Assembly (NCBI GenBank): GCA_013314735.1
Contig: JABUFD010000001.1
Coordinates: 434,001-498,000, forward strand
Origin: Anaerolineae bacterium
Lineage (GTDB): Bacteria > Chloroflexota > Anaerolineae > Anaerolineales > Anaerolineaceae
Reading direction: 5' to 3'
Length of the DNA stretch: 64,000 bases
Made by a program: the position numbers and the translations under genes. This document shows, in pieces, positions 1 to 64,000 of the stretch (position 1 is the stretch's first letter; every line of letters begins with the position of its first letter). The notes under the pieces were generated by a model that was not told the DNA's origin, did not search any database, and saw only the letters and a program-made list of their open reading frames with translations.

Positions 1-573
1 GACAATCATACCGCGTTGACCGCGGCCTATCGGGGCGATCAGGTTGATCAGTCGTGTATCCAGGCGCATGGGATCATATTCCAGGTTCAGCTGCTGCTCA
101 GGAAAAATGGGTGTCAATTTCTCAAACACCGGTCGGTAACGCGATTCCTCAGGGTGCAGGCCATTAATGGATTCCACCCGGATTAACCCATGGTGCCGCT
201 CATTTTCGCGCGGTGGTCGAACCTGTCCAATCACCAGGTCGCCATCTCGCAGATCATAGCGCCGCAGCTGGGCCTGGCTCACATACACATCATCCTGGCC
301 AATCCGGTAATTCAAACGCAGGAAACCGATCCCTTCATTCAATATCTCAAGTATACCTCCGCGGATGTCAAGACCTTCCCGTTCAGCCGTGTTTTGGACA
401 ATCCGCACCACCAGGTTTTCACGTTTCAGGCGGTTGGCATGCTCCACGCCCAATGCAGTCGCAATTCCCCGTAAATCCTGGAGGTGCTTTGGGAGTAATT
501 CATTCACCATCGCGGTGATGTTGAGGGACGTGGTTCCAATATCGTCCAATTCGTTTTCTTGAACATTTTCCAT
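1..573 (-). CDS. rho: Transcription termination factor Rho, N-terminal part (runs off the window)
   Basis: The minus-strand frame is open from an ATG at 573 to the window edge, giving 191 residues. It begins MENVQENELDD, has a SAP-like N-terminal helical segment (about residues 22-60), and then the cold-shock-like RNA-binding domain (about 65-140, with LDIRGGILEI and GDLVIGQVRPP). It ends with LINLIAPIGRGQRGMIV, the entry to the RecA-type ATPase domain just before the P-loop. Rho is the hexameric helicase that ends transcription of untranslated RNA. The catalytic half lies outside the window. A strong promoter lies about 100 bp upstream of the ATG, so the messenger has a long 5' leader. The identification is firm; only the C-terminal part is unseen. 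Confidence 0.95.
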   Translation of the reverse strand, partial: MENVQENELDDIGTTSLNITAMVNELLPKHLQDLRGIATALGVEHANRLKRENLVVRIVQNTAEREGLDIRGGILEILNEGIGFLRLNYRIGQDDVYVSQAQLRRYDLRDGDLVIGQVRPPRENERHHGLIRVESINGLHPEESRYRPVFEKLTPIFPEQQLNLEYDPMRLDTRLINLIAPIGRGQRGMIV

Positions 574-678
574 ACGGTCGTCTTCTTTTGTTGTGAAAAG
601 GGGTATCAGTTTCGGATGAGAGGCGTTCTGTAATGCATCCATTGGTTGATGGGTCACAGCAGTACAGATACGCGGTTG

Positions 679-707
679 ATTATAGCATGAGTAAAAAACC
701 ATCACAA
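679..707 (-). promoter_or_regulatory. Promoter of rho (extended -10)
   Basis: Read on the minus strand, TTGTGA (707-702) is followed after exactly 17 nt by TATAAT (684-679), and the -10 is preceded by TGC, an extended -10 element. The predicted start is near 672, leaving a leader of about 100 nt before the rho ATG at 573. Confidence 0.7.
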
Positions 708-775
708 GAACGCTTACCCTACTGAAGGATGATGTTTTCCTCATCAATCTGTCAGTTTTCCTGCTCGTAACTTTC

Positions 776-2101
776 TCAATTGAACCCGAAGCTGGAGCAT
801 ATCAAGCGGCTTTCATCAATGATCGACATAATTACCGGTTCATTCCGGTAGACCTCTGTGACATCATCAAAAACCTCGACCGCCTGGGTGCAGTAGCCAA
901 GACCGGGGCGGTGCATACCGGCCAGGACCGATGCGTATGAATAATAGTAGACAACAGTGGTGTCTGTCAGAGGTGTGGGTGGGATAACGATATCCGGTTC
1001 CGTTTCCTCATCACAGAATCGAACCGCGCAGCTGACTTCCGCAGAGCAGCCATAGGTGGCGCATTGCAGGGCGGGAATGGATCCTTCGTAATTCCGCGCT
1101 TTGAAGTAAATGATGCCCAGTGTACCGTAAATATCCGGGTTGGAAGGATCATATTCGAGCACTTTTTCTACATTACGGGCGGCGATAAAAAACTCACCCA
1201 TCTGTGAATAGGTTTTTCCGATCGCCAGGTAGGGGAGTGGGTCTTGTACTCCATTTTGCTCATTAATTGTGGCTGCCTTGGCGAAATATTCAAGGGCCAT
1301 ATCATAATTCTGGAGTTGGCGGTAATTGACACCGATTCGTATGTACAAAAAGGTCAGGTTCGGCATCAGGTCGGCTGCCCTCTTGTAGGCATCAATTGCG
1401 TCTCCGTAATAGCCCATCGATTCGAGGACGTAGCCATACACGCGGTATACGTCCATCACTTCCTCATTGCGGTTGAGGGCTTCTTCGATGTTCTGCTGTG
1501 CCTGGAGAATCAGGCTCTGGTCAGCCTGGATTTCTGCGTAATAGGCAAGCGCAAGTGTGTTACGGTTATCGAGTGTCAATGCTGCGATCGCCTCACGCTC
1601 TGCTTCCAATTGGGAGCTATCCCTGGTGGTTTTATCGAAGCTGGCACTGGCATACCAGTTGAGGACAAAAGCACGAACAGCATGCGCATAAGAGGAGGAT
1701 GGATCAATCTCAATCGCGCGATCTGCTGAGGCAAGCGCGGTTTGCATGCGTTCCAGTCGCTGTGAGTCGGTGGTCATGGTAGAGGAAGAATAGGCCTGTA
1801 TTCGCGCCAATTCGGCCCACATTTCGGCATTATCTGGTTCCAGCAGCAAGGCCTGATCATAAGAATCGATCGCTTTCTGCAGGTCGCCGGCAATGAAGAA
1901 AGTCTCACCCTGAAGCGTGTAATTGCCAGCTGTGCGGGTTGGAATCGGTGTGGGTTGGAAAAAGGGTTCGATCTCCCCCGATTGGAAGCTTCGCAGGACA
2001 AACAAACCCGCCAGGATGAATACCAGTAGAAGGATGGCCTTGTACGGGTTGGAGCGGGGGGAGGATTTTCGGAAATTGGGCTGCCTGTCCTGGAGGATCA
2101 T
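776..2101 (-). CDS. Membrane-anchored TPR protein
   Basis: This 441-residue protein has a basic N-terminus, one membrane segment at about residues 20-40 (AILLLVFILAGLFVL), a short Thr/Pro linker (PTPIPTRT) and then tetratricopeptide-like repeats, including GDLQKAIDSYDQALLLEPDN and further helical pairs to about residue 340. The C-terminal 100 residues contain several cysteines and have no recognisable family. The topology suggests an extracytoplasmic protein-interaction scaffold. The start lies 3 bp after the stop of the upstream paralogue at 2105-3370, so the two are co-transcribed and probably arose by tandem duplication. No enzymatic motif is visible and the function is unknown. Confidence 0.85.
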   Translation of the reverse strand: MILQDRQPNFRKSSPRSNPYKAILLLVFILAGLFVLRSFQSGEIEPFFQPTPIPTRTAGNYTLQGETFFIAGDLQKAIDSYDQALLLEPDNAEMWAELARIQAYSSSTMTTDSQRLERMQTALASADRAIEIDPSSSYAHAVRAFVLNWYASASFDKTTRDSSQLEAEREAIAALTLDNRNTLALAYYAEIQADQSLILQAQQNIEEALNRNEEVMDVYRVYGYVLESMGYYGDAIDAYKRAADLMPNLTFLYIRIGVNYRQLQNYDMALEYFAKAATINEQNGVQDPLPYLAIGKTYSQMGEFFIAARNVEKVLEYDPSNPDIYGTLGIIYFKARNYEGSIPALQCATYGCSAEVSCAVRFCDEETEPDIVIPPTPLTDTTVVYYYSYASVLAGMHRPGLGYCTQAVEVFDDVTEVYRNEPVIMSIIDESRLICSSFGFN

Positions 2102-2104
2102 GGC

Positions 2105-3370
2105 TCAGGGCTCCATCTCCGCATCGGCCGGGGTAGCTGTTGGCAATCGATTGGATTCGGCATACTCTTTACAGATGTTGATCATTTCAGCCGCATTATA
2201 CAAGGCAATTTCATCGTTGGGCACACCCTGTTCAAGGGATTGGGAGATCTGGATGGCTTCAGCGCATTCACCGGTACGGGCAAGGGCGAGGCCATAGAAG
2301 TAATAATATTCAGCCGGCTTTCCGTAGTCGAGGGGGATGGGTTCCACCGGGCTGCCTTCCTCATTATCACCACCCCGCAGGGCTAGCCGGAGGGGTGCCA
2401 CTGCATTGACATAATCCCGTGAGCGATAATAAAGGGAGCCGAGGTTTGCCCATAGTTGTGGGTCTGATGGGTCATCTTTCAGGGCGAGAGAGGCATATTG
2501 GATGGCGTTGGTGAAATCACCGGTGATGGCATACGCGCGTGAAATATAGAGGTCGGGCAGCGGGTCACTGGGATTGAGGGTATTGGCGCGGTTATATTCT
2601 TCGGTGGCATTCGCGTAGTCACCAATGGCGTAATACGTTCGTCCCAAAGCAAGATGGATATCCGCGATATTTTCATTAATCAGGATCGCCTGTTGATATT
2701 CATATATGGCTTCATCATAATTGCCCGTGTATTCCAGGATCAAACCGCGGGTACGGTGGGTTTCCAGGGTGTTGGGGGCAAGTGCCACCGCATTGCGTGA
2801 GGCATCCACTGCCTGGTCCAGGGTGTTAATTCCTCCCTGCCCGTTCATCAGCTGCAGTGTCAGCACTTCGCCGAGGAAGGCATATGCCATCCCGTTATTG
2901 GGGTCAATTTCTATCGCTTTGCGGATGGCCGATTCGCCTTCCAGGAATTTGCCTGAAAGCCCCATTGCCCAGCCCTGAACTGCATATGCCATGGCATTGT
3001 TCTCGCTCAGTAACAGCGCATCCTGCGCATTCAGGAGTGCTTTTTCGTAATCACCGGTGAATACTTGCAGGCGGGCGAGAAGGATGTGGGTATTGGCGTT
3101 TTGTGGATCGGATTGGATTGCCTGTTCAAATACAGGAATCGCCTGTGCCAGTTTTCCCTGCTGCAGGAATTCCTGTGCTTCAGATAAAATCGACTCCGGT
3201 TGCCGGGTGGGTGTGGTGGTGGGGATGAATAGAGGGTCCATCTCGGGTACCAGCATCTGGTTGGCATACACCAGGAAACCAACCGCCACCGCCAAAAGGA
3301 GGAGGCGAAATGGATTGGCTTTCCTGTGTTGCCGTCTGTTTAAATTCAGGCTGCTGCCTTTGAGATACAT
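2105..3370 (-). CDS. Membrane-anchored TPR protein, tandem paralogue
   Basis: This 421-residue protein is built like its downstream neighbour: basic N-terminus, a membrane segment at about residues 22-38 (RLLLLAVAVGFLVY), a Thr/Pro linker (IPTTTPTRQP) and at least seven TPR units, such as GKLAQAIPVFEQAIQSDPQN, GNYDEAIYEYQQAILINEN and GDYANATEEYNRANTLNPSD. It probably lies outside the membrane as a scaffold. The ATG at 3370 is preceded by AAGG at a rather long spacing. It is the first gene of a two-gene unit. No partner protein can be named from context. Confidence 0.85.
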   Translation of the reverse strand: MYLKGSSLNLNRRQHRKANPFRLLLLAVAVGFLVYANQMLVPEMDPLFIPTTTPTRQPESILSEAQEFLQQGKLAQAIPVFEQAIQSDPQNANTHILLARLQVFTGDYEKALLNAQDALLLSENNAMAYAVQGWAMGLSGKFLEGESAIRKAIEIDPNNGMAYAFLGEVLTLQLMNGQGGINTLDQAVDASRNAVALAPNTLETHRTRGLILEYTGNYDEAIYEYQQAILINENIADIHLALGRTYYAIGDYANATEEYNRANTLNPSDPLPDLYISRAYAITGDFTNAIQYASLALKDDPSDPQLWANLGSLYYRSRDYVNAVAPLRLALRGGDNEEGSPVEPIPLDYGKPAEYYYFYGLALARTGECAEAIQISQSLEQGVPNDEIALYNAAEMINICKEYAESNRLPTATPADAEMEP

Positions 3371-3463
3371 TGTAAACTAACCTTAAACTGCGTTGACTGC
3401 AGGCGTTTTGCTTGTTTGTGTTTAAATATTAACACGAAATGGGCAAAAATGACCGCCTTCCGG

Positions 3464-3478
3464 TGAAGAATTTCTTCA
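3464..3478. repeat. 15-bp perfect palindrome between divergent genes
   Basis: TGAAGAA-T-TTCTTCA lies in the 207-bp spacer between the divergent TPR gene pair and trmD. It is a perfect 7-1-7 inverted repeat and could be an operator or a short hairpin. No regulator can be assigned. Confidence 0.4.
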
Positions 3479-3577
3479 TCTGTTGTGTGCGTGTAGTACA
3501 AACGTGTGTGAATTGCACACTACCAGGTCAGGGAGTGATCGTCTCTCACAGCAGTAAAGTGCTGGTACAATCATCGC

Positions 3578-4327
3578 ATGCGATTTGATATTTTTTCCCT
3601 GTTCCCTGAAGTATTCGGAGCATATATCGAAACCAGCATTCTCAGGCGCGCCATCCGTTCTGCCGCGCTGGAAGTGTATCTGCATGATATCCGGGCCTGG
3701 ACAACGGACCGGCACCATGTATGTGATGATACCCCGTATGGTGGTGGCGGGGGTATGGTGATGAAGCCGGAACCTGTTTTCACAGCTGTTGAAGATGTGC
3801 TGGGTGCGCCTCCGCAATGCCCTTTAATCCTGATGACGCCGCAGGGGCGGCTATTTACGCAGAAGGTCGCGCAGGAACTGGCACTGCTGCCAAGGGTAGC
3901 CATTTTGTGCGGCCGCTACGAAGGGATTGATGAGCGTATCCGAGAACATTTGGTGACGGATGAAATATCCATCGGTGACTTCGTGTTGACCGGTGGTGAG
4001 TTACCGGCATTAAGTATCATGGATGCAGTCATCCGCAACCTGCCGGGGGTTCTGGGAGACCCGTTGGGCGCTTTGCAGGATTCGCATGCCAGCGGATTGC
4101 TGGAATACCCCCATTACACCAAACCCGCTGAGTACCGGGGCTGGACAGTGCCTGAAATACTGCTCTCCGGCGACCATGCCAGGATTGAGCGTTGGCGCCA
4201 TGAACAGGCTCTGCTCAGAACTGCTGAACGCCGTCGCGATATGCTGGAGGATTACCCGTTGAACCAGCAAGATCAACAATTCCTGGCACTTCATCAGAAA
4301 ACAGATGAAAAATCTGCAGGGGATTGA
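3578..4327 (+). CDS. trmD: tRNA (guanine-37-N1)-methyltransferase
   Basis: This 249-residue protein matches TrmD over its length. It starts [13 protein letters not shown], carries the trefoil-knot SAM-binding region ([12 protein letters not shown] at about residues 110-121, then [15 protein letters not shown]) and ends with the usual basic C-terminal domain ([16 protein letters not shown]). TrmD methylates N1 of G37 next to the anticodon and prevents +1 frameshifting. It is not beside rpsP, rimM or rplS, its usual partners. No Shine-Dalgarno is visible; instead a -10-like TACAAT (3566-3571) ends 6 nt before the ATG, so the transcript may be leaderless. Confidence 0.95.
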
Positions 4328-4339
4328 GGGTTAAGATAT

Positions 4340-4367
4340 TTGAGATTGTCACCTTTTCAGATAGAAT
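4340..4367 (+). promoter_or_regulatory. Promoter of the MFS transporter gene
   Basis: TTGAGA (4340-4345) and TAGAAT (4362-4367) are separated by 16 nt. The predicted start is near 4374, about 43 nt before the ATG at 4417. AGAGG lies just upstream of that ATG. Confidence 0.55.
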
Positions 4368-4416
4368 TAGATTAACCAATCACCCAGATCATTCTATTTA
4401 ATCGAAAAGAGGCAAT

Positions 4417-5697
4417 ATGGAAGAACGGAAGTTCAGCTATCCAAAAACGCTGTTGTTAGGTTTTGGTTTCTTTGGCGTCAGTGTTATCTGGTCGGTGTAT
4501 AATGCCTTCGTTCCACTGATCCTCGACGGCCAATTCGGGTTGAAAGCGGGATGGATTGCGTTTATCATGGTGCTGGATAACGTGGCCGCCCTGTTCATCC
4601 AACCCCCGTTGGGTGTCTATTCCGATCGGTTGCGTTCACCATTGGGGCGGCGTTTGCCATTTATTGCGCTGGGGGCTCCATTCGCTGCTGCCGCTTTTGG
4701 GATCATCCCTTTTGCGGCGTCCCTGCCTTTGTTCATTCTCAGCTGCATCACCCTCCTGTTGGCCATGGCGATCTGGCGTACACCGGTAGTGGCTTTGATG
4801 CCGGATATTACGCCTTCGCGTTACCGTTCGCAGGCAAACGGGGTGATCAACCTGATGGGCGGGCTGGGCACGGTGATGGCAACGCTGATCGGCGGACCGC
4901 TGTATGATAAGAATCCGGCATTTCCATTTTTCCTGGGGGCGTTCCTGGTGGTGGTATCCGCCGGTTTGGTGCTGTTGGTAATCCGCGAACCGAAGGAATT
5001 TGCTGCCAAAAAGCTGCACCTGGCTGAGAAAAAAGAAGAAACTGACCTGGACCGCAATGTGCTGAAGAACCTGGGTGAGGTGTTTGCCCAAAAAGAGAAA
5101 AGCCCAATGTTCATCCTGCTGGCGATTCTGTTCTGGTTTGTTTCGTACAACGCAATTGAAACCTTCTTCACTTTGTATGGCGTGCACCACCTGGGTTTAC
5201 GGGAAGGGGATGCCGCATTCCAGATTTCCTACATCGGCTTGATTTTCATGATCATGGCCGTTCCCGCCGGTCTCCTGGCTACAAAGATCAAAAGGAAGAC
5301 AACGATCATGATCGGGATTGTGACGATGATCATTTGCATCATCTTAATGTATGTGATCCCGGCTGATGTCCTGACGATCCAGTTTGCTTCCCTGATGGGC
5401 TCCGGCTTTTATGTGCTCTCGATCATCCTGGTATTGGCTGGCATCGGATGGGCCTGTATTAATGTCAATTCACTCCCGATGGTAGTGGACATGACCGATG
5501 ATGAGCATGTTGGCACCTACACCGGGCTGTATTACTTCTTTTCTCAGATGGCAGCCACCCTGGGACCGGTTGTTTTCGGGTGGACGATCCAGATATTCAA
5601 CAATGACTACCGCTTGATGATGGCGATCGGCCCTGTGTTTTTGATCCTGGCATTCATCATGATGCTCAACGTCAAGCGTGGGGAGGCGAAAGGCTGA
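4417..5697 (+). CDS. MFS transporter, SLC45/glycoside-type
   Basis: This 426-residue protein has about 12 hydrophobic segments. After helix 2 it carries the loop GVYSDRLRSPLGRRLPF, the D-R-x-x-S-P-x-G-R-R-x-P signature typical of sucrose/GPH-like major facilitator proteins. A cytoplasmic charged loop (about residues 190-230, AEKKEETDLDRN) divides the two halves. By family it would be an inner-membrane symporter for a sugar or related solute, but the substrate cannot be read from the sequence. It has its own promoter and is followed by the independently promoted BMP gene, so it is probably monocistronic. Confidence 0.85.
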   Translation: MEERKFSYPKTLLLGFGFFGVSVIWSVYNAFVPLILDGQFGLKAGWIAFIMVLDNVAALFIQPPLGVYSDRLRSPLGRRLPFIALGAPFAAAAFGIIPFAASLPLFILSCITLLLAMAIWRTPVVALMPDITPSRYRSQANGVINLMGGLGTVMATLIGGPLYDKNPAFPFFLGAFLVVVSAGLVLLVIREPKEFAAKKLHLAEKKEETDLDRNVLKNLGEVFAQKEKSPMFILLAILFWFVSYNAIETFFTLYGVHHLGLREGDAAFQISYIGLIFMIMAVPAGLLATKIKRKTTIMIGIVTMIICIILMYVIPADVLTIQFASLMGSGFYVLSIILVLAGIGWACINVNSLPMVVDMTDDEHVGTYTGLYYFFSQMAATLGPVVFGWTIQIFNNDYRLMMAIGPVFLILAFIMMLNVKRGEAKG

Positions 5698-5767
5698 AAT
5701 CAGCATGATGGCGGAACCTGATAATTGTTAACGTTTCTGCCAGAAACCTTTACAGATTGTTAAGGTC

Positions 5768-5796
5768 TTGCAGGATTGTCCAATCACCGTTATACT
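5768..5796 (+). promoter_or_regulatory. Promoter of the BMP-type ABC importer
   Basis: TTGCAG (5768-5773) and TATACT (5791-5796) are separated by 17 nt. The predicted start is near 5803, with a leader of about 60 nt ending in GGAGG before the ATG at 5864. The promoter lies inside the longer open frame that begins at 5768, which argues for the internal start. Confidence 0.65.
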
Positions 5797-5863
5797 CAAA
5801 ACGTACGGAACCCGTATACCTTTTGTTTACTCAATGATCTCAATTTATGGAGGAATGAGACGC

Positions 5864-6880
5864 ATGTTCAAAAAAATTAGTGTTGTTTTTGCTTTTGTCA
5901 TGGTTCTTTCCCTGTTCCTGGCTGCCTGCGGCCAGAAAAATGTGGATTGCACCCAAGAAGATGTACTGTGTGTTGGCCTGGTTACCGATGTGGGTGAAGT
6001 GGATGACAAATCCTTCAACCAGTCTGCCTGGGAAGGTGTACAGAAGGCTGCTGATGAACTGGGTGCTCATGTCGAATACATTGAGACCAAGGACGCCAAA
6101 GACTATGGTACCAACATCGGCCTCTTCGCTGAAAAAGGTTATGATGTGATCGTAACCGTTGGTTTCGGCCTGGGTGATGCCACCCGCGAAGCCGCAGCGA
6201 CCCACCCGGATATCGACTTCATTGGTGTGGACCAGTTCCAGGCTGATACGGTTGCGAATGTTGCTGGCTTAATGTTCCCTGAATGGAAAGCTGGTTTCCA
6301 GGCTGGTGCGCTGGCTGGCATGCTGACCGAAACCAAGTTGTTGGCTGGTGTGTACGGAACGGATCTGGCCCCTGCGGTTGTCGCTTTTGCTGAAGGCTAC
6401 GAAGACGGCGCACGTTATATTGATCCGGCGATCGAAGTTATCACCACCTACCACCCCGGTGGATTTGCCTCTGGCTTCACCGATCCCGAATGGGGCGGTG
6501 CGACCTCCAAGCAGGCCATCGAACAGGGTGCGGATGTGATCTTCGCCGCGGGCGGCAAGACCGGCAACGGCGGCTTGATTGAAACTGCCAACTACCCGGG
6601 TGTTTTCTGCATCGGTGTCGACACCGACCAGTGGGAAACCGTTCCTGAAGCCCATTCCTGCCTGGTTTCATCCGCGATGAAACTGATCGTCCCCGGTGTG
6701 TTTGATCTGGTTAAGTTATCCAGCGAAGGTGCGTTCCCGGCTGGCAACTACTTTGGTACCGTTGGGTTGGCTCCTTTCCATGATTTCGACAGCAGCATTT
6801 CCCAGGAAATCAAGGACAAGCTGGCTGAAATTGAAGCAGGCCTGCTCGATGACACCATCAAGTACGAAGATTTCCGCTAA
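5864..6880 (+). CDS. BMP-family (nucleoside-type) ABC importer, substrate-binding lipoprotein
   Basis: The likely product has 338 residues. I chose the ATG at 5864 because GGAGG lies 10 nt upstream and the protein then begins with a lipoprotein signal: MFKKIS, a hydrophobic run, and the lipobox LAAC with Cys about 21. The mature part has the Med/BMP/PnrA fold signatures GLVTDVGEVDDKSFNQSAWEG and VTVGFGLGDATREAAATHPD. In the family (Treponema PnrA, Bacillus BmpA-type proteins) these bind purine or pyrimidine nucleosides outside the membrane. A rho-independent terminator follows, so the permease and ATPase genes downstream are probably expressed at a lower level or from another start. Confidence 0.9.
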   Translation: MFKKISVVFAFVMVLSLFLAACGQKNVDCTQEDVLCVGLVTDVGEVDDKSFNQSAWEGVQKAADELGAHVEYIETKDAKDYGTNIGLFAEKGYDVIVTVGFGLGDATREAAATHPDIDFIGVDQFQADTVANVAGLMFPEWKAGFQAGALAGMLTETKLLAGVYGTDLAPAVVAFAEGYEDGARYIDPAIEVITTYHPGGFASGFTDPEWGGATSKQAIEQGADVIFAAGGKTGNGGLIETANYPGVFCIGVDTDQWETVPEAHSCLVSSAMKLIVPGVFDLVKLSSEGAFPAGNYFGTVGLAPFHDFDSSISQEIKDKLAEIEAGLLDDTIKYEDFR

Positions 6881-6899
6881 GTTCTAACGAATATGACAC

Positions 6900-6934
6900 A
6901 AAAAGCGGTATGGGTTTGCCCATGCCGCTTTTTT
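6900..6934 (+). terminator. Intrinsic terminator after the BMP lipoprotein gene
   Basis: A 15-bp stem with one G-U pair (arms 6900-6914 and 6919-6933, loop TTTG) ends in a run of T. It separates the abundant binding protein from the membrane components, a usual way of lowering their relative expression. Confidence 0.85.
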
Positions 6935-7076
6935 ATAACCACGGTTTATTCAACTCATCACGCCTGGCTTCTTTTCTATCAAATCATTCAGATATGCTGT
7001 CGTTCAGAAATTCTTTTCAACGGATTAGGACGAAATCAGGTACAATAAACACTAAATTCCCCAAGGTTTGATTGGG

Positions 7077-7104
7077 TCGGGCAGCGGAAATGCTACCTGT
7101 CCGA
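7077..7104 (+). promoter_or_regulatory. Hairpin just before the permease ribosome-binding site
   Basis: TCGGGCAG (7077-7084) pairs with CTGTCCGA (7097-7104), eight pairs including one G-U, four bases before the AGGAGA that serves the ATG at 7122. It could tune translation. A TACAAT -10-like box is at 7041-7046. The regulatory role is inference. Confidence 0.35.
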
Positions 7105-7121
7105 TCAGGAGAGTGAGACGT

Positions 7122-8411
7122 ATGGCATCAGAACCCGAAACAAAGAAAACTGACTTTTGGAGGGCTTTGTGGCGGTCAATTGGTGTTCCGCTGGGTGCGA
7201 TCGTGCTGGCGCTGCTGATTGGCGCGGTGATCCTGTTGATCTCCGGCGCGAATCCATTGCTGGCGTATTCAGCGTTGTTCCAGGGTGCGTTCGGTGGAGC
7301 TTCGCAGATCAGCCGAACGTTGGAAAAAGCAACACCATTGATCTTCAACGGCCTGGCTATTTCCCTGGCATTCAAGGCTGGCATGTTTAATATCGGTGCC
7401 CAGGGGCAGCTGGTGTTTGGCGCAATCATTGCTGCGTTCATTGGCTTTGCGGTGAAAGGCCTGCCCTGGTTTGTGCATGCGCCGTTGGCGTTGATCTGTG
7501 GGGCCATTGCCGGCGCACTGTACGGTTCGATTCCGGGCATGCTGAAAGCCTTCACTGGTGCCAGTGAGGTGATCACGACCATTATGCTGAACTATGTTGC
7601 CCTGAATATGACCGATTGGCTGGTGGGAGGCCCATGGCAGGATAAAACAACGGAAATCCTGCTCCCCAGGACGCCCGAAATTCTGGAAACTGCACGCCTG
7701 GACCAGGGACGCCTGATCACGAGCGGTTTGATCTTCGTCATTCTAAGCCTCTACCTGGCGCTGATGGTGTACCTGTTTGTAAAGAGTCATAAAAAAATTC
7801 GGATGGCCGGTAAGACCACCCGGGAATTTTTTACTGCCAATCTGGGTTCACTCCTGGTCGCCCTGATTCCTGTGATCCTGGTCGGCCTGTACCTGCTGGA
7901 TTTGCTGCAGGTGGGCTTTCTCATCGCTGTTGGTGGGGCATTCTTCATCTGGTGGCTGCTGGAGCGTACCACCCTTGGATTTGAAATCCGCACAGTCGGC
8001 GCTAACAGCAATGCGGCGCGTTATGCCGGCATCAATGTCGCCCTGATCATGATCCTGACGATGGTGATCAGCGGTTTGTTGGCGGGTTTGGGCGGTGCGG
8101 TGGAAACCACTGGTGTGGATGGCCGTTTCGAGCCGGCATTCAACGTCGGTCTTGGGTTTGATGGCATCACAATTTCACTTCTGGGAAAGACCCATCCGCT
8201 CGGTAACATTCCTGCAGCCATCCTGATCGGATCGATGAAGGCAGGCTCCAACACGATGCAATTTGAGGCGGGGGTTCCCAAAGAGATTGTAGATGTGGTT
8301 CAGGCCCTGATGTTATTCTTTGTCGCCGCGGATATGATCGTCCGGTATGTCCTGCGCATCAAAGGGAAAGAAGAAAAAGTGTCCCTGACCAGTGGTTGGG
8401 GGCAGCATTAG
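7122..8411 (+). CDS. ABC importer permease (YufP/NupP-like)
   Basis: This 429-residue membrane protein is read from the ATG at 7122, which has AGGAGA upstream; a longer TTG start at 7068 has no ribosome site. It has about ten membrane spans and the BPD_transp_2 (branched-chain amino acid/sugar type) permease signatures, notably AFKAGMFNIGAQGQL near residue 100 and LGFEIRTVGANSNAARYAGIN in the coupling-helix region. By context it forms a heterodimer with the next gene product to carry the nucleoside delivered by the BMP lipoprotein. It runs on to the next gene with only 6 nt between. Confidence 0.9.
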   Translation: MASEPETKKTDFWRALWRSIGVPLGAIVLALLIGAVILLISGANPLLAYSALFQGAFGGASQISRTLEKATPLIFNGLAISLAFKAGMFNIGAQGQLVFGAIIAAFIGFAVKGLPWFVHAPLALICGAIAGALYGSIPGMLKAFTGASEVITTIMLNYVALNMTDWLVGGPWQDKTTEILLPRTPEILETARLDQGRLITSGLIFVILSLYLALMVYLFVKSHKKIRMAGKTTREFFTANLGSLLVALIPVILVGLYLLDLLQVGFLIAVGGAFFIWWLLERTTLGFEIRTVGANSNAARYAGINVALIMILTMVISGLLAGLGGAVETTGVDGRFEPAFNVGLGFDGITISLLGKTHPLGNIPAAILIGSMKAGSNTMQFEAGVPKEIVDVVQALMLFFVAADMIVRYVLRIKGKEEKVSLTSGWGQH

Positions 8412-8417
8412 GAGGCT

Positions 8418-9419
8418 ATGATGGAAAGTGTGTGGCGTTTTCTGAAAAGCAAGCAAGGCATCACCATCATCGGTTTCCTCGTTTTGGTGATCCTGGTAGT
8501 GGTTTTCTATTCCATTTCACCCAACCAGACACAGGCGGTGTTGAATTCAATGATCCGCCATTCCACCCCGCTGATCCTGGGAGCTTTATGCGGCGTGATG
8601 TGCGAACGGTCAGGCATCATCAATATCGGGATCGAAGGTCATATGCTGCTGGGTGCGTTCATGGGATACATGGTGAACGTGTGGACCGGCAGCCTGGTGC
8701 TGGCTGTGGCGGCTTCGATGCTCACCGGTTCCCTGATGGGACTGCTGTTGGCGTACATGTCCATCAAGCTCAAGCTTGACCAGGTGATCGGCGGCACCGT
8801 GATCAACATTCTTGCCCTGGGGCTGACTGGTTACTTTTACACCGTTGGATTAACCACCTCCGGCAAGATTATGACGTTTCCCCTCGGTCCCCTGGCTGAT
8901 ATCCCGCTGATTGGCCCGGTACTGTTCAACAATGGTTTCATCACTTATGCTGCGATTGTGCTGGTGTTTGTGTTGCACTTTTTCCTGTATCGAACTCCAT
9001 GGGGGCTACGGACGCGTGCAATAGGCGAACATCCAGAAGCGGCAGATACACTGGGCATAAATGTGATCCGCATGCGGTATATGAATGTCCTGATCGGCGG
9101 TGCGATTGCCGGGTTGGCGGGTGGATTCCTGACGCTAGAATCGGTGGGTTCTTTTGAACGTGCCATGACCAACGGCCGTGGTTTCATCGCGCTGGCGGTG
9201 ATGATTTTTGGCAACTGGTCGCCGATTGGCGCATGGGGTGCCGCCCTGTTGTTCGGGTTTGCCACCGCCATGCAGACCCAGCTCCAATTTATGGGGATTG
9301 ATATCCCGCACCAGTTTGTCGGCATGCTGCCGTATGTGCTGACGATTGTCGTCGTCGCGGGGTTGGTGGGGAGAACTCATCCGCCTGCTGCTGAAGGCAA
9401 AGTATTTGAGAAGGAGTAA
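8418..9419 (+). CDS. ABC importer permease (YufQ/NupQ-like)
   Basis: This 333-residue integral membrane protein is the second permease of the same importer. It shares the family signature CERSGIINIGIEGHMLLGAF near residue 70 and the coupling region PWGLRTRAIGEHPEAADTLGIN. GGAGG lies directly before ATGATG, so either Met could start it. Together with the preceding gene it should form the membrane channel of the nucleoside-type importer. The next gene follows after 6 nt, showing a single transcription unit. Confidence 0.9.
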   Translation: MMESVWRFLKSKQGITIIGFLVLVILVVVFYSISPNQTQAVLNSMIRHSTPLILGALCGVMCERSGIINIGIEGHMLLGAFMGYMVNVWTGSLVLAVAASMLTGSLMGLLLAYMSIKLKLDQVIGGTVINILALGLTGYFYTVGLTTSGKIMTFPLGPLADIPLIGPVLFNNGFITYAAIVLVFVLHFFLYRTPWGLRTRAIGEHPEAADTLGINVIRMRYMNVLIGGAIAGLAGGFLTLESVGSFERAMTNGRGFIALAVMIFGNWSPIGAWGAALLFGFATAMQTQLQFMGIDIPHQFVGMLPYVLTIVVVAGLVGRTHPPAAEGKVFEKE

Positions 9420-9425
9420 ACAGCA

Positions 9426-10943
9426 ATGAACCAGGTTCCTGTTCTTGAAGTACGCCATGTCAGCAAGCAATTTCCTGGCGTGTTGGCGAATGATGATATC
9501 AATTTCAGCCTGAATAAGGGCGAGATTCATGCCATTCTTGGTGAAAATGGGGCGGGAAAATCAACGCTACTGAACATCATCTACGGTTTGTACAAGGCAG
9601 ACCAGGGTGAAATCCTGGTGGATGGACAGCCGATTGAACTCAGCAATACCCAGGATGCGATCCGGCACGGCATCGGGATGGTGCACCAGCACTTTATGCT
9701 GGTGCCAGTGTTCACGGTGACAGAGAACATTGTCCTTGGTTCTGAGGTCACCCGCAATGGGATGCTGAACATGAAGGAAGCGCGGCAGAAAGTTACCGAG
9801 CTTTCGAAACGGTTTGGCCTGGAGGTGGACCCGGATGCGTTGATCGAAGAAATACCCGTGGGTGTCCAGCAGCGCGTGGAGATCCTGAAGGCGCTGTATC
9901 GTGATGCGAAGATCCTGTTCCTCGATGAACCGACCGCAGTCTTGACTCCGCAGGAAGTAGGTGACCTTTTCAAAGTGATCGAACAACTGCGGGAACGCGG
10001 GGTATCAATTATCTTCATTTCGCACAAATTGAAGGAAGTTCTTGCCATTTCAGACAAGATCACCGTGATGCGGCGCGGCAAGGTTGTGGGTTCCACCACA
10101 CCGCGTGAAGCCAATGAACGCATCCTGGCCGAGATGATGGTGGGGCGCGATGTGATCCTGACGGTCGATAAAGAACCAGCCCGGCCTGCCGAAAAGGTGC
10201 TGGAAGTGAAAGACTTAACCGTTTTCAGCGACCAGAAGCATAAGGCGGTCGATCATGTCAGTTTTGATATCCGCGCCGGCGAAATCCTAGGTATTGCCGG
10301 GGTGCAGGGTAACGGGCAAAGTGAGTTCGTCGAAGCGTTGTCGGGACTGCGTGATGCAGCAGAAGGTGAGATGATCCTTAACGGCCAAAGGATGCCGTTC
10401 AAGCATCCCCGCGCCCTGGTGGAACACGCGGTATCGCATGTCCCCGAAGACCGGCAGAAGCATGGGCTGGTGCTTTCCTACAGCCTGATCGATAACATGG
10501 TGCTGTGCACCTACTATCAGCCGCCGTTTGCGAAAGGGTTCAACCGCCAGAATGACGCCATGCGCGAAAATGCAGAACGTCTGATCAAGCAGTTCGATGT
10601 GCGCACCCCAAATGCTGATGTGAAAGCCTCCACACTTTCCGGCGGAAACCAGCAGAAGGTGATCGTTGCGCGTGAACTCAGCCGGCCGGTGAAACTGCTG
10701 ATCGTAAACCAGCCAACCCGCGGGCTGGATGTAGGTTCCATTGAATACATTCACAGCCAGATCGTGAAAATTCGCGACGAAGGGGCGGCGGTGCTGCTGG
10801 TTTCGGCGGAACTGGACGAAATCATGAGTCTTTCAGATCGTATCTCTGTCATGTACCATGGCGAATTGGTGGCGACGATGGATGTGAAGGAAGCCACCCG
10901 CGAGAAACTGGGACTTCTGATGGCAGGCGTAACCCCGGACTGA
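9426..10943 (+). CDS. ABC importer ATPase, double nucleotide-binding domain (YufO/NupO-like)
   Basis: This 505-residue protein has two ATP-binding halves. The first has Walker A GENGAGKST (about residues 38-46), a variant signature VGVQQRVEI and Walker B ILFLDEPTAVL. The second has the degenerate P-loop GVQGNGQSE, a good signature LSGGNQQKV and the loop QPTRGLDVGS in place of a normal Walker B. This asymmetric arrangement is typical of sugar- and nucleoside-type ATPases, where one site is weak. It powers the two permeases encoded upstream and closes the operon. No U-rich terminator follows; structured non-coding DNA does. Confidence 0.93.
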   Translation: MNQVPVLEVRHVSKQFPGVLANDDINFSLNKGEIHAILGENGAGKSTLLNIIYGLYKADQGEILVDGQPIELSNTQDAIRHGIGMVHQHFMLVPVFTVTENIVLGSEVTRNGMLNMKEARQKVTELSKRFGLEVDPDALIEEIPVGVQQRVEILKALYRDAKILFLDEPTAVLTPQEVGDLFKVIEQLRERGVSIIFISHKLKEVLAISDKITVMRRGKVVGSTTPREANERILAEMMVGRDVILTVDKEPARPAEKVLEVKDLTVFSDQKHKAVDHVSFDIRAGEILGIAGVQGNGQSEFVEALSGLRDAAEGEMILNGQRMPFKHPRALVEHAVSHVPEDRQKHGLVLSYSLIDNMVLCTYYQPPFAKGFNRQNDAMRENAERLIKQFDVRTPNADVKASTLSGGNQQKVIVARELSRPVKLLIVNQPTRGLDVGSIEYIHSQIVKIRDEGAAVLLVSAELDEIMSLSDRISVMYHGELVATMDVKEATREKLGLLMAGVTPD

Positions 10944-11258
10944 TCCCACATACAACCAGGTACAATGCCGGTTATCCATGCCGGCTGTACCGAAATGCTC
11001 CTGAACCAGATCGAACCGTCGGATAATAGAACCGGCGGTTCACGGTATCAATGCCAAGGGGTGGGAACATTTTCTGCCCCGGAATTTGTGCTTGCTGTTC
11101 GGCAGGTTGTCATGGGGCTCAGATGTGAAATTTTCGGTTGTGGCTGGCGATTAACGCCAGTCACCCATCGGTTGTGAGGATGGTGTTTGGATAGCCGATG
11201 AGAGGTCAGGAGAGAAACAGGTGAATTTTTACTTCAAATGGAGTAAAATTTTTCAATA
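10944..11258 (+). other. 315-bp intergenic region with serial hairpins, no gene seen
   Basis: No convincing gene lies between the importer operon and the APH-like gene; the 70-codon frame at 10965 has no ribosome site or recognisable content. Several inverted repeats can be seen: 10959-10991 (11 bp with a 2-nt bulge), 11013-11041 (10 bp with one G-U), 11058-11080 (weak, G-rich against C-rich), and 11143-11161 (CTGGCG-ATTAA-CGCCAG core). None has a U-tract. CGGTTGTG occurs twice (about 11135 and 11169). No known riboswitch core was recognised. TAAAAT at 11244-11249 could be the -10 of the next gene. Confidence 0.5.
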
Positions 11259-12293
11259 ATGAACAACACAATAAAGGACAATCATTCCATCGCCAGTCAA
11301 TTGGATGCGATTTTGATGCATCAGGATGGCTCAAAAATCGTTAATTTTCACCTGCTTGCCAGCGGTTGGGAATCTGATATCTATGTGGTGAAGAAACGCA
11401 AAAATGGACAGACCAGCGAACTTGTGATGCGGCTTTACTCACCCGGGATGAGTGCAGCCAATGCGACAAAGGAATGGCAGGTACTTCGTTTTCTTGTGGA
11501 CCAGGGCTTCCCCGTACCCCAGGTGTATGATCCCGCTCCCGAAATTCGGATTGAAAACCGCCTGTTTCTCCTGATGGAGCGAATTGTAGGATATCCGTTG
11601 TGGTCAAAACTGCATTCCAAAAAAGATTACGAGGCCGGGTTGGGGGATGTGGCGGAATTGATGGTGCGCCTGCACCGAGTGAACCTGGCTCCCCTGGCTT
11701 CCGAATGGGATTTGCCCAACAATAGCAAAATGGCACTGCGTGGTATGTATGCGGAATGGCGTGGATTGGTCGGTGGTAATGAGAAAATCAGCGCTCCTGG
11801 GCTGGAACGTGTTTTGGATTGGCTCGAAAATGGGGTTGAAACTTTGCAGGATATTCCCATGGCGTTGAATCACCAGGATTTTCACCCCGAGAATGTCATG
11901 GTAGAAACTGCAACGCGCCGCAAAGTGGTCATAGACTGGACAGGTGCTCATGTGGGTGACCCGAGGATGGATGTATTTTGGGCAGCACTCCTGGTTGGAC
12001 ACCAGGCGAAGGAAGAATACTTTGACCTGATGGTTGCGGCGTATGAAGCGGCAGCCGGGGAACGCCTTGCTGACCGTCCGTATTTTGAGGCCCTGGTTTG
12101 TTTCCGCCGTATTGCCAGTTTGATGCTCTCCGCATTGATGGGGGCGGAATCATTGGGGATGCAAGGAGATGTCAGCACGCATATTGCCAGGCAAGTGCCA
12201 ATCCTGCGAACGATCTATCGTCGCTTTATCACTGCCACCGATGGCATGCGGATTCCGGAAGTTGAGTCTTTTTTAGCACAATTCACCGCCTAA
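11259..12293 (+). CDS. Aminoglycoside phosphotransferase-like (APH/choline kinase fold) kinase
   Basis: This 344-residue protein has the APH kinase fold. The catalytic loop LNHQDFHPEN (about residues 204-213) matches H-x-D-x4-N, and VVIDWTGAHVGDPRMD supplies the metal-binding Asp. The N-lobe has FHLLASGWESDIYVV and a lysine-rich strand. Many proteins with this fold phosphorylate small alcohols or amino sugars other than antibiotics, so aminoglycoside resistance should not be assumed. The gene stands alone. No good Shine-Dalgarno sits at the right distance from the ATG. It ends 46 bp before metH and may be co-transcribed with it. Confidence 0.85.
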   Translation: MNNTIKDNHSIASQLDAILMHQDGSKIVNFHLLASGWESDIYVVKKRKNGQTSELVMRLYSPGMSAANATKEWQVLRFLVDQGFPVPQVYDPAPEIRIENRLFLLMERIVGYPLWSKLHSKKDYEAGLGDVAELMVRLHRVNLAPLASEWDLPNNSKMALRGMYAEWRGLVGGNEKISAPGLERVLDWLENGVETLQDIPMALNHQDFHPENVMVETATRRKVVIDWTGAHVGDPRMDVFWAALLVGHQAKEEYFDLMVAAYEAAAGERLADRPYFEALVCFRRIASLMLSALMGAESLGMQGDVSTHIARQVPILRTIYRRFITATDGMRIPEVESFLAQFTA

Positions 12294-12339
12294 GATTTGA
12301 CTGGCGGAACGCTGAACATTAGTGGTCTGAAAGGAATAG

Positions 12340-15300
12340 ATGATGGAAAGAAAATCAGCCTACCTTGAGGCTTTAAAGAAATATGTGTTGCTTTTTGATG
12401 GTGCAACGGGAACCAATCTCGAATTAAAAAACTTGTCGCCTACAGATTTTGGTGAGCCACGGTTCTTCGGCTTGTTCGATGCCCTGCCATTTTTCACCCC
12501 AAACATCGTTGCAGAGCAGCACCGCGAATTTTTACGGGCAGGGGCGGACGTGATTGAGACAGACAGTTTCCGCTCCAATCGGATTACACTGGCAGAATTT
12601 GGCGCCGCTGAACGTGTGTATGATTTCAACCTGGCGGCTGCGGAAGTGGCACGGATGGCTGCGGATGAATTTTCCACCCCGGAGCAACCACGTTTTGTGG
12701 CTGGTTCGATGGGACCTACCGGGAAACTACCTTCTCTTGATGACCCGGAGATGTCCAGAATCAGCTTTGACGAGATCGCTTCTGTGTATGAAGAACAGGC
12801 GCTGGGCCTGATTAACGGCGGGGTGGATGTGCTCCTGCTGGAAACCTCACAGGATATCCTGGAGATGAAAGCTGCCATCACCGGTCTTCGCGCCGCGCAG
12901 CTGAAGCGGAATATATGGCTGCCAATCCAGGCGCAATTTACCCTGGACGCCAATGGCCGCATGCTCCCCGGCACCAGTGTGGAAGCGGCCTGGGCCATTT
13001 TGCGGGGGTTTGAAATTGACGTGATCGGCATCAACTGTTCCACCGGACCTGAGCACATGCGGGATACATTGCGGTACCTGGGCGAGCATGCCACTCTGCC
13101 AGTCAGCTGCATGCCCAATGCTGGCATGCCCTTGAATGAAGGCGGATTGGTGCGTTATCCGATGACTCCTGAACGGTTCTCTGCTTATATGAAGGAATAT
13201 GTGGAAGAATACGGCCTGAACGTGGTCGGCGGCTGCTGCGGCACCACGCCGGAACATATCCGCCAACTGTCCGCGGCTATCGGCCGGCAGGAACCGAAGA
13301 AGCAGGATGTAACGAACGAAACAACGCTTGCCTCCCTGATGGCTGCCACCGCGATCCGGCAAAAACCCGCGCCGTTCCTGATTGGCGAACGGCTGAACAC
13401 CCAGGGCAGCCGGAAATTCAAGCGGTTAATGCTGGAACACAATTTTAATGAAGCTTACCAGATTGCCCAGCAGCAGGCGGAGAGTGGTGCGCATGGCCTT
13501 GATATTTGTGTGGCCCTGACAGAAACCGCTGATGAGGCAGAATTGATGCATGCCATGGTGAAGCAGGTGGCACCGCGTTTACCGCTGCCGTTGGTGCTGG
13601 ACAGCACGGAACCAGAGGTGATCGAAGAAGGCCTGCGGACCGCGCCGGGAAAATGCCTGGTGAATTCAATCAATCTGGAAGCCGGTGAGGCAAAAGCACG
13701 CCGTGTACTGGGGTTGGCCAAAAAATACCATGCGGCTGTGATCGCCCTGGTGATTGATGAGCAGGGGATGGCAAAAACCTGCGAACGGAAACTGGATGTT
13801 GCCCACCGTATCCATGACCTGGCGGTGCATGATCTCGGTATTCCAGCCGGTGATCTGGTCTTCGATCTGCTCACCTTCACCCTGGCCACCGGACAGGATG
13901 AGTTAAAAAATGCTGCGATTGCAACCCTCGATGCCATCCGCCAGTTGAAACAAGAGCTGCCGGATGTGCAGACTGTGCTGGGTGTTAGCAACATCAGTTT
14001 TGGCCTGCGTGAGGCTGCCCGGAAAGTGTTGAATTCGGTGATGCTGTATCATGCCGTTGAAGCAGGTCTGGATATGGCGATCGTCAACCCGGCAGGGATC
14101 CGACCATACCCCGAAATCCCCGCTGAAGAAAGGGAACTGGCGGATGATTTGATTCTCAATCGGCGCGATGATGCCCTGGCGCGCCTGATTGCATTCTATG
14201 AAGCATATGATGCTTCTTCGGATCAGGACCAGGCGGCAGCAGAACAGGAATTCCTGGCCCTGGATGCGGGAGAACGCCTGTTCCGGCGCATTCTGGAACG
14301 CAAAAAAGAGGGAGTTGAGGAAGACATCGATACTTTACTTCGGGCTTCGGAAAAGCCTGCCGGAGAAGCCGCTGTCGACATTCTCAATGAAGTGCTGCTG
14401 CCGGCGATGAAAGAAGTCGGCGACCGGTTTGGGCGGGGCGAATTGATCCTGCCGTTTGTCCTGCAATCGGCTGAGGCGATGAAAAAAGCGGTTGGTCACC
14501 TTGAGTTGTATTTTGATCAGAGAGAAAGTGTCAGCCGTGGGAAAATGGTGTTGGCCACTGTTTATGGTGATGTGCATGATATCGGCAAGAACCTGGTAAA
14601 AACAATTCTTGAAAATAACGGGTTTGAGGTGGTTGACCTCGGCAAACAGGTGCCGGCGGATGTAATTATTGAAACCGCTGTCCGCGAAAAAGCGGATGCG
14701 ATTGGCCTCAGTGCCCTGCTGGTGAGTACCTCGCAGCAGATGCCCATTGTGGTTGAAAAGCTGAAGCGCCAGGGTCTGCAGATACCGGTGCTGGTAGGCG
14801 GAGCGGCGATCAACCGTGCTTTCGCAGAACGCGCCAGCCTGGTGCTGGACAACCAACCCTATTCGCCAGGGGTATATTTTTGTAAAGACGCCTTTGACGG
14901 CCTTGAGGTGATGAACGCCCTGTTTGTTGACCACCGTGTGCCTCCGCAACTGGTGGCTGTTGCTGGTAGTGAACTGCGCTCGGAGCGGGAGATCCCGGAG
15001 CCGGTGATCCAGCGGCCAGTGTTCCATAAAAACACGCGGATTGATGCAATCCCCGTTCCTCCGGTGTGGGGTACTCGCAAGGTGCCGGGCATCCGCACCC
15101 ACGATCTGGCCACGATGATCGACAAACGCGAGTTATTCCGCCTGGAATGGGGAGTCCGCGGTGTACGCGGTGAGGAGCGTGAACGCCTGTTGGCTGAAGC
15201 CGAAGAACGATTGCGACGCATGGTGGCCGAACTGGCGGTCAATCCATGGATGGAGCCCAAGGGTGTGTATTCCTACATCCCGGTACAATCCCAGGGAAAC

Positions 15301-15840
15301 GAGATTATCGTGTATGATCCTGAAGCAGCCCGACGCGGTAAGTACATCGAGTTCTGCCGCTGGGACTTTCCCCGCCAACCCGGTGAGAACGGGCTGTGCC
15401 TTGCCGATTATGTGCTGGATGTGGATACCGGTAAAATGGATGTCGCGGCTTTGCATGTGGTCACCGCAGGCAAAGGGGCATCGGAGCGGTTCGCTGAATT
15501 GCAGGCTGCAGGCGAATATACCGAAGCATTTTATGTGCATGGCTTTGCGGTAGAAATGGCCGAAGCGATGGCGGCCTATACCCACCGCCTGGTGCGGCAA
15601 GAACTGGGCCTGGCGCCTGACCAGGGGCAGCGCTACTCATGGGGGTATCCAATTTGCCCGGACCATTCACAACAGGTGGATGTGTTTGCGCTGACCCGCG
15701 CAGCAGACGTGCTGGAGATGGAACTGACAGCCAATTACCAGATGATCCCTGAAGAATCAACTGCGGCGATCATTCTGCATCACCCGGAGGCGCATTATTA
15801 CACCATGCGCTTGCATCGTTGGCAGGAACGCGAAGGATAA
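12340..15840 (+). CDS. metH: Cobalamin-dependent methionine synthase
   Basis: This 1166-residue protein has the four MetH modules in order. The homocysteine-binding barrel is at about 1-310, with zinc ligands in GINCSTG near 230 and GGCCGTT near 298. The pterin-binding barrel covers about 345-610 (IGERLNTQGSRKFKRL). The cap and B12 domain cover about 640-870, with DVHDIGKN near 743, whose His is the lower cobalt ligand. The C-terminal AdoMet reactivation domain is at about 880-1166 (AEAMAAYTHRLVRQEL, YSWGYPICPDHSQQ). It transfers methyl from methyltetrahydrofolate to homocysteine. It is a little shorter than the E. coli enzyme but complete. The MTHFR fusion follows 6 bp downstream. Confidence 0.95.
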   Translation: MMERKSAYLEALKKYVLLFDGATGTNLELKNLSPTDFGEPRFFGLFDALPFFTPNIVAEQHREFLRAGADVIETDSFRSNRITLAEFGAAERVYDFNLAAAEVARMAADEFSTPEQPRFVAGSMGPTGKLPSLDDPEMSRISFDEIASVYEEQALGLINGGVDVLLLETSQDILEMKAAITGLRAAQLKRNIWLPIQAQFTLDANGRMLPGTSVEAAWAILRGFEIDVIGINCSTGPEHMRDTLRYLGEHATLPVSCMPNAGMPLNEGGLVRYPMTPERFSAYMKEYVEEYGLNVVGGCCGTTPEHIRQLSAAIGRQEPKKQDVTNETTLASLMAATAIRQKPAPFLIGERLNTQGSRKFKRLMLEHNFNEAYQIAQQQAESGAHGLDICVALTETADEAELMHAMVKQVAPRLPLPLVLDSTEPEVIEEGLRTAPGKCLVNSINLEAGEAKARRVLGLAKKYHAAVIALVIDEQGMAKTCERKLDVAHRIHDLAVHDLGIPAGDLVFDLLTFTLATGQDELKNAAIATLDAIRQLKQELPDVQTVLGVSNISFGLREAARKVLNSVMLYHAVEAGLDMAIVNPAGIRPYPEIPAEERELADDLILNRRDDALARLIAFYEAYDASSDQDQAAAEQEFLALDAGERLFRRILERKKEGVEEDIDTLLRASEKPAGEAAVDILNEVLLPAMKEVGDRFGRGELILPFVLQSAEAMKKAVGHLELYFDQRESVSRGKMVLATVYGDVHDIGKNLVKTILENNGFEVVDLGKQVPADVIIETAVREKADAIGLSALLVSTSQQMPIVVEKLKRQGLQIPVLVGGAAINRAFAERASLVLDNQPYSPGVYFCKDAFDGLEVMNALFVDHRVPPQLVAVAGSELRSEREIPEPVIQRPVFHKNTRIDAIPVPPVWGTRKVPGIRTHDLATMIDKRELFRLEWGVRGVRGEERERLLAEAEERLRRMVAELAVNPWMEPKGVYSYIPVQSQGNEIIVYDPEAARRGKYIEFCRWDFPRQPGENGLCLADYVLDVDTGKMDVAALHVVTAGKGASERFAELQAAGEYTEAFYVHGFAVEMAEAMAAYTHRLVRQELGLAPDQGQRYSWGYPICPDHSQQVDVFALTRAADVLEMELTANYQMIPEESTAAIILHHPEAHYYTMRLHRWQEREG

Positions 15841-15846
15841 AAACGA

Positions 15847-17721
15847 ATGAAGCCACACACGAACCCGAACCGCTTGCAGGCCAGGCTGGCTGAGAACCGT
15901 CCCATCATGGTGGATGGTGCCATGGGAACCATGCTGAATGCCCGTGGGAATTTTTCGGATGAATGCCTGGAGGCGTTAAATATATCCCATCCATCCCTGG
16001 TGGCCCAGGTTCACCGCGATTTTATTGCAGCTGGGGCAGAAATCGTAATCGTAAACACCTTTGGCGCGAACCGCTACAAGTTGGCTCATTTCCACCGCCA
16101 GGAGGAATTACGGGCGATCAACGAGGCGGGTGTTACCATCGCACGCGATGTGGTTCTTGCAAGCGGGAAAGATGTGTTGATTGCCGGAGATGTAGGTCCG
16201 TTGGGAAGGCAGCTGTACCCGTTTGGCAGGCTCAGCGAGAAAGAGGCACGCGAGGCGTTCAAAGAGCAAATCGAGGTGCTGGCAATGGGTGGAGTTGACC
16301 TGTTGATGATGGAAACGCATACCAATCTGAAGGAAATCGTTCAGGCGGTGAGAGCTGCCCGTGAGGTTGCACCGCAACTTCCGATCGTCGCCTCCCTCAC
16401 TTACCTGCGGGATGACCGCACAGCAATGGGTGATGCGCCGGTAGATGTGGCGGTAACGCTGCACCAGGCCGGGGTGGATGTGATCGGAGCGAACTGCAGC
16501 GGTGGACCAAGCCAGCTTCAACGGGTTTTGTTTGCGATGCGCCAGCAGGTGCCTGAGGCGGTCTATTGTGTCATGCCCAATGCCGGTTGGCCGGAACGGT
16601 CAGCGGGGCGTATCTTTTACCCGGACGCTGTCAACTACTTTGCCGAACAGGCGGTGGAATTTTGGTTGAATGGCGCCGATATGATCGGGGGATGCTGTGG
16701 TACGACGCCTGCGCATATTAGCGCGATGCGAAACGCTCTGGACACTGCTCCGGTGGAGCGGTTAGCGATTCCCGTCAATTTGCAGGATTTTCCGGTATCC
16801 ATCCAGCCGGTCACAGCATTACCGCCTACCGGACTGGCGCAAAAGCTAACCAACGGTCAATTTATCATCACAGTCGAGATCAGCCCACCGCATGGTCACG
16901 ATACCCGCAAGATCGAAGCTGCCGCCAATTTCTATAAAGAATGTGGGGTGGATGCCATTAATGTCACCGACAGTCCGATGGCGCGGATGCGGATGAGTCC
17001 CTGGGCGGTCTGCAACCTGATCCAGAATCGGGTGGGTGTTGAGACCATCCTGCATTTTCCGGTGCGTGGGCGCAATCTGCTGCGCGTGCAGGGAGACCTG
17101 CTGGCTTCGCACGCCACCGGTATCCGCAACGTGTTTGTGGTGATGGGCGATCCAACATCGATTGGTGATTATCCAGACGCGATGGACCAGTACGACCTGG
17201 TACCCTCCGGCTTGATCGAATTGCTCAGCCGGCAATTCAACCAGGGATTGGATTTTTCGGGGAAAACATTCGGTGAACCCACAGGCTTCTTTGTGGGGGG
17301 GGCTTTAAATTTGAATCCACCCAAACTGATCCGGGAGATCAACACCCTTCACAAGAAGATCGAAGCAGGGGTGAATTTCCTGTTGACTCAGCCTGTGTTC
17401 GAGGTGGAAAAAGTTCTTTTATTCCGGGAGGCCTATGAACAGCAACATGGGCCGCTTACTGTTCCCATCCTGGCCGGTTTGATGCCGCTGCGGGATGCGC
17501 GTCATGCTGAATTTCTTCACAATGAAATTCCGGGCATCAATGTCCCGGCCGCTTTCATCGACAGGATGACACAGGCAGGCGATAACGCAGGCGAAGAAGG
17601 ATTGCGGATTGTGAAGGAACTGGCTGTGGCATTGAAGCCCTATGTCCAGGGAATTTACCTGATGCCGTTTCAACGCCACCAATCTGCAGCAAAAATCATT
17701 GATGCGATCAGATCCGCTTGA
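15847..17721 (+). CDS. Bifunctional homocysteine S-methyltransferase / 5,10-methylenetetrahydrofolate reductase (YitJ type)
   Basis: This 624-residue protein joins two enzymes. Residues about 1-290 form a homocysteine S-methyltransferase barrel, with zinc cysteines in GANCSGG (near 218) and IGGCCGTTP (near 282). Residues about 330-624 form a MetF-like flavoprotein barrel beginning with FIITVEISPPHGHDTRK. The second half would supply methyltetrahydrofolate to MetH encoded just upstream. The first half may make methionine from other methyl donors. No separate metF is seen. The small ferredoxin gene downstream could point to the electron donor, but that is inference. Confidence 0.93.
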   Translation: MKPHTNPNRLQARLAENRPIMVDGAMGTMLNARGNFSDECLEALNISHPSLVAQVHRDFIAAGAEIVIVNTFGANRYKLAHFHRQEELRAINEAGVTIARDVVLASGKDVLIAGDVGPLGRQLYPFGRLSEKEAREAFKEQIEVLAMGGVDLLMMETHTNLKEIVQAVRAAREVAPQLPIVASLTYLRDDRTAMGDAPVDVAVTLHQAGVDVIGANCSGGPSQLQRVLFAMRQQVPEAVYCVMPNAGWPERSAGRIFYPDAVNYFAEQAVEFWLNGADMIGGCCGTTPAHISAMRNALDTAPVERLAIPVNLQDFPVSIQPVTALPPTGLAQKLTNGQFIITVEISPPHGHDTRKIEAAANFYKECGVDAINVTDSPMARMRMSPWAVCNLIQNRVGVETILHFPVRGRNLLRVQGDLLASHATGIRNVFVVMGDPTSIGDYPDAMDQYDLVPSGLIELLSRQFNQGLDFSGKTFGEPTGFFVGGALNLNPPKLIREINTLHKKIEAGVNFLLTQPVFEVEKVLLFREAYEQQHGPLTVPILAGLMPLRDARHAEFLHNEIPGINVPAAFIDRMTQAGDNAGEEGLRIVKELAVALKPYVQGIYLMPFQRHQSAAKIIDAIRSA

Positions 17722-17800
17722 AATCGTTTGCGCCAGCCTGAAAATGTGGTAAGATATTCCAGTTATATTCAAAATTACGAATATGAAGAGGAATAATCCC

Positions 17801-17986
17801 ATGGCAATCTCAATCAACGAAAAACGATGTCCCCAAAACCATCCATGTCCCGCGGTGCGTGTCTGCCCAACACAGGCGATCATCCAGTCCGGTTTCAAAG
17901 CGCCGACGGTTGACCAGAATAAATGCGTCGATTGTGGCAAGTGCATCCGCTACTGCCCGATGGGAGTATTCAGTTTCGCATCGTAA
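17801..17986 (+). CDS. Small 4Fe-4S ferredoxin-like protein
   Basis: This 61-residue protein is read from the ATG at 17801, which has GAGGAAT upstream. It has one canonical motif CVDCGKCIRYCP (Cys 42, 45, 48, 52). Near the N-terminus are CPQNHPCPAVRVCP, with Cys 10, 16 and 22 spaced 5 and 5 instead of 2 and 2. In ordinary two-cluster ferredoxins Cys 22 would complete the second cluster, so the first cluster may be altered, incomplete or absent. It lies 79 bp after the MTHFR fusion and before a terminator. It could carry electrons for that enzyme or another redox partner. Confidence 0.85.
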   Translation: MAISINEKRCPQNHPCPAVRVCPTQAIIQSGFKAPTVDQNKCVDCGKCIRYCPMGVFSFAS

Positions 17987-18016
17987 CCATAATTCGTCGA
18001 ATCTTCTGCAAGTGAG

Positions 18017-18060
18017 GGCATCAGGACAACTCAATCATGTTTGTCCTGGTGCTCCTTTTT
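18017..18060 (+). terminator. Intrinsic terminator after the ferredoxin gene
   Basis: Arms GCATCAGGACAA (18018-18029) and TTGTCCTGGTGC (18041-18052), with one G-U pair, are followed by CTCC and a T run at 18056-18060. It ends the metH-MTHFR-ferredoxin unit before the convergent gene whose stop is at 18069. Confidence 0.8.
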
Positions 18061-18068
18061 GTTCATGG

Positions 18069-20738
18069 TCAGGAAAATTTCCCCAGCACGCTGGCCGGAC
18101 GGTGGAGGCCTAACCACACTATGCCCCCGATTATGAAGGCGCACATCCCTCCCAGGATCAGGAATACCCACCCGCGAAGCATGGGCACCACTCGTATGCT
18201 GTACGTGGCATCAGTACCGGCAGCGAGCGGTAATACCGCCTTGACATTGATCAGATAAGTACCAGTTGCTGGTGCCCTGAAGGTGAGATGGTCATTGAAT
18301 TCAGCCAAAGGCGCTGACAGGTCGGCATCCAGGAAAATACTCCCAACCAACTCCAGTCCTTGCATTTCCGGCATCACTACGAGGCGAATGCGTTGACCTT
18401 TGGTCAGGGTGAGCTGCATCCAGTCCACATCGCCGGCACCGCAGATATTGTGACCCTGGTTGGTGAACCACGATAGCCGGGTTGCACCCTGAGGGTGGCT
18501 GTCTGCGCTCGCAATGCTGTCGAAACTGTCAGGGGAACAGGTTGTGTCCAGTGTTGTTTGCGCCTGGGTAACACCTGGGAAAAGCTCATCGGAACCATCA
18601 ATCGCTGCAGCACGCAGGCGGAATTCATAAATGGATCCCGGGTTGCCAGAGATGGTGAGAGAACGAGCGTCTGGTTGAATCCTGTCCAGGGTCTGCCACT
18701 CACTGCCATCGATTTTCATCTGGATCTCAAACCAGCGTACATTCCTGGAGCCTTGTTCGACACTCCATTGCAGGTGGATCAAGTTCGCACGCAGCAACGC
18801 CGGCAGGGGATCCAGGCGTGTAACCGGTTGATTCCCAGCGGATTTCATGACTGTGAAATCGGCGCTGGCTTCTATGGCGCCAGCGGGGTTGCTTCCAACC
18901 ACGTTCAGCCTGTACTGACCGGGTTCCAATGTGCCCACCACCCAGTTGGCTTCAGTATGCCAATCACGGGTATTCAGGATCTCTTCGTTGCGGATGATTT
19001 CAGCGCGGTATATATCGGCATCACCCATCCAGGCAAATTCGATCACCTGGTCCGCATGAAACGACAGCGCCTGGGGAAGGAACAACTCCTGCGGGGCATC
19101 CGGGAAGTTGATCACACGCAGTGATGAAACCGTGTCAATGCCGGTCGGGTTGTCGCTCAGGTCGGGATCACTGTATCGGAAACTTTCCTGGGCACCTTTC
19201 AGATTGGTACTGACAAACAACACGGCCAGGGCATCGTTTCCCACCAATATGGAACGTACACGGTCATTGTCCATTCCCGCCACATAATCCATACTGGGAT
19301 ACTCCCCGATCTTCACACGGGTGCATTCACCCTGATAGTAAAAGTCGGTGAATAGGGCAATTTGATCCGGCGCAGGTGAACACGGGCTGGGCGGCAGTTC
19401 CTCGCAGGCAAAATTTTTGTGAATGGTAGTGGGTGAATTCTTAGTATCCACCATTTTCCCCAGGCTGTCACTGGCACCAACTGCCAGATCGATACTGCCG
19501 TTTTCCAGTCCCCAATCACAAAAGTTGAGCGTGGCGTTCCCTGCGGTGCTGTTCTTAACAACGTCAAAAGCCTGCCATGTCGAGGTTTTTTGGCGGAAAT
19601 AAAAGGTGAGTGTTTTAATATCCGCTGGGCTACCCGCTCTTGCGGAAACGGTAATCTGACCAGCATTCACCAGTGTGCTGGGAGAAGGATTGATGATGCT
19701 GGCTGTTGGCAGGGGCGCGTCTGCGTTTTTCGAAACAAACCAATCGCCACTAACACATTGACTGCCGTATTCCGGGAATTGCTCAGCTTCAACACAGGTT
19801 CGGGGGCGTCCGCCATTCATCGATACCTCGTCGAAAGTGATATCGACTGATGTGCCCCAGTATGAGCTGGGATTGGTGTGAACCATAAAGTGCAGATGGT
19901 GGGCTGTGCTGGCGCCGGTGTCATCCGCGTTGCCGATGAACTGACCCTGGCGCACAGCAGCCCCAGGAACGCGCAAGGCGGGAGGAATGGAATCCTGTGC
20001 CAGGTGATAATAGATCTGATATGTGGTGGGTGAGGTGGAGGTATCTTCGATCAGGAGGTAATTGGTATTGGTGGTGTTCCCATTGGGAAATTCCCAGACT
20101 GCTTTCTTGACCACACCGCCCCTGGCTGCGGATACCGGGAACATGGTACCATCCCAGAAGTCGAAGGCGTACAGGCAGGTGGAAGGGCAGGTTTTATAAA
20201 TGAGAACGTGGCCGATGCTTTGTGAGAGTTTGGCTTTTCGCCCTTCGGGGAACGGCAGCTTATAACCTGTGAAAGTCTTGGCATCATGGGGGATCGATTG
20301 GGTTTTCCCCTGGAGCAGACTTTTCTCTTCGGTGCTCATCAGGGTTTCCGGGAGTGACCATAGCGCGCTTTGCCATCCATCTTCATGGTGAAGAACGATT
20401 TTCCAGCTGCCTGGCGTGTAAGGGTTGTCAGATACGAGAAATGCCAGGGCTACCCCGGGTTCGGTTCCTTCTCGCAGGCCGGTCTGGGGATCGAGCATGG
20501 CGAACCAAATTTCCGCGCTTTGCTGATCTTCAGCGATTTCGATGTTGTCGATCTCGATCTCGAATAGCATAAAAACGATCTCCTGTTCTTTGCTGGCTTC
20601 CATTTTAAGCTCAAAGGCTTGCGAAATCACATCTTCCAGTTCAATGACGGATTTTGATGTGTCAGAAGTGCAGGCTGTGAGCAGGATAACAAAGCCAATG
20701 ATGATGAAAGCGGACTGGAGCAGGTGTCTGTTATTCAT
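18069..20738 (-). CDS. Large lipoprotein with M23-like and beta/gamma-crystallin-like domains
   Basis: This 889-residue product is read from the ATG at 20738 (AAGGGA upstream), giving the lipoprotein signal ...ILLTAC with Cys about 22. About residues 155-325 resemble an M23 (LytM) peptidase: YAFDFWDGT with the usual Asp, a later HLAQ and the AHHLHFMVH end motif. No His occupies the usual place four residues before the Asp, so zinc binding and activity are uncertain. About residues 470-555 resemble a beta/gamma-crystallin Greek-key pair (IALFTDFYYQGECTRVKIGEY). Two fibronectin-like segments and a pre-peptidase-like beta domain follow, and a final membrane helix (WVFLILGGMCAFIIGGIVWL). It should be a surface protein anchored at both ends. 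Confidence 0.8.
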   Translation of the reverse strand: MNNRHLLQSAFIIIGFVILLTACTSDTSKSVIELEDVISQAFELKMEASKEQEIVFMLFEIEIDNIEIAEDQQSAEIWFAMLDPQTGLREGTEPGVALAFLVSDNPYTPGSWKIVLHHEDGWQSALWSLPETLMSTEEKSLLQGKTQSIPHDAKTFTGYKLPFPEGRKAKLSQSIGHVLIYKTCPSTCLYAFDFWDGTMFPVSAARGGVVKKAVWEFPNGNTTNTNYLLIEDTSTSPTTYQIYYHLAQDSIPPALRVPGAAVRQGQFIGNADDTGASTAHHLHFMVHTNPSSYWGTSVDITFDEVSMNGGRPRTCVEAEQFPEYGSQCVSGDWFVSKNADAPLPTASIINPSPSTLVNAGQITVSARAGSPADIKTLTFYFRQKTSTWQAFDVVKNSTAGNATLNFCDWGLENGSIDLAVGASDSLGKMVDTKNSPTTIHKNFACEELPPSPCSPAPDQIALFTDFYYQGECTRVKIGEYPSMDYVAGMDNDRVRSILVGNDALAVLFVSTNLKGAQESFRYSDPDLSDNPTGIDTVSSLRVINFPDAPQELFLPQALSFHADQVIEFAWMGDADIYRAEIIRNEEILNTRDWHTEANWVVGTLEPGQYRLNVVGSNPAGAIEASADFTVMKSAGNQPVTRLDPLPALLRANLIHLQWSVEQGSRNVRWFEIQMKIDGSEWQTLDRIQPDARSLTISGNPGSIYEFRLRAAAIDGSDELFPGVTQAQTTLDTTCSPDSFDSIASADSHPQGATRLSWFTNQGHNICGAGDVDWMQLTLTKGQRIRLVVMPEMQGLELVGSIFLDADLSAPLAEFNDHLTFRAPATGTYLINVKAVLPLAAGTDATYSIRVVPMLRGWVFLILGGMCAFIIGGIVWLGLHRPASVLGKFS

Positions 20739-20831
20739 ATAGTTCCCTTGCAAAGCATACTATTGTTTCGGAATAAGATGCAAGGCATGTACCAGAATGG
20801 ACCATCGGTTTATTGGGAGTGCCAAATGAAA

Positions 20832-20870
20832 AAACACCCGGCTCGGTAATATAACCTGGGCCGGGTGTTT
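20832..20870 (-). terminator. Intrinsic terminator after the P-type ATPase gene
   Basis: A 10-13 bp stem (arms 20832-20844 and 20858-20870) has a run of T on the minus strand after the right arm, 16 bp past the stop of the P-type ATPase gene. The stem ends with A and T tracts on both sides. Confidence 0.8.
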
Positions 20871-20885
20871 GGGGTTGGTGGATAT

Positions 20886-23789
20886 TTACGCTTTTTTGGT
20901 TTTATTCAATACTGATTTTGTGATCTCGGCGGCAATCGAAGGAATCAACAGCAAGGGTGCGATTTCTAACCATTGGACCAATGTCAGTGGTTCCACACGG
21001 AAAATTTCCGTATTCAGGCCGGGAACATACAACACGATCATCACCAGGGCAATTGAGATCAGCACGGCATAATTCATTGATTTGTTGCTGAAAATACCGA
21101 TCTTGAGCAGGGGGAAGAATTCCGAACGGGAGGTGAATGCACGGAACAATTCCGAGGTGCTCAGTGTGATGAAGGCAAAGGTCTGGGCATACATCAGGCT
21201 GACCTGCATATCGAGGCTCAGTTCTTCGAAGGGAACCGAACCGGCGGCAACCAGCCCACGCCAAACATCGGCCACAGTCTCGCCGGGGTGGTGGTAACCG
21301 AGGAAGAAAGCGACCAGTACCACGGACGTGATCGCAATTGTCTGGACCACGACGCCAACCAGCATGTGCCCATTAATGATGGGTTCGTTGGTGGGACGCG
21401 GTTTACGGTCCATAATATCGGGATCACCCTTTTCAGTCGCCAATGCCAGGGCGGGAGCGCCGTCCGTCAGCAGATTGAGCCATAACAGCTGTAATGGGTT
21501 GAGGGGCATTGCCCAGCCAAACAATGTGGCCAGGAAAAGGATCATGATTTCTGCCATGTTGCAGGAAATCAGGAAGTACACGAATTTGCGGATGTTGGAA
21601 TAAATGATACGGCCCTGTTCAATCGCCGAAACGATCGAGGCATAGTTATCATCGGTCAACACCATATCGGCAGTTTCCTTGGCGACATCGGTACCGGTGA
21701 TGCCCATGGCCACACCGATATCGGCGCGTTTGATCGCGGGAGCGTCGTTGACACCGTCGCCGGTCATCGCCACCACTTCGCCGTTGGAGCGCAGCGCATC
21801 CACGATGAGCATTTTGTGTTCAGGGGAAACACGGGCGAAGACATCGGTCACCATCACTTCTTTCCGAAGGGTTTCGGTTTCCATATGGTTCAATTCGGCA
21901 CCCGTGAGGGCGTGATGGTTTTCACGCAGCAGGGCGATGTTTTGCGCGATCGCTTTGGCGGTGTTGGGATAATCGCCGGTGATCATGATGGTGCGGATGC
22001 CAGCCTTGGCTGCCGTGAGCAGGGCGGGTTTGACTTCGTCACGGGCGGGGTCAATCATGCCCTGCATACCAACAAAGACCAGGTCGTTCTCAACTGTTTC
22101 CGGTTTGATCTCGTCCGGCAGGTCAACGCGGATGTGGGTGGCAAAACCCAGCACGCGCAGCGCTTTTTTGGTCATGGCATCAATGGCAGCCAGTACTTCA
22201 GCGCGTTTCTCATCGGTCAGTTCGCGAATCTGGTAATCATTGCCCAGGTAGTATTTGCAGTCTGAAAGCACGATATCCGGTGCGCCTTTGACACAAATGG
22301 CATAGTCACCTGTGAATGGTGCTTTTTTAACAGGGGCAATCGGAAGCGCACCGGGTTCGATGATCGAATGGATCGTCGTCATGCGCTTGCGGGTGGAGTC
22401 AAAGGGGATTTCCTGTACACGGGGGAATGCCTTGTGGGCTTCTTTCTGGAAGGCACCAGCTTTGGCAGCTGCCACAACCATCGAACCTTCCGTGGGATCA
22501 CCAATGATGCGGTGGTATAGGTTGCCGTTCTCGTCTTTGCCGTTATCCAATGACGAATCATTGTTGAGCAGGCCGACCCACAGGGAAGTTGCCAGGCTGC
22601 CGTACTCGGCAGGATCAACCACTTCGCCGTTCACACTGAATTTCCCGGTCGGTTCATAACCGGAACCGGAGATATCGAATGTTACCCCATCGCCCCACAT
22701 TTCAACCGTTGTCATCTGGTTCTGCGTGAGGGTGCCGGTTTTATCCGAGCAGATCACGGTAGCGGAACCCAGGGTTTCGACGGAAGCCAATTTGCGGATC
22801 AGCGCATGGCGCTTGACCATTTCACCCATGCCAAGCGCGAGGCTGATGGTAACCACTGCCGGAAGTCCTTCCGGTACAGCGGCGATGGCCAGGCCGACCG
22901 CCACCATGAACAGTTCAGTAATCTCACCGATTCCACGGGTAGTGGAGAACAATGCCCCAAAACCGCCTTCATTCATGCCCAGGCGGACAAAACCAATCGC
23001 GAATACCAGGCCGACGATGATCAAGCACGCCAACCCGAGTTGCTTACCCAGCTTATCGAGATTCTTCTGCAGTGGGGTTTCTTCTTCTTCCACCTCAGAA
23101 AGCATGCCGGCAATCTTACCCAGCTCGGTTTGCATGCCGGTGCCGATAACCAGCCCGCGGCCGCGGCCGTAAGTTACGGTGGTTCCCATGAAGCAGCAGT
23201 TGGTACGGTCACCGATGGTGGGTTCCCCCTCGATCACGCGTTCCGCGTCTTTGGTCACATCATGTGCTTCACCGGTCAGGGAGGCTTCTTCCACCCGCAA
23301 GTTCATGGCATCGACCAGTCGCAGGTCGGCGGGGATGAAATTGCCAGCCTCAAGGAACACAATGTCGCCGGGTACCAGTTCAGCGGAAGGAATATTGATG
23401 CGTTTTCCATCGCGCAATACCTGGGCTTCAGGGGCTGCCAGTTTCTTTAAGGCAGCCAGTGCCTGCGCGGCACGACCTTCCTGTACAACCCCCAGAACAG
23501 CATTCAGGATCACAATCGCCATGATCGCCCCGGCTTCAATGTATTCGCCAAGCACAGCCGAAACGACTGCGGCGACGATCAACATGATGACCAGGAAGTC
23601 ATTGAATTGATCCAGGAGCATCTCGAGGAATGTGGGGGGACGCTTTTCGGCTAACTGATTTGGGCCGTATTCGGCCAAACGCCGGGCGGCTTCCCCGGAA
23701 CTCAGGCCAGCTTCACTGGAAGATTTGATTTGGTTGACCGCATCTTCAGGTTTGAGGCTGTACCATTTTGTTTGGGTAACATCTGCCAT
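20886..23789 (-). CDS. P-type ATPase, calcium-transporting type (P2A)
   Basis: This 967-residue protein carries all P-type ATPase marks: the actuator motif TGEAHDV, helix-4 VAAVPEGLPAVVT, the phosphorylation site ICSDKTGTLT (Asp about 347), the nucleotide-binding KGAPD and the hinge TGDGVNDAPAIKRADIG. The N-terminal cation-ATPase domain (residues about 8-75) and PEGLP place it with P2 pumps of the SERCA/PMR1 type, and a C-terminal set of six helices completes it. It would export Ca2+, possibly Mn2+, from the cytoplasm. AAGGA sits before the ATG. A Mn2+-exporter-like gene lies just upstream on the same strand, with its own promoter. Confidence 0.93.
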   Translation of the reverse strand: MADVTQTKWYSLKPEDAVNQIKSSSEAGLSSGEAARRLAEYGPNQLAEKRPPTFLEMLLDQFNDFLVIMLIVAAVVSAVLGEYIEAGAIMAIVILNAVLGVVQEGRAAQALAALKKLAAPEAQVLRDGKRINIPSAELVPGDIVFLEAGNFIPADLRLVDAMNLRVEEASLTGEAHDVTKDAERVIEGEPTIGDRTNCCFMGTTVTYGRGRGLVIGTGMQTELGKIAGMLSEVEEEETPLQKNLDKLGKQLGLACLIIVGLVFAIGFVRLGMNEGGFGALFSTTRGIGEITELFMVAVGLAIAAVPEGLPAVVTISLALGMGEMVKRHALIRKLASVETLGSATVICSDKTGTLTQNQMTTVEMWGDGVTFDISGSGYEPTGKFSVNGEVVDPAEYGSLATSLWVGLLNNDSSLDNGKDENGNLYHRIIGDPTEGSMVVAAAKAGAFQKEAHKAFPRVQEIPFDSTRKRMTTIHSIIEPGALPIAPVKKAPFTGDYAICVKGAPDIVLSDCKYYLGNDYQIRELTDEKRAEVLAAIDAMTKKALRVLGFATHIRVDLPDEIKPETVENDLVFVGMQGMIDPARDEVKPALLTAAKAGIRTIMITGDYPNTAKAIAQNIALLRENHHALTGAELNHMETETLRKEVMVTDVFARVSPEHKMLIVDALRSNGEVVAMTGDGVNDAPAIKRADIGVAMGITGTDVAKETADMVLTDDNYASIVSAIEQGRIIYSNIRKFVYFLISCNMAEIMILFLATLFGWAMPLNPLQLLWLNLLTDGAPALALATEKGDPDIMDRKPRPTNEPIINGHMLVGVVVQTIAITSVVLVAFFLGYHHPGETVADVWRGLVAAGSVPFEELSLDMQVSLMYAQTFAFITLSTSELFRAFTSRSEFFPLLKIGIFSNKSMNYAVLISIALVMIVLYVPGLNTEIFRVEPLTLVQWLEIAPLLLIPSIAAEITKSVLNKTKKA

Positions 23790-23900
23790 TGTTTCAATCC
23801 TTTTCTTTCAAACAGTAAGTTTTTAACCAGCGTAAACTATAACACACTAAACAAGAATGATACCATGAATGAAATTCCTTGAATCAGGCGATTTTTATCA

Positions 23901-23962
23901 TATCAGCGCGGTGAAAATGCGCTGATACACACCGACAGCGATCGGTGGGCACGATTGCTGTC
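23901..23962. repeat. Two adjacent perfect or near-perfect hairpins
   Basis: TATCAGCGC (23901-23909) pairs with GCGCTGATA (23919-23927), a perfect 9-bp stem. Directly after it GACAGCGATCG (23934-23944) pairs with CGATTGCTGTC (23952-23962), 11 bp with one G-U. They lie between the 3' end of the MntP-like gene and the ATPase promoter. Neither has a U-tract, so they are not classical terminators. Confidence 0.5.
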
Positions 23963-23976
23963 CACCTGGAGTCCGC

Positions 23977-24570
23977 TTAAAAGTTGCTTGTGATCAAAGC
24001 GATGATCGGCAGCATGGCCTGGTGCTCAATCAGGATGCGGATACCAATGAATAACAGGACTGCGCCGCCCACAATTTCCATCCGTTTTCCAAACAGCGTA
24101 CCAAGCTTCTGTCCCAGTAACAGACCGAGGATGGAGAACAAGATCGAAGTAATGCCAATCATCAAGATGGTCGCGAGGATATCATTCTGGAGCAGCCCCA
24201 GGCTTAATCCTACTGCGGCTGCGTCAATACTGGTGGCGACAGAGAAGAGAACCAGCGTTTTCCCACGGGATGGGTCTGGCGGACAGGTATCCTCTCCTGT
24301 GGCCAATCCGCCTACAATCATTTTGATTGCAATCCATGCCAACAAAATGAAGGCGATCCAGTGATCAAACGATGAAATCCAGCGCGCAATGGTTGACCCG
24401 GCGAGATAACCCGCCAGGGCAAATAATGCCTGGAATAGCCCAAAATGCCAGGAAATTCGGAAACGATACCGAAAATCCTGCTTGACATTGATCGTAGCGG
24501 CGCACATGGAAACCGCAAAACAATCCATGGCAAGGCCGATTGATAGGAGCAAAGTAGAAATAAAATTCAT
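23977..24570 (-). CDS. mntP: Manganese efflux pump MntP-like protein
   Basis: This 197-residue protein has six hydrophobic segments arranged as two DUF204 repeats. Each repeat carries the conserved acidic motif: SIGLAMDCFAVS (Asp16) in the first and TSIDAAAVGLSLG in the second. In E. coli MntP such residues are needed for Mn2+ export. The family is usually controlled by a yybP-ykoY riboswitch, but the short leader here shows no such core. Its -10 (TATAAT at 24608-24603 with TGT before it) lies about 33 nt upstream of the ATG. The next gene downstream is the calcium-type pump, so the pair may act together in divalent-cation export. Confidence 0.9.
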   Translation of the reverse strand: MNFISTLLLSIGLAMDCFAVSMCAATINVKQDFRYRFRISWHFGLFQALFALAGYLAGSTIARWISSFDHWIAFILLAWIAIKMIVGGLATGEDTCPPDPSRGKTLVLFSVATSIDAAAVGLSLGLLQNDILATILMIGITSILFSILGLLLGQKLGTLFGKRMEIVGGAVLLFIGIRILIEHQAMLPIIALITSNF

Positions 24571-24602
24571 GCCGCATCCTGAAGGTCTGAGTTAACGCAG
24601 CC

Positions 24603-24608
24603 ATTATA
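24603..24608 (-). promoter_or_regulatory. Extended -10 element of the MntP-like gene
   Basis: Minus strand reads TGT-TATAAT, an extended -10, with no clear -35. The predicted start is near 24596, between the terminator of the upstream nitroreductase gene and the ATG at 24570. Confidence 0.5.
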
Positions 24609-24666
24609 ACAGGATTCTACACAAGCCAGTGTGAACGAAAAGTTTTGAGAAATATTCTGCCAAAGA

Positions 24667-24703
24667 AAAATCAACCCCTGCCATGCGGAAGGGGTTGATT
24701 TTC
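24667..24703 (-). terminator. Intrinsic terminator after the nitroreductase gene
   Basis: A stem of at least 12 bp is formed by AATCAACCCCT (24669-24679) and AGGGGTTGATT (24690-24700), with A/T runs on both sides, 10 bp after the nitroreductase stop. It isolates the MntP-like gene from the WD40-nitroreductase unit. Confidence 0.8.
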
Positions 24704-24712
24704 AGTCACAAC

Positions 24713-25228
24713 CTAATATTGATTCCAGTGAACGCGTGCCGGGTTGTACTTGGTATTGGGTTCCGGCATGGTTTCGGGATAGCCGACATACAGGATGGCA
24801 AGAGGTACCACCTGCTGGGGGATTTTGAGGATGCGCTGCACCTTCAGGATCGTATCCACTTTGGGGTGGGTACCCAGCCAGACGGAACCCAGGCCAAAAC
24901 CGGCAGCCGCAATGAGGATATTTTCGACGGCTGCGCTCAGGTCCTGTTCCCAAAAACTGTTACAGCGGGGGTTGTTGCCGATTTTGTCATTGTAGAGTAC
25001 AGCAATGGCCGCAGGCGCATTGTAAGGACCGTGGGACAGGTTGGAACGCAGTTCCTGCATCACGGCCGGATCATCCACCGCGACAAATTCCCACGGCTGA
25101 TTATTGCAGGCAGATGGCGCGGCCATGCCAGCCTGGAGCAAATCGGTGAGGATTTCACGAGAAACTGTTTTATCGAGGTACTTGCGGACACTCCGCCTGG
25201 AAAAGATCAACTCCAAAACATCACTCAT
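24713..25228 (-). CDS. Nitroreductase-family FMN protein
   Basis: This 171-residue protein is read from the ATG at 25228, which has AGGAG at good spacing; the longer frame overlaps the previous gene. It has the FMN-contact motif SRRSVRKYLDKTVS at the N-terminus, AAPSACNNQPWEFVAVDD, and the C-terminal glycine-rich AAAGFGLGSVWLGTHP. Family members reduce nitro groups, quinones or flavins with NAD(P)H, and the true substrate cannot be told. It begins 25 bp after the WD40 lipoprotein stop on the same strand, so the two may be co-transcribed, although no functional link is obvious. Confidence 0.88.
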   Translation of the reverse strand: MSDVLELIFSRRSVRKYLDKTVSREILTDLLQAGMAAPSACNNQPWEFVAVDDPAVMQELRSNLSHGPYNAPAAIAVLYNDKIGNNPRCNSFWEQDLSAAVENILIAAAGFGLGSVWLGTHPKVDTILKVQRILKIPQQVVPLAILYVGYPETMPEPNTKYNPARVHWNQY

Positions 25229-25253
25229 CACTACTCTCCTTTCACACCAAATC

Positions 25254-27371
25254 TTATTCAAAAATGGGGGGGATGCCGAAAATTCGCATGACACCGTCCC
25301 AATCGTCAGTATACATCAATGCGCCGTCCGGATGGAAACCAATCTCTTTCGCGTAACCAGTGAGTCCCCGGAGAGTTGCCAGGAGTTGTCCGCCAGAGAG
25401 CGCCCATACATTGACAGTACCGTCATCGCTGACGGATGCCAGCACATCACCCGCCGGAGAAAACGTAACACCTTTGACGCGGAAGTCATGCTCATCAAAC
25501 AGGTTCAACTGCTTTCCCCAATCGGCTTCATCACCGGTGATGGATTGCCAGAGACGTACCGTGTAATCGCTGGATGCGGATGCCAGCCTCTCACCATTTG
25601 GCGAAAATTGAACATCATAGATCACATCCTGGTGGCCTGTAATTTCCAGCAGTTCATCTCCATCCGTCAGGCGCCACAGGCGAATATCAGCATCATCGCC
25701 AGCACTGGCCAGCAGGCTGCCGTCAGGTGAGAAATCAAGGGTCAACACTCTGCCGATCCCATGCCTGATGCTTTGGGTAACTTCGTATGATTCCATGTCA
25801 AGAACATCAACGGCTCCATTTCCCCAACCGATTGCCAGCAATTTGCCATCACCGGAGACATCCAATGCGGTGACAAACGAGGTGTTACCGGTAAATTCCT
25901 GGGTCATACTCCCATCTGTGAGGTTCCAGAGCCGATACCCATCATATGATACGGTGAGTAATTTTTCCCCGCCATCGAGCAAGAGCGCATCATAAACAGA
26001 ATTGTTATGGGTGTTCTCCAACGTGATGATCTCTTCACCGGTGTCAGCATAATACAGTTGCACATCGCCGGCCAAAGGTTCCGCGATAATATATGGGCGG
26101 TCACCAAGGTAACCTGCGGAGATCAATTGTCCCCTGTCAATACTGAGCAGCAGTTCTCGATCCGGCAATTGCCACCAACTGATCACAGAACCCCAGGTTG
26201 CGGAAACCAGCGTATTTTCTGATCCATACGCAATGGATTTCACGATATAGTTATGCGGAAGGCTTAATACCTGGTAACCCTGGTAGTTGTATTCGGCATC
26301 GAATACTTCCCAGACATAAACCTGGTTGTCGTCTCCAGCAATGGCCAACTGCTGCATATTTGGTGAAAATGCAACATCGCGCACAATATCAGGATTGGGG
26401 ATCACAAAGGGATAGGGTTCTTCTTCGCTCAAGTTCCACAGGTAGGTGGTGGTATCCGCGCTGCCAGAAGCCAGGTACTGTCCATTGGCGGTATATTCAA
26501 GGGTGGTGATGGAACCCGTTTGCCCGCGCAAGGTGGCCTTTTTTGTTCCGGCCTGCACATCCCACAGGTAAACCAGGGTGTCTGAACTGCCAGAAGCGAG
26601 CGTTTTGTTATCCGGTGAGAACGTAAGATCATTGACGCGCCCGATATGGTCATCAAACGTCGAAACCATGGCCCCGGTGGAGGTGTTCCAGATACTGACA
26701 ATGCCGTTGTCGTCACCGCTGGCGATGAGCATGCCATCGGGGGAGATATCAACAGCTAGCACCGCTCCCTGGTGGGCATCGATATCCTGCAAGATCATCC
26801 CATCTGCCATTTCCATGATGACCAGGCGTCCGTCCTGTAGGCCGGCGGCGAGATATTCGCCGTTCGCCGAAACATCCACACTGCGAACCGATTGGTTGGC
26901 GAGAAAAAGGACCTCATTATTCGGGTCATTGATGTCATAAATGCTGATCCCGCTGATCGTTGCGACGACAACCCATCGTCCGCTGGGTGTCATAGCGATT
27001 TCCTCTATGGTCCCCCGGCCGTACAATGCCAGGGGCGCCAGGTCGGAAGCATTTTCGACGCTGATGATTTCATCATTGAAAGGAATTAATGTGGCCACTG
27101 CCACCGGTAATTCAGGAGTGGCGGTGGGAGGTACGCGGGTGGGCACAGGGGTGATGGTGGGTGCGGTTGTGACCGTGGCCGTCGGTGGAACGGCTGCGGT
27201 TGCATTGATATCTGTTGCCGCCTGGTCAAGTGCTGCCTGAACTGTTTCGGTCGCATTCACCTGTTGCGCCGGTTCAGATTGGCAGCTGGTGATCAATAAT
27301 GCGAGGACGATCAGCAGCGTTCCCGCAGCCAGAGGCATTTTTCGAGTTTCGTTATGAAAAATGGAAGTCAT
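25254..27371 (-). CDS. WD40-repeat lipoprotein with about 14 blades
   Basis: This 705-residue protein is read from the ATG at 27371 (AAGGAG at good spacing). It has a lipoprotein signal with lipobox LLITSC (Cys about 29) and then a Thr/Pro-rich linker (about residues 65-95). I count about 14 WD-type repeats from residue 120 to the end, for example LAVDISPDGMLIASGDDNG and LTLDFSPDGSLLASAGDDA, so it can form two seven-bladed beta-propellers. Repeats 7 and 8 are the most degenerate and may mark the boundary. It should be an outer-surface binding scaffold. No ligand can be named. Confidence 0.9.
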   Translation of the reverse strand: MTSIFHNETRKMPLAAGTLLIVLALLITSCQSEPAQQVNATETVQAALDQAATDINATAAVPPTATVTTAPTITPVPTRVPPTATPELPVAVATLIPFNDEIISVENASDLAPLALYGRGTIEEIAMTPSGRWVVVATISGISIYDINDPNNEVLFLANQSVRSVDVSANGEYLAAGLQDGRLVIMEMADGMILQDIDAHQGAVLAVDISPDGMLIASGDDNGIVSIWNTSTGAMVSTFDDHIGRVNDLTFSPDNKTLASGSSDTLVYLWDVQAGTKKATLRGQTGSITTLEYTANGQYLASGSADTTTYLWNLSEEEPYPFVIPNPDIVRDVAFSPNMQQLAIAGDDNQVYVWEVFDAEYNYQGYQVLSLPHNYIVKSIAYGSENTLVSATWGSVISWWQLPDRELLLSIDRGQLISAGYLGDRPYIIAEPLAGDVQLYYADTGEEIITLENTHNNSVYDALLLDGGEKLLTVSYDGYRLWNLTDGSMTQEFTGNTSFVTALDVSGDGKLLAIGWGNGAVDVLDMESYEVTQSIRHGIGRVLTLDFSPDGSLLASAGDDADIRLWRLTDGDELLEITGHQDVIYDVQFSPNGERLASASSDYTVRLWQSITGDEADWGKQLNLFDEHDFRVKGVTFSPAGDVLASVSDDGTVNVWALSGGQLLATLRGLTGYAKEIGFHPDGALMYTDDWDGVMRIFGIPPIFE

Positions 27372-27604
27372 TCGTTTCTCCTTGAGAATACCATGGGTTG
27401 AGTCTGTATCACAGGATTGGAATAATTCTGCTAACCCAACCATGGATTGATTACCTACATTTTACCATTTTGCATACATCAATGCCGATTCGTTTTCTGA
27501 ACGCCAACCAGGCATAGGGTGAAAGTTGATCAGATAGGGGGAAACTGCGGGCAGTTTGCTTTATGTTACAATTCGGCGATGATTTATTGGATGGAGAGAT
27601 TGAG

Positions 27605-28375
27605 ATGAAGAAGAAACATATCCTCGTGACCAATGATGACGGGGTGCACGCACCCAGTCTGCTGGCGTTGGTGAAAGCCATGCGCATGCTCGGGAAAGTG
27701 ACTGTGCTGGCACCAGACAGGAATTGGTCTGCTGCCGGGCATGTGAAATCCATGAATCGGCCTTTGTTTGTGCGAGAAGTCAGCCTGGCAGACGGCTCAC
27801 CAGCCCTTGCCACGGATGGAGCACCTTCAGATTGTGTTGCACTGGCGAAAATGGGGATCGTTCCTGAATCGATTGACCTTGTGGTGTCCGGTATCAATCC
27901 GAACGCGAACCTGGGGGATGACGTTACCTACAGTGGTACCGTAACTGCGGCGATGGAAGCGGTGATCAATGGGATGATGGGGGTGGCATTCTCCATGGAT
28001 TCGGCTCCGCACGGGGAATTGCCTGATTTTGACATGGCAGCCGCACACGCACAGGCGATCGCAGCGCGTGTGCTGGCAGAAGGTTTGCCTGGCGACATTC
28101 TGCTGAATGTCAATATACCTTTCCAGCCCTCCATCGCGGTAAAAGGTATCAAAGTTACATATCAGGGGAAGCGGGTGTATAAGGATGAGTTGATCTGCTA
28201 CCAGGACCCGCATGGAAATCCCTTTTATTGGATCGGTGGAGAACGGCCGGGTGGTGTTCACCAGGAAGGCAGCGATTACAGCGTGCTGGATGAGGGATAT
28301 ATCTCAATCACTCCACTGCACCTTGACCTGACTGCGCGGCACTTCATGAATACACTCAAGGGCTGGAATCTTTAA
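27605..28375 (+). CDS. surE: 5'-nucleotidase SurE
   Basis: This 256-residue protein is read from the ATG at 27605, which has GGAGAG upstream. SurE signatures are clear: HILVTNDDGVHAP at the N-terminus (the metal-binding Asp-Asp pair), LAPDRNWSAAGH, and VSGINPNANLGDDVTYSGTVTAAMEA. SurE removes phosphate from nucleoside 5'- and 3'-monophosphates, using a divalent metal, and is linked to survival in stationary phase. With the nucleoside-type importer and the pyrimidine nucleoside phosphorylase elsewhere in this window it suggests active nucleotide salvage. The stop lies only 5 bp from the stop of the convergent gene. Confidence 0.95.
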   Translation: MKKKHILVTNDDGVHAPSLLALVKAMRMLGKVTVLAPDRNWSAAGHVKSMNRPLFVREVSLADGSPALATDGAPSDCVALAKMGIVPESIDLVVSGINPNANLGDDVTYSGTVTAAMEAVINGMMGVAFSMDSAPHGELPDFDMAAAHAQAIAARVLAEGLPGDILLNVNIPFQPSIAVKGIKVTYQGKRVYKDELICYQDPHGNPFYWIGGERPGGVHQEGSDYSVLDEGYISITPLHLDLTARHFMNTLKGWNL

Positions 28376-28380
28376 CAGAA

Positions 28381-28761
28381 TCATCCGCTGTTGAGCTCGT
28401 ATCCTGCCTGGCGGATGATCACACTGGTGAACCACTGCTCCTGGAATGCGGTCAGAGCGCGGATATCCTCATCGGAATAGCTCATGCCCTCGGGGGCAAG
28501 CACCAGCTTGTCATCGTCATCATCCAGGCGGTGAATCACAGCAATGACCTGGCCGGTGTAGGTATCAACCGGCTGGTGTATACCCAGCAGGTAGGCATCC
28601 AGTGCTTCACCGTCTCCGCTGATGGTACCGGGAACATAACCATAATTAACCGGGTAAATGAAGCCATATTTGGGATGCCTTGAGCCGAGAGGGCGCTCAA
28701 TCAGAATACAAATCGGTCTGCCAAGCATGTCAGCTGGTTGGGTTTGATCTGGGACTTTCAT
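28381..28761 (-). CDS. Small inorganic pyrophosphatase-like protein
   Basis: This 126-residue protein resembles family I soluble pyrophosphatase but is shorter than the usual 170-plus residues. YGFIYPVNYGYVPGTISGDGEALDAYLLG aligns with the metal-binding strand of that family, in short pieces YPVNYGY and SGDGEALD. The second Asp of D-x-D-x-x-D is Glu here. A later DDDDDKL fits the second acidic cluster. The N-terminal active-site residues are reduced, so hydrolysis of pyrophosphate is plausible but not certain. TATAAT (28774-28769) ends 7 nt before the ATG and no ribosome site is visible, so a leaderless messenger is likely. Confidence 0.7.
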   Translation of the reverse strand: MKVPDQTQPADMLGRPICILIERPLGSRHPKYGFIYPVNYGYVPGTISGDGEALDAYLLGIHQPVDTYTGQVIAVIHRLDDDDDKLVLAPEGMSYSDEDIRALTAFQEQWFTSVIIRQAGYELNSG

Positions 28762-28783
28762 CAGGTTAATTATAGCGAGGGCC

Positions 28784-28812
28784 TTGACAAAAATTTGCAA
28801 TGGAAATAATAT
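28784..28812 (+). promoter_or_regulatory. Consensus promoter of the permease-Trx-ArsR cluster
   Basis: TTGACA (28784-28789) and TAATAT (28807-28812) are exactly 17 nt apart. The predicted start is near 28819, inside the palindrome at 28812-28840. A strong promoter with an overlapping operator is the usual ArsR-family arrangement. Confidence 0.75.
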
Positions 28813-28840
28813 TCAAAATAATGTAATTCAATATTTTGAA
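28812..28840. promoter_or_regulatory. Candidate ArsR-family operator (inverted repeat)
   Basis: TTCAAAATA (28812-28820) and TATTTTGAA (28832-28840) form a perfect 9-bp inverted repeat with an 11-nt spacer. It covers the -10 end, the start point and the early leader, so a bound repressor would block transcription. A-T-rich TTCA/TGAA half sites resemble known ArsR/SmtB operators. The ArsR gene three places downstream is the natural candidate regulator. Confidence 0.6.
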
Positions 28841-28850
28841 AGAGATATAC

Positions 28851-30215
28851 ATGGTCACCTTCGCTTCCATTTTACATTTGATTCAGTTCGGGATTGCCAG
28901 CCTGGGTGCTTACCTGGCAGCCCATGTGCTGTTGTGCCTGCTGCCGGCTTTTCTGATTGCCGGGGCGTTGTCCGCCCTGTTTCCCAAAGAAGCGATTACC
29001 CGTTATTTGGGGAAAGACGCTCCCAAATGGCTTTCTTATCCTGCTGCCGCGCTGGGTGGGTTTGTGCTGGCGGTTTGCTCATGTACGATTATGCCCCTGT
29101 TTGCCAGTATTTACAAGAAGGGTTCAGGCCTGGGGCCTGCGATCACCTTTTTGTTCGTTGGGCCTGCGATCAATATTTTGGCCATTTCATTTACCGGGGT
29201 GCAGATTGGGATGGATATTGCCATTGCGAGGGTGGTCCTTTCCCTGATCTTTGGTATCACCATCGGCTTGATCATGGCCTGGGTGTTCCGAAAGGAAGAC
29301 CGGGAACGCCTGTTGGAACTGGAGAGAAGCAATGCTTTTTCCCAAAAAGCAAAAGTGCCAGCGAAAGTGTGGCTATTTTTCGGCCTGTTGCTGGCAATCT
29401 TGATTGCCGGAACTCTTCAGGTGGGGTTATTCATGAATTCGTATTTCACTTTCGAGGTAGCGGGTGCGTGGGCAGAAACAGTACAGGTTTGGCTGAACAG
29501 TGTCGTTCCTCCCAATGCCGCCCTCGGTATTGAAGGTGTCAGCGTGCATGGCTTGTTCTTGATAGGTCTGCTGGTGTTGATCGGCATCTTTGCGATGCCT
29601 GGATTGAATCACGTAGATGAAGGCTTCAACCGCTGGACCATGGCTGTGCTTGTACTGATCTCGGTGACATTGATGGTTGCTTCATTCCAGGTGGTTGTGG
29701 TCGAAGGTCGAGTCACATTCGGCGTCACTGGGAAACTGATCGCGGAAGTTATTCTTATTGGGATGGCCTGGTGGGCCGCCTGTACCAAATTTGCAAAACA
29801 TGAGCTGCAGGATTGGTTATGGGAAACCTGGCGCTTTGTACGGCAGATCATACCACTGCTGCTGGTGGGGGTGTTCCTGGCGGGTGTAGCCCGTCAGTTG
29901 ATTCCTGCGGCGTGGGTGGAAAGTGTGGCTGGCAGGAACACGATCCTGGCGAATTTTGTTGGTGTTGTATTTGGCGTTTTCATGTACTTCCCAACCCTGG
30001 TGGAAGTGCCGGTGGCGCAGACCTTTTTATCGCTGGGAATGCACCGCGGTCCGCTGTTGGCCTACCTGTTGGCTGACCCGGAACTCAGCCTGCAATCGAT
30101 TTTGATTACCAATTCGGTGATTGGAAAAAAGAAGACCGCTTTGTATGTCGGGCTCGTATCCATTTTCAGTACCCTGGCAGGATATTTGTTTGGCATGTTC
30201 CTGTCCAGAATGTGA
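28851..30215 (+). CDS. Permease of the ArsP/UPF0718 (DUF318) family
   Basis: This 454-residue membrane protein has about ten spans. The first half holds VCSCTIMPLFASIYKKG, the CSC motif typical of this permease family, followed by AITFLFVGPAINILA. The second half repeats the pattern near the C-terminus (MYFPTLVEVPVAQTFLSLG), suggesting an internal duplication. Characterised ArsP proteins export trivalent organoarsenicals; others in the family have unknown substrates. The ATG at 28851 has a GAAAGAG purine run. A thioredoxin-like protein and an ArsR regulator follow, a common trio, so metal or metalloid efflux is the likely role. Confidence 0.85.
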   Translation: MVTFASILHLIQFGIASLGAYLAAHVLLCLLPAFLIAGALSALFPKEAITRYLGKDAPKWLSYPAAALGGFVLAVCSCTIMPLFASIYKKGSGLGPAITFLFVGPAINILAISFTGVQIGMDIAIARVVLSLIFGITIGLIMAWVFRKEDRERLLELERSNAFSQKAKVPAKVWLFFGLLLAILIAGTLQVGLFMNSYFTFEVAGAWAETVQVWLNSVVPPNAALGIEGVSVHGLFLIGLLVLIGIFAMPGLNHVDEGFNRWTMAVLVLISVTLMVASFQVVVVEGRVTFGVTGKLIAEVILIGMAWWAACTKFAKHELQDWLWETWRFVRQIIPLLLVGVFLAGVARQLIPAAWVESVAGRNTILANFVGVVFGVFMYFPTLVEVPVAQTFLSLGMHRGPLLAYLLADPELSLQSILITNSVIGKKKTALYVGLVSIFSTLAGYLFGMFLSRM

Positions 30216-30236
30216 GTTTAATTCAGTGAGGAAAAA

Positions 30237-30482
30237 ATGAACGTAAAAATTTTAGGAAAAGGTTGTCCAAAATGCAAACGCCTGGAAGAATTGACCCGCG
30301 AAGTTGTCGATGAACTGGGGATTGCCGTTGAAATCGAGAAGGTGACTGATATCAATGCGATCATGGCATATGATATCCTCTCCACCCCGGGGCTGGTGGT
30401 GAATGAAACTCTGGTCAGTTATGGACGCATACCGCAAAAAGAGGAAATCCGCGAATGGCTGCAAATGGTAGATTTATCATAA
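30237..30482 (+). CDS. Small thioredoxin-fold redox protein
   Basis: This 81-residue protein has the redox motif GCPKC (residues 9-13) directly after the first beta strand (MNVKILGKG). The C-terminal half contains the cis-proline region STPGLVVNETLV of the thioredoxin fold. Small proteins of this type (MTH895/TM0996-like) are often encoded beside DUF318 permeases and ArsR regulators, and may reduce or pass on a thiol-reactive substrate. GAGG precedes the ATG. The gene is 21 bp behind the permease and clearly in the same unit. Confidence 0.88.
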   Translation: MNVKILGKGCPKCKRLEELTREVVDELGIAVEIEKVTDINAIMAYDILSTPGLVVNETLVSYGRIPQKEEIREWLQMVDLS

Positions 30483-30565
30483 GTATGGAGGGTAGGGAGG
30501 GCGAGAAACCCCCAAGTCTGGCCGAATTTTCCTGTTTTCGTTGATTATTAGGATACAATTAAGCC

Positions 30566-30961
30566 ATGGATGATTTATTCATTACCCAGAGCGAATACTT
30601 TAAATTGTTTTCCCACCCGGTACGGCTGAAGATATTGGAAATCTTGCGTCGTGAAGATGCCTGTGTGTGCCACATCAATGCCATACTGGATCTGCGTCAA
30701 TCGTATGTTTCGCAGCAGTTGGCTGTGCTGCGTGAAGGTGGGATCATTGAGGATCAGAAATGCGGTTGGAACGTTTATTATCGGGTCATTGACAGGCGTA
30801 TCTACGAGATCATGGATGGTGTCTTATCCATCATTGATCCAGATGGGACATTGCTTCGTGACCCATTGGCACTTCCAGCAGATTGCCCGTGTCCCCGCTG
30901 CCGGGACGGCGAGTGCGATGAAAAGGTTGCACAGCCGGAGACCGAATATTCAGCTGAGTGA
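30566..30961 (+). CDS. ArsR-family metal-responsive transcriptional regulator
   Basis: This 131-residue winged-helix protein starts with FKLFSHPVRLKILEILRRED. It has the metal-site motif ACVCHI at about residues 30-35, comparable to ELCVCDL of arsenic-responsive ArsR proteins, then LDLRQSYVSQQLAVLREGGI as recognition helix. A C-terminal cluster CPCPRCRDGEC is an unusual extra Cys patch that may bind metal. It should repress the permease/Trx genes and release DNA on binding a soft metal or metalloid. TACAAT (30554-30559) ends 6 nt before the ATG with no ribosome site, suggesting its own leaderless transcript. Confidence 0.92.
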   Translation: MDDLFITQSEYFKLFSHPVRLKILEILRREDACVCHINAILDLRQSYVSQQLAVLREGGIIEDQKCGWNVYYRVIDRRIYEIMDGVLSIIDPDGTLLRDPLALPADCPCPRCRDGECDEKVAQPETEYSAE

Positions 30962-30966
30962 CTGCA

Positions 30967-32094
30967 TCAACATTCAGAGTCCTGAGATGCCATTTCTCCC
31001 TCTTCCGGGGTGTTTTCCAAATCGGTATCTCCTGATTGCTGCGATTCGGCTTCAACCGGGTTAGATGGGTGGGTTTTGTGCCTGGGAAGACCGGCGAGAC
31101 TGACAACCGCACCGATAACAGATACGCCTAGGATGATCGCCCCCCAGGTGCGCTGGTCGATGCTGTTAATTTTTTGCAGGAATGGCGGTAATGGCGTCGG
31201 CGTATTGGTCAGTGTGGGGGTATTCTGTGGGGTTGAGGTTTCCCGCGTGGGACGGGGTGTTATCGTCGGGCGTGGTGTTCGTGTTGGCGGACGGGGTGTA
31301 TTGGTGATGGTTGGGGTGACGGTCGGGGTGGGGGCCCGTCGGATCAATAGCTCCTGTCCGGCGAAGATGACCGGATTGGAGGGTGAGATGCCGTTCATGG
31401 TGGCCAGTTCCAGTTCGGTAATACCGTAGGAAACTGCAATCAGGAACAGGTATTCCCCTGGCTGTACCACGTGCCAGATTGACCCGTCTTCGCGCGGGGT
31501 GGCTGTCATCAGCGGGGTAAACGTTTGCCCCGGAGCAATCCGTGTGGTCTGGCTGGCTGGCTGTGTGGGCGAAATTTGTGAACCGCCGGATGCAACGCAC
31601 ACATCCACCGTATAGTAGTACAAACCATCGGAACCTTTTGCCACACCGGCGCCAATCTCGGTGTACTTTGTATTGAGCAGGACAACATCGCGATGGACAT
31701 AATCATTCCATAAAGTATAGACAATATAGGCAGCATCTTTGTCAGACGAGGCCACTGCCACTGCCTCATCGCAGGCGATTGAACTGCCGCCGCCGTATCC
31801 AACAGCAAAAGCGCGGTCGGTTTCGTTGCTTCCCCCTGGTCCCTCATGCGTCCAATATCCCAGCGCGGCCTGGTATTCGGAATGTGTCTGCGCGGCGATA
31901 TTCAACAGCGTATTTTCGCTGAGGATGAGAACCCCATTTCCGCTGCGCAGGTCATTTACAGCCGCGATCAGGCTGTAAGCAGCTGCCTCCTGGTTGGGGG
32001 ATGCCGATACATGCGGCATGGCGATTGCCGGAATGAAGAGAAAAATCATGGCCACTGTTAGGAGGGTTAACAAAACAAACGCAATTCGCTGCAT
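30967..32094 (-). CDS. Secreted or anchored CAP-domain protein with LysM and C-terminal membrane helix
   Basis: This 375-residue protein has an N-terminal signal or anchor (residues about 5-30) and a CAP/SCP (cysteine-rich secretory protein) domain at about 38-170, with LIAAVNDLRSGNG, QTHSEYQA and the WNDYVHRDVVLL segment. A LysM motif follows at about 208-255 (VVQPGEYLFLIAVSYGIT), then a long Thr/Pro/Arg linker, a membrane helix (WGAIILGVSVIGAVVSLAGL) and an acidic tail. LysM suggests glycan binding. CAP domains in bacteria have varied, mostly unknown roles. It converges with arsR, with only 5 bp between stops. Confidence 0.88.
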   Translation of the reverse strand: MQRIAFVLLTLLTVAMIFLFIPAIAMPHVSASPNQEAAAYSLIAAVNDLRSGNGVLILSENTLLNIAAQTHSEYQAALGYWTHEGPGGSNETDRAFAVGYGGGSSIACDEAVAVASSDKDAAYIVYTLWNDYVHRDVVLLNTKYTEIGAGVAKGSDGLYYYTVDVCVASGGSQISPTQPASQTTRIAPGQTFTPLMTATPREDGSIWHVVQPGEYLFLIAVSYGITELELATMNGISPSNPVIFAGQELLIRRAPTPTVTPTITNTPRPPTRTPRPTITPRPTRETSTPQNTPTLTNTPTPLPPFLQKINSIDQRTWGAIILGVSVIGAVVSLAGLPRHKTHPSNPVEAESQQSGDTDLENTPEEGEMASQDSEC

Positions 32095-32205
32095 AACGCA
32101 ATGAATTATAACGTATCCCCTTCATAACGGCAGGCAAACAGCAGGCGAACGATTGCGGTTGTTGACCAGACTGATGGACAATGAGCAGGATCAACTTAAA
32201 ACACA

Positions 32206-32241
32206 GAGCGAATTTTGCTGTCTCCCCTGCAAAACTCGCTC
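32206..32241 (-). repeat. Hairpin downstream of the SARP-type regulator gene
   Basis: GAGCGAATTTTGC (32206-32218) pairs with GCAAAACTCGCTC (32229-32241), 13 positions with one mismatch. On the minus strand it is followed by a weak TGTGTTTT, so it may act as a poor terminator for the regulator gene ending at 32336. Confidence 0.4.
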
Positions 32242-32335
32242 ATTGTGCCCGGATCCCCTGACCCCGAGCCCATTTTCCACTCGATTTGCCTTGATCTTAT
32301 CAGATCATCATGGACAGAATATGGACATAACGAGG

Positions 32336-35300
32336 TCAGTGGATCATTGAGGTGAATTTGGCGAGATAATTTTGTGCTATCGGGGTAATATTAGGATGTT
32401 GCATGCTCGCAGAGAAATCCTCCAACAATACCCGCAATCGTTCCCTGGCTGCAGGTTCCAATTCTCCCGTGAACTGCAGCAAATGCCAGCTGGCAGCGAG
32501 TTCCAGTGTACTTAACTGTAGATCGATACAAAGCTGGATGCACTGATGGATTAAATTGATCGCCAGCGCATGGCTACCGTGATTATGGTAATGTAATGCC
32601 AGAATTTGCCGCAGATACACAAGATAGATGGGCATTTTCCGGCTTTCCACTTCGTGCAGCAGCTGGCGGAGCTGTGGTTCAATGGGACCACTGATCATCT
32701 CCGCTGGATCTCTCGATACACACAGGTGGTAATAGCGGATTTGCGCCTGAATCCGTAAGTAGTGTTCGCCCTGCCGGGTGAATTCTGCGATCAATGCCTG
32801 CAACATTTGCATGCCGGCTCGCTCATCACCAAGCGATCCTTCCGCCATTGCAAGGCACATTGACGCCTCATCCAGGGCGAGAGGATTTGCTGCAAACTTT
32901 GCATCCTCGATAGCTTTCAAAAATTCCTGTTTCGCCAGCTCAATCGCATCGAAGCCAAATAGCAGCATCCCCTTCGCAATATGTGCGCGCATGGCGATTG
33001 TTTTTACCTTGTGCAGGTCAGACAAGGAAATAGCTTCAGTGAGCTGTTGCCACGCAAGACCGATCGCGCCAATCGCGTGATTAATGGATCCTGCCGATGT
33101 GAGAGCTGTCGCCAGGATGATGTTGTTATCCATTTTCCTTGCGAAGGTGATTACGTGGTCCAGGTTCTTGCTTACATCTGCTGTCGCGCCAAGGTGGAAG
33201 GAAATCCAGGCCATGAGATGGACATTTTCGAGGTGTCTTGCCGTCTCAAATTCAGAATCCGCGATTCGTGTCCAAGGGTGTAACTGATCATACGCGCTTA
33301 GAAAATCGGCTGACCGTAACAGCACGAGCGAGTATACAAAAGCTGCCCTTGCATGGGTATGCCTCCGCCATTTTTCATCAGCATCGATACTCTTAATGTC
33401 CATCAGGGCATCTTCAACCACCTCCAATGCTTCGATGTTTCGGTTACAGGCCAAAAGTACCAGCGCCTTTTCCGTCTTACACTCAATCGCCTCGCAGGTC
33501 ACAGCGTTCGTTTCATAATAGGATAAGCTGCGATCAAATTCCTCCAGTGGCGTGGTTTCTCCAGGCAACAGGGTTAATTGTTGTTTCGACAAGCCGATCA
33601 GGTAATGGGCTGTGCCCAGCAGGTAATTACTACGAAATTGCATGCCGATTTTTTGCAAGGTAACGGCTTTTTGTTGCGCGCTCGCGAAAAGTGCAAACGA
33701 CAGACGGTTTTTCACCCATTCCGAGTAGAAACCAGCAATTTCCACTTCACTCATTTTTTCAAGCCTGCCCATCATGAGGGTTTCAGCCTGAAGAAATGCT
33801 TCATTTGCATCTTTGGGTGAATATTGTGCAGCCGCATATTTCGCTGCCTTGATATAATGTTCCCATTCGGCTTGTGGTTCGCCGGCTTCATGATAGAAAT
33901 AGGCGAGGACGGCGGCGATCCGATCAGAATCCCCCTGAATGGTTCTCTGAAAAGCTTTGATGATGGCAATGGCGATCGTCCGCTTTTGCGTCAGGGTCAT
34001 GGTGTTCAGGATGTGTGCCTGGAGTAATGGATGAGTGAACCCATATCCATTTTCCAGGTCCATTTCCCAATGGGACCGGATCATCCCTGCTTGATCCAGT
34101 TCCTGGAAACAACGGTTCAACAGGTCAGGCTCAATCCCGGTGGAAACACTGAGTTGAGCAAATGTAAAGTGGCTGCCAATGACCGCGCCGTACTCCAACA
34201 ATTTTCGCGTATCGGGTGATAATTTCGATAACTTTTGCTCTGCCCATAATGGAACTGAGGCACTCTGCTGCACCAGAATGTCTTCAAGGTTTTCGAACGT
34301 ATCTGTTTTCCGGTCATACGCTGCCAGAATGGCGGTGATGGCTGCCAAAGGGTTGCCTCTGGATTCAGAAACCAGCATATTCAATACAGAATCAACAATG
34401 GGATGACCGACCAGGAGGGTGACCAGTGTATTCAAGTCGTCTGCCGTGATCGGCGAAATTGCTTGCCGGTGTAGCGTTATCTGATCAAAACCGATAAAGT
34501 GGTATTTGGCAGAGGAGAGGAAGGGTTCATCAGCGGTGACCAGCAAAAACCCGTGCGCCGGGAAAAAATCATTTTGGATCAGGTGTTTGAGGACCAGGAG
34601 GGTTGCATTATCACAATACTGGATGTCGTCAAACACCAGGCAAAGTGGTTGCTCACGTCCGAGTATTCTGAACAACGCCAACATGGCGTCGAGCATCTTT
34701 TGATGAACTTCTGCTGCCGGTAAAGGCAGCGGAGGCTCAATTGTTGGGAATTGGAGCAGCAGCCCAGGGAAAAGGGTGGCGAGCCAGGTGAGTTGTTCCA
34801 TCGGCAACAGGTCCCATTCATCCACGGTTATATGCCTCTGAATCAGATCTTTGATTGCCAGATATGGGAGCAAACCCTCGAAATGGTGTGATTCGATTTG
34901 CAGTGGCCTGCAGTGGGATAAGTGCCGGTGGTAAAACTCGTACGCCATCCGTGACCTGCCGCTGCCTGTCTCTCCATATAGCAGGAATATACCCACGTCG
35001 AGCGCATCTGCCATTTGTGCAAATGCCTGCTGTTGACCGACATATGGGAGTTGATCGGGGAATCTTTTTTGCCAGCGGGATTCCACCTCGGAGGTGATGA
35101 TGGTATTTTCCTGCCGGATTGTTCTCACCAATTCACCCAGAACACCCGATTCCAGGTCCAATTCTGCACTGTCATACAGATCCTCGATATATTTACAGTA
35201 TGACCGGGCAAGTGAATACTGTTGAGCGCCTAACATCAATTTTAATAATCGGTAATGCAGCATGGGGTTTGGGTCTTCGGCGTTGACGATTAGATTGAGA

Positions 35301-35923
35301 TGCTCTATGGCACTTACAAGATCCTGGTTGGCCAAAAAGGCTTCTACTGCCCTCTCTACCAGGCGCGCATACAGAAAATCGATCTCATTCCGAGTTTCAA
35401 GGAGCCACTTTTCAAACACATCACTGCTGGGGGTATTCACATGTTCCAGGAAATCATGATCGCCTTTGATTTGAATCACACTTTCCAGGGCTTCCAACAG
35501 TTCTGAAGGCAGCAGGTTGGGCGAAGGGAAACGAGCCAATTGCTGGTTCAATTCACTGACCTGCTGAAGAAATGATAGCGTGTCACAGGTGATCCGTTCC
35601 GGATCAAAGTACACCAGGTCTTGCCGTGTGATTAACATGGCCCGATCAGGCAAATGAGCACGAAGTTTTGAGAGATGTTCCCTGAGGTTGGCGGCTGATT
35701 TTTCGTCACTCACATCAGGCCAGAACGTGAAAGCAAGATTCCGCCGGGTGACAGGTTGACCCTGGGCAGCCAGGTAAAAAGCGAGCAAGCGCACATTTTT
35801 CCTGGGGATATCGAGCGGCTGTTGTTGGTAAAAAATCGCCGGTGCGCCAAACAATTGAAAATGTATGGGCAGGTTGTTGTGCAAGTCGAACGGCAGATGC
35901 TTATTCTCAGCTGAGTCATTCAT
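32336..35923 (-). CDS. SARP/BTAD-type AAA ATPase-TPR transcriptional regulator
   Basis: This 1195-residue protein is read from the ATG at 35923. About residues 20-95 form an OmpR-like winged helix of the SARP type (LLAFYLAAQGQPVTRRNL, REHLSKLRAHL), and about 100-255 the BTAD domain. The AAA-type ATPase (about 285-620) has P-loop GETGSGRSR with Arg in place of the usual Lys, and Walker B LCLVFDDIQ. The C-terminal half is TPR-like helices. Such large SARP/MalT-like proteins sense ligands and activate nearby genes. TATAAT (35936-35931) ends 7 nt before the ATG, so the transcript may be leaderless. It is divergent from the EamA transporter, a possible target. Confidence 0.85.
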   Translation of the reverse strand: MNDSAENKHLPFDLHNNLPIHFQLFGAPAIFYQQQPLDIPRKNVRLLAFYLAAQGQPVTRRNLAFTFWPDVSDEKSAANLREHLSKLRAHLPDRAMLITRQDLVYFDPERITCDTLSFLQQVSELNQQLARFPSPNLLPSELLEALESVIQIKGDHDFLEHVNTPSSDVFEKWLLETRNEIDFLYARLVERAVEAFLANQDLVSAIEHLNLIVNAEDPNPMLHYRLLKLMLGAQQYSLARSYCKYIEDLYDSAELDLESGVLGELVRTIRQENTIITSEVESRWQKRFPDQLPYVGQQQAFAQMADALDVGIFLLYGETGSGRSRMAYEFYHRHLSHCRPLQIESHHFEGLLPYLAIKDLIQRHITVDEWDLLPMEQLTWLATLFPGLLLQFPTIEPPLPLPAAEVHQKMLDAMLALFRILGREQPLCLVFDDIQYCDNATLLVLKHLIQNDFFPAHGFLLVTADEPFLSSAKYHFIGFDQITLHRQAISPITADDLNTLVTLLVGHPIVDSVLNMLVSESRGNPLAAITAILAAYDRKTDTFENLEDILVQQSASVPLWAEQKLSKLSPDTRKLLEYGAVIGSHFTFAQLSVSTGIEPDLLNRCFQELDQAGMIRSHWEMDLENGYGFTHPLLQAHILNTMTLTQKRTIAIAIIKAFQRTIQGDSDRIAAVLAYFYHEAGEPQAEWEHYIKAAKYAAAQYSPKDANEAFLQAETLMMGRLEKMSEVEIAGFYSEWVKNRLSFALFASAQQKAVTLQKIGMQFRSNYLLGTAHYLIGLSKQQLTLLPGETTPLEEFDRSLSYYETNAVTCEAIECKTEKALVLLACNRNIEALEVVEDALMDIKSIDADEKWRRHTHARAAFVYSLVLLRSADFLSAYDQLHPWTRIADSEFETARHLENVHLMAWISFHLGATADVSKNLDHVITFARKMDNNIILATALTSAGSINHAIGAIGLAWQQLTEAISLSDLHKVKTIAMRAHIAKGMLLFGFDAIELAKQEFLKAIEDAKFAANPLALDEASMCLAMAEGSLGDERAGMQMLQALIAEFTRQGEHYLRIQAQIRYYHLCVSRDPAEMISGPIEPQLRQLLHEVESRKMPIYLVYLRQILALHYHNHGSHALAINLIHQCIQLCIDLQLSTLELAASWHLLQFTGELEPAARERLRVLLEDFSASMQHPNITPIAQNYLAKFTSMIH

Positions 35924-35965
35924 CTTTCTAATTATAAGGGGAAAGCTCTGGTACAATCATGCCTT

Positions 35966-36922
35966 ATGGATACGAAAAAAAGCACAACCCGCATTAAAAC
36001 AGACCTGTTGATGCTGCTGGTTGCTTTAATTTGGGGAAGCGCATTCAGTTTTCAACAAGTTGCTTCACGCCACGTGGGTGCGTTCTTAATCCTGGGGTTT
36101 CGATTCCTGGGTGCTTCCCTTATTTTGTTGTTTGTTTTACGTTTTCGGTTATCCATCCCGCGGCGGTATTGGGGGAAAACTGTATTGGTGGGCATGTTAT
36201 TATTTATTGCCAGTACTTTTCAACAAGTGGCATTGCCCTTGACCTCCGTGCGAAACGCCGGTTTCATTACCGGAATGTACGTGGTGTTTATTCCCATCTT
36301 CCTTTCGCTGTTCTGGCGTAATCGGTTGAAATGGAATGTCTGGTTGGCTGTCGCACTGGTGCTGGCAGGCCTGTACTTGTTAACTGCGAATGGAGGAGCT
36401 GCTCTCCAACGGGGCGATGCCCTTTTGCTGGCCTGCGCAATCTTATATGCGCTTCAGATGATATTCCTTTCCCAGTTGGTCCGGGTTGTTAACCCGGTTC
36501 ATATCGCCGCAGGACAATTCCTGGTTTGCGGTACAGCCGGGATGTTCATGAGTACTGTGTTCGAGACCAACACAATGGCTGGATTTACCAACGCGGTTGG
36601 GCCACTCCTTTTCATCACTGTCTTTTCGACTGCCATCGCTTACACTCTGCAGGGTGTGGCACAAAAAACGGCGGAGCCAACGGATGCCGCCATTTTTCTG
36701 AGTATGGAATCGGTATTTGCCGCCCTTGTGGGGGCGTGGTGGTTGGATGAAACTTTGAATTGGGTTCAGGCGGTGGGTTGCTTCCTGATGTTCAGCGCGA
36801 TGGTGCTCTCCCAGGTTCATTTTCCAGGGTCAAAGCCTGTAAAATATCAGGCAAATCGGCAATTGAGTCGATCACCGGGCATTCCGCCTCAGGAAACAAT
36901 TGGTCCGGATCAACCAGGATAG
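35966..36922 (+). CDS. EamA/DMT-family transporter
   Basis: This 318-residue membrane protein has ten hydrophobic segments in two EamA repeats. The first repeat has LMLLVALIWGSAFSFQQVASRHV and the second ends with AALVGAWWLDETLNWVQAVGCFLM. Family members export amino acids or metabolites; the substrate is unknown. TACAAT (35952-35957) lies 8 nt before the ATG and no ribosome site is seen. The last 131 bp, coding a hydrophilic tail after the final helix, overlap the 3' end of the convergent HAD gene. Confidence 0.88.
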   Translation: MDTKKSTTRIKTDLLMLLVALIWGSAFSFQQVASRHVGAFLILGFRFLGASLILLFVLRFRLSIPRRYWGKTVLVGMLLFIASTFQQVALPLTSVRNAGFITGMYVVFIPIFLSLFWRNRLKWNVWLAVALVLAGLYLLTANGGAALQRGDALLLACAILYALQMIFLSQLVRVVNPVHIAAGQFLVCGTAGMFMSTVFETNTMAGFTNAVGPLLFITVFSTAIAYTLQGVAQKTAEPTDAAIFLSMESVFAALVGAWWLDETLNWVQAVGCFLMFSAMVLSQVHFPGSKPVKYQANRQLSRSPGIPPQETIGPDQPG

Positions 36923-37541
36923 GGTAAAGGCCTGCGCTACGGGCTCCGACGACATCGGCGTAATAGTTATCACCAATGTAAACGGCCTGTTCCGGTCGCG
37001 CTTGAATTTGCTCCAGGGCATAATGGAAGATGGCGGCTTCCGGTTTCATACTGCCAACCAGGCCGGAGACCACCACGGTCGGGAAGTATTCCGCCAGGCG
37101 TAATTGACGCAATTCTTCATCGATGGGTTGAGTGCGGTTGGTAATGATTCCCAGTTTATAGCCGGATTGTATCAGCTGTTCCAATATGGAATAACTGGAT
37201 TCAGGTACATGATCGCGGTAATTGAGAAAACAATCATTAACAACCTGGTCATGCAGAATTGGGGCGATTCTGCTTACCTGTTCTTCATCATTAATGATAA
37301 GGCGGGTGTACTGGGCATAGAACTGCTGCCAGAACACTTCATCTCCGGCCTGGTCACGGGCTGCCAGGAATTCGGGAGATTGAAAGTAGTAATACACCCA
37401 GCGTTTAATCTCGCTCTTTTGCGCATTACCCAGGGAAATCCCCATCGAGGAGAAGAATTCAAATGTGAAATCCTCCCAACTGAGTACGGGGAATCGCAAG
37501 GTGCGATCAAAGTCAAAGAGAATGGTTGTAATTTCTGTCAT
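36792..37541 (-). CDS. HAD-family hydrolase
   Basis: This 249-residue protein is read from the ATG at 37541. HAD motifs are complete: motif I FDFDRTL (nucleophile Asp about 11), motif II IITNRT, motif III KPEAAIF and motif IV IGDNYYADVVGA. The helical cap between motifs I and II places it with phosphoglycolate- or nucleotidase-like subfamily I enzymes. It starts 36 bp after the pyrimidine nucleoside phosphorylase gene on the same strand, so it may dephosphorylate a sugar phosphate or nucleotide in that salvage route (inference). Its end overlaps the EamA gene by 131 bp. Confidence 0.88.
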   Translation of the reverse strand: MTEITTILFDFDRTLRFPVLSWEDFTFEFFSSMGISLGNAQKSEIKRWVYYYFQSPEFLAARDQAGDEVFWQQFYAQYTRLIINDEEQVSRIAPILHDQVVNDCFLNYRDHVPESSYSILEQLIQSGYKLGIITNRTQPIDEELRQLRLAEYFPTVVVSGLVGSMKPEAAIFHYALEQIQARPEQAVYIGDNYYADVVGARSAGLYPILVDPDQLFPEAECPVIDSIADLPDILQALTLENEPGRAPSR

Positions 37542-37577
37542 ACCGATCAAAATACCTGTAATGTGAAAGTATCAGTG

Positions 37578-38882
37578 TTATTCTATCACGCCGTAGAACA
37601 AGGGCAGGGGATCAATCGGCTCACTGCTGATCCGGTGCGCGTTCAGGATGCGTGCCCTGGCAGTATCAGCCAGGTTCCGGTTGTTCGCGTGGAGAACAAA
37701 CAGGGGGTCTCCCTTGCGGATGGGGTCACCCACTTTGTGGAGAATGCTGATGCCGACTGAGGGATCGATATCATCCTGCTTGGTGATACGCCCTGCGCCC
37801 AGGTCGACCGCGCTCTCGCCAATTTCACGGGCATCAATCGCCTCGATGAAACCTGTTGCCGGCGAATCAATGACTTCGATAATCTCCGCTGATGGCAGCA
37901 AATCCGGATGATCCACGTATCGCACGTCACCACCCTGGGCCTGAACCAATTGCTTGAATTTCGCCAAAGCACGCCCCTCTGCCAGCGCGCTCTCTGCCAT
38001 TTGACGGGCAGTGCTTAGTGTTTGCGCTTTTTTCCCCAACACCAGCATATGGCTGGCAACCACCAGGCAGTGTTCGACAAAATCTGCCGGCCCTGCGCCT
38101 TGAAGTGTTTCAATTGCTTCACGCAGTTCGAGGGCGTTGCCAACCTGGATGCCCAATGGTTGGTTCATGTCAGACAGCAGGCAAACCACCTTCCTGCCGC
38201 TGTGGCGGCCGATGGCAGCCATGATCTCTGCCAGGGCACGGGCTTCCTCAAGGGTTTCCATAAAAGCGCCCACCCCTGATTTCACATCGAGCACCATTGC
38301 ATCAGCACCTGCTGCCAGCTTCTTGGACATGATCGAAGAAGCAATCAATGGGAGTGATTGCACCGTACCGGTGACATCACGCAAGGCATACAATTTCCCG
38401 TCAGCCGGGGCAAGGTTGGCACTTTGGCCGGTTAATACCAACCCGATGGCTGCCAGCTGCTCCATGAATTCGGCAGGAGTAAGATCGACCCGGTAGCCGG
38501 GAATGGATTGGATCTTGTCGAGTGTGCCACCGCTGAAACCCAGTCCGCGGCCGGACATTTTTCCCACTGCCAGACCGCAGGCGGCAACGATTGGAGCTAC
38601 GGTGAGAGTGGTTTTATCGCCAACACCGCCGGTGGAATGCTTATCAACGGCTATCGGAACGACCGGTGATAAATCCAACCATTCACCGGAGTTAGCCATG
38701 GCGAGGGTGAGGTTGGTGGTCTCTTCATCTGTCATACCGTTTAAAAGCACCGCCATCGCCCAGGCTGCCGCCTGGTAATCGGCGATGCTGCCGGAGGTAT
38801 ATCCCTCTATAAAGAAATTGATTTCCTCTTTGGTGAGTTCCTGCCGGTCTCGTTTCTTGATAATAACATCGACTGCGCGCAT
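37578..38882 (-). CDS. pdp: Pyrimidine-nucleoside phosphorylase
   Basis: This 434-residue protein matches the thymidine/pyrimidine phosphorylase family over its full length. It starts MRAVDVIIKKRD and has the phosphate-binding loop DKHSTGGVGDKTT (about residues 79-91), SGRGLGFSGGTLDK and the C-terminal domain with VGDPIRKGDPLFVLHA. It splits uridine, thymidine or deoxyuridine to base and (deoxy)ribose 1-phosphate. AGGAGAG precedes the ATG, and TATAAT lies further upstream. It probably heads an operon with the HAD gene and fits with the nucleoside-type ABC importer at 5.9-10.9 kb. Confidence 0.95.
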   Translation of the reverse strand: MRAVDVIIKKRDRQELTKEEINFFIEGYTSGSIADYQAAAWAMAVLLNGMTDEETTNLTLAMANSGEWLDLSPVVPIAVDKHSTGGVGDKTTLTVAPIVAACGLAVGKMSGRGLGFSGGTLDKIQSIPGYRVDLTPAEFMEQLAAIGLVLTGQSANLAPADGKLYALRDVTGTVQSLPLIASSIMSKKLAAGADAMVLDVKSGVGAFMETLEEARALAEIMAAIGRHSGRKVVCLLSDMNQPLGIQVGNALELREAIETLQGAGPADFVEHCLVVASHMLVLGKKAQTLSTARQMAESALAEGRALAKFKQLVQAQGGDVRYVDHPDLLPSAEIIEVIDSPATGFIEAIDAREIGESAVDLGAGRITKQDDIDPSVGISILHKVGDPIRKGDPLFVLHANNRNLADTARARILNAHRISSEPIDPLPLFYGVIE

Positions 38883-38996
38883 GCAATCTCTCCTGTTGAT
38901 TTATTCATTGTCAGACTATTCTATTATAATGGAAACTATAACAGCCATCGTGTTGCGTTCAAGATGATAGGGCGGAATTCGGTGAAGAGCGAGTGA

Positions 38997-41252
38997 ATGG
39001 AGAATGGGTATATACCCCATCAACACAGGATGAATGATAATCAAGGAAACCGGCAATACTTGCAGGAGGCAATCGCAAAAGCGCAAAGCGGCAATCGGGA
39101 AGCGGCCAGGACTTTACTGCTGCAGCTGATCCAGCAAGAACCTGCCAACCAGGCTGCCTGGTTGTGGCTGGCAGACACATGTGACACCGCGAGTGAACGG
39201 AAGGCAATACTATCACGCGCCATTAAACTAAATCCGAACAATCCTGTTCTCAAACAAGCGTTGAACCGGATTGATAGCCTTGGTGATACGCCAACCGAAA
39301 CGCCACAACTTACTTCCCCCAGACCGCCTGCAATGACTGGGAAACCAGGCACTCTATTTGAGGAACCAGATTTGGGCTGGCTGGCAGATCAGGACGAAAC
39401 AGAAACTGGCGAGCAGTTGGAGACCATTTCTGATGAGGAATTCCATCAATTGAGCCAGGCGTTTTTCGCCGCGAAACATGATGAACCTTCTGAAGAAGTT
39501 GCTGTACCTGTGACAAATGATCGGTCATTGCCCCAGGATGATGCTGTTGATAAGAAACCCCGCCGTTCATTGCTTGATTTTTTACGGCGGGAAACAGAGG
39601 AACAATCCGAAACAACCATGCCATCGGACGAGAAGCTGGTAGAAGAACGCACACAAATCAAGCCTCCGACGGATGACAAGAAGAAGTCCCGGCAGAAGAA
39701 AGAGGCACACTACCAGGCGATTGAGGAGGAACTGAAACAGGCATTTGTTGAGGCGGAGGGATCCGCCAAAAAATATCGAGCACGGAGGCTGGTCCTGCCG
39801 AGATTTGTGAAAAAGCTTTTCCTGTACATTGGCATCGCATTTGTGATGGTCATGATCGTTCTGGGGGGATTGTTCATCATCGAACGCTACAAACAGCGTC
39901 GGGCGATCAATGGCAGCCTGCTGGATGTTGCTCCATTAATGACCCATACTGCAACACCGGACCTCCAGTCAACTGAGATTCAGCAAACACTCGAAGCCGC
40001 AGCAACGCCGACGCTGGTACAGTTTCAAGATATCGTTTCAGCGACCGAACTGCCGTTAACAGAGGATGAAACAGTGTTGATTTCCACCGGCAATATTACC
40101 AGCCTGGAGCGCATTGCTGATGTGGCATCAGCCTTTCCCGTCATCCTCGATGATCATTTGCGGCAATACGCTGTGGTTGAATCCAATCAAGCAGATATCT
40201 TTCTGGTAGAACCGGCTATGCTGGTGACAAACCTGTCAGTCGCGGAAGGAGAAGTCATTACTGGTGCTGCATTCTCACCTGATGGGAGTGTTTTTACTGT
40301 CGTGACCCGGAGTATGCAGATTTCAACCTGGGCTTTACCTGAAGGAGTCCTGCTAGGGCAATTCTCTTTACCGGATGATATCGCTGCCATGCTTGGGAAT
40401 GCGCTGGCGTTCATTCCTGCGTTCAGCAGGTATCAGTTGCAAATTTCCGCGGATAACCAGACCCTGGCGTTTGGTTATTGGGGGTTGCTGATGGTGTGGG
40501 ACATTTCCACCGGCACAGTACTGCACCAGGAAACAGCCCTGGTTCAGGATGGAGAATATTTCTACCAGTACGTTTTTCGTTTTTCACCTGACGGGCAATA
40601 CCTGGCAGTTGCCAGTGCGGATGGGGTCACTCTGCTGACACTGTCTGACCCGGTCCAAGTCACACCTTGGGATGTTTCGAACGCGGCGGCGCTAGTGTTC
40701 CCTGATGATGATCATCTGCTGATCGTTATCCGTGAAACAGACCTTGCTGCGCCCCAAGCCATCCTGAGGGACCTCACCGAAGCGGAAATCGTATATACAG
40801 TCAACCTGTGTCCGTTCGGAACCTGCGAATTGGCTGCACCACCTTATCCCGCAGAACCAGTGCTGCTGGCTTCCCAGATGGGGGAATGGTTCGCTGTAGA
40901 AATTCGGCAGGGAAACGGGTCCGCAGTGCAGTTTTATCAGATACCCAGCGGTACCGCCATTTCAAGGGCCATAGATGGCCGCAAGCGCCCGTTATACGCA
41001 ATGGGTGTATCCCCGGATGGCAGCCTGGCAGCGTTTTGGTTACTGGATGAAACCCTTGGCGTTGTTGGACAGGGTGATGTGGTCTTTTGGGATACCGAAA
41101 ATGCCGAAAAGCTATCTTCTTGCAATGAATGCGGATACCTGTTCGGCGAAGAGCCGAGGATGAATTCGATTCAATTTTCAGCGGATGGTGGACGGGTTGC
41201 CTTCTGCGCGGCGGGTTACGGCTGTCGAATTTTCCATGCGTTGGTGCCGTAA
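38997..41252 (+). CDS. Membrane protein with TPR-like N-terminus and WD40-like extracellular domain
   Basis: This protein has up to 751 residues. The N-terminal part (about 15-110) is a TPR-like helical repeat (AREAARTLLLQLIQQEPANQ-type, AILSRAIKLNPNN). A charged region follows to about 260, then one membrane helix (about 275-297, LYIGIAFVMVMIVLGGLFII). The outer domain shows WD40-like strands such as VITGAAFSPDGSVFTVVTRS and FRFSPDGQYLAVASADG. It may link a cytoplasmic TPR partner to an outer propeller. The start is uncertain: ATG 38997 has GAAGAG upstream, and ATG 39030 is an alternative. It is divergent from pdp. Confidence 0.8.
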   Translation: MENGYIPHQHRMNDNQGNRQYLQEAIAKAQSGNREAARTLLLQLIQQEPANQAAWLWLADTCDTASERKAILSRAIKLNPNNPVLKQALNRIDSLGDTPTETPQLTSPRPPAMTGKPGTLFEEPDLGWLADQDETETGEQLETISDEEFHQLSQAFFAAKHDEPSEEVAVPVTNDRSLPQDDAVDKKPRRSLLDFLRRETEEQSETTMPSDEKLVEERTQIKPPTDDKKKSRQKKEAHYQAIEEELKQAFVEAEGSAKKYRARRLVLPRFVKKLFLYIGIAFVMVMIVLGGLFIIERYKQRRAINGSLLDVAPLMTHTATPDLQSTEIQQTLEAAATPTLVQFQDIVSATELPLTEDETVLISTGNITSLERIADVASAFPVILDDHLRQYAVVESNQADIFLVEPAMLVTNLSVAEGEVITGAAFSPDGSVFTVVTRSMQISTWALPEGVLLGQFSLPDDIAAMLGNALAFIPAFSRYQLQISADNQTLAFGYWGLLMVWDISTGTVLHQETALVQDGEYFYQYVFRFSPDGQYLAVASADGVTLLTLSDPVQVTPWDVSNAAALVFPDDDHLLIVIRETDLAAPQAILRDLTEAEIVYTVNLCPFGTCELAAPPYPAEPVLLASQMGEWFAVEIRQGNGSAVQFYQIPSGTAISRAIDGRKRPLYAMGVSPDGSLAAFWLLDETLGVVGQGDVVFWDTENAEKLSSCNECGYLFGEEPRMNSIQFSADGGRVAFCAAGYGCRIFHALVP

Positions 41253-41255
41253 TTT

Positions 41256-42767
41256 CTACAGCACCATCCGTTTGGGGAGCAGGTTTTTTAAGGTGTTCCG
41301 TTGCCGCCTGCCGATTCCCAGAAATTCACCCGCTTCAGACTTCAGGATCAGCGCGTTGTCTTGCTCGCCACCCGGCAGGTCGAGTTGCACATCTTCACCG
41401 GACATCCATGCAGACTGTACTTCCCTTGGGCAAACCACCGCCGCGTGGGCATATTCTAAGAAAAAGCGGCTGATCCATTGATGATCGGGTTCCCAGCGGT
41501 TACCAACCCGTGATGCAACGGGCAGGCCAAGACTGCGAACAGGCACCCCGTTAAAATGCCGAAAATATTGGCCGGGAAATGCAAGAATTTGGTTCTTCAT
41601 ACACCATAATTCGAGATCGCTGTTTTCCAGGCTTTCCGCCAGGTCAACCCCATATTCTGAATGATAACTACGGCAAAGTTCCTGGATCTCAGCATCCGGC
41701 AGTGGTCGAAAGGCAGTCTGGTGGATGTCAAAGGTTGGCGGTGTCCGCTTTTTTTGGGGTGTGGTTTCACTAATTTTTGTGAAACGGGCACAAAAAAAAC
41801 CTGAAGAACGCATCCGGTGCGGCCAGACCCGGATGGCGTGAATCACATCTGGATGAAACTGGTGCGATTCATCGGAAATCAGTGCCGGAGCGGGCTGCGG
41901 CAGGCGATGCTGCAGGTCCACCAACTGCACTGCTCCCTGATATTGGGTCAGCAGCCAATCGATCACAGCCTCATCTTCCTCTGGCATTAAAGTACAGGTG
42001 GCGTAAACAATTTGCCCGCCAACACGGGCAGCGTGGAGGGCACTTTCCAGCAATTTCTTTTGCCTTTGGGCCAGGCTGGCTTCCTCCTGCGAGCTGATGC
42101 TGCGCATCGGACGTGCCTCGGTACTGCGCAGGTTTTGCATGGAACAGGGGGCATCGAGTAAAACATAGTCGAATGTCCCGGGAAACCAACTGCCGATCTT
42201 TTCGCCCGGAAACTGGGTGATGGCATGCGAAGCGCTGCCCCAGGTTTGCAAAACGAGGCGTAAAGCGGTGATACGGTCATTGCTGGCGTCATTGGCCAAA
42301 ACGAACCCGCGGTCCATTGTCTTGGCGATCATATGCGTGGTTTTTCCTCCGGGAGAGGCGGCCATATCCAGCATCAATGGAGACGGTATCGCAGGATCAA
42401 AATCGAACAATTCCACCGGCAACATCGAACTGGCATCCTGCACATAATAGCGTCCCAGGCGGTGTTCCCAGGTCTGCCCGATCGGGGTGGCAGCCTCTGA
42501 GACCCACCATCCAGCGGCACAGTATGGGATTGGTTCCACGGCCCAGCCATACTTTTGGGCGAATGACTGCACGCTCTGGAGCTGGGGTTGCAGGAGTTTC
42601 AGCGGGTTCAGCCTGATTGCCTGTCGCAAGGGCAGATCAAGTTCCTGCAGCAGAGCGGTGAAGTCGTCTGTGGATAAGAAACCACGGGCGCGCTGCAACA
42701 GCGCCGCTTCCGGGGTCTGCCCGGATGAATCGTGGGCAGACGGTTTTCCTTTCTTTTTCTTTGCCAT
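41256..42767 (-). CDS. rRNA m5C methyltransferase, RsmF/NOL1-NOP2-Sun family
   Basis: This 503-residue protein is read from the ATG at 42767, just after the preceding stop; the longer open frame runs antisense-like through the Nudix gene. It has SAM motif I MLDMAASPGGKTTH (about 170), motif IV LLDAPCSMQ with the Pro-Cys catalytic pair, and motif VI YATCTLMPEEDE with the nucleophile Cys. The C-terminal third (about 370-503) resembles the PUA-like extension of RsmF. It should methylate cytosine C5 in 16S rRNA or another RNA. It is the last gene of the minus-strand RNA-modification operon. Confidence 0.92.
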   Translation of the reverse strand: MAKKKKGKPSAHDSSGQTPEAALLQRARGFLSTDDFTALLQELDLPLRQAIRLNPLKLLQPQLQSVQSFAQKYGWAVEPIPYCAAGWWVSEAATPIGQTWEHRLGRYYVQDASSMLPVELFDFDPAIPSPLMLDMAASPGGKTTHMIAKTMDRGFVLANDASNDRITALRLVLQTWGSASHAITQFPGEKIGSWFPGTFDYVLLDAPCSMQNLRSTEARPMRSISSQEEASLAQRQKKLLESALHAARVGGQIVYATCTLMPEEDEAVIDWLLTQYQGAVQLVDLQHRLPQPAPALISDESHQFHPDVIHAIRVWPHRMRSSGFFCARFTKISETTPQKKRTPPTFDIHQTAFRPLPDAEIQELCRSYHSEYGVDLAESLENSDLELWCMKNQILAFPGQYFRHFNGVPVRSLGLPVASRVGNRWEPDHQWISRFFLEYAHAAVVCPREVQSAWMSGEDVQLDLPGGEQDNALILKSEAGEFLGIGRRQRNTLKNLLPKRMVL

Positions 42768-42771
42768 GCCT

Positions 42772-43239
42772 TCAGTTGGTGACGTTGAGGAACAGGTTGC
42801 CGGTTGCCTGCTGGGTTTCCAGTGCCTTCGCCAGTTCCTTGCCCACCACGGGCAGGACCGGGATGTCATCGAGTGCATCGATCGGAAGCCAGACAACATC
42901 GATCTGGTTGGGGTCTGCGATCCGCGGCATTTGCGGTTCACTGCCCGGCTGCAATGAACACAGGAAAGTGAGGGTGATGCGCTGACGATCGCCGTACCGG
43001 TAATTTTCCCGGTCGGGAATATACTCCCACACAATCAACAGGCGTCCCACATTGACATCCGCACTGGTTTGCAGCGAAACACCTCGTTTCAGGGCATCAT
43101 GCAATGATTCACCCGGGCGTACAGTTGCACCGGGATAAGTGAAGTGCATGCCGTTTTCGTCATTGATCTTAATCAATAGCACTTTGCTGCGTTGAAGAAT
43201 GACACCACGGACATTCACGAGGATGGGCTTGCCTGTCAT
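42772..43239 (-). CDS. Nudix-fold protein with a degenerate Nudix box
   Basis: This 155-residue protein has the Nudix beta-alpha-beta layout: VNVRGVILQRSKVLLIKI at the start and a box region GATVRPGESLHDALKRGVSLQTSA. Compared with G-x5-E-x7-R-E-U-x-E-E-x-G-U, the first Glu is kept, but RE becomes RG and the EE pair becomes LQ, so the metal-binding glutamates are lost. Hydrolase activity is therefore doubtful and it may bind a nucleotide or RNA end. It starts 50 bp after the divergent Rmt-like gene and ends 4 nt before the RsmF-like gene. Confidence 0.82.
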   Translation of the reverse strand: MTGKPILVNVRGVILQRSKVLLIKINDENGMHFTYPGATVRPGESLHDALKRGVSLQTSADVNVGRLLIVWEYIPDRENYRYGDRQRITLTFLCSLQPGSEPQMPRIADPNQIDVVWLPIDALDDIPVLPVVGKELAKALETQQATGNLFLNVTN

Positions 43240-43289
43240 TGAAGAAGCGGACCTTTCATGGAGGATCGATTAATCTTTGTTCTATTTCA

Positions 43290-44141
43290 TTATAGCATCG
43301 GAATCCGGTTATGTACGGTGGTTTCACTGTGCAATTCCAGGCAGAAGATCATTTCATTGCCAACTTCTGCCTCCACCAGCTTCCAAGGGAATCCTTTCAC
43401 GGTATCGAGTACCATCTGGCGGTGATAAGTACGCAAATCGTGTTCACCGGTGAGGGAAGTCGCCGGGAGTGTCACCACCAGCCAGCGGCAATGGAGCTGC
43501 TGGCACAATTGGCGGCTGCAGCCACGCTCCCTTTTTTCCATGCGATGCAATTCTTTGAAGAGGAACGCGACATCACAGATGAGATCGGGAGGATGGATCA
43601 ACACGTCGCGGTTTTCTGCCAGTGGCTGCAATCCGCGAGCCTGGAAATACTGGTTGATCAGGTCCACGCGGGGCTGGTGGATGTCATAAGCGTGGTAATG
43701 AATATCCACAGGAAGCTGCATCCATGGGATGGAAAATGGATGCAAGGCACAGGCGAGGTCCTGAACAACCCGGGGAATACCTGTGATCGAGAAGATCGCA
43801 GGATAAAACCTGTCCATATACGGCAGGCGTTCACGGCTGGAGGCATGGGTGGAGAGAATGGAACGGCAATACTCCTTTTCTTGCCCGGGTGAAGGTTGGC
43901 CAGCAAACAAAGCGGAGATGGCGTTTGATTCTTTCCCGTAATCGGGATCGCCCAGGTAGGCAGCAACAATGTTGTGCAATTTTCGCTTCGCCTGCTTGCG
44001 AGCATCTTTCATTTTACCGGTTTCTTCCAATGCTTTTTCGAGGATGTCACGAACAGTGCTTTCGGGGATGTCCATTTCCCGGTATTTTCGATTCTGGAGG
44101 ATACGCTGTACTTCGAGGTCTAATTCTTCTGTCGGGGTCAT
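43290..44141 (-). CDS. Divergent 16S rRNA (m7G1405)-methyltransferase paralogue (ArmA/Rmt family)
   Basis: This 283-residue protein keeps the ArmA/Rmt layout: helical N-terminal domain with LQNRKYREMDIPESTVRD and KRKLHNIVAAYLG, then SRERLPYMDRFYPAIF, then the SAM domain. Motif I reads DLACALHPFSIPW, where the usual DxxCGxNP has Ala for Gly and His for Asn. The late LLLKxxP motif is FLFKELH, and the SYPxKSLxG segment is TLPATSLTG. It is therefore a diverged paralogue of the gene at 46906, perhaps with altered cofactor or target. Its ATG overlaps the stop of the RlmI-like gene (ATGA), with GAGGAAA upstream. Confidence 0.82.
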   Translation of the reverse strand: MTPTEELDLEVQRILQNRKYREMDIPESTVRDILEKALEETGKMKDARKQAKRKLHNIVAAYLGDPDYGKESNAISALFAGQPSPGQEKEYCRSILSTHASSRERLPYMDRFYPAIFSITGIPRVVQDLACALHPFSIPWMQLPVDIHYHAYDIHQPRVDLINQYFQARGLQPLAENRDVLIHPPDLICDVAFLFKELHRMEKRERGCSRQLCQQLHCRWLVVTLPATSLTGEHDLRTYHRQMVLDTVKGFPWKLVEAEVGNEMIFCLELHSETTVHNRIPML

Positions 44142-45151
44142 TGGCTTTTCCTCCGCACATTGAGGATGGCGATTTTTGTGGGATGGTTGAACGGCGCGGG
44201 ATCGATAGGCGGGCGATTATGGATGGTGTCGGGGAATCCTGTAACATCCGGTGGAACCGCAACCAGCTCCTCGATTGAAAGATATCCATCTGCGCACAGC
44301 GCTTGCAGCATGGCGAGATACTCCGCACCGCTGAGGAAGAGGGCGTTGTTGATTGCCACCAGCCAACCATTGTCATTGATCAGCGGTCTGACCTTGTTCA
44401 CCAGGCGGTGGTATTCACGCTGCAGGTCCACTCTTCCCTTTTGGGTCGATGAAAAGAATGGCGGGTCGAGGATGACACAATCGAATAAATCCCCCTGGCG
44501 GTTCAGCCTCTTCATGACAGAGAAAAAATCACCAGCCTGGAAATCCGCTTTGCGGATCGTAAGGTCGTTTAGTGAATACGAAATTTTTGCCAGACTGAGG
44601 AAATCACGGTTCAAATCGGTCTGGATCACCTGCCAGGCGCCGCCGGCAGCGGCAGCTACGCCGAGGCTCCCAGTGTAGGCAAACGTGTTCAGCACCCGTT
44701 TGCCTACCATATTCTGTTTGAGCCAGCTGCGCACCTGCCGGGTATCAAGGTACAGGCTGGCATCCTGGTTCATGGTGAGATTGACCGCGTAGCGCACACC
44801 ATGTTCCATCACCCACCGATCCGGTTTCCCAAGGACAATTTTTCCTTGTTGCTCTCCCGGGATGTCAGAATAGCGCGATTTAAGCACAACACATTGAATG
44901 CCGGGTATAGTTTCCCGGCACTTGGCGGTCACGGCATTTAGAAAGGCATCCTGGGGTTGCGGTGGATTACGGTAATCGAAGATGACCAGGGTGGAACCGT
45001 ACCGATCGACCACCAGGTCCGGGTTGCCTTCATAAAAACCATTGAACAACCGAACTGCAGCGGGTTCTACCTGTGTAATGGATTCAGGTCCATTACGGCG
45101 TTGAATGGCCCTCCAAACCAGACCTGTCTGTTGTTCCTCATTTGGAAGCAT
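44138..45151 (-). CDS. Class I SAM-dependent rRNA methyltransferase, RlmI-like
   Basis: This 337-residue protein resembles RlmI/RlmK-type m5C or large-subunit rRNA methyltransferases. The N-terminal part has RLFNGFYEGNPDLVVDRYG, the bridge between PUA and catalytic domains. The catalytic domain has motif I VLNTFAYTGSLGVAAAAGGA and the catalytic-loop motif VILDPPFFSS. The N-terminal PUA domain is short compared with E. coli RlmI. It starts inside the end of the upstream methyltransferase gene (14-bp overlap) and its stop overlaps the start of the next, so translation is coupled through the unit. Confidence 0.88.
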   Translation of the reverse strand: MLPNEEQQTGLVWRAIQRRNGPESITQVEPAAVRLFNGFYEGNPDLVVDRYGSTLVIFDYRNPPQPQDAFLNAVTAKCRETIPGIQCVVLKSRYSDIPGEQQGKIVLGKPDRWVMEHGVRYAVNLTMNQDASLYLDTRQVRSWLKQNMVGKRVLNTFAYTGSLGVAAAAGGAWQVIQTDLNRDFLSLAKISYSLNDLTIRKADFQAGDFFSVMKRLNRQGDLFDCVILDPPFFSSTQKGRVDLQREYHRLVNKVRPLINDNGWLVAINNALFLSGAEYLAMLQALCADGYLSIEELVAVPPDVTGFPDTIHNRPPIDPAPFNHPTKIAILNVRRKSQ

Positions 45152-45953
45152 CTGGTTTCCGCCCGGCGAACAGGATATGGTTTCCCGCCCCCAATGTGTA
45201 TGGGGAGAGCGCGAATTCCAGGTTGCGTTCGAGGAATTTTTGGAACAGATCCGGTTCCATATTCCGGTACACTTCCTGCTGGTTATTGGAGAAACCTTCG
45301 GTGTTCAGGATTGCCAGGGTTTCAAATGGTTCCATTAACAGGATTACTTCTTCGGGACGGGCAAACCAGGCTGTGGTGAAACCGAGTTGGTGGTTGTTGA
45401 TGCCGTGCTGCATCGTGGCCCATTCCTGCTCCAACCCCTGGGGGTTGTACATCAACACCGCCTGCAGCGCGCCGAACATGGTGCAGAAAGAAGTAAATAC
45501 AACCCCTCCAGGCTTGAGTACCCTGAATGCTTCACCCACCGCTTTTTGCCTCAGATCAGGATTCACCAGGTGGTACAGTGGTCCCATCATCAGCAGGGCG
45601 TCGAGGTGGTTGTCGGGGTAGGGGAAGGGCTGGGACGCATCAAAAACTGTGGCTTGTTGGAGTGCCACGCCGCGTTCAACTGCTTTCGTCCGGGCAAAAG
45701 CGATGTTTCCGGGGGAGAGGTCCAGCAGATGAACATGGTATCCTGCTGCCGCGAGGTCAAGCGCATAACGCCCCGGTCCACCGCCGATGTCAGCGATCTG
45801 GCCGGGTGGTGATGGCAGGTATTTGTTGAGGATGAACGATGAGATGGCGTATTCCATCCGGTTTTTCTCCAGGCGCTCCCATTCTTCCTGGACGGTGTCA
45901 TTGTAATACCGGCACACCCGCGGGATGTTATCAGGGTCGTTAAATGTCATCAT
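45138..45953 (-). CDS. Class I SAM-dependent methyltransferase (UbiE/Methyltransf_11 type)
   Basis: This 271-residue protein has the Rossmann SAM fold: motif I IADIGGGPGRYALDLAAAG (about residues 53-71), acidic HLLDLSPGN, and motif IV DALLMMGPLYHL followed by EAFRVLKPGGVVF. The type methylates small molecules or occasionally RNA and protein; the substrate cannot be told. Its position among RNA methyltransferase genes hints at a role in the same programme but proves nothing. The start codon overlaps the lipoprotein stop (ATGA). Confidence 0.85.
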   Translation of the reverse strand: MMTFNDPDNIPRVCRYYNDTVQEEWERLEKNRMEYAISSFILNKYLPSPPGQIADIGGGPGRYALDLAAAGYHVHLLDLSPGNIAFARTKAVERGVALQQATVFDASQPFPYPDNHLDALLMMGPLYHLVNPDLRQKAVGEAFRVLKPGGVVFTSFCTMFGALQAVLMYNPQGLEQEWATMQHGINNHQLGFTTAWFARPEEVILLMEPFETLAILNTEGFSNNQQEVYRNMEPDLFQKFLERNLEFALSPYTLGAGNHILFAGRKPDASK

Positions 45954-46864
45954 CGTTCAATCAAGAGGGTTTCGATCATCGCATCCAACGCCTGCAGCGA
46001 GGGGGAGAATGAATTCGGGTCCTGACTGTTTAACATGCTTACTTCCTCATTGATGTAGGCATCCCAGGCGGTCTCCTCGTAATAGGGTGCCCAGTCGTTG
46101 CCGACCTCGTCGCCGGTCGCCAACAGGTTGGGGTGGTCAACCGGCAGGATGGCGGAAATGTACCAGCGCCCATCCGCGGTGATGCCCTGGAAGGTATAAA
46201 AGATGGCGGTGTTGTTAACCGGGTAAAGGGCCTGGCCGTATTGGGTCAGGTAGCGGATGCCGCTGCCATTTTGGAAATCGAGGTAGGAGATGTTGGAGCG
46301 GAACATGGCTCCGGCATTCCAGATGGGCAGGAAGGGGAATTCGGCAGGTTCTGCTGGGCGGGAGGTGACCAGTGATTGTAAGGTGCTCACATGCCAATAA
46401 GCGCTCTCTTCCAGCTCGATCAACCTGTCAACAGGATAGATCAGAATACGGGCATCATGGTAATACATCGGGTCCACGTAGTTATTAAAATGAACCAGAA
46501 TATGTTCGGGCTCGGCGCGTTCCAGCCCCACCTCAGCGGGGATATATTCAGGAATGGTTTCGCCCCAGGCATTGGCGGCGATATCTGCGCCGTACAGAAA
46601 AGATACGCCTTCATAGGCAAAATTCGGTGTGATCGGTGGTTCGGTTGGAATGGGCTCTGGAGTGGGCTCTTCGATGGGTTCATCGACAGGGGTTGGTTCA
46701 TCCACTTCTTCAAGCACTTCAGCTTGCAGGGTTTGCAGCGCCGTCAGGGTCTGCTGCAATCCCATCGCCTCTTCATCCGTTTCCTCCGGCAGCGTCCAGG
46801 GAAGGTTACAGGCCAACAACCCCAACAGGAAAGGGATTAATAACACAATTACGATCTTTTTCAT
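45950..46864 (-). CDS. Lipoprotein of unknown function
   Basis: This 304-residue protein is read from the second of two adjacent ATGs; GGAGG is 6 nt before it. It begins MKKIVIVLLIPFLLGLLAC, a clear lipoprotein signal with Cys about 19. An acidic, coiled stretch (about 27-55) and a Glu/Pro/Thr linker (about 55-80) lead to a roughly 215-residue globular domain with FNNYVDPMYYHDARILIYPV and ADGRWYISAILPV. I do not recognise a family. It is odd as the only exported product in an operon of RNA-modification enzymes, although gene spacing and ATGA coupling place it firmly there. Confidence 0.85.
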   Translation of the reverse strand: MKKIVIVLLIPFLLGLLACNLPWTLPEETDEEAMGLQQTLTALQTLQAEVLEEVDEPTPVDEPIEEPTPEPIPTEPPITPNFAYEGVSFLYGADIAANAWGETIPEYIPAEVGLERAEPEHILVHFNNYVDPMYYHDARILIYPVDRLIELEESAYWHVSTLQSLVTSRPAEPAEFPFLPIWNAGAMFRSNISYLDFQNGSGIRYLTQYGQALYPVNNTAIFYTFQGITADGRWYISAILPVDHPNLLATGDEVGNDWAPYYEETAWDAYINEEVSMLNSQDPNSFSPSLQALDAMIETLLIER

Positions 46865-46905
46865 CATACTCCTCCGATCCAAAAATCAGCACCACTTCTA
46901 TTTTC

Positions 46906-47712
46906 TTATTTTTCAATCAGAAATACAAGCTCATTTGGATATGACCACTGCCGGATTATCCACCCATTTCCTTCGCATAGCCGATGAAACTGGGAGGTAT
47001 AGAATTCCGGCATGCCTTTGGCACGGCCTCCCAGGCTTTTACTGGGGTAACTGACCAGTATAAACGGGGCAGTAATTTTGTCCAACAACTGCCTGGCGAT
47101 ATTTTTTTCAACCTGTTCAAGGCAGGGGATGGTCTTGAGGAGCAGCACCAGATCTGCGTGCTGTTCGGGGATGGCGTCAACCAGGTTGCCGACGGTTGCC
47201 GTGCCGGGGATGCGCATGTGGTCAAAATAGCTTTGGAGGAACCCAACCATGTCGCTGTAAATGTCGATTGCCCAATATTGCTGTAACGCTGGCAAATTCA
47301 TCCAGGGAATCGACAACGGATTCAGTCCACAGGCAAGGTCAAGCACACGGTGAATGGTGGGAATACGGCTGAACACATCGTGATACAGGTTTTCCACTAT
47401 CGGCAGCCTTTCGGCTGTCGAACGGTGATGGCGCATGGCTTCCAATGAAAATTGCCGGCAGTCGGGGTGGAATGGGTCACGAGGCAACTGTTGTAACTGT
47501 TTTGTCAGCAGGGAAACCGGGATGCCTTTCTCCTGGTACGCTTTCCCGACCTGGTGCAGCTTGGCACGGGTTTGCTTGATTGCTTCTCTATTGGAGCGGC
47601 CTTTTGCCAATTCGGTGGCCGCGATTACCTTGATCAGGCCGGGATCGATCATCTTGTAATCTGGATTCTTGATCACACCCTGAATGACTTGCTCGAGCGC
47701 TGCATCATCCAT
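46906..47712 (-). CDS. 16S rRNA (guanine-1405-N7)-methyltransferase, ArmA/Rmt family
   Basis: This 268-residue protein is read from the ATG at 47712 (GGAGGG 9 nt upstream). It carries all landmarks of the m7G1405 aminoglycoside-resistance methyltransferases: VIKNPDYKMIDPGLIK and TRAKLHQVGKAYQ in the helical N-terminal domain, STAERLPIVENLYHDVF, SAM motif I VLDLACGLNPLSIPW, the LLLKTIPCLEQ motif and SYPSKSLGGRAKGM near the end. Acquired (ArmA, RmtA-H) and producer (KgmB, Sgm) enzymes methylate 16S G1405 and block 4,6-deoxystreptamine drugs. Here the gene is chromosomal, in an operon behind tgt, overlapping it by 8 bp. Resistance activity is likely but untested. Confidence 0.88.
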   Translation of the reverse strand: MDDAALEQVIQGVIKNPDYKMIDPGLIKVIAATELAKGRSNREAIKQTRAKLHQVGKAYQEKGIPVSLLTKQLQQLPRDPFHPDCRQFSLEAMRHHRSTAERLPIVENLYHDVFSRIPTIHRVLDLACGLNPLSIPWMNLPALQQYWAIDIYSDMVGFLQSYFDHMRIPGTATVGNLVDAIPEQHADLVLLLKTIPCLEQVEKNIARQLLDKITAPFILVSYPSKSLGGRAKGMPEFYTSQFHRLCEGNGWIIRQWSYPNELVFLIEK

Positions 47713-48820
47713 TACGGGAATCCCTCCGTTGATGGATGCGTTCAATCAACTGGCTCATAAAACGCAGGTTGTGAATGGTGGCCAGGCGGAACCAGAGGAT
47801 GTCATTCATTTTAAACAGGTGGCGCAGGTACCCGGTGCTGTAATGCTGGCAGGTGTGGCAATCACACCACGGTGAGAGTGGTTGATTCGATTTGATATGC
47901 TTTTCATCATGAATGTAGAGGTAACGTCGCCATTGCCCTTCCAGGCCTTTTGACGGACCTTCAGGCGGGTTGGTAAAGCAGTACAGGCGCCCGTGCCGTG
48001 CGTCACGAGTGGGCATGGCGCAGTCAAAGATGCCGTAACCGAGTTCGTGCCCTTTGAGCACATTTTCTGGATGGCCAACACCGAGGGCATGCAGCGGGTA
48101 GTGCGGGGGAATCAATTCCCGCAGGTAGCCCAGCATATCTACCAGCAGGTTGCCCTCACCATCCAGCGGCCATCCGCCATAACCAAAACCATCAAAACCA
48201 ATTTCCAATAATGCTTCGGCGCATTGTTTACGTAAATCGCGGTAACCACCACCCTGCACAACGCCGAACAGGCGCGGGCGGTGATTGTCGTCGAGTTTCT
48301 TTTGAGATACCAACCGGTCATATTCCTCACGACAGCGTGTTGCCCAGCGGATGGTTCGGGCTACAGATTGCTCCTGCTCCGCCCGGGAAGCATCCACATG
48401 GGTGCAATCATCCAGCGTGATCAGAACATCACTGCCATAACTGAATTGCAGTTGGATACATTTTTCCGGGGTCAGTTGGAAGTCGCGTTTGCTGCCTTCC
48501 GGTTTGAAGATAATACCTTGATCATTCAACCGCCCGAACTTTGGGTCCTGCCGGATGAGTGAATATGCTTGAAACCCACCCGAATCCGTCACGATCAACC
48601 CGTCCCACCCGGCCATGCTGTGGAGTCCGCCCAGTGCGTTCACAGTGCTGGTACCGGGTTTCTGCATCAGGTGAAAGGTGTTCATCACCACGGCAGTGAT
48701 CCCACACGCTGCCAAATCCTGCGCATCCAGGCTGCGTACCACCCCGAAAGTGGCGTCCGGCAGGTAAATGGGGAGCGGCAGGTTGCCTTTTGTGGTGACC
48801 AGTTGATCGGGGGCTTGCAT
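47705..48820 (-). CDS. tgt: tRNA-guanine transglycosylase (queuine tRNA-ribosyltransferase)
   Basis: This 371-residue protein is read from the ATG at 48820, with AAGGAA upstream. TGT motifs are present: the catalytic-site TDSGGFQAYSL (Asp about 78), LDDCTHVDAS, FGVVQGGGYRDLR, the tRNA-recognition DCAMPTRDARHGRLY and the zinc site CDCHTCQHYS. The enzyme swaps G34 of GUN-anticodon tRNAs for preQ1 or queuine. A normal TATAAT lies at about 48880 on the minus strand. It is the first gene of the RNA-modification operon that extends to 41256. No preQ1 riboswitch is visible in the short leader. Confidence 0.93.
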   Translation of the reverse strand: MQAPDQLVTTKGNLPLPIYLPDATFGVVRSLDAQDLAACGITAVVMNTFHLMQKPGTSTVNALGGLHSMAGWDGLIVTDSGGFQAYSLIRQDPKFGRLNDQGIIFKPEGSKRDFQLTPEKCIQLQFSYGSDVLITLDDCTHVDASRAEQEQSVARTIRWATRCREEYDRLVSQKKLDDNHRPRLFGVVQGGGYRDLRKQCAEALLEIGFDGFGYGGWPLDGEGNLLVDMLGYLRELIPPHYPLHALGVGHPENVLKGHELGYGIFDCAMPTRDARHGRLYCFTNPPEGPSKGLEGQWRRYLYIHDEKHIKSNQPLSPWCDCHTCQHYSTGYLRHLFKMNDILWFRLATIHNLRFMSQLIERIHQRRDSRNG

Positions 48821-49016
48821 GTGGTTCCTTTCTCTGGCTATAAACATTCGTACCATGAGAGTTGCATTCGCTTTGATTATAGTGGATGATTGGCTTTTGG
48901 CTGCAGAATTCCGCCCTTTCACCATGCTTTTCCTGTATGATGGATGCCGGGATGACCAGAATGGCAGCTCTCGTGATAGAATAGCGGTTGAAATCGATTA
49001 ACATCTGCGAGGTTAT

Positions 49017-49700
49017 ATGGAGAAAAAGAAAATCGCGGCATTGGTTCCGATGCGGCACCATTCCCAGCGGGTTCCCGGTAAGAATTACCGGATGCTGGCA
49101 GGCAAACCCCTGTTTCATCATATTCTCGACACATTGCTTTCCTGCCCCACGATCGACGTGGTGGCGATTGACACCGACAGCCCGACGATCATGGCAGACC
49201 TGGCGAAACATTATCCAGGAGTGGTGATTCTGGAACGACCGGAGAACCTTCGGGCTCCTGAAACCGCAATGAACGAAGTCCTGTTGTGGGATACCGCCCA
49301 GGTGCCGGCAGACTTTTACCTGCAAACCCACAGCACCAATCCTTTGCTGCGCTCAGATACGATCTCACGCGCCGTCGATACCTTCCTGGCGCAATACCCG
49401 GGATTTGATTCGCTGTTTGGCGTAACCCGCAAACAGATCCGGTTGTGGGATCAACTGACTCGTCCCATCAACCACAATCCAGCGATCCTGCTCCAAACCC
49501 AGGACCTGCCGCCGGTGTATGAGGAAAATTCCTGCCTGTATATCTTTTCGCGTTCAACACTGGAAGAACGGCGCAATCGCCTGGGTAACCGGCCTTTGAT
49601 GTTTGAGATCCATGCGGCTGAAGCCTGGGATATTGATGAAGAGCTGGACTTCCTGGTGGCGGATACATTGCTGAGCCATCAATTGTCAAAAAAGGAGTAA
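49017..49700 (+). CDS. Acylneuraminate cytidylyltransferase-like (CMP-sugar synthetase family) protein
   Basis: This 227-residue protein has the nucleotidyltransferase signature ALVPMRHHSQRVPGKNYRMLAGKPL, comparable to ARxGSKRIPGKN of NeuA/KdsB-like enzymes; Arg replaces part of the usual loop. Later LQTHSTNPLLRSDTI and a C-terminal AEAWDIDEELDF, with acidic metal-binding residues, agree. It would activate a sugar acid with CTP, such as a nonulosonic acid or Kdo-like residue, but no nonulosonate synthase is seen nearby. GAGG lies 5 nt before the ATG. It heads a plus-strand cluster of sugar and glycosyltransferase genes. Confidence 0.83.
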   Translation: MEKKKIAALVPMRHHSQRVPGKNYRMLAGKPLFHHILDTLLSCPTIDVVAIDTDSPTIMADLAKHYPGVVILERPENLRAPETAMNEVLLWDTAQVPADFYLQTHSTNPLLRSDTISRAVDTFLAQYPGFDSLFGVTRKQIRLWDQLTRPINHNPAILLQTQDLPPVYEENSCLYIFSRSTLEERRNRLGNRPLMFEIHAAEAWDIDEELDFLVADTLLSHQLSKKE

Positions 49701-49702
49701 AC

Positions 49703-50695
49703 ATGCCGACTGTCCTTGTGACCCCTCCCTATCTTCGGCGCTATTATGACCGGGCGAAAAAAATCTTTGACCACTACCGGTTGGATACCATTGTCAATTT
49801 TTCCAACGAGCATGTATTGGAGGAAGAACTGCTTCAGTACAATGGCCGGTATGATGCCGCGGTATGCGGTGATGACGAATTCACCGAAGCGATCATAGCG
49901 GCAAATGTGCCGCGGCTGAAAATTATTTCGAAATGGGGCACGGGGATCAATTCCATTGACACCCAGGCGGCAAAGCGGATGGGTGTGATTGTCGCCAATA
50001 CCCCGAATGCCTTCACGTTGCCGGTGGCGGATACTGTGCTGGCCTATATGCTGGCCTTTGCGCGGCAAATTGTCTGGGTGGATCGTGAAATCCGTGCCGG
50101 GCGGTGGGAGAAATTGCCTGTTCACAGCCTGAGCGAGTGCACATTAGGTGTGGTGGGGGTTGGCAATATCGGCTCTGCCGTGATCCGCCGCGCACGTGCC
50201 TTTGGCATGAGAATCCTGGCGACGGATATCCGCCCGATCCGGCGGGATTTTGTGTTGGAAATGGGAATCAAACTGGTCACTCTGGAAGAGTTGCTGCGGC
50301 ACTCCGATTATGTTACGTTGAATTGTGACCTGAACCCGACCAGTTATCACCTGATGAATGCGACCACACTGCGGATGATGAGACCCAATGCGGTGTTGAT
50401 CAACACCGCCCGTGGACCGATTGTGGACCAGGATGCGCTGGTGGACGCACTGCAACAGAAATTACTGGCCGGGGCGGCATTGGATGTGTTCGAAGCAGAA
50501 CCATTGCTGCCAGAGCACCCGTTGTGCCAGATGGAAAACGTATTGGTGAGTCCGCACAATGCCAACGCCAGCCCGGCTGCGTTGGAGCATGTTTTTTTCA
50601 GCACCTTCCGGCAACTGTTGGAAGGATTGCAAATTCCCTGCGATGACCTGGTAAAGGTCGGGGGTTTTCAAATTGAGGAGGATCGCTATGCCTGA
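49703..50695 (+). CDS. D-isomer-specific 2-hydroxyacid dehydrogenase (phosphoglycerate dehydrogenase-like)
   Basis: This 330-residue protein has the NAD-binding signature LGVVGVGNIGSAVIRRARAFG (split here as GVVGVGNIGS near residue 150) and the catalytic Arg in LINTARGPIVDQDAL. The His is in VLVSPHNANAS rather than the usual PHxA/G-W. It lacks the ACT domain of serine-pathway PGDH. It begins 2 bp after the cytidylyltransferase stop, with AAGGAG inside the preceding gene end. In this context it may oxidise or reduce a sugar acid or a phosphoglycerate-type precursor for a surface glycan. Substrate unknown. Confidence 0.88.
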   Translation: MPTVLVTPPYLRRYYDRAKKIFDHYRLDTIVNFSNEHVLEEELLQYNGRYDAAVCGDDEFTEAIIAANVPRLKIISKWGTGINSIDTQAAKRMGVIVANTPNAFTLPVADTVLAYMLAFARQIVWVDREIRAGRWEKLPVHSLSECTLGVVGVGNIGSAVIRRARAFGMRILATDIRPIRRDFVLEMGIKLVTLEELLRHSDYVTLNCDLNPTSYHLMNATTLRMMRPNAVLINTARGPIVDQDALVDALQQKLLAGAALDVFEAEPLLPEHPLCQMENVLVSPHNANASPAALEHVFFSTFRQLLEGLQIPCDDLVKVGGFQIEEDRYA

Positions 50696-51449
50696 GAACC
50701 GGGTGGTGATGATTACGGGGGCTGCAGGCGGTATTGGCCGTGCGGCTGTGCAGTTGTTCACAGAGAGCGGTTGGAAAGTGATCGGCGTCGATCGTTCTGA
50801 CTTCGGGGTAAATTTTCCGGCCAATGGGTTGTTTATCCGATCAGATATCAGCCTGGAGAGCAACCTGCATTCGATTTTCGAACAGGTCAAGTCGGTGACC
50901 AGCACCCTGGACGCGATGGTGAACAATGCCGCTTACCAGGTAACCAAACCGATCCTCGAAACCAGTGCCGAGGAATGGGACCTGGTGATGGCATCCAACC
51001 TGCGATCCGTGTTCCTGGGTGCCAAGCTGGCGCACCCTTTGTTGAAACAGCAAGGCGGTGGGGCGATTGTGAATACATCATCGGTGCATGCCATTCAAAC
51101 CTCGGCCAACATTGCCGCTTATGCTGCCAGTAAAGGCGGCCTGCTGGCGTTGACCCGCGCGATGGCGATCGAATTCGCGCCGGATAATATCCGTGTAAAC
51201 GCGATCCTGCCGGGCGCGGTGGATACGCCGATGCTGCGGGCGGGCATGAACCGCGACCACGCCGGCGACGGCTCACTGCATGAACGGCTGGAAAACCTGG
51301 CGCGCAAGACTGTCAATGGCCGCATTGGTACCGCGGCAGAAATTGCCCATGGTATCTACTTTCTTGCGGACGGCAGCCAATCCTCTTTTATGACAGGCCA
51401 GGCGCTGGTGGTGGATGGCGGTGCCACCTGCAGATTGAGTACAGAATGA
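50688..51449 (+). CDS. Short-chain dehydrogenase/reductase
   Basis: This 253-residue protein is read from the ATG at 50688, with AGGAGG 6 nt upstream inside the preceding gene, which it overlaps by 8 bp. It has the classical SDR marks: cofactor loop TGAAGGIGRA, NNAAYQ, catalytic SS-V (about 140) and YAASKGG (Tyr and Lys of YxxxK). The C-terminus ends GQALVVDGGATC as in FabG-like members. An acidic residue after beta-2 (GVDRSD) favours NAD. It likely modifies the same sugar or acid as its neighbours. Confidence 0.9.
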   Translation: MPENRVVMITGAAGGIGRAAVQLFTESGWKVIGVDRSDFGVNFPANGLFIRSDISLESNLHSIFEQVKSVTSTLDAMVNNAAYQVTKPILETSAEEWDLVMASNLRSVFLGAKLAHPLLKQQGGGAIVNTSSVHAIQTSANIAAYAASKGGLLALTRAMAIEFAPDNIRVNAILPGAVDTPMLRAGMNRDHAGDGSLHERLENLARKTVNGRIGTAAEIAHGIYFLADGSQSSFMTGQALVVDGGATCRLSTE

Positions 51450-52273
51450 GCGTGAAAGACACCATTAAGAAAGTGACTCCGGCACCTGTCTGGAATGCAG
51501 CCCGGTTTGCCTGGGATGGCATTCTGCGCAGCCGTGACAGCTGGGTGGCGGCGACGCATCCCTGGCGGCGCGATAGCATCCGCAAGCTGCGCGCGCTGCA
51601 GGACATCCACCGCGGTGAACGCTGCGTGATCATCGGAAACGGCCCCAGTCTGAACCAGACGGATGTGCAAAAAATCCGTGGTGAGTACACCTTTGGCCTC
51701 AACCGAATCTACCTCGCCTGGGAGGAATGGGGATTCCGGACCAGTTTTTACCTTTCGGTGAATGACCTCGTGGTAGAACAATGCTCGCAAGATATCATGG
51801 CACTGGATGTGCCGAAGTTCCTCGCCTGGCGTTCGCGCCGATGGGTGCAGCCCCAGGAGAATTTGCACTTTCTGTACACGACTTATACCGGTCCGAAATT
51901 CGCCCAAAATGCCAGCGGTCGTCTGTGGGAAGGTGCCACTGTCACATACACCGCTCTGCAGTTGGCTTACCACATGGGCTTTTCCACCGTTGTTCTGATC
52001 GGTGTCGATCATAGTTTTGCTTCCCAGGGGAAACCCAACCAAACCGTGGTTTCCCAGGGGGATGACCCCAACCATTTCAACCCATCCTACTTCGGCAAAG
52101 GTTTCAGATGGCAGTTGCCAGATCTGGAAACCTCTGAAATCGCGTATCGCATGGCCAGGCAGGCATTCGAAATCGATGGGCGGCAGGTGCTGGATGCCAC
52201 GGTAGGCGGGAAGCTCCAGGTGTTTCCGAAAGTCGAATTTGACACCTATTTTTGCGGTCATTCGCGGGTGTAA
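51446..52273 (+). CDS. DUF115/MptE-like protein of the glycan cluster
   Basis: This 275-residue protein starts with ATGA overlapping the SDR stop. The core motif ERCVIIGNGPSLNQTDVQKI (about residues 55-74) and TVVLIGVDHSFASQG near 190 match the DUF115 family. This family includes the archaeal 6-hydroxymethylpterin diphosphokinase MptE and motility-accessory Maf proteins that attach nonulosonic acids to flagellin. With a CMP-sugar synthetase at the head of this cluster, a transferase role for a CMP-activated sugar is attractive, but it remains inference. No membrane segment is present. Confidence 0.82.
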   Translation: MSVKDTIKKVTPAPVWNAARFAWDGILRSRDSWVAATHPWRRDSIRKLRALQDIHRGERCVIIGNGPSLNQTDVQKIRGEYTFGLNRIYLAWEEWGFRTSFYLSVNDLVVEQCSQDIMALDVPKFLAWRSRRWVQPQENLHFLYTTYTGPKFAQNASGRLWEGATVTYTALQLAYHMGFSTVVLIGVDHSFASQGKPNQTVVSQGDDPNHFNPSYFGKGFRWQLPDLETSEIAYRMARQAFEIDGRQVLDATVGGKLQVFPKVEFDTYFCGHSRV

Positions 52274-52317
52274 TTCCTGTACAATAAGAGCGTCATCTTG
52301 ACCAACTGGATTTACTG

Positions 52318-53274
52318 ATGGAAGAAACCTATTATCCGGCAATCACGATTGTTACCCCGTCGTTCAACCAGGCGCAATACCTGGAGGCAGCGATCTGTTC
52401 CGTGCTGGAACAGGATTACCCTGATCTGGAATATTTGGTGATCGATGGCGGTTCAACAGACGGCAGTGTGGAGATCATCGAACGTTACAATGACCGGATT
52501 GACTGGTGGATTTCCGAACCTGACCATGGGCAAAGCGAGGCGATTAATAAAGGGTTTCACCGCGCGCAGGGAGATATTATCGGCTGGTTGAATTCCGATG
52601 ATGTGTTGCTGCCGGGCACGTTAAAAATGGTGGCAGAAGCGTTTGAGACCCACCCGGATGCTGTGCTGGTTTATGGCGATGTCCATTCGATTGACGCTGC
52701 TGGCAAAATTTTTAATACCATGCGCTATGGCCAGTGGGAGTTGGAAGATCTGATGCGGTTTTCGATTCTGGGACAACCGGCGGTCTTCATCCGCCGCAAG
52801 CTGCTGCGGGCGCTGGGTTATCTGGAGGAGAGCTTCCACTTCCTGATGGACCATCACTTATGGCTGCGGATGGCGCAGGAAGGGGATATGTTGCATCTGC
52901 CAGCGGTGCTGGCATGTGCGCGTTACCATCAGGAAGCCAAGAATATCGCCCGTGCAGTGCAATTTGGCCCTGAAGCGTTCCGTATGGTTGGCTGGATGCG
53001 GACACAACCGCTGTTGCAGCGGCTGCTGTTGGACACAAAACTGGAAAAACAGGTTGAGGCGGGGGCATATCGCTTTCATGCCCGTTACCTGGTGGATGGC
53101 GGTGAATACCGCGCTGCCTTCCGGGCGTACCGTAAAGCGTTTTTCCGTTCGCCCACAGTAGCGCTGACTGAATGGCATCGCTGGTTGTTTTCCGGGTTGG
53201 GTTGTGTTGGTTTTGCCTGGCTTGCCCGGGTGTTTTACCGTGCCAAGCATGCTTTCACCAGCCGGACGGGTTAA
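52318..53274 (+). CDS. Glycosyltransferase family 2
   Basis: This 318-residue protein has a GT-A fold: VTPSFNQAQYLEAAICSVL at the N-terminus, YLVIDGGSTDGS (nucleotide-binding Asp) and GWLNSDDVLLPGT with the metal-binding D-D. The C-terminal part holds FLMDHHLWLRMAQEGDM, the usual acceptor-side ED/DH region, and a helical tail. It should add a sugar to a surface glycan. The next gene is a close relative, probably a duplicate. TACAAT at 52281-52286 may be a -10, giving this pair its own start. Confidence 0.92.
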   Translation: MEETYYPAITIVTPSFNQAQYLEAAICSVLEQDYPDLEYLVIDGGSTDGSVEIIERYNDRIDWWISEPDHGQSEAINKGFHRAQGDIIGWLNSDDVLLPGTLKMVAEAFETHPDAVLVYGDVHSIDAAGKIFNTMRYGQWELEDLMRFSILGQPAVFIRRKLLRALGYLEESFHFLMDHHLWLRMAQEGDMLHLPAVLACARYHQEAKNIARAVQFGPEAFRMVGWMRTQPLLQRLLLDTKLEKQVEAGAYRFHARYLVDGGEYRAAFRAYRKAFFRSPTVALTEWHRWLFSGLGCVGFAWLARVFYRAKHAFTSRTG

Positions 53275-53277
53275 TCC

Positions 53278-54048
53278 ATGCGGGTGACCATTGTAACGCC
53301 TTCATTTAACCAGGCGAAGTACCTGGAACGAACGATCCAGTCCGTACTGGCACAGGATTACCCGGATGTGGAATACATTGTGATTGACGGCGGTTCCCAT
53401 GACGGCAGTGCAGCGATCATCGAGCAGTACAATGAGCGGTTGGCATACTGGCAGTCAAAGCCTGACAAAGGCCAGACCGATGCGATCAACCAGGGCTTTG
53501 CTCATGCGACTGGCCAGGTGATGGCATGGCTGAATTCCGATGACACATTGGAGCCGTGGGCGGTTTCGCGGGCAGTGGAAGCATTGAATCGGCATCCTGA
53601 AGCTGGCATGGTATACGGCCACGGCTGGTTTATTAATGCGGACGATGCCAAAATTGGCGAATTCCCGTCAGCGCAGACAGACTACCGCCGTTTGCGGCGG
53701 GGTTATGTCCATATCTGCCAGCAAGCCGCCTTCTGGCGGGCGGATTTATGGCGAAAAGTGGCTCCGTTGGATGACTCCATTTACTTTGCGATGGATTATG
53801 ACCTGTGGCTGCGCCTGGCGCGGCTGGCACCATTGATCCACATCTCCGAGCATTGGGCGAATTTTCGCCTGCATGGAGATGCCAAGACGATTGCAGAAGA
53901 TGACCGCTGTTGGCCGGATATGCTGCGGATTCACCTGCGCGATGGGGGCAGCCGTTTTTCCATGCTGTATGCCAAATACCTGCTGCGAAAAATGGCTGGT
54001 CCTCTGATTCGGTATCGCCGGAAGCAGTTGGTAAAGATCATTCATTAA
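53278..54048 (+). CDS. Glycosyltransferase family 2, paralogue
   Basis: This 256-residue GT2 enzyme begins 3 bp after the previous one. Its motifs parallel it closely: VTPSFNQAKYLERTIQSVL, YIVIDGGSHDGSA, AWLNSDDTLEPWA and FAMDYDLWLRLARLAP. It lacks the long C-terminal tail of its neighbour. The two probably act in succession on one glycan. The donor sugars cannot be read from sequence. Confidence 0.92.
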   Translation: MRVTIVTPSFNQAKYLERTIQSVLAQDYPDVEYIVIDGGSHDGSAAIIEQYNERLAYWQSKPDKGQTDAINQGFAHATGQVMAWLNSDDTLEPWAVSRAVEALNRHPEAGMVYGHGWFINADDAKIGEFPSAQTDYRRLRRGYVHICQQAAFWRADLWRKVAPLDDSIYFAMDYDLWLRLARLAPLIHISEHWANFRLHGDAKTIAEDDRCWPDMLRIHLRDGGSRFSMLYAKYLLRKMAGPLIRYRRKQLVKIIH

Positions 54049-54107
54049 ATGTGAACACCACCTGCCAAACGGCAATAAAGAAATAAATTGGTCGTAAAAT
54101 GAATGAA

Positions 54108-54129
54108 AGCCCATTGCACCTACTGGGCT
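54108..54129 (+). repeat. Small hairpin before the Rieske gene
   Basis: AGCCCA (54108-54113) and TGGGCT (54124-54129) form a perfect 6-bp stem about 45 nt upstream of the Rieske start codon. No U-tract follows; the role is unknown. Confidence 0.3.
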
Positions 54130-54171
54130 ACCCCATTTGTTGATTGGTTTGAAATTTCACCAGGAGCAAAG

Positions 54172-55188
54172 ATGATTCGGAATCAATGGTATGCCGTGTT
54201 GGAATCCCGTGAGGTCAAGAAAAATAAGTTATTGGGCGTGAGACGAATGGGTGAACGCCTGTTGTTCTGGCGGGATGAAGCCGGGATGGTTCACTGCCTG
54301 AAAGACACCTGCCCGCACCGCGGCGCACAGTTAAGCAAGGGGAAGCTGGTGGATGGGCACGTGCAATGCCCATTTCACGGACTGGAATTTGACAGGGATG
54401 GTAAATGTGTCTATGTGCCCTCCATGGGAAAAGCAGCCGATATTGCCAGCAAGTTTGATGCGAATACCTACCCTGTTCAGGAAGCCCATGATTTCATCTA
54501 TTTGTATTGGGGAACACCCGAGCCCACCGGGGTTTTGCCGCCGATTGAGTGGGTGGATGGGATGCCGGATGAAACTTTCTCTTTCACCACAGTGGTGGAT
54601 CATTGGAAAGTCGACTATTCACGCGTGATCGAAAACCAGTTGGATGTGGCGCATTTGTGGCTGGTTCATCACAATACCATTGGTCGCGGCAACAGGCGGG
54701 TGGTCGATGGTCCCCTGGTGGAATGGTGCTGTGAAATGACTGAGCCCAACCTGATGAGTATCTGGGTGATGAATCGGATCGATGATGGTATATCTGTTGG
54801 CAAGCGGCCTGGTGAGGTGCAGAAACCCGACCGCCATCCTTCATTACAGCTGCGGTTTCCAAACATCTGGCAAAACTGGATCTCGGATGATATCCGGGTG
54901 ATGGCGGCATTCGTCCCGATTGATTCGGAAAATGCCCGCATGTACTTTCGCTTCTATCAGCGCGTCGTGAATTTCCCTGTCCTCAAACAACTTTTCCTGG
55001 CATCGGCCTGGGTTGGAAACCTGACGATTGAGCGGCAGGATAAAAGGGTGGTGGAAACCCAATTGCCCAAACGTTCCGATTTACGGATCGGCGAAAAGCT
55101 GTTCCCTGCTGACCATCCGATTTTGTTGTACCGGCGGCGCAGGCGGGAACTGATTGATGCGAATAACGAAAAAGAGACAGGCGAATAA
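54172..55188 (+). CDS. Rieske non-heme iron oxygenase
   Basis: This 338-residue protein is read from the ATG at 54172, with AGGAGC 5 nt before it. The Rieske cluster site CPHRGAQ...CPFHGLEF (Cys about 47 and 66, His about 49 and 69) is complete. The catalytic domain shows NQLDVAHLWLVHHNTIG, with the two iron-binding His. It resembles the PaO/VanA-type single-component alpha subunits that hydroxylate or demethylate small substrates with O2. No reductase gene is adjacent. An O2-dependent enzyme is notable in a group with many anaerobes. Confidence 0.9.
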   Translation: MIRNQWYAVLESREVKKNKLLGVRRMGERLLFWRDEAGMVHCLKDTCPHRGAQLSKGKLVDGHVQCPFHGLEFDRDGKCVYVPSMGKAADIASKFDANTYPVQEAHDFIYLYWGTPEPTGVLPPIEWVDGMPDETFSFTTVVDHWKVDYSRVIENQLDVAHLWLVHHNTIGRGNRRVVDGPLVEWCCEMTEPNLMSIWVMNRIDDGISVGKRPGEVQKPDRHPSLQLRFPNIWQNWISDDIRVMAAFVPIDSENARMYFRFYQRVVNFPVLKQLFLASAWVGNLTIERQDKRVVETQLPKRSDLRIGEKLFPADHPILLYRRRRRELIDANNEKETGE

Positions 55189-55216
55189 CAACATTCCTGT
55201 CTGATAGATCGAAACG

Positions 55217-55900
55217 CTAGAAAGAGAAGGATTCACCCGGTGTTAACAGGTGGGCGGTCGTGCCTGTTTCTTTTTCGGCCTGTTGACACCATGCAGCGGC
55301 GTCCTGGTTGATCAGCTCCCAGGTACCAAAATGCATCGGGATCACGTGCTGTGGTCGGATCATTTTTAATGCACGAAGGGCGTCTACAGGGCCCATGGTG
55401 TAGTTATCACCAATGGGGAGAATGGCAGCAAAAATGCCTTCCTCACCGATCAATGCCATATCACCGAACAGGCCGGTATCGCCAGCGAAATAAATCTTCT
55501 TACCGGCATTGGTGGTGATGATGAATCCCGCTGCCAATCCGCCGTATGAACCGTCCGGCAGGCGTGAACCGTGCAGCGCAATGGTCAGCTTGACATAGCC
55601 AAACGGGTGCTGGAAACCGCCTCCAATCTGTTGGGCATGTGTTTTGACATGCTGCTTTCCCAACCAACCGGCAACTTCTGCATTGGCGATGATTGGGGCG
55701 TTTTCGCGTTTGGATATTTCCACCGCGTCACCGATATGGTCAAAATGCCCATGGCTGACAAGGATATAGTCGGCCTTGACTGCGTCTGCCTTGACTGGTG
55801 CGGCGGGATTTTGGGTAAAGAATGGATCGATCAGAATAGAATACTGCTCCAAAGTCAGGCCAAAGGTGGCGTGGCCATACCAGGTAATCTTGTTTTCCAT
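55217..55900 (-). CDS. UPF0173 metal-dependent hydrolase (metallo-beta-lactamase fold)
   Basis: This 227-residue protein has the MBL signature SHGHFDHIGDAVEI (HxHxDH, about residues 50-64), a later IYFAGDTGLFGDM with the bridging Asp, and HVIPMHFGTWE with the last His. It matches the UPF0173/UlaG-like group. The exact substrate is unknown; UlaG itself opens L-ascorbate 6-phosphate lactone. AGGAGG-like sequence precedes the ATG. It converges with the Rieske gene and diverges from the MFS gene. Confidence 0.92.
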   Translation of the reverse strand: MENKITWYGHATFGLTLEQYSILIDPFFTQNPAAPVKADAVKADYILVSHGHFDHIGDAVEISKRENAPIIANAEVAGWLGKQHVKTHAQQIGGGFQHPFGYVKLTIALHGSRLPDGSYGGLAAGFIITTNAGKKIYFAGDTGLFGDMALIGEEGIFAAILPIGDNYTMGPVDALRALKMIRPQHVIPMHFGTWELINQDAAAWCQQAEKETGTTAHLLTPGESFSF

Positions 55901-55917
55901 TTTTTCCTCCTGGGCGA

Positions 55918-55946
55918 TTGACGAAAACTGGTGAGATTGTTACAAT
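55918..55946 (+). promoter_or_regulatory. Promoter of the second MFS gene
   Basis: TTGACG (55918-55923) and TACAAT (55941-55946) are 17 nt apart. The predicted start is near 55953, giving a leader of about 60 nt before the ATG at 56012. Confidence 0.65.
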
Positions 55947-56011
55947 GCGCCTTGCTTTCCTTCCATTTTACTATACTTGTTCAGGACAGGGTTTTTAACA
56001 CACGAGGTGCC

Positions 56012-57256
56012 ATGATAGATCATATCCGGCAGGCGATGCGGGCGGGTTACCCAAAACAATTCTGGTTGTTGTTCATCGGAAACATGATCAGCACCATCGG
56101 ATCCAGCATGGTATGGCCGTTCACGATGGTGTACATCAGCGGGAAATTGGGCCTGCCGATGACCACGACTGCCAGCCTGTTGACCTTCCGTTCGGTTGCC
56201 GGTATTGCCACGTCACTCCTGGCCGGCCCGATCGCTGACAGCATCGGGCGGAAATGGGTGATGGTGGTGGGGTTGTTCATGTTTGGCACCACATTTGTGA
56301 TGATGGATATGGCAAATTCCTTACCCGCCTTTGCCGCTGTGATGGTGTTGATGGGAATCTTCATCCCGGTTCACCAGGTAGGCGCGGATGCGATGCTGAC
56401 AGACCTCATTCCCCCGCACCAACGGATCGATGCATATTCGTTGACGCGCATGGGACACAACGTGGGGGTTGCCCTGGGTCCGGTAATTGGCGGTGCTCTC
56501 GTGATGACATCGTATCGGCTGGCGTTTTACCTGGCTGCTGGTGGGATGATCTTCTACTCGTTGTTGTTGTTGTTTGGCGTGAAAGAAACCCTGGTTGAAA
56601 AAACACCCATTCGCCAGGCACTGCGGCCGGGGTTGATCTTCCGGGGATACCATGCCATTTTCAATGACCGTTTGTTCATGGTATCAACCATTGCCATTAT
56701 CATTGTAACCCTGGGGGTTTCGATGATCTGGGTGCTAATGCCGGTGTATGCAAAAACGAACTACGCCATCCAGGAGAACCAGTATGGGTGGCTGCCGCTG
56801 ACCAATGCGATGATGGTGATCTTTTTCCAATTGACGGTAACTCAATGGGCGAAACGTCTAAAACCGAACCAGGCGATGGCATTGGGAGGTGGAATTTACA
56901 TGCTGGCAATGTTGTGGTTTGCCGCCAGCAGCACATTCTGGATGTTCTGGTTGGGATTTGTGGTGATGACCCTGGGCGAGTTGGTGTTGGTACCCACCTC
57001 GGCGACGTATGCTGCCAACCTTGCACCAGAAAAGATGCGTGGACGCTACTTAAGTGTGTATGGTTTACACTGGTCAGTGGCATCCGGGATCGGTCCTGTG
57101 CTTGGGGGCTTCTTCAATGATACGATTGGTCCCCGCTTTATCTGGCTGGGGGGGGCCTGGTTCCCGGTGCTGGGTGCACTGGTCTTTTTGTTGCTGTATT
57201 CGATGGAAAGGCGGGATCATCGTTTTGTCCCGGCGGTTGAGGCCAATTCTGAATAA
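56012..57256 (+). CDS. MFS drug/metabolite transporter
   Basis: This 414-residue protein has 12 hydrophobic segments. I chose the ATG at 56012, which has GAGG upstream and follows a good promoter at 55918-55946. The motif-A loop GPIADSIGRKWVMVVG after helix 2 and the second-half counterpart ANLAPEKMRGRYLSVYG are typical of drug-type and YfmO/MdtH-like exporters. The substrate is unknown. It is divergent from the UPF0173 gene. Confidence 0.88.
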   Translation: MIDHIRQAMRAGYPKQFWLLFIGNMISTIGSSMVWPFTMVYISGKLGLPMTTTASLLTFRSVAGIATSLLAGPIADSIGRKWVMVVGLFMFGTTFVMMDMANSLPAFAAVMVLMGIFIPVHQVGADAMLTDLIPPHQRIDAYSLTRMGHNVGVALGPVIGGALVMTSYRLAFYLAAGGMIFYSLLLLFGVKETLVEKTPIRQALRPGLIFRGYHAIFNDRLFMVSTIAIIIVTLGVSMIWVLMPVYAKTNYAIQENQYGWLPLTNAMMVIFFQLTVTQWAKRLKPNQAMALGGGIYMLAMLWFAASSTFWMFWLGFVVMTLGELVLVPTSATYAANLAPEKMRGRYLSVYGLHWSVASGIGPVLGGFFNDTIGPRFIWLGGAWFPVLGALVFLLLYSMERRDHRFVPAVEANSE

Positions 57257-57295
57257 ATTCTGAATTCCAAACGTCGGTTTCCCGTGGGTTTGGGC

Positions 57296-57325
57296 TTGAC
57301 CCGGATTTTTTGGATATGATATGAT
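57296..57325 (+). promoter_or_regulatory. Possible promoter of the LysM-M23 peptidase gene
   Basis: TTGACC (57296-57301) is followed after 18 nt by TATGAT (57320-57325). The leader would be about 15 nt, which carries AGAGGATTAT before the ATG at 57347. Confidence 0.45.
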
Positions 57326-57346
57326 GGGGCCAAGAGGATTATCCCG

Positions 57347-58582
57347 ATGACGGAAGATGAAATGAGCGTCACAACTGGTGACGAGATATCGCAAATAGAA
57401 CAACAAAACCAATCCGACACAACCATTCAGTTGCTGAGCCGTGATAATTTTTGGCGCCGCATGGTGGAAATGGGTATTGCTGAAACCGTACAGCGGATTG
57501 GCACAGCCGTTTTATTAATTTTTTTGATCGTTTTAATTATTTTTGTTATGGGGAAGTATTATTTGCCGGATCAAATTGCCGCGCAAAGCGGAGAAGCAAC
57601 CGCAACAGCGCAGCCGAGTGGATTGGTGGGGAATGCAGAAGCAGAACCGATTGATATTTCACTGCCTCCCCTTACAGAGCCTTATGCTTACGGCGCTTAT
57701 CAGCAAGGGGTTGCGCGGCTTGCGAAACTGCATACGGATCTGCCATCCCGCCCGCGCTGGGAAGTTAGTACATATACTGTTCAAGAAGGCGACACGATTT
57801 TTGACATTGGAATCAAGTTCAACCTCAATCCGGAAACGGTGATGTGGGCAAACTATTATGTACTGGGCGATAATCCGCATGCCCTTTCTCCGGGTCAAGA
57901 GTTAAGTATCTTGCCAGTGGATGGTACCTATTATGAATGGCACGCCGGTGACAGCCTGAGTACGGTTGCCGAGTTTTACCGGGTCACTCCTGAGGCCATC
58001 ATCAGCTGGCCAGGAAACCAGTTGAATCCCGATGAGCTGGGTGATTATGCCAATCCAGCGATTGAACCGGGTACCTGGTTGGTGATCCCTGGTGGTTACC
58101 GAGATTTCATCTCGTGGAGCGCACCATTGATTACGCGTGAAGATCCAGCCCAGGCGTCTATCTTTGGCCCTGGCGCGTGTGGAGCCGTATATGACGGTCC
58201 GATTGGTGATGGTGTGATGATCTGGCCAACGATTGAACGCTGGCTGTCTGGCTACGATTACTCACCCTCCACCAACCATTATGGCATTGACATCGCCGGC
58301 GACCTGGGATATGCAATATGGTCGGTGGATGACGGTGTGGTTGTGTATTCCGGCTGGAACAACTGGGGCTATGGAAATGTGGTGGTGATTGACCACGGAA
58401 ACGGCTGGCAGTCGTTGTATGCCCACCTTGACTATATCAATTACGGCTGTGGTGATTACGTATACGAAGGCGATATCATCGGGGGAATGGGGTCGACGGG
58501 ACGTTCTTCGGGTCCGCACCTGCATTTTGAGCTGCGTTCCACCGTCTACGGCCGGCCGGACCCCAAAGGGTTTTTGAACTAA
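57347..58582 (+). CDS. LysM-M23 peptidase, membrane-anchored
   Basis: This 411-residue protein has one N-terminal membrane helix (about residues 48-66, AVLLIFLIVLIIFVMG) and two LysM-type domains: YTVQEGDTIFDIGIKFNLN near 145 and YEWHAGDSLSTVAEFYRVT near 200. The C-terminal M23 (LytM) peptidase has intact zinc ligands in HYGIDIAG and GPHLHFEL, plus LYAHLDYI. It should cut peptidoglycan cross-links or interpeptide bonds outside the membrane. In contrast to the M23-like lipoprotein at 18-20.7 kb, the catalytic site is complete. Confidence 0.93.
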   Translation: MTEDEMSVTTGDEISQIEQQNQSDTTIQLLSRDNFWRRMVEMGIAETVQRIGTAVLLIFLIVLIIFVMGKYYLPDQIAAQSGEATATAQPSGLVGNAEAEPIDISLPPLTEPYAYGAYQQGVARLAKLHTDLPSRPRWEVSTYTVQEGDTIFDIGIKFNLNPETVMWANYYVLGDNPHALSPGQELSILPVDGTYYEWHAGDSLSTVAEFYRVTPEAIISWPGNQLNPDELGDYANPAIEPGTWLVIPGGYRDFISWSAPLITREDPAQASIFGPGACGAVYDGPIGDGVMIWPTIERWLSGYDYSPSTNHYGIDIAGDLGYAIWSVDDGVVVYSGWNNWGYGNVVVIDHGNGWQSLYAHLDYINYGCGDYVYEGDIIGGMGSTGRSSGPHLHFELRSTVYGRPDPKGFLN

Positions 58583-58639
58583 CCCACAGCCAGCACAAGA
58601 TACTCCTTAATATCTGAACTCTTCTGTGTTCTCTGTGAG

Positions 58640-58668
58640 TTGCCTGTACTGGATGCTTATTTTATAAT
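58640..58668 (+). promoter_or_regulatory. Promoter of the split alpha/beta hydrolase gene
   Basis: TTGCCT (58640-58645) and TATAAT (58663-58668) are separated by 17 nt. The predicted start near 58675 leaves a leader of only about 12 nt before the ATG at 58687. Confidence 0.65.
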
Positions 58669-58686
58669 AGTAGCAACCATTTCATC

Positions 58687-59751
58687 ATGAGCAAAGGTTC
58701 CATGGGCAACAAACATCTATTAAGCCGGTACCTGGTTTTAGGCGGTGTCATCATTGCCGCGCTTTCGTTGTTATTCATCCGGGTGGGTGATGGCGTGTTA
58801 CAGCATGGCAGCACGATCCGCTTCATCAGTGATAATGGCGAATCGCTTTGGGGAACAGTTTATCAACCTGAAGTGGCGATACCCTATGGGGTTTTGTTAT
58901 TGGAGGGATTTGGTTCGGATCAAATCACAATGCGCAACGCGGCGAAGTCATTCGCAAACATGGGGATGCATGTGTTTGCCTTCGATTTTTCCGGTCATGG
59001 GCGGTCAGAGGGGGTGTTGGGTTTCGATAATGCTTCCACAGATATTCAGGCACGGCAGGTGCTGACAGCCCTGGCAGAATTTTCAAAAACATCGGGTTTA
59101 CCGGAAGACCACATTTTTATGATGGGCCACAGCCTGGGCGCAAGAACGGCTGTGCAGGCTTTCGTGATAGAACCGCAACGTAACACGGCGGGTCTGATTC
59201 TTTTTGGCCCGCAAATCAACCTGGTGGCAAACCAGCAGTCGGAATTTTTTACCGGAACCAATGATTCCGACCTTTTGTGGGTACGATCATTAGGGTCTGA
59301 TATGCCCGCAGCCCCGATCCTGATTGTATCCGGCACATGGGAGGACATCCTGACTGTAGATGCTGGGGAAGCGCTGATGTTAAAATTAACTGATGGGAAT
59401 CATTCTGATCCTGGCATCTCCTGGGACGAAAAGTTGGGGCAACATTCCCGGAATTGGGTCCTTTTACCCGGTGTTTTCCACAACTTTGAGGTGTTTTCGG
59501 GAAACGCTTTTTCAGTCGTGAAGCAGTGGCTGGTGGAGTCGCGAGGGGTGGAACTGGTATCTGTTGAAATGCCAGAATCGACCTTCCCTCGTTGGGTGTT
59601 ATGGATTACCGGGATGGCTGGTCTGTTTCTGGTTGCCGGCGGGGGAGTTGCATATGGAAGTCAGTATCCGGCTTCTGGTTGGAACCAGCACCTGGTCATA
59701 GCCAGTTCTGCGAAATTTATTGCCGGGCGGTTCTGGTTATGGCTCCCGTGA
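58687..59751 (+). CDS. Alpha/beta hydrolase, N-terminal part of a split gene
   Basis: This 354-residue product has an N-terminal membrane helix (about 13-30) and an alpha/beta hydrolase domain with the nucleophile elbow FMMGHSLGART (Ser about 145), FDFSGHGRSEG and a late VFHNFEVF with the likely catalytic His. A second membrane helix follows near residue 300 (WITGMAGLFLVAGGG). The frame stops at a TGA (59749-59751) inside what looks like another hydrophobic segment, and the same frame stays open to 60378. The hydrolase part is complete and may work alone. A second in-frame ATG at 58702 with AAAGG upstream is an alternative start. Confidence 0.8.
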   Translation: MSKGSMGNKHLLSRYLVLGGVIIAALSLLFIRVGDGVLQHGSTIRFISDNGESLWGTVYQPEVAIPYGVLLLEGFGSDQITMRNAAKSFANMGMHVFAFDFSGHGRSEGVLGFDNASTDIQARQVLTALAEFSKTSGLPEDHIFMMGHSLGARTAVQAFVIEPQRNTAGLILFGPQINLVANQQSEFFTGTNDSDLLWVRSLGSDMPAAPILIVSGTWEDILTVDAGEALMLKLTDGNHSDPGISWDEKLGQHSRNWVLLPGVFHNFEVFSGNAFSVVKQWLVESRGVELVSVEMPESTFPRWVLWITGMAGLFLVAGGGVAYGSQYPASGWNQHLVIASSAKFIAGRFWLWLP

Positions 59752-60378
59752 ATTTTAGTTGGTGCATTGGTTCTTATGCCGTTTGCATTTCTTCCGCTTG
59801 GGTTTCCGGCTTTGAACGTGTATTACATTGTTTTTCTCAGCGGTTACGGCATCCTGAGCCTTGTCCTGTACCGGATGGGCAGGATGCCTGGCATCGAGGA
59901 GAGAGCCGACCTGCGAACAAGCGGTATAACGGGAGACAAAAACCGGTTTGTGTTGGGACTTACCATCAACCTGATTCTTTTCCTGTTATTGGTTGGCTGG
60001 ATTCGGTCGGGATGGTATTGGACACCGCCCCGTGGTGCCAGGGCGATTTGGCTGGTGATTTTCAGCAGCCTGACAGCATTGGGCTTTTTGGCATCATGGA
60101 TCGATCGGACCATAATCACCAACTTGCCAGCATCCAGGCGTTTCTGGCTCAACCTGTCCGCTTATCTGCCGTTTTTCTTATATGTGGCAGGCATGGCCTT
60201 TCTTCAATCCTGGTCTGGTTTCCTTTCTGCCCTGCTGGGGTTGGTCGTGTTGTTCCTGGCGGATTTCCAGGGAAGAATGACGCTGCGCCTGACGGGAAGC
60301 GTCTGGCTGGCTGCAATATTTCCCGCTGTTCTCATCTGGTTGTGGGTCATGCCACAGGGAGTTTTATTCGGTTTCTAA
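59752..60378 (+). pseudogene. C-terminal membrane part of the split alpha/beta hydrolase gene
   Basis: The frame continues in phase from the TGA at 59749 for 208 codons. It codes five or six hydrophobic segments, such as ALVLMPFAFLPLGFPAL, LTINLILFLLLVGWI and LWVMPQGVLFGF. No ribosome site precedes the first possible starts (TTG 59767, ATG 59776). If the TGA were TGG (Trp), the reading FWLWLPW-ILVGALVL would be one smooth membrane helix, so a nonsense mutation or a sequence error is likely. Reinitiation or readthrough is possible but unsupported. Confidence 0.6.
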
Positions 60379-60413
60379 TCGATAGAAATTGTGGTGTGTG
60401 GTCGATCATTGGC

Positions 60414-60463
60414 GAACAACCTGGTCATCCCATGTTTGGGTTTTCGGGATGACCAGGTTGTTC
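60414..60463. terminator. 18-bp perfect inverted repeat between convergent genes
   Basis: GAACAACCTGGTCATCCC (60414-60431) pairs without mismatch with 60446-60463 across a 14-nt loop. It lies between the split hydrolase gene and argH, whose stop is at 60507. It has no T-run on either side, so it may be a two-way transcription barrier, an RNA-stability element or a dispersed palindrome. Confidence 0.6.
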
Positions 60464-60506
60464 AGATAAGGTTGAAACACTGATTCACTTCGACACAGTT
60501 CATTTG

Positions 60507-61883
60507 TCAGTTGCTGTGTGATAAACAGTCCCTGGCATATACCAGCTGCTGTTGCACAGCGGTTGGCGCGGTCCCTCCCCAGGCGATATGGCGTTGGACC
60601 GATTGGGAGGCGGACAACATCTCGTATACCCAGGACCCGAACAGTGGTGAAATATTCTGCCATTCCTGTAATGGCAGATGCTGGAATGGGGTGCCGGTTT
60701 CCTCTGCTTTTTTAACCACGGCAGCGACAGCATGATGCGCCTGGCGAAAGGGCAGGCCCCGTTTTACCAGTTCATCCGCCAGATCGGTGGAGACCATGTA
60801 AGGATGCAGGATTTCTTCCGCGCGATCCTGGTTGATTTCCAATGATCGGATCACCCCTGCCATCACTTTTAACATCAGGTCCAAAAGGTCAAAGGATGTA
60901 AACACCAGCTCTTTATCTTCCTGCAGGTCTTTGTCATAGGCGGATGGCATTGCCTTCAGGACAGTCATCATTGACATCAATTTACCAAGAATGATTCCGC
61001 TTTTCCCACGCACCAGTTCAAGCGGATCCGGATTTTTCTTTTGGGGCATGATGCTGCTGCCGGTGGAGAAGGCATCTGCCAGGGTGATCAGTGAAAATTC
61101 CTGGGTGGAAAACAGGATCAGCAATTCCGCCATTCGGCTGAGGTGGGTAGCGCACAGGCTGGCAATAAAGAGGAACTCCGCTGCGAAATCCCGGTCACCA
61201 ACCGCATCAATTGAATTGGGGGTGATTTCCTGAAAACCCAGTTGCTGAGCAAGGGCTGCCCGATCAATTGGGAAGGAAGTGCCGGCGAGTGCCGCAGACC
61301 CGAGGGGCAGGACGGATGTTCGAGCAGCGGACTGGTGAAAGCGCTGCCGGTCGCGACTCAAAGCCCAGAAATGGCTGAGCCACCAATGTGAGAGCAGGAC
61401 TGGCTGCGCCTGTTGAAGGTGCGTATAGCCGGGGATGATGATGCCGAAATCAAACTCTGCGCGTGCCAGGATCGTTTCCTGAAGTGACTCCAGACTGCCA
61501 TCGAGGTACTGCAACGCCTCCAGCGTCCACATCCGAAAATCGGTGGCTACCTGGTCATTGCGGGAACGACCGGTGTGGAGTTTTTCGCCGGCTTTCCCGC
61601 ACAATTCCACCAACCGGCGCTCGACAGCTGTGTGAATGTCCTCATCGCCAGGGGAAAATATGAACGTCTCCGCGGTGAATTCGGCGGCGATGCTTTCCAA
61701 TCCGGTGAGGATTTTCTCCAAATCGCCATCATCGATTAAGCCGGCAGTATGAATCGCCTGTGCCCAGGCGATGCTGCCGCGTACATCCTGCTGCGCCATT
61801 CGTTGATCGATCGGCAATGAATGGTTCAACAATTCCGCCCATTGATCGAGGTTGCCATCCAGGCGTCCTGTCCATAATTTCAT
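60507..61883 (-). CDS. argH: Argininosuccinate lyase
   Basis: This 458-residue protein is read from the ATG at 61883, which has a perfect AGGAGG. It belongs to the fumarase/aspartase superfamily: KLWTGRLDGNLDQWAELLN at the start, HTGRSRNDQVATD near 110, and the signature SSIMPQKKNPDPLELVRGK (split as GSSIMPQKKNPD, near 280) with the flexible catalytic loop. It splits argininosuccinate to arginine and fumarate, the last step of arginine synthesis. It begins 22 bp after argG and shares its attenuated promoter. Confidence 0.95.
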   Translation of the reverse strand: MKLWTGRLDGNLDQWAELLNHSLPIDQRMAQQDVRGSIAWAQAIHTAGLIDDGDLEKILTGLESIAAEFTAETFIFSPGDEDIHTAVERRLVELCGKAGEKLHTGRSRNDQVATDFRMWTLEALQYLDGSLESLQETILARAEFDFGIIIPGYTHLQQAQPVLLSHWWLSHFWALSRDRQRFHQSAARTSVLPLGSAALAGTSFPIDRAALAQQLGFQEITPNSIDAVGDRDFAAEFLFIASLCATHLSRMAELLILFSTQEFSLITLADAFSTGSSIMPQKKNPDPLELVRGKSGIILGKLMSMMTVLKAMPSAYDKDLQEDKELVFTSFDLLDLMLKVMAGVIRSLEINQDRAEEILHPYMVSTDLADELVKRGLPFRQAHHAVAAVVKKAEETGTPFQHLPLQEWQNISPLFGSWVYEMLSASQSVQRHIAWGGTAPTAVQQQLVYARDCLSHSN

Positions 61884-61905
61884 TACTAGACCTCCTGCAG
61901 TTAAC

Positions 61906-63156
61906 TCAGTCGCGGACAATGGTTTTGGTGTCCAGGGGTTGGATATCATCCGCGCCCAGCAAAGCACGTACTTTCATCGGCAGACCGAATAGGCGGATAA
62001 AGCCTGCAGCGTCGCTCTGGTTGTAGACCTCGTCCTCACCGAAGGTAGCGAACTCAGGATGGTAGAGGCTATTGGGGCTTTTCCGACCCTGGACGATCAC
62101 ATTGCCCTTATACAGTTTCAGGCGCACAACCCCGCTGACCACTTTTTGGGTTTCCGAAAAGAAGGCATCGAGTGATTTCCGCAATGGGGTGAACCATTGG
62201 CCAAAATACACCAATTCGGCATACTTTAATGCCAGCAGGTCTTTATAGTGGATGGTTTCACGGTCAATCGTGATCGATTCCAATTCAGAATGGGCGTGGA
62301 CCAGAATGGTACCGCCGGGGGTTTCATATATACCACGGGATTTCATTCCCACCAGGCGGTTTTCAACCATATCGCAAATCCCGATCCCGTGTTTTCCGCC
62401 CAATGTATTCAACTGTTCAATCAGTGCAGCCGGCGAGAGCGGTTCCCCATTCAGCGCGATCGGGTTGCCTTCGAGGAATGTGATTTCGATCATCTCAGCG
62501 GTGTCCGGTGCCTGTTCTACCGGGGTTGTCATACAATACAGCCCGTCCTGAGGGGCGTTGTCAGGGTCTTCAAGATCGGCGCCTTCGTGTGACAAATGCC
62601 ACAGGTTGCGGTCGCGGCTGTACAGGGATGGGTTGCAGGCAGGAAATTCGATCTGATGGTCTTTGAGGTATTGCATGGCGTCCTCGCGGCTCTTGATGTG
62701 CCATTCACGCCATGGGGCGATGACCTGCAAACGCGGATTGAGGGCTGTGAAGGTCAGTTCAAACCGCACCTGGTCGTTACCTTTTCCAGTGCAGCCGTGC
62801 GCGATGGCCTGAGCGCCCTCTTCTTCTGCCACTTTGACCAGGTATTTGGCAATTAACGGACGAGCAATGGAGGTTCCCAGCAAGTACTTGCGCTCATAAA
62901 TCGCACCGGAACGGATCATGGGAAAAATGTAATCTTTGGCGAATTCTTCTTTGAGGTCAAACACGACCAGTTTTGACGCTCCGCTTTTCAGCGCACGGGC
63001 TTCAAGGTTATCCAGCTCAACCACGCCCTGCCCCACGTCCGCGGTAACTGCAATGACTTCGCACTCATAATTTTCAATCAACCAGGGGATGATAACCGAG
63101 GTATCCAAACCGCCAGAATAGGCCAGAACAACTTTGTTGATTTGCGGGTGTTTCAT
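61906..63156 (-). CDS. argG: Argininosuccinate synthase
   Basis: This 416-residue protein starts [22 protein letters not shown], with the PP-loop SGGLDTS that binds ATP. It also has [17 protein letters not shown] and the C-terminal domain of the family. It joins citrulline and aspartate with ATP. GGAG lies 7 nt before the ATG. Upstream are a terminator, competing hairpins and an arginine-rich leader peptide, described as separate features, so transcription of argGH is expected to depend on charged tRNA-Arg. Confidence 0.96.
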
Positions 63157-63189
63157 TTATTTCTCCATTCACATGATGTTGGTAAAAAT

Positions 63190-63215
63190 AAAAAGCTCCT
63201 CCCAGATGGAGGAGC
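63190..63215 (-). terminator. Attenuator terminator in the argG leader
   Basis: On the minus strand GCTCCTCC (63215-63208), loop ATCTG and GGAGGAGC (63202-63195) form an 8-bp GC-rich stem followed by TTTTT-A-TTTTT. It lies 34 bp upstream of the argG ATG, inside the transcribed leader, so it must stop some transcripts before the operon. Confidence 0.88.
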
Positions 63216-63272
63216 CAGCAAGCTTAACACTGTAAAACGCCGATCATAACACCATCTGGATATCCATGTGTT
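63202..63272 (-). promoter_or_regulatory. Competing hairpins of the argG attenuator
   Basis: Minus-strand CCAGATGG (63259-63252) is exactly complementary to CCATCTGG (63209-63202), which spans the loop and inner stem of the terminator; pairing would act as antiterminator. The same upstream segment can instead pair with AACAC-AT (63272-63266) through ATGGTGTT (63255-63248). The two alternatives share bases and exclude each other, as in classical 1:2 / 2:3 / 3:4 attenuation. Confidence 0.75.
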
Positions 63273-63318
63273 GTGGTCGGGTTCGTCGGAAAATAGAGAA
63301 TGCCGTTTTTATCGCCAT
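63244..63318 (-). CDS. Arginine leader peptide of the argGH attenuator
   Basis: This 24-codon frame (ATG 63318, TGA 63246-63244) reads MAIKTAFSIF, then RRTRP, then QHMDIQMVL. It has three Arg codons within four, all CGA, immediately upstream of the first hairpin arm. Shortage of charged tRNA-Arg should stall the ribosome there, mask the arm at 63272-63266 and let the antiterminator form; rapid translation to the stop would allow the terminator. The -10 ends 6 nt before the ATG, so the peptide is probably translated from a leaderless messenger. No homologue can be expected for so short a peptide; the case rests on arrangement. Confidence 0.8.
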   Translation of the reverse strand: MAIKTAFSIFRRTRPQHMDIQMVL

Positions 63319-63324
63319 GCTGTG

Positions 63325-63352
63325 ATTCTAACAACCTCTTGTGCTTTGTCAA
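63325..63352 (-). promoter_or_regulatory. Promoter of the argG leader (extended -10)
   Basis: TTGACA (63352-63347), 16 nt, then TAGAAT (63330-63325) preceded by TGT, an extended -10. The start point would fall at or next to the leader-peptide ATG at 63318. Confidence 0.75.
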
Positions 63353-63681
63353 GAGGAAGCCTGCTTTTTGTTGTGAAACATTCCGTGAATGACACTTGTT
63401 CTTGTGAAACACAGAAACCTGCCCGAACCATTTCACAGACTGGGGTTTGGATTCGGGGCAATATTATTAGATTACAATTCCGAAATGCTGCTGTTGCAAC
63501 GCACATTAAAATAACCGCCATATGTGGGATGATAGCTTTTTTAAATACGCTAATTGCTGTATATGGGATGCCAATCCATAAATCTTGATTAACAAAAAAT
63601 GAAGCGAAGTCCCATTGAATTTTTAAGATTCAGGGTTTCTTAAATCATCAGAAATTTTTAACAAAAACAGGCGCTTTTGGC
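63353..63681. other. AT-rich non-coding spacer between argG and dnaA
   Basis: No convincing gene is seen in this stretch. The part from about 63520 to 63675 is visibly A/T-rich. TTGTGAAACA occurs twice (about 63371 and 63411). No perfect DnaA box (TTATCCACA) is present; TCATCCACG at 63728-63736, just downstream, is the closest form. Adjacency to dnaA makes an origin-related role possible but the sequence alone does not show it. Confidence 0.4.
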
Positions 63682-63710
63682 TTGAGGAAAACAGGGCTTT
63701 TTGTTAGAAT
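63682..63710 (+). promoter_or_regulatory. Promoter of dnaA (extended -10)
   Basis: TTGAGG (63682-63687) and TAGAAT (63705-63710) are 17 nt apart, with TGT directly before the -10, the same extended element as in the argG leader promoter. The leader to the dnaA ATG would be about 170 nt. Confidence 0.7.
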
Positions 63711-63886
63711 TGGGAAACCTTGACCAATCATCCACGAGCATTATCATTTTGCAGTTCATTGGTGAGCGTTAGAAGTCGTTGTGGGAATTGTAAGAACTCG
63801 ATAACAGATCGCTGATTTTGTATCTGTAGATTTATTATTGGTCAGTAGATGCGGGGGTTATTTTGTGTTCTTTATTGGAGGTCCGT

Positions 63887-64000
63887 ATGAATGCTTCACA
63901 AGCCTGGCAGGCGGCATTAGGACATTTACAAATGCAGATGCCAAAATCGTCATTTGATACCTGGGTTAAAAAGACCGAAGTGGTTGATTACCAGGATCAG
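63887..64000 (+). CDS. dnaA: Chromosomal replication initiator DnaA, N-terminal part (runs off the window)
   Basis: The frame starts at ATG 63887, with GGAGG 5 nt upstream, and is open for 38 codons to the edge. It reads MNASQAWQAALGHLQMQMPK, then SSFDTWVKKTEVVDYQDQ. This is the DnaA domain I pattern, where a Trp-containing first helix leads to the F-x-T-W motif. DnaA melts the origin and loads the helicase. It is divergent from argG across about 730 bp. Confidence 0.85.
   Translation, partial: MNASQAWQAALGHLQMQMPKSSFDTWVKKTEVVDYQDQ

Follow-up and report, generated by a model that had tools for sequence, protein, structure and literature searches.

The argGH genes of the Anaerolineae bacterium analysed here are very likely governed by a classical ribosome-mediated transcription attenuator, one that would be specific for arginine and read from a leaderless or nearly leaderless leader; we base this on sequence comparison and fold modelling. 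Computation establishes the parts of the element, their conservation, a codon bias, the covariation of the arms and, at the level of the group, a fold that depends on the position of the ribosome. A first-pass annotation of the window (the whole 64,000-nucleotide stretch of DNA that was analysed) had interpreted the region before argG as an attenuator. Conservation in the family, covariation and the group fold model all support that interpretation; nothing experimental does so.

In the proposed mechanism, transcription would start on the leader ATG or a few bases ahead of it, and a ribosome would initiate at the 5' end without a Shine-Dalgarno (SD) sequence. When charged tRNA-Arg is plentiful, the ribosome would clear the CGA codons, reach the stop codon and cover arm 2, so that the terminator (arms 3 and 4) would form and transcription would end before argG. 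When arginine is short, the ribosome would pause at the CGA codons and prevent the hairpin in which these codons and arm 2 lie; left unpaired, arm 2 would bind arm 3, the terminator could not form, and argGH would be transcribed. The start site, translation, pausing, termination and the response to arginine are all inferred, with no expression data.

Layout and conservation of the arginine leader

The features of the locus are collected in Table 1. The coordinates that the first-pass annotation had given for promoter, frame, CGA codons, arms and terminator are all correct on the minus strand. Its observation that 63259-63252 is exactly complementary to 63209-63202 was borne out, and the genes that it named behind the terminator, argG and argH, both score over their NCBIfam cut-offs. 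The promoter matches the consensus at 11/12 positions, and the leader ATG, at 63318, lies 6 nt past the -10 box. The three CGA codons occupy 63288-63286, 63285-63283 and 63279-63277, and the stop codon 63246-63244. The terminator has a 9-pair stem, and its double T-run reaches 63184. The argG ATG is at 63156, and the longest frame of argH overlaps the end of argG. Divergent from argG, a plus-strand gene that we presume to be dnaA-like extends from 63887 to the right end of the window, and its frame runs on to about G000:C9:499258, beyond the window. The fragment inside the window had no NCBIfam match, and neither of two DnaA-box patterns occurs between argG and this gene.

Table 1. Features of the argGH leader region, in window positions
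Feature	Position	Strand	Basis
Promoter, sigma-70-type, TTGACA-16-TAGAAT, extended -10 TG	63325..63352	-	Motif scan; relatives also have one beside the leader start
Leader peptide frame, 24 codons + stop, MAIKTAFSIFRRTRPQHMDIQMVL, predicted leaderless or nearly so	63244..63318	-	Open reading frame; counterparts in relatives; no SD-like motif before it
Putative regulatory Arg codons, CGA CGA ACC CGA (Arg-Arg-Thr-Arg)	63277..63288	-	Sequence; codon bias in relatives; tRNA-Arg(UCG) gene in own genome
Predicted hairpin of 2nd and 3rd CGA codons with arm 2, would compete with the antiterminator	63235..63284	-	Full-length fold prediction; own-versus-swapped pairing in relatives
Arm 2, CCAGATGG, putative antiterminator 5' strand	63252..63259	-	Exact complement of 63209-63202; swap test, 69 leaders
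Arm 3, CCATCTGG, putative antiterminator 3' strand, overlaps terminator 5' stem and loop	63202..63209	-	Complementarity; swap test; folds
Predicted intrinsic terminator, stem 63216-63194, then double T-run	63184..63216	-	Terminator scan; leader-argG terminator also in relatives
argG, argininosuccinate synthase, first gene under the proposed control	61906..63156	-	NCBIfam TIGR00032, 495.7 bits, cut-off 268.2
argH, argininosuccinate lyase	60507..61967	-	NCBIfam TIGR00838, 547.2 bits, cut-off 279.5

Does the window alone make the case? A 901-base region held 1 promoter-like site, and shuffles of it held a mean of 1.6; hence, the promoter by itself is not beyond chance. The terminator scan reported 2 overlapping terminator-like sites at the locus (shuffle mean 1.1), and the leader alone is only modestly special (fold z -2.41; 2/200 shuffles equally good). 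As far as sequence can tell, the element exceeds chance through its conservation in relatives and not through single-sequence statistics.

ArgG was found in 64/147 genomes of the same family. The family set comprised 62 argG loci, some of them second copies within one genome, and 61 had at least 300 bases upstream; L055 was too short and was left out. On reading these 61 loci, we saw that argG is preceded in 60 by a short frame with Arg-Arg as a minimum, and that 57 have a perfect-stem terminator behind the Arg leader (55 curated leaders plus L038 and L062). Three loci (L026, L028 and L050) carry an imperfect hairpin with a T-run in place of the perfect-stem terminator. The sole exception in the family is L047, where argG stands behind an acetyltransferase-like gene with neither Arg leader nor terminator. 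The pattern that would have refuted the earlier interpretation, namely relatives without the frame, or without its Arg codons, in which the hairpins are nevertheless kept, was not seen in the family. Of the 55 curated family leaders, 35 carry the motif as RxRR, 4 as RRxR, 5 as RxxRR and 11 as RR only. Leader starts and terminators for the codon, promoter-spacing, fold and swap analyses were curated by hand with arginine in view, and L038, L062 and L047 were not curated for folding.

Outside the family but within the same class, the Arg leader was found at 23/66 argG loci by the looser of the two scans described below and at about 28 by reading. The five further loci recognised by reading are L143, L147, L157, L159 and L176; three have RSKR. 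This class set is not random, being made up of the 28 loci that best match the window's ArgG and 40 chosen stretches, with two unusable; as background, 247/297 genomes of the class have ArgG. At several class loci without the leader, argG stands behind an acetyltransferase-like gene, which was named by eye. Two Chloroflexales loci (L087, L096) had no Arg frame by scan, and in other phyla, mostly Firmicutes, 0/71 argG loci had an Arg leader in either blind scan. Other families of the class also show another sub-type (L164, L177, L179, L181, L196, L197), in which the Arg leaders end in a tail like PDHPSG. Most of these have a CGUCUGG-type arm 2, and several have a second hairpin past the terminator.

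Blind scans addressed the amino-acid specificity of the leaders. The strict scan looked for frames of 8-60 codons, opening with ATG or GTG, that have the end of a promoter 5-11 nt ahead of them and a terminator behind, and asked for at least three of one amino acid in six. In the family, 44/61 loci had the promoter-frame-terminator architecture and 38/61 had an Arg cluster, while the next amino acids, Pro, Phe and Leu, reached 3/61 each. The controls gave 0/61 (one shuffle per locus) and 0/71 (other phyla), and in the class outside the family the Arg cluster was found at 14/66 loci. With the promoter condition removed (the looser scan), Arg scored at 45/61 family loci and the next amino acid, Ser, at 8/61; shuffles scored in 1/305 cases. 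Two tests of membership in the attenuator class are met by these leaders: clustered codons for the operon's own amino acid in a short leader frame, and an intrinsic terminator between that frame and the first gene.

Arm pairing, ribosome position and leader start

From 85 curated leaders we dropped the 4 without a perfect-stem terminator (L026, L028, L050, L176) and L147, which had no usable terminator by scan. Removal of 11 near-duplicates from the remaining 80 left 69 for the fold model and the pairing swap tests. Own arm 2:arm 3 duplexes average -14.3 kcal/mol, compared to -11.3 kcal/mol for swapped ones, and 0/20,000 permutations were as good as the own pairing; the relatedness of the sequences was not modelled. 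Double-centred residuals favour the own pair in 61/69 leaders. The own duplex was not better than the mean swap in 14/69 leaders with arm 2 held and in 9/69 with arm 3 held. Pairing between the Arg-codon arm and the sequence after it was likewise better for own than for swapped partners. A further membership test, a mutually exclusive antiterminator kept by covariation, is met. No base-pair counting was done on alignment A1, which holds 12 similar leaders. Counted from the first base of the final Arg codon, the start of arm 2 lies at a median distance of 23 nt (quartiles 21, 24); by the dimensions of the ribosome, a point about 23 nt past the codon lies just outside a paused ribosome.

The fold model took the nascent RNA up to the terminator loop and masked everything behind the ribosome front. 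Averaged over the 69 non-redundant leaders, occlusion of the 5' arm of the terminator came to 0.39 with no ribosome, 0.67 when an Arg codon occupied the A site and 0.29 with the ribosome at the stop codon; at Arg codons with the arm-2 region shuffled, it was 0.46. Occlusion at Arg codons was greater than at the stop in 65/69 leaders and greater than without a ribosome in 64/69. It lay above the shuffled mean in 59/69 leaders and not above it in 10/69. Shuffles equalled the observed occlusion in 826/4140 cases, and hence single leaders are often not significant. The window's own leader is weak in this model, with 0.66 at Arg, 0.64 without a ribosome and 0.52 at the stop, and 16/60 shuffles were as good. 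The test that a ribosome at the Arg codons exposes the antiterminator arm and one at the stop covers it is thus met by the group in the fold model, with the window copy weak. The first-pass annotation had claimed that stalling at CGA exposes the antiterminator: what stands of this is the group result, with its maximum at the Arg codons in the fold model and its covariation of arms 2 and 3, while the individual copy that prompted the claim carries it only weakly and stalling itself remains inferred. Full-length folds of four leaders favoured the terminator in nearly every ribosome state; hence, the model requires co-transcriptional folding.

A promoter scoring at least 8 was found for 74/80 curated leaders and was lacking for 6/80. 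The best promoter ends 6-10 nt before the start codon in 54 of these 74 leaders, with peaks at 7 and 10; in the remaining 20 it lies 12-38 nt away. When the same 13-nt stretch and pattern were applied to both, an SD-like motif preceded 2/80 leader starts versus 71/80 argG genes, where the argG count allows any in-frame candidate start. A looser pattern gave 6/80 leaders versus 78/80 argG genes. One study, in its accessible part, takes a -10-like signal some 10 bp ahead of a start codon as a sign of a leaderless gene and reports leaderless genes in 4 of 12 Chloroflexi genomes (PMC3160421). In the genome that carries the window, a perfect -35/-10/ATG pattern with such spacing occurs at 25 sites versus 2 for the reversed pattern, although not all 25 need be leaderless genes. 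With a spacer of 6 nt between the -10 box and the ATG, the 5' end is predicted to fall on the A of the ATG or no more than a few bases away. The recurring spacing of the promoters and the scarcity of SD-like motifs support the earlier suggestion that the leader is apparently read from a leaderless messenger; there are no 5'-end data.

Could the Arg-rich peptide in the exit tunnel, and not uncharged tRNA, be the route by which arginine or some other ligand acts on the ribosome? Nascent-peptide arrest of this kind is exemplified by the fungal arginine attenuator peptide, and the RxRR spacing of 35/55 curated family leaders has a regularity that a mere run of codons would not call for. However, the x and the flanking residues vary, as does the order of the motif (RRTR in the window), and the motif can begin at codon 5 or 6 (L180, L006), which is early for a peptide that acts in the tunnel. 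Nor would sensing by the peptide call for the strong codon bias described below, and we regard arrest as very unlikely. Attenuation could also be real but proceed from an ordinary 5' UTR, with a promoter further upstream. The 20/74 leaders whose best promoters are further away would fit this, as would the SD-like motifs of 2/80 (strict) or 6/80 (loose) leaders. Yet the best promoter ends 6-10 nt before the start codon in 54/74 leaders, 78/80 have no SD-like motif, and a -10-like box about 10 bp before the start is read as leaderless in the available portion of PMC3160421; an ordinary 5' UTR therefore seems to us improbable without being ruled out.

A T-box, or another metabolite- or tRNA-binding RNA, might stand in place of a translated leader, since arginine genes are under T-boxes in other bacteria according to the accessible text of PMC1262725. 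Here, however, the conserved element is a reading frame with in-phase Arg codons. The leader in the window matched no Rfam family at E up to 5, and 17 relative loci gave, at gathering score, only a tRNA gene and nothing in the leaders. The test of a match to a T-box covariance model was therefore not met in the window or in the 17 relative loci, and we consider such an RNA extremely unlikely. Finally, a promoter-like site, a terminator-like site and short frames can each arise randomly in a stretch such as this one, so that the terminator might merely belong to an upstream unit and the short frame have no function. This explanation, to which we give next to no credence, is contradicted by the conservation of the element, its specificity for one amino acid and the covariation of its arms.

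Codon choice, ArgR and other leaders of the same layout

A ribosome-mediated attenuator, the reading that we prefer, would sense arginine at the codons of its motif. The 167 motif Arg codons of the 55 curated family leaders comprise 96 CGA, 49 CGT, 20 CGC and 2 CGG, with no AGA or AGG. CGA thus makes up 57% of the leader motif codons versus 4% (24/622) in the argG stretches of the same loci. Scanning 40 of the 48 tRNA places in the organism's own genome, we found tRNA-Arg anticodons UCU, CCG, UCG, GCG and CCU (the genes are at L318, L329, L333, L337 and L350, with UCG at L333); the 8 places not scanned singly are 82 bases or longer. No tRNA-Arg(ACG) was among the 40 of 48. We had considered that CGA, CGT and CGC form one set read by an inosine tRNA-Arg(ACG) and dropped this idea because the scanned tRNAs include no ACG anticodon. 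As a separate observation, CGN decoding in this genome apparently proceeds without the usual inosine tRNA, as judged from those 40 of 48 places. The bias towards CGA and CGT may be partly structural, because the Arg-codon arm pairs with the sequence after it; decoding and structure are both possible drivers. Together with the tRNA-Arg(UCG) gene, the CGA bias offers a test case for isoacceptor-specific sensing, the theory of which is treated in the accessible part of PMC1183508.

The ArgR N-domain was over the cut-off in 0/147 family genomes, the organism's own included (control 8/14), and weak sub-threshold matches occurred in 9/147. In the textbook, arginine synthesis is a pathway under the repressor ArgR and not under an attenuator. 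The membership test of control by ArgR and ARG boxes is not met, since ArgR is absent over the cut-off. ArgJ was found in only 1/71 family genomes, and ornithine carbamoyltransferase was over the cut-off in 59/61. The organism's own genome had no match to models of the LeuA dimer domain or the TrpE N-domain. These absent models suggest that amino-acid metabolism in the family, or in this genome, is partly auxotrophic or otherwise unusual. No Arg leader (at least three Arg in 6 residues) was found before ornithine carbamoyltransferase in 12 family loci; upstream of that gene, the organism's own genome has only weak Arg frames.

Leaders of the same layout occur elsewhere in this genome. Outside the window, a His leader, MKSQVVFQMHHHHSQPQCA, is followed by a terminator and hisG (L225/L271, G000:C9 about 394845). 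HisG was found in 27/81 family genomes searched, and at 27/27 family loci (L225/L271, L272-L297) the gene follows a frame that looks leaderless and in which three or more residues of six are His; 26 of these loci have a terminator by scan. The best promoter, at 7 to 12 points, ends 7-10 nt before the start codon in each of these leaders, among promoters sought only 5-11 nt ahead of it. A second Arg leader, MVKSAESRRRNELYHLPQ, stands with a terminator before the gene for an amino-acid ABC transporter substrate-binding protein, likewise outside the window (L228/L241, G000:C9:505868 onward). The best NCBIfam match of this protein, lysine/arginine/ornithine binding, is below that family's cut-off. 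Both leaders are among the genome's 25 promoter-ATG pattern sites. The transporter Arg leader is not widely conserved: the transporter had a match in 50/81 family genomes, and of the 30 family loci that were read, only the organism's own scored clearly, with weak candidates at, e.g., L256, L261 and L263. Behind the transporter gene lie permease-like and ATPase-like frames, which were named by eye. We also observed a short frame, MMNILTMTPQHDKKAKHTLL, beside a promoter and with a terminator, before another putative substrate-binding protein (L218, G000:C5:16723).

Relation to known attenuators and meaning for the family

Classical attenuators control the trp, his, leu, thr, phe and ilv biosynthetic operons. 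The argGH leader shares with them a leader frame rich in codons for the product, competing hairpins, an intrinsic terminator before the first gene, and covariation; unlike them, it is arginine-specific, apparently leaderless and in Chloroflexota. Leaderless polycysteine short ORFs of mycobacteria, described by Canestrari in 2020, reportedly attenuate operon genes. Judged by the title of that study only, they resemble the argGH leader as leaderless short frames with amino-acid codons, but they concern cysteine and mycobacteria.

Arginine is also sensed by other leaders, here as described in the accessible parts of the respective papers. Two consecutive Arg codons sense arginine in orf34, the leader of Salmonella speF; in contrast to argGH, orf34 controls ornithine decarboxylase via Rho, RNase G and sequestration of the ribosome-binding site, and the authors found no Rho-independent terminator there (PMC6386406). 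The Arg-codon leader rbfL of Staphylococcus aureus, like the argGH leader, senses arginine limitation, but its target is translation initiation of a biofilm regulator, which it represses when arginine is limiting (PMC13009471). The His-leader attenuators predicted in Firmicutes were likewise predicted by comparative genomics and lie outside Proteobacteria, but they concern histidine, and the available portion of that paper includes no Chloroflexota case among them (PMC9413887). A survey of Actinobacteria, as far as its accessible text goes, reports no conserved RNA element upstream of arginine operons and names T-boxes as the arginine RNA regulators elsewhere (PMC1262725). The word arginine is absent from what was available of the main text of a broad terminator survey (PMC2965389). 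The open-access PMC literature yielded neither an attenuator in Anaerolineae nor, in any bacterium, an arginine attenuator that places an intrinsic terminator ahead of a biosynthetic operon; most subscription papers lie outside that literature, so this is weak evidence of absence.

The argGH element would extend classical attenuation to arginine and to Chloroflexota, in a family without a detected ArgR. It raises a testable question: how would leaderless initiation keep the ribosome close enough behind the polymerase for attenuation? We lean, by a little, towards the broader view that in Anaerolineaceae and their relatives leaderless leader-peptide attenuators form a general amino-acid sensing layer, for arginine at argGH and at the ABC transporter of the organism's own genome and for histidine at hisG, and that this layer assumes the role played elsewhere by ArgR. 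If this is true, then without a 5' UTR the leader ribosome could load as soon as the RNA emerges, and the coupling of ribosome and polymerase would be built in from the first codon.
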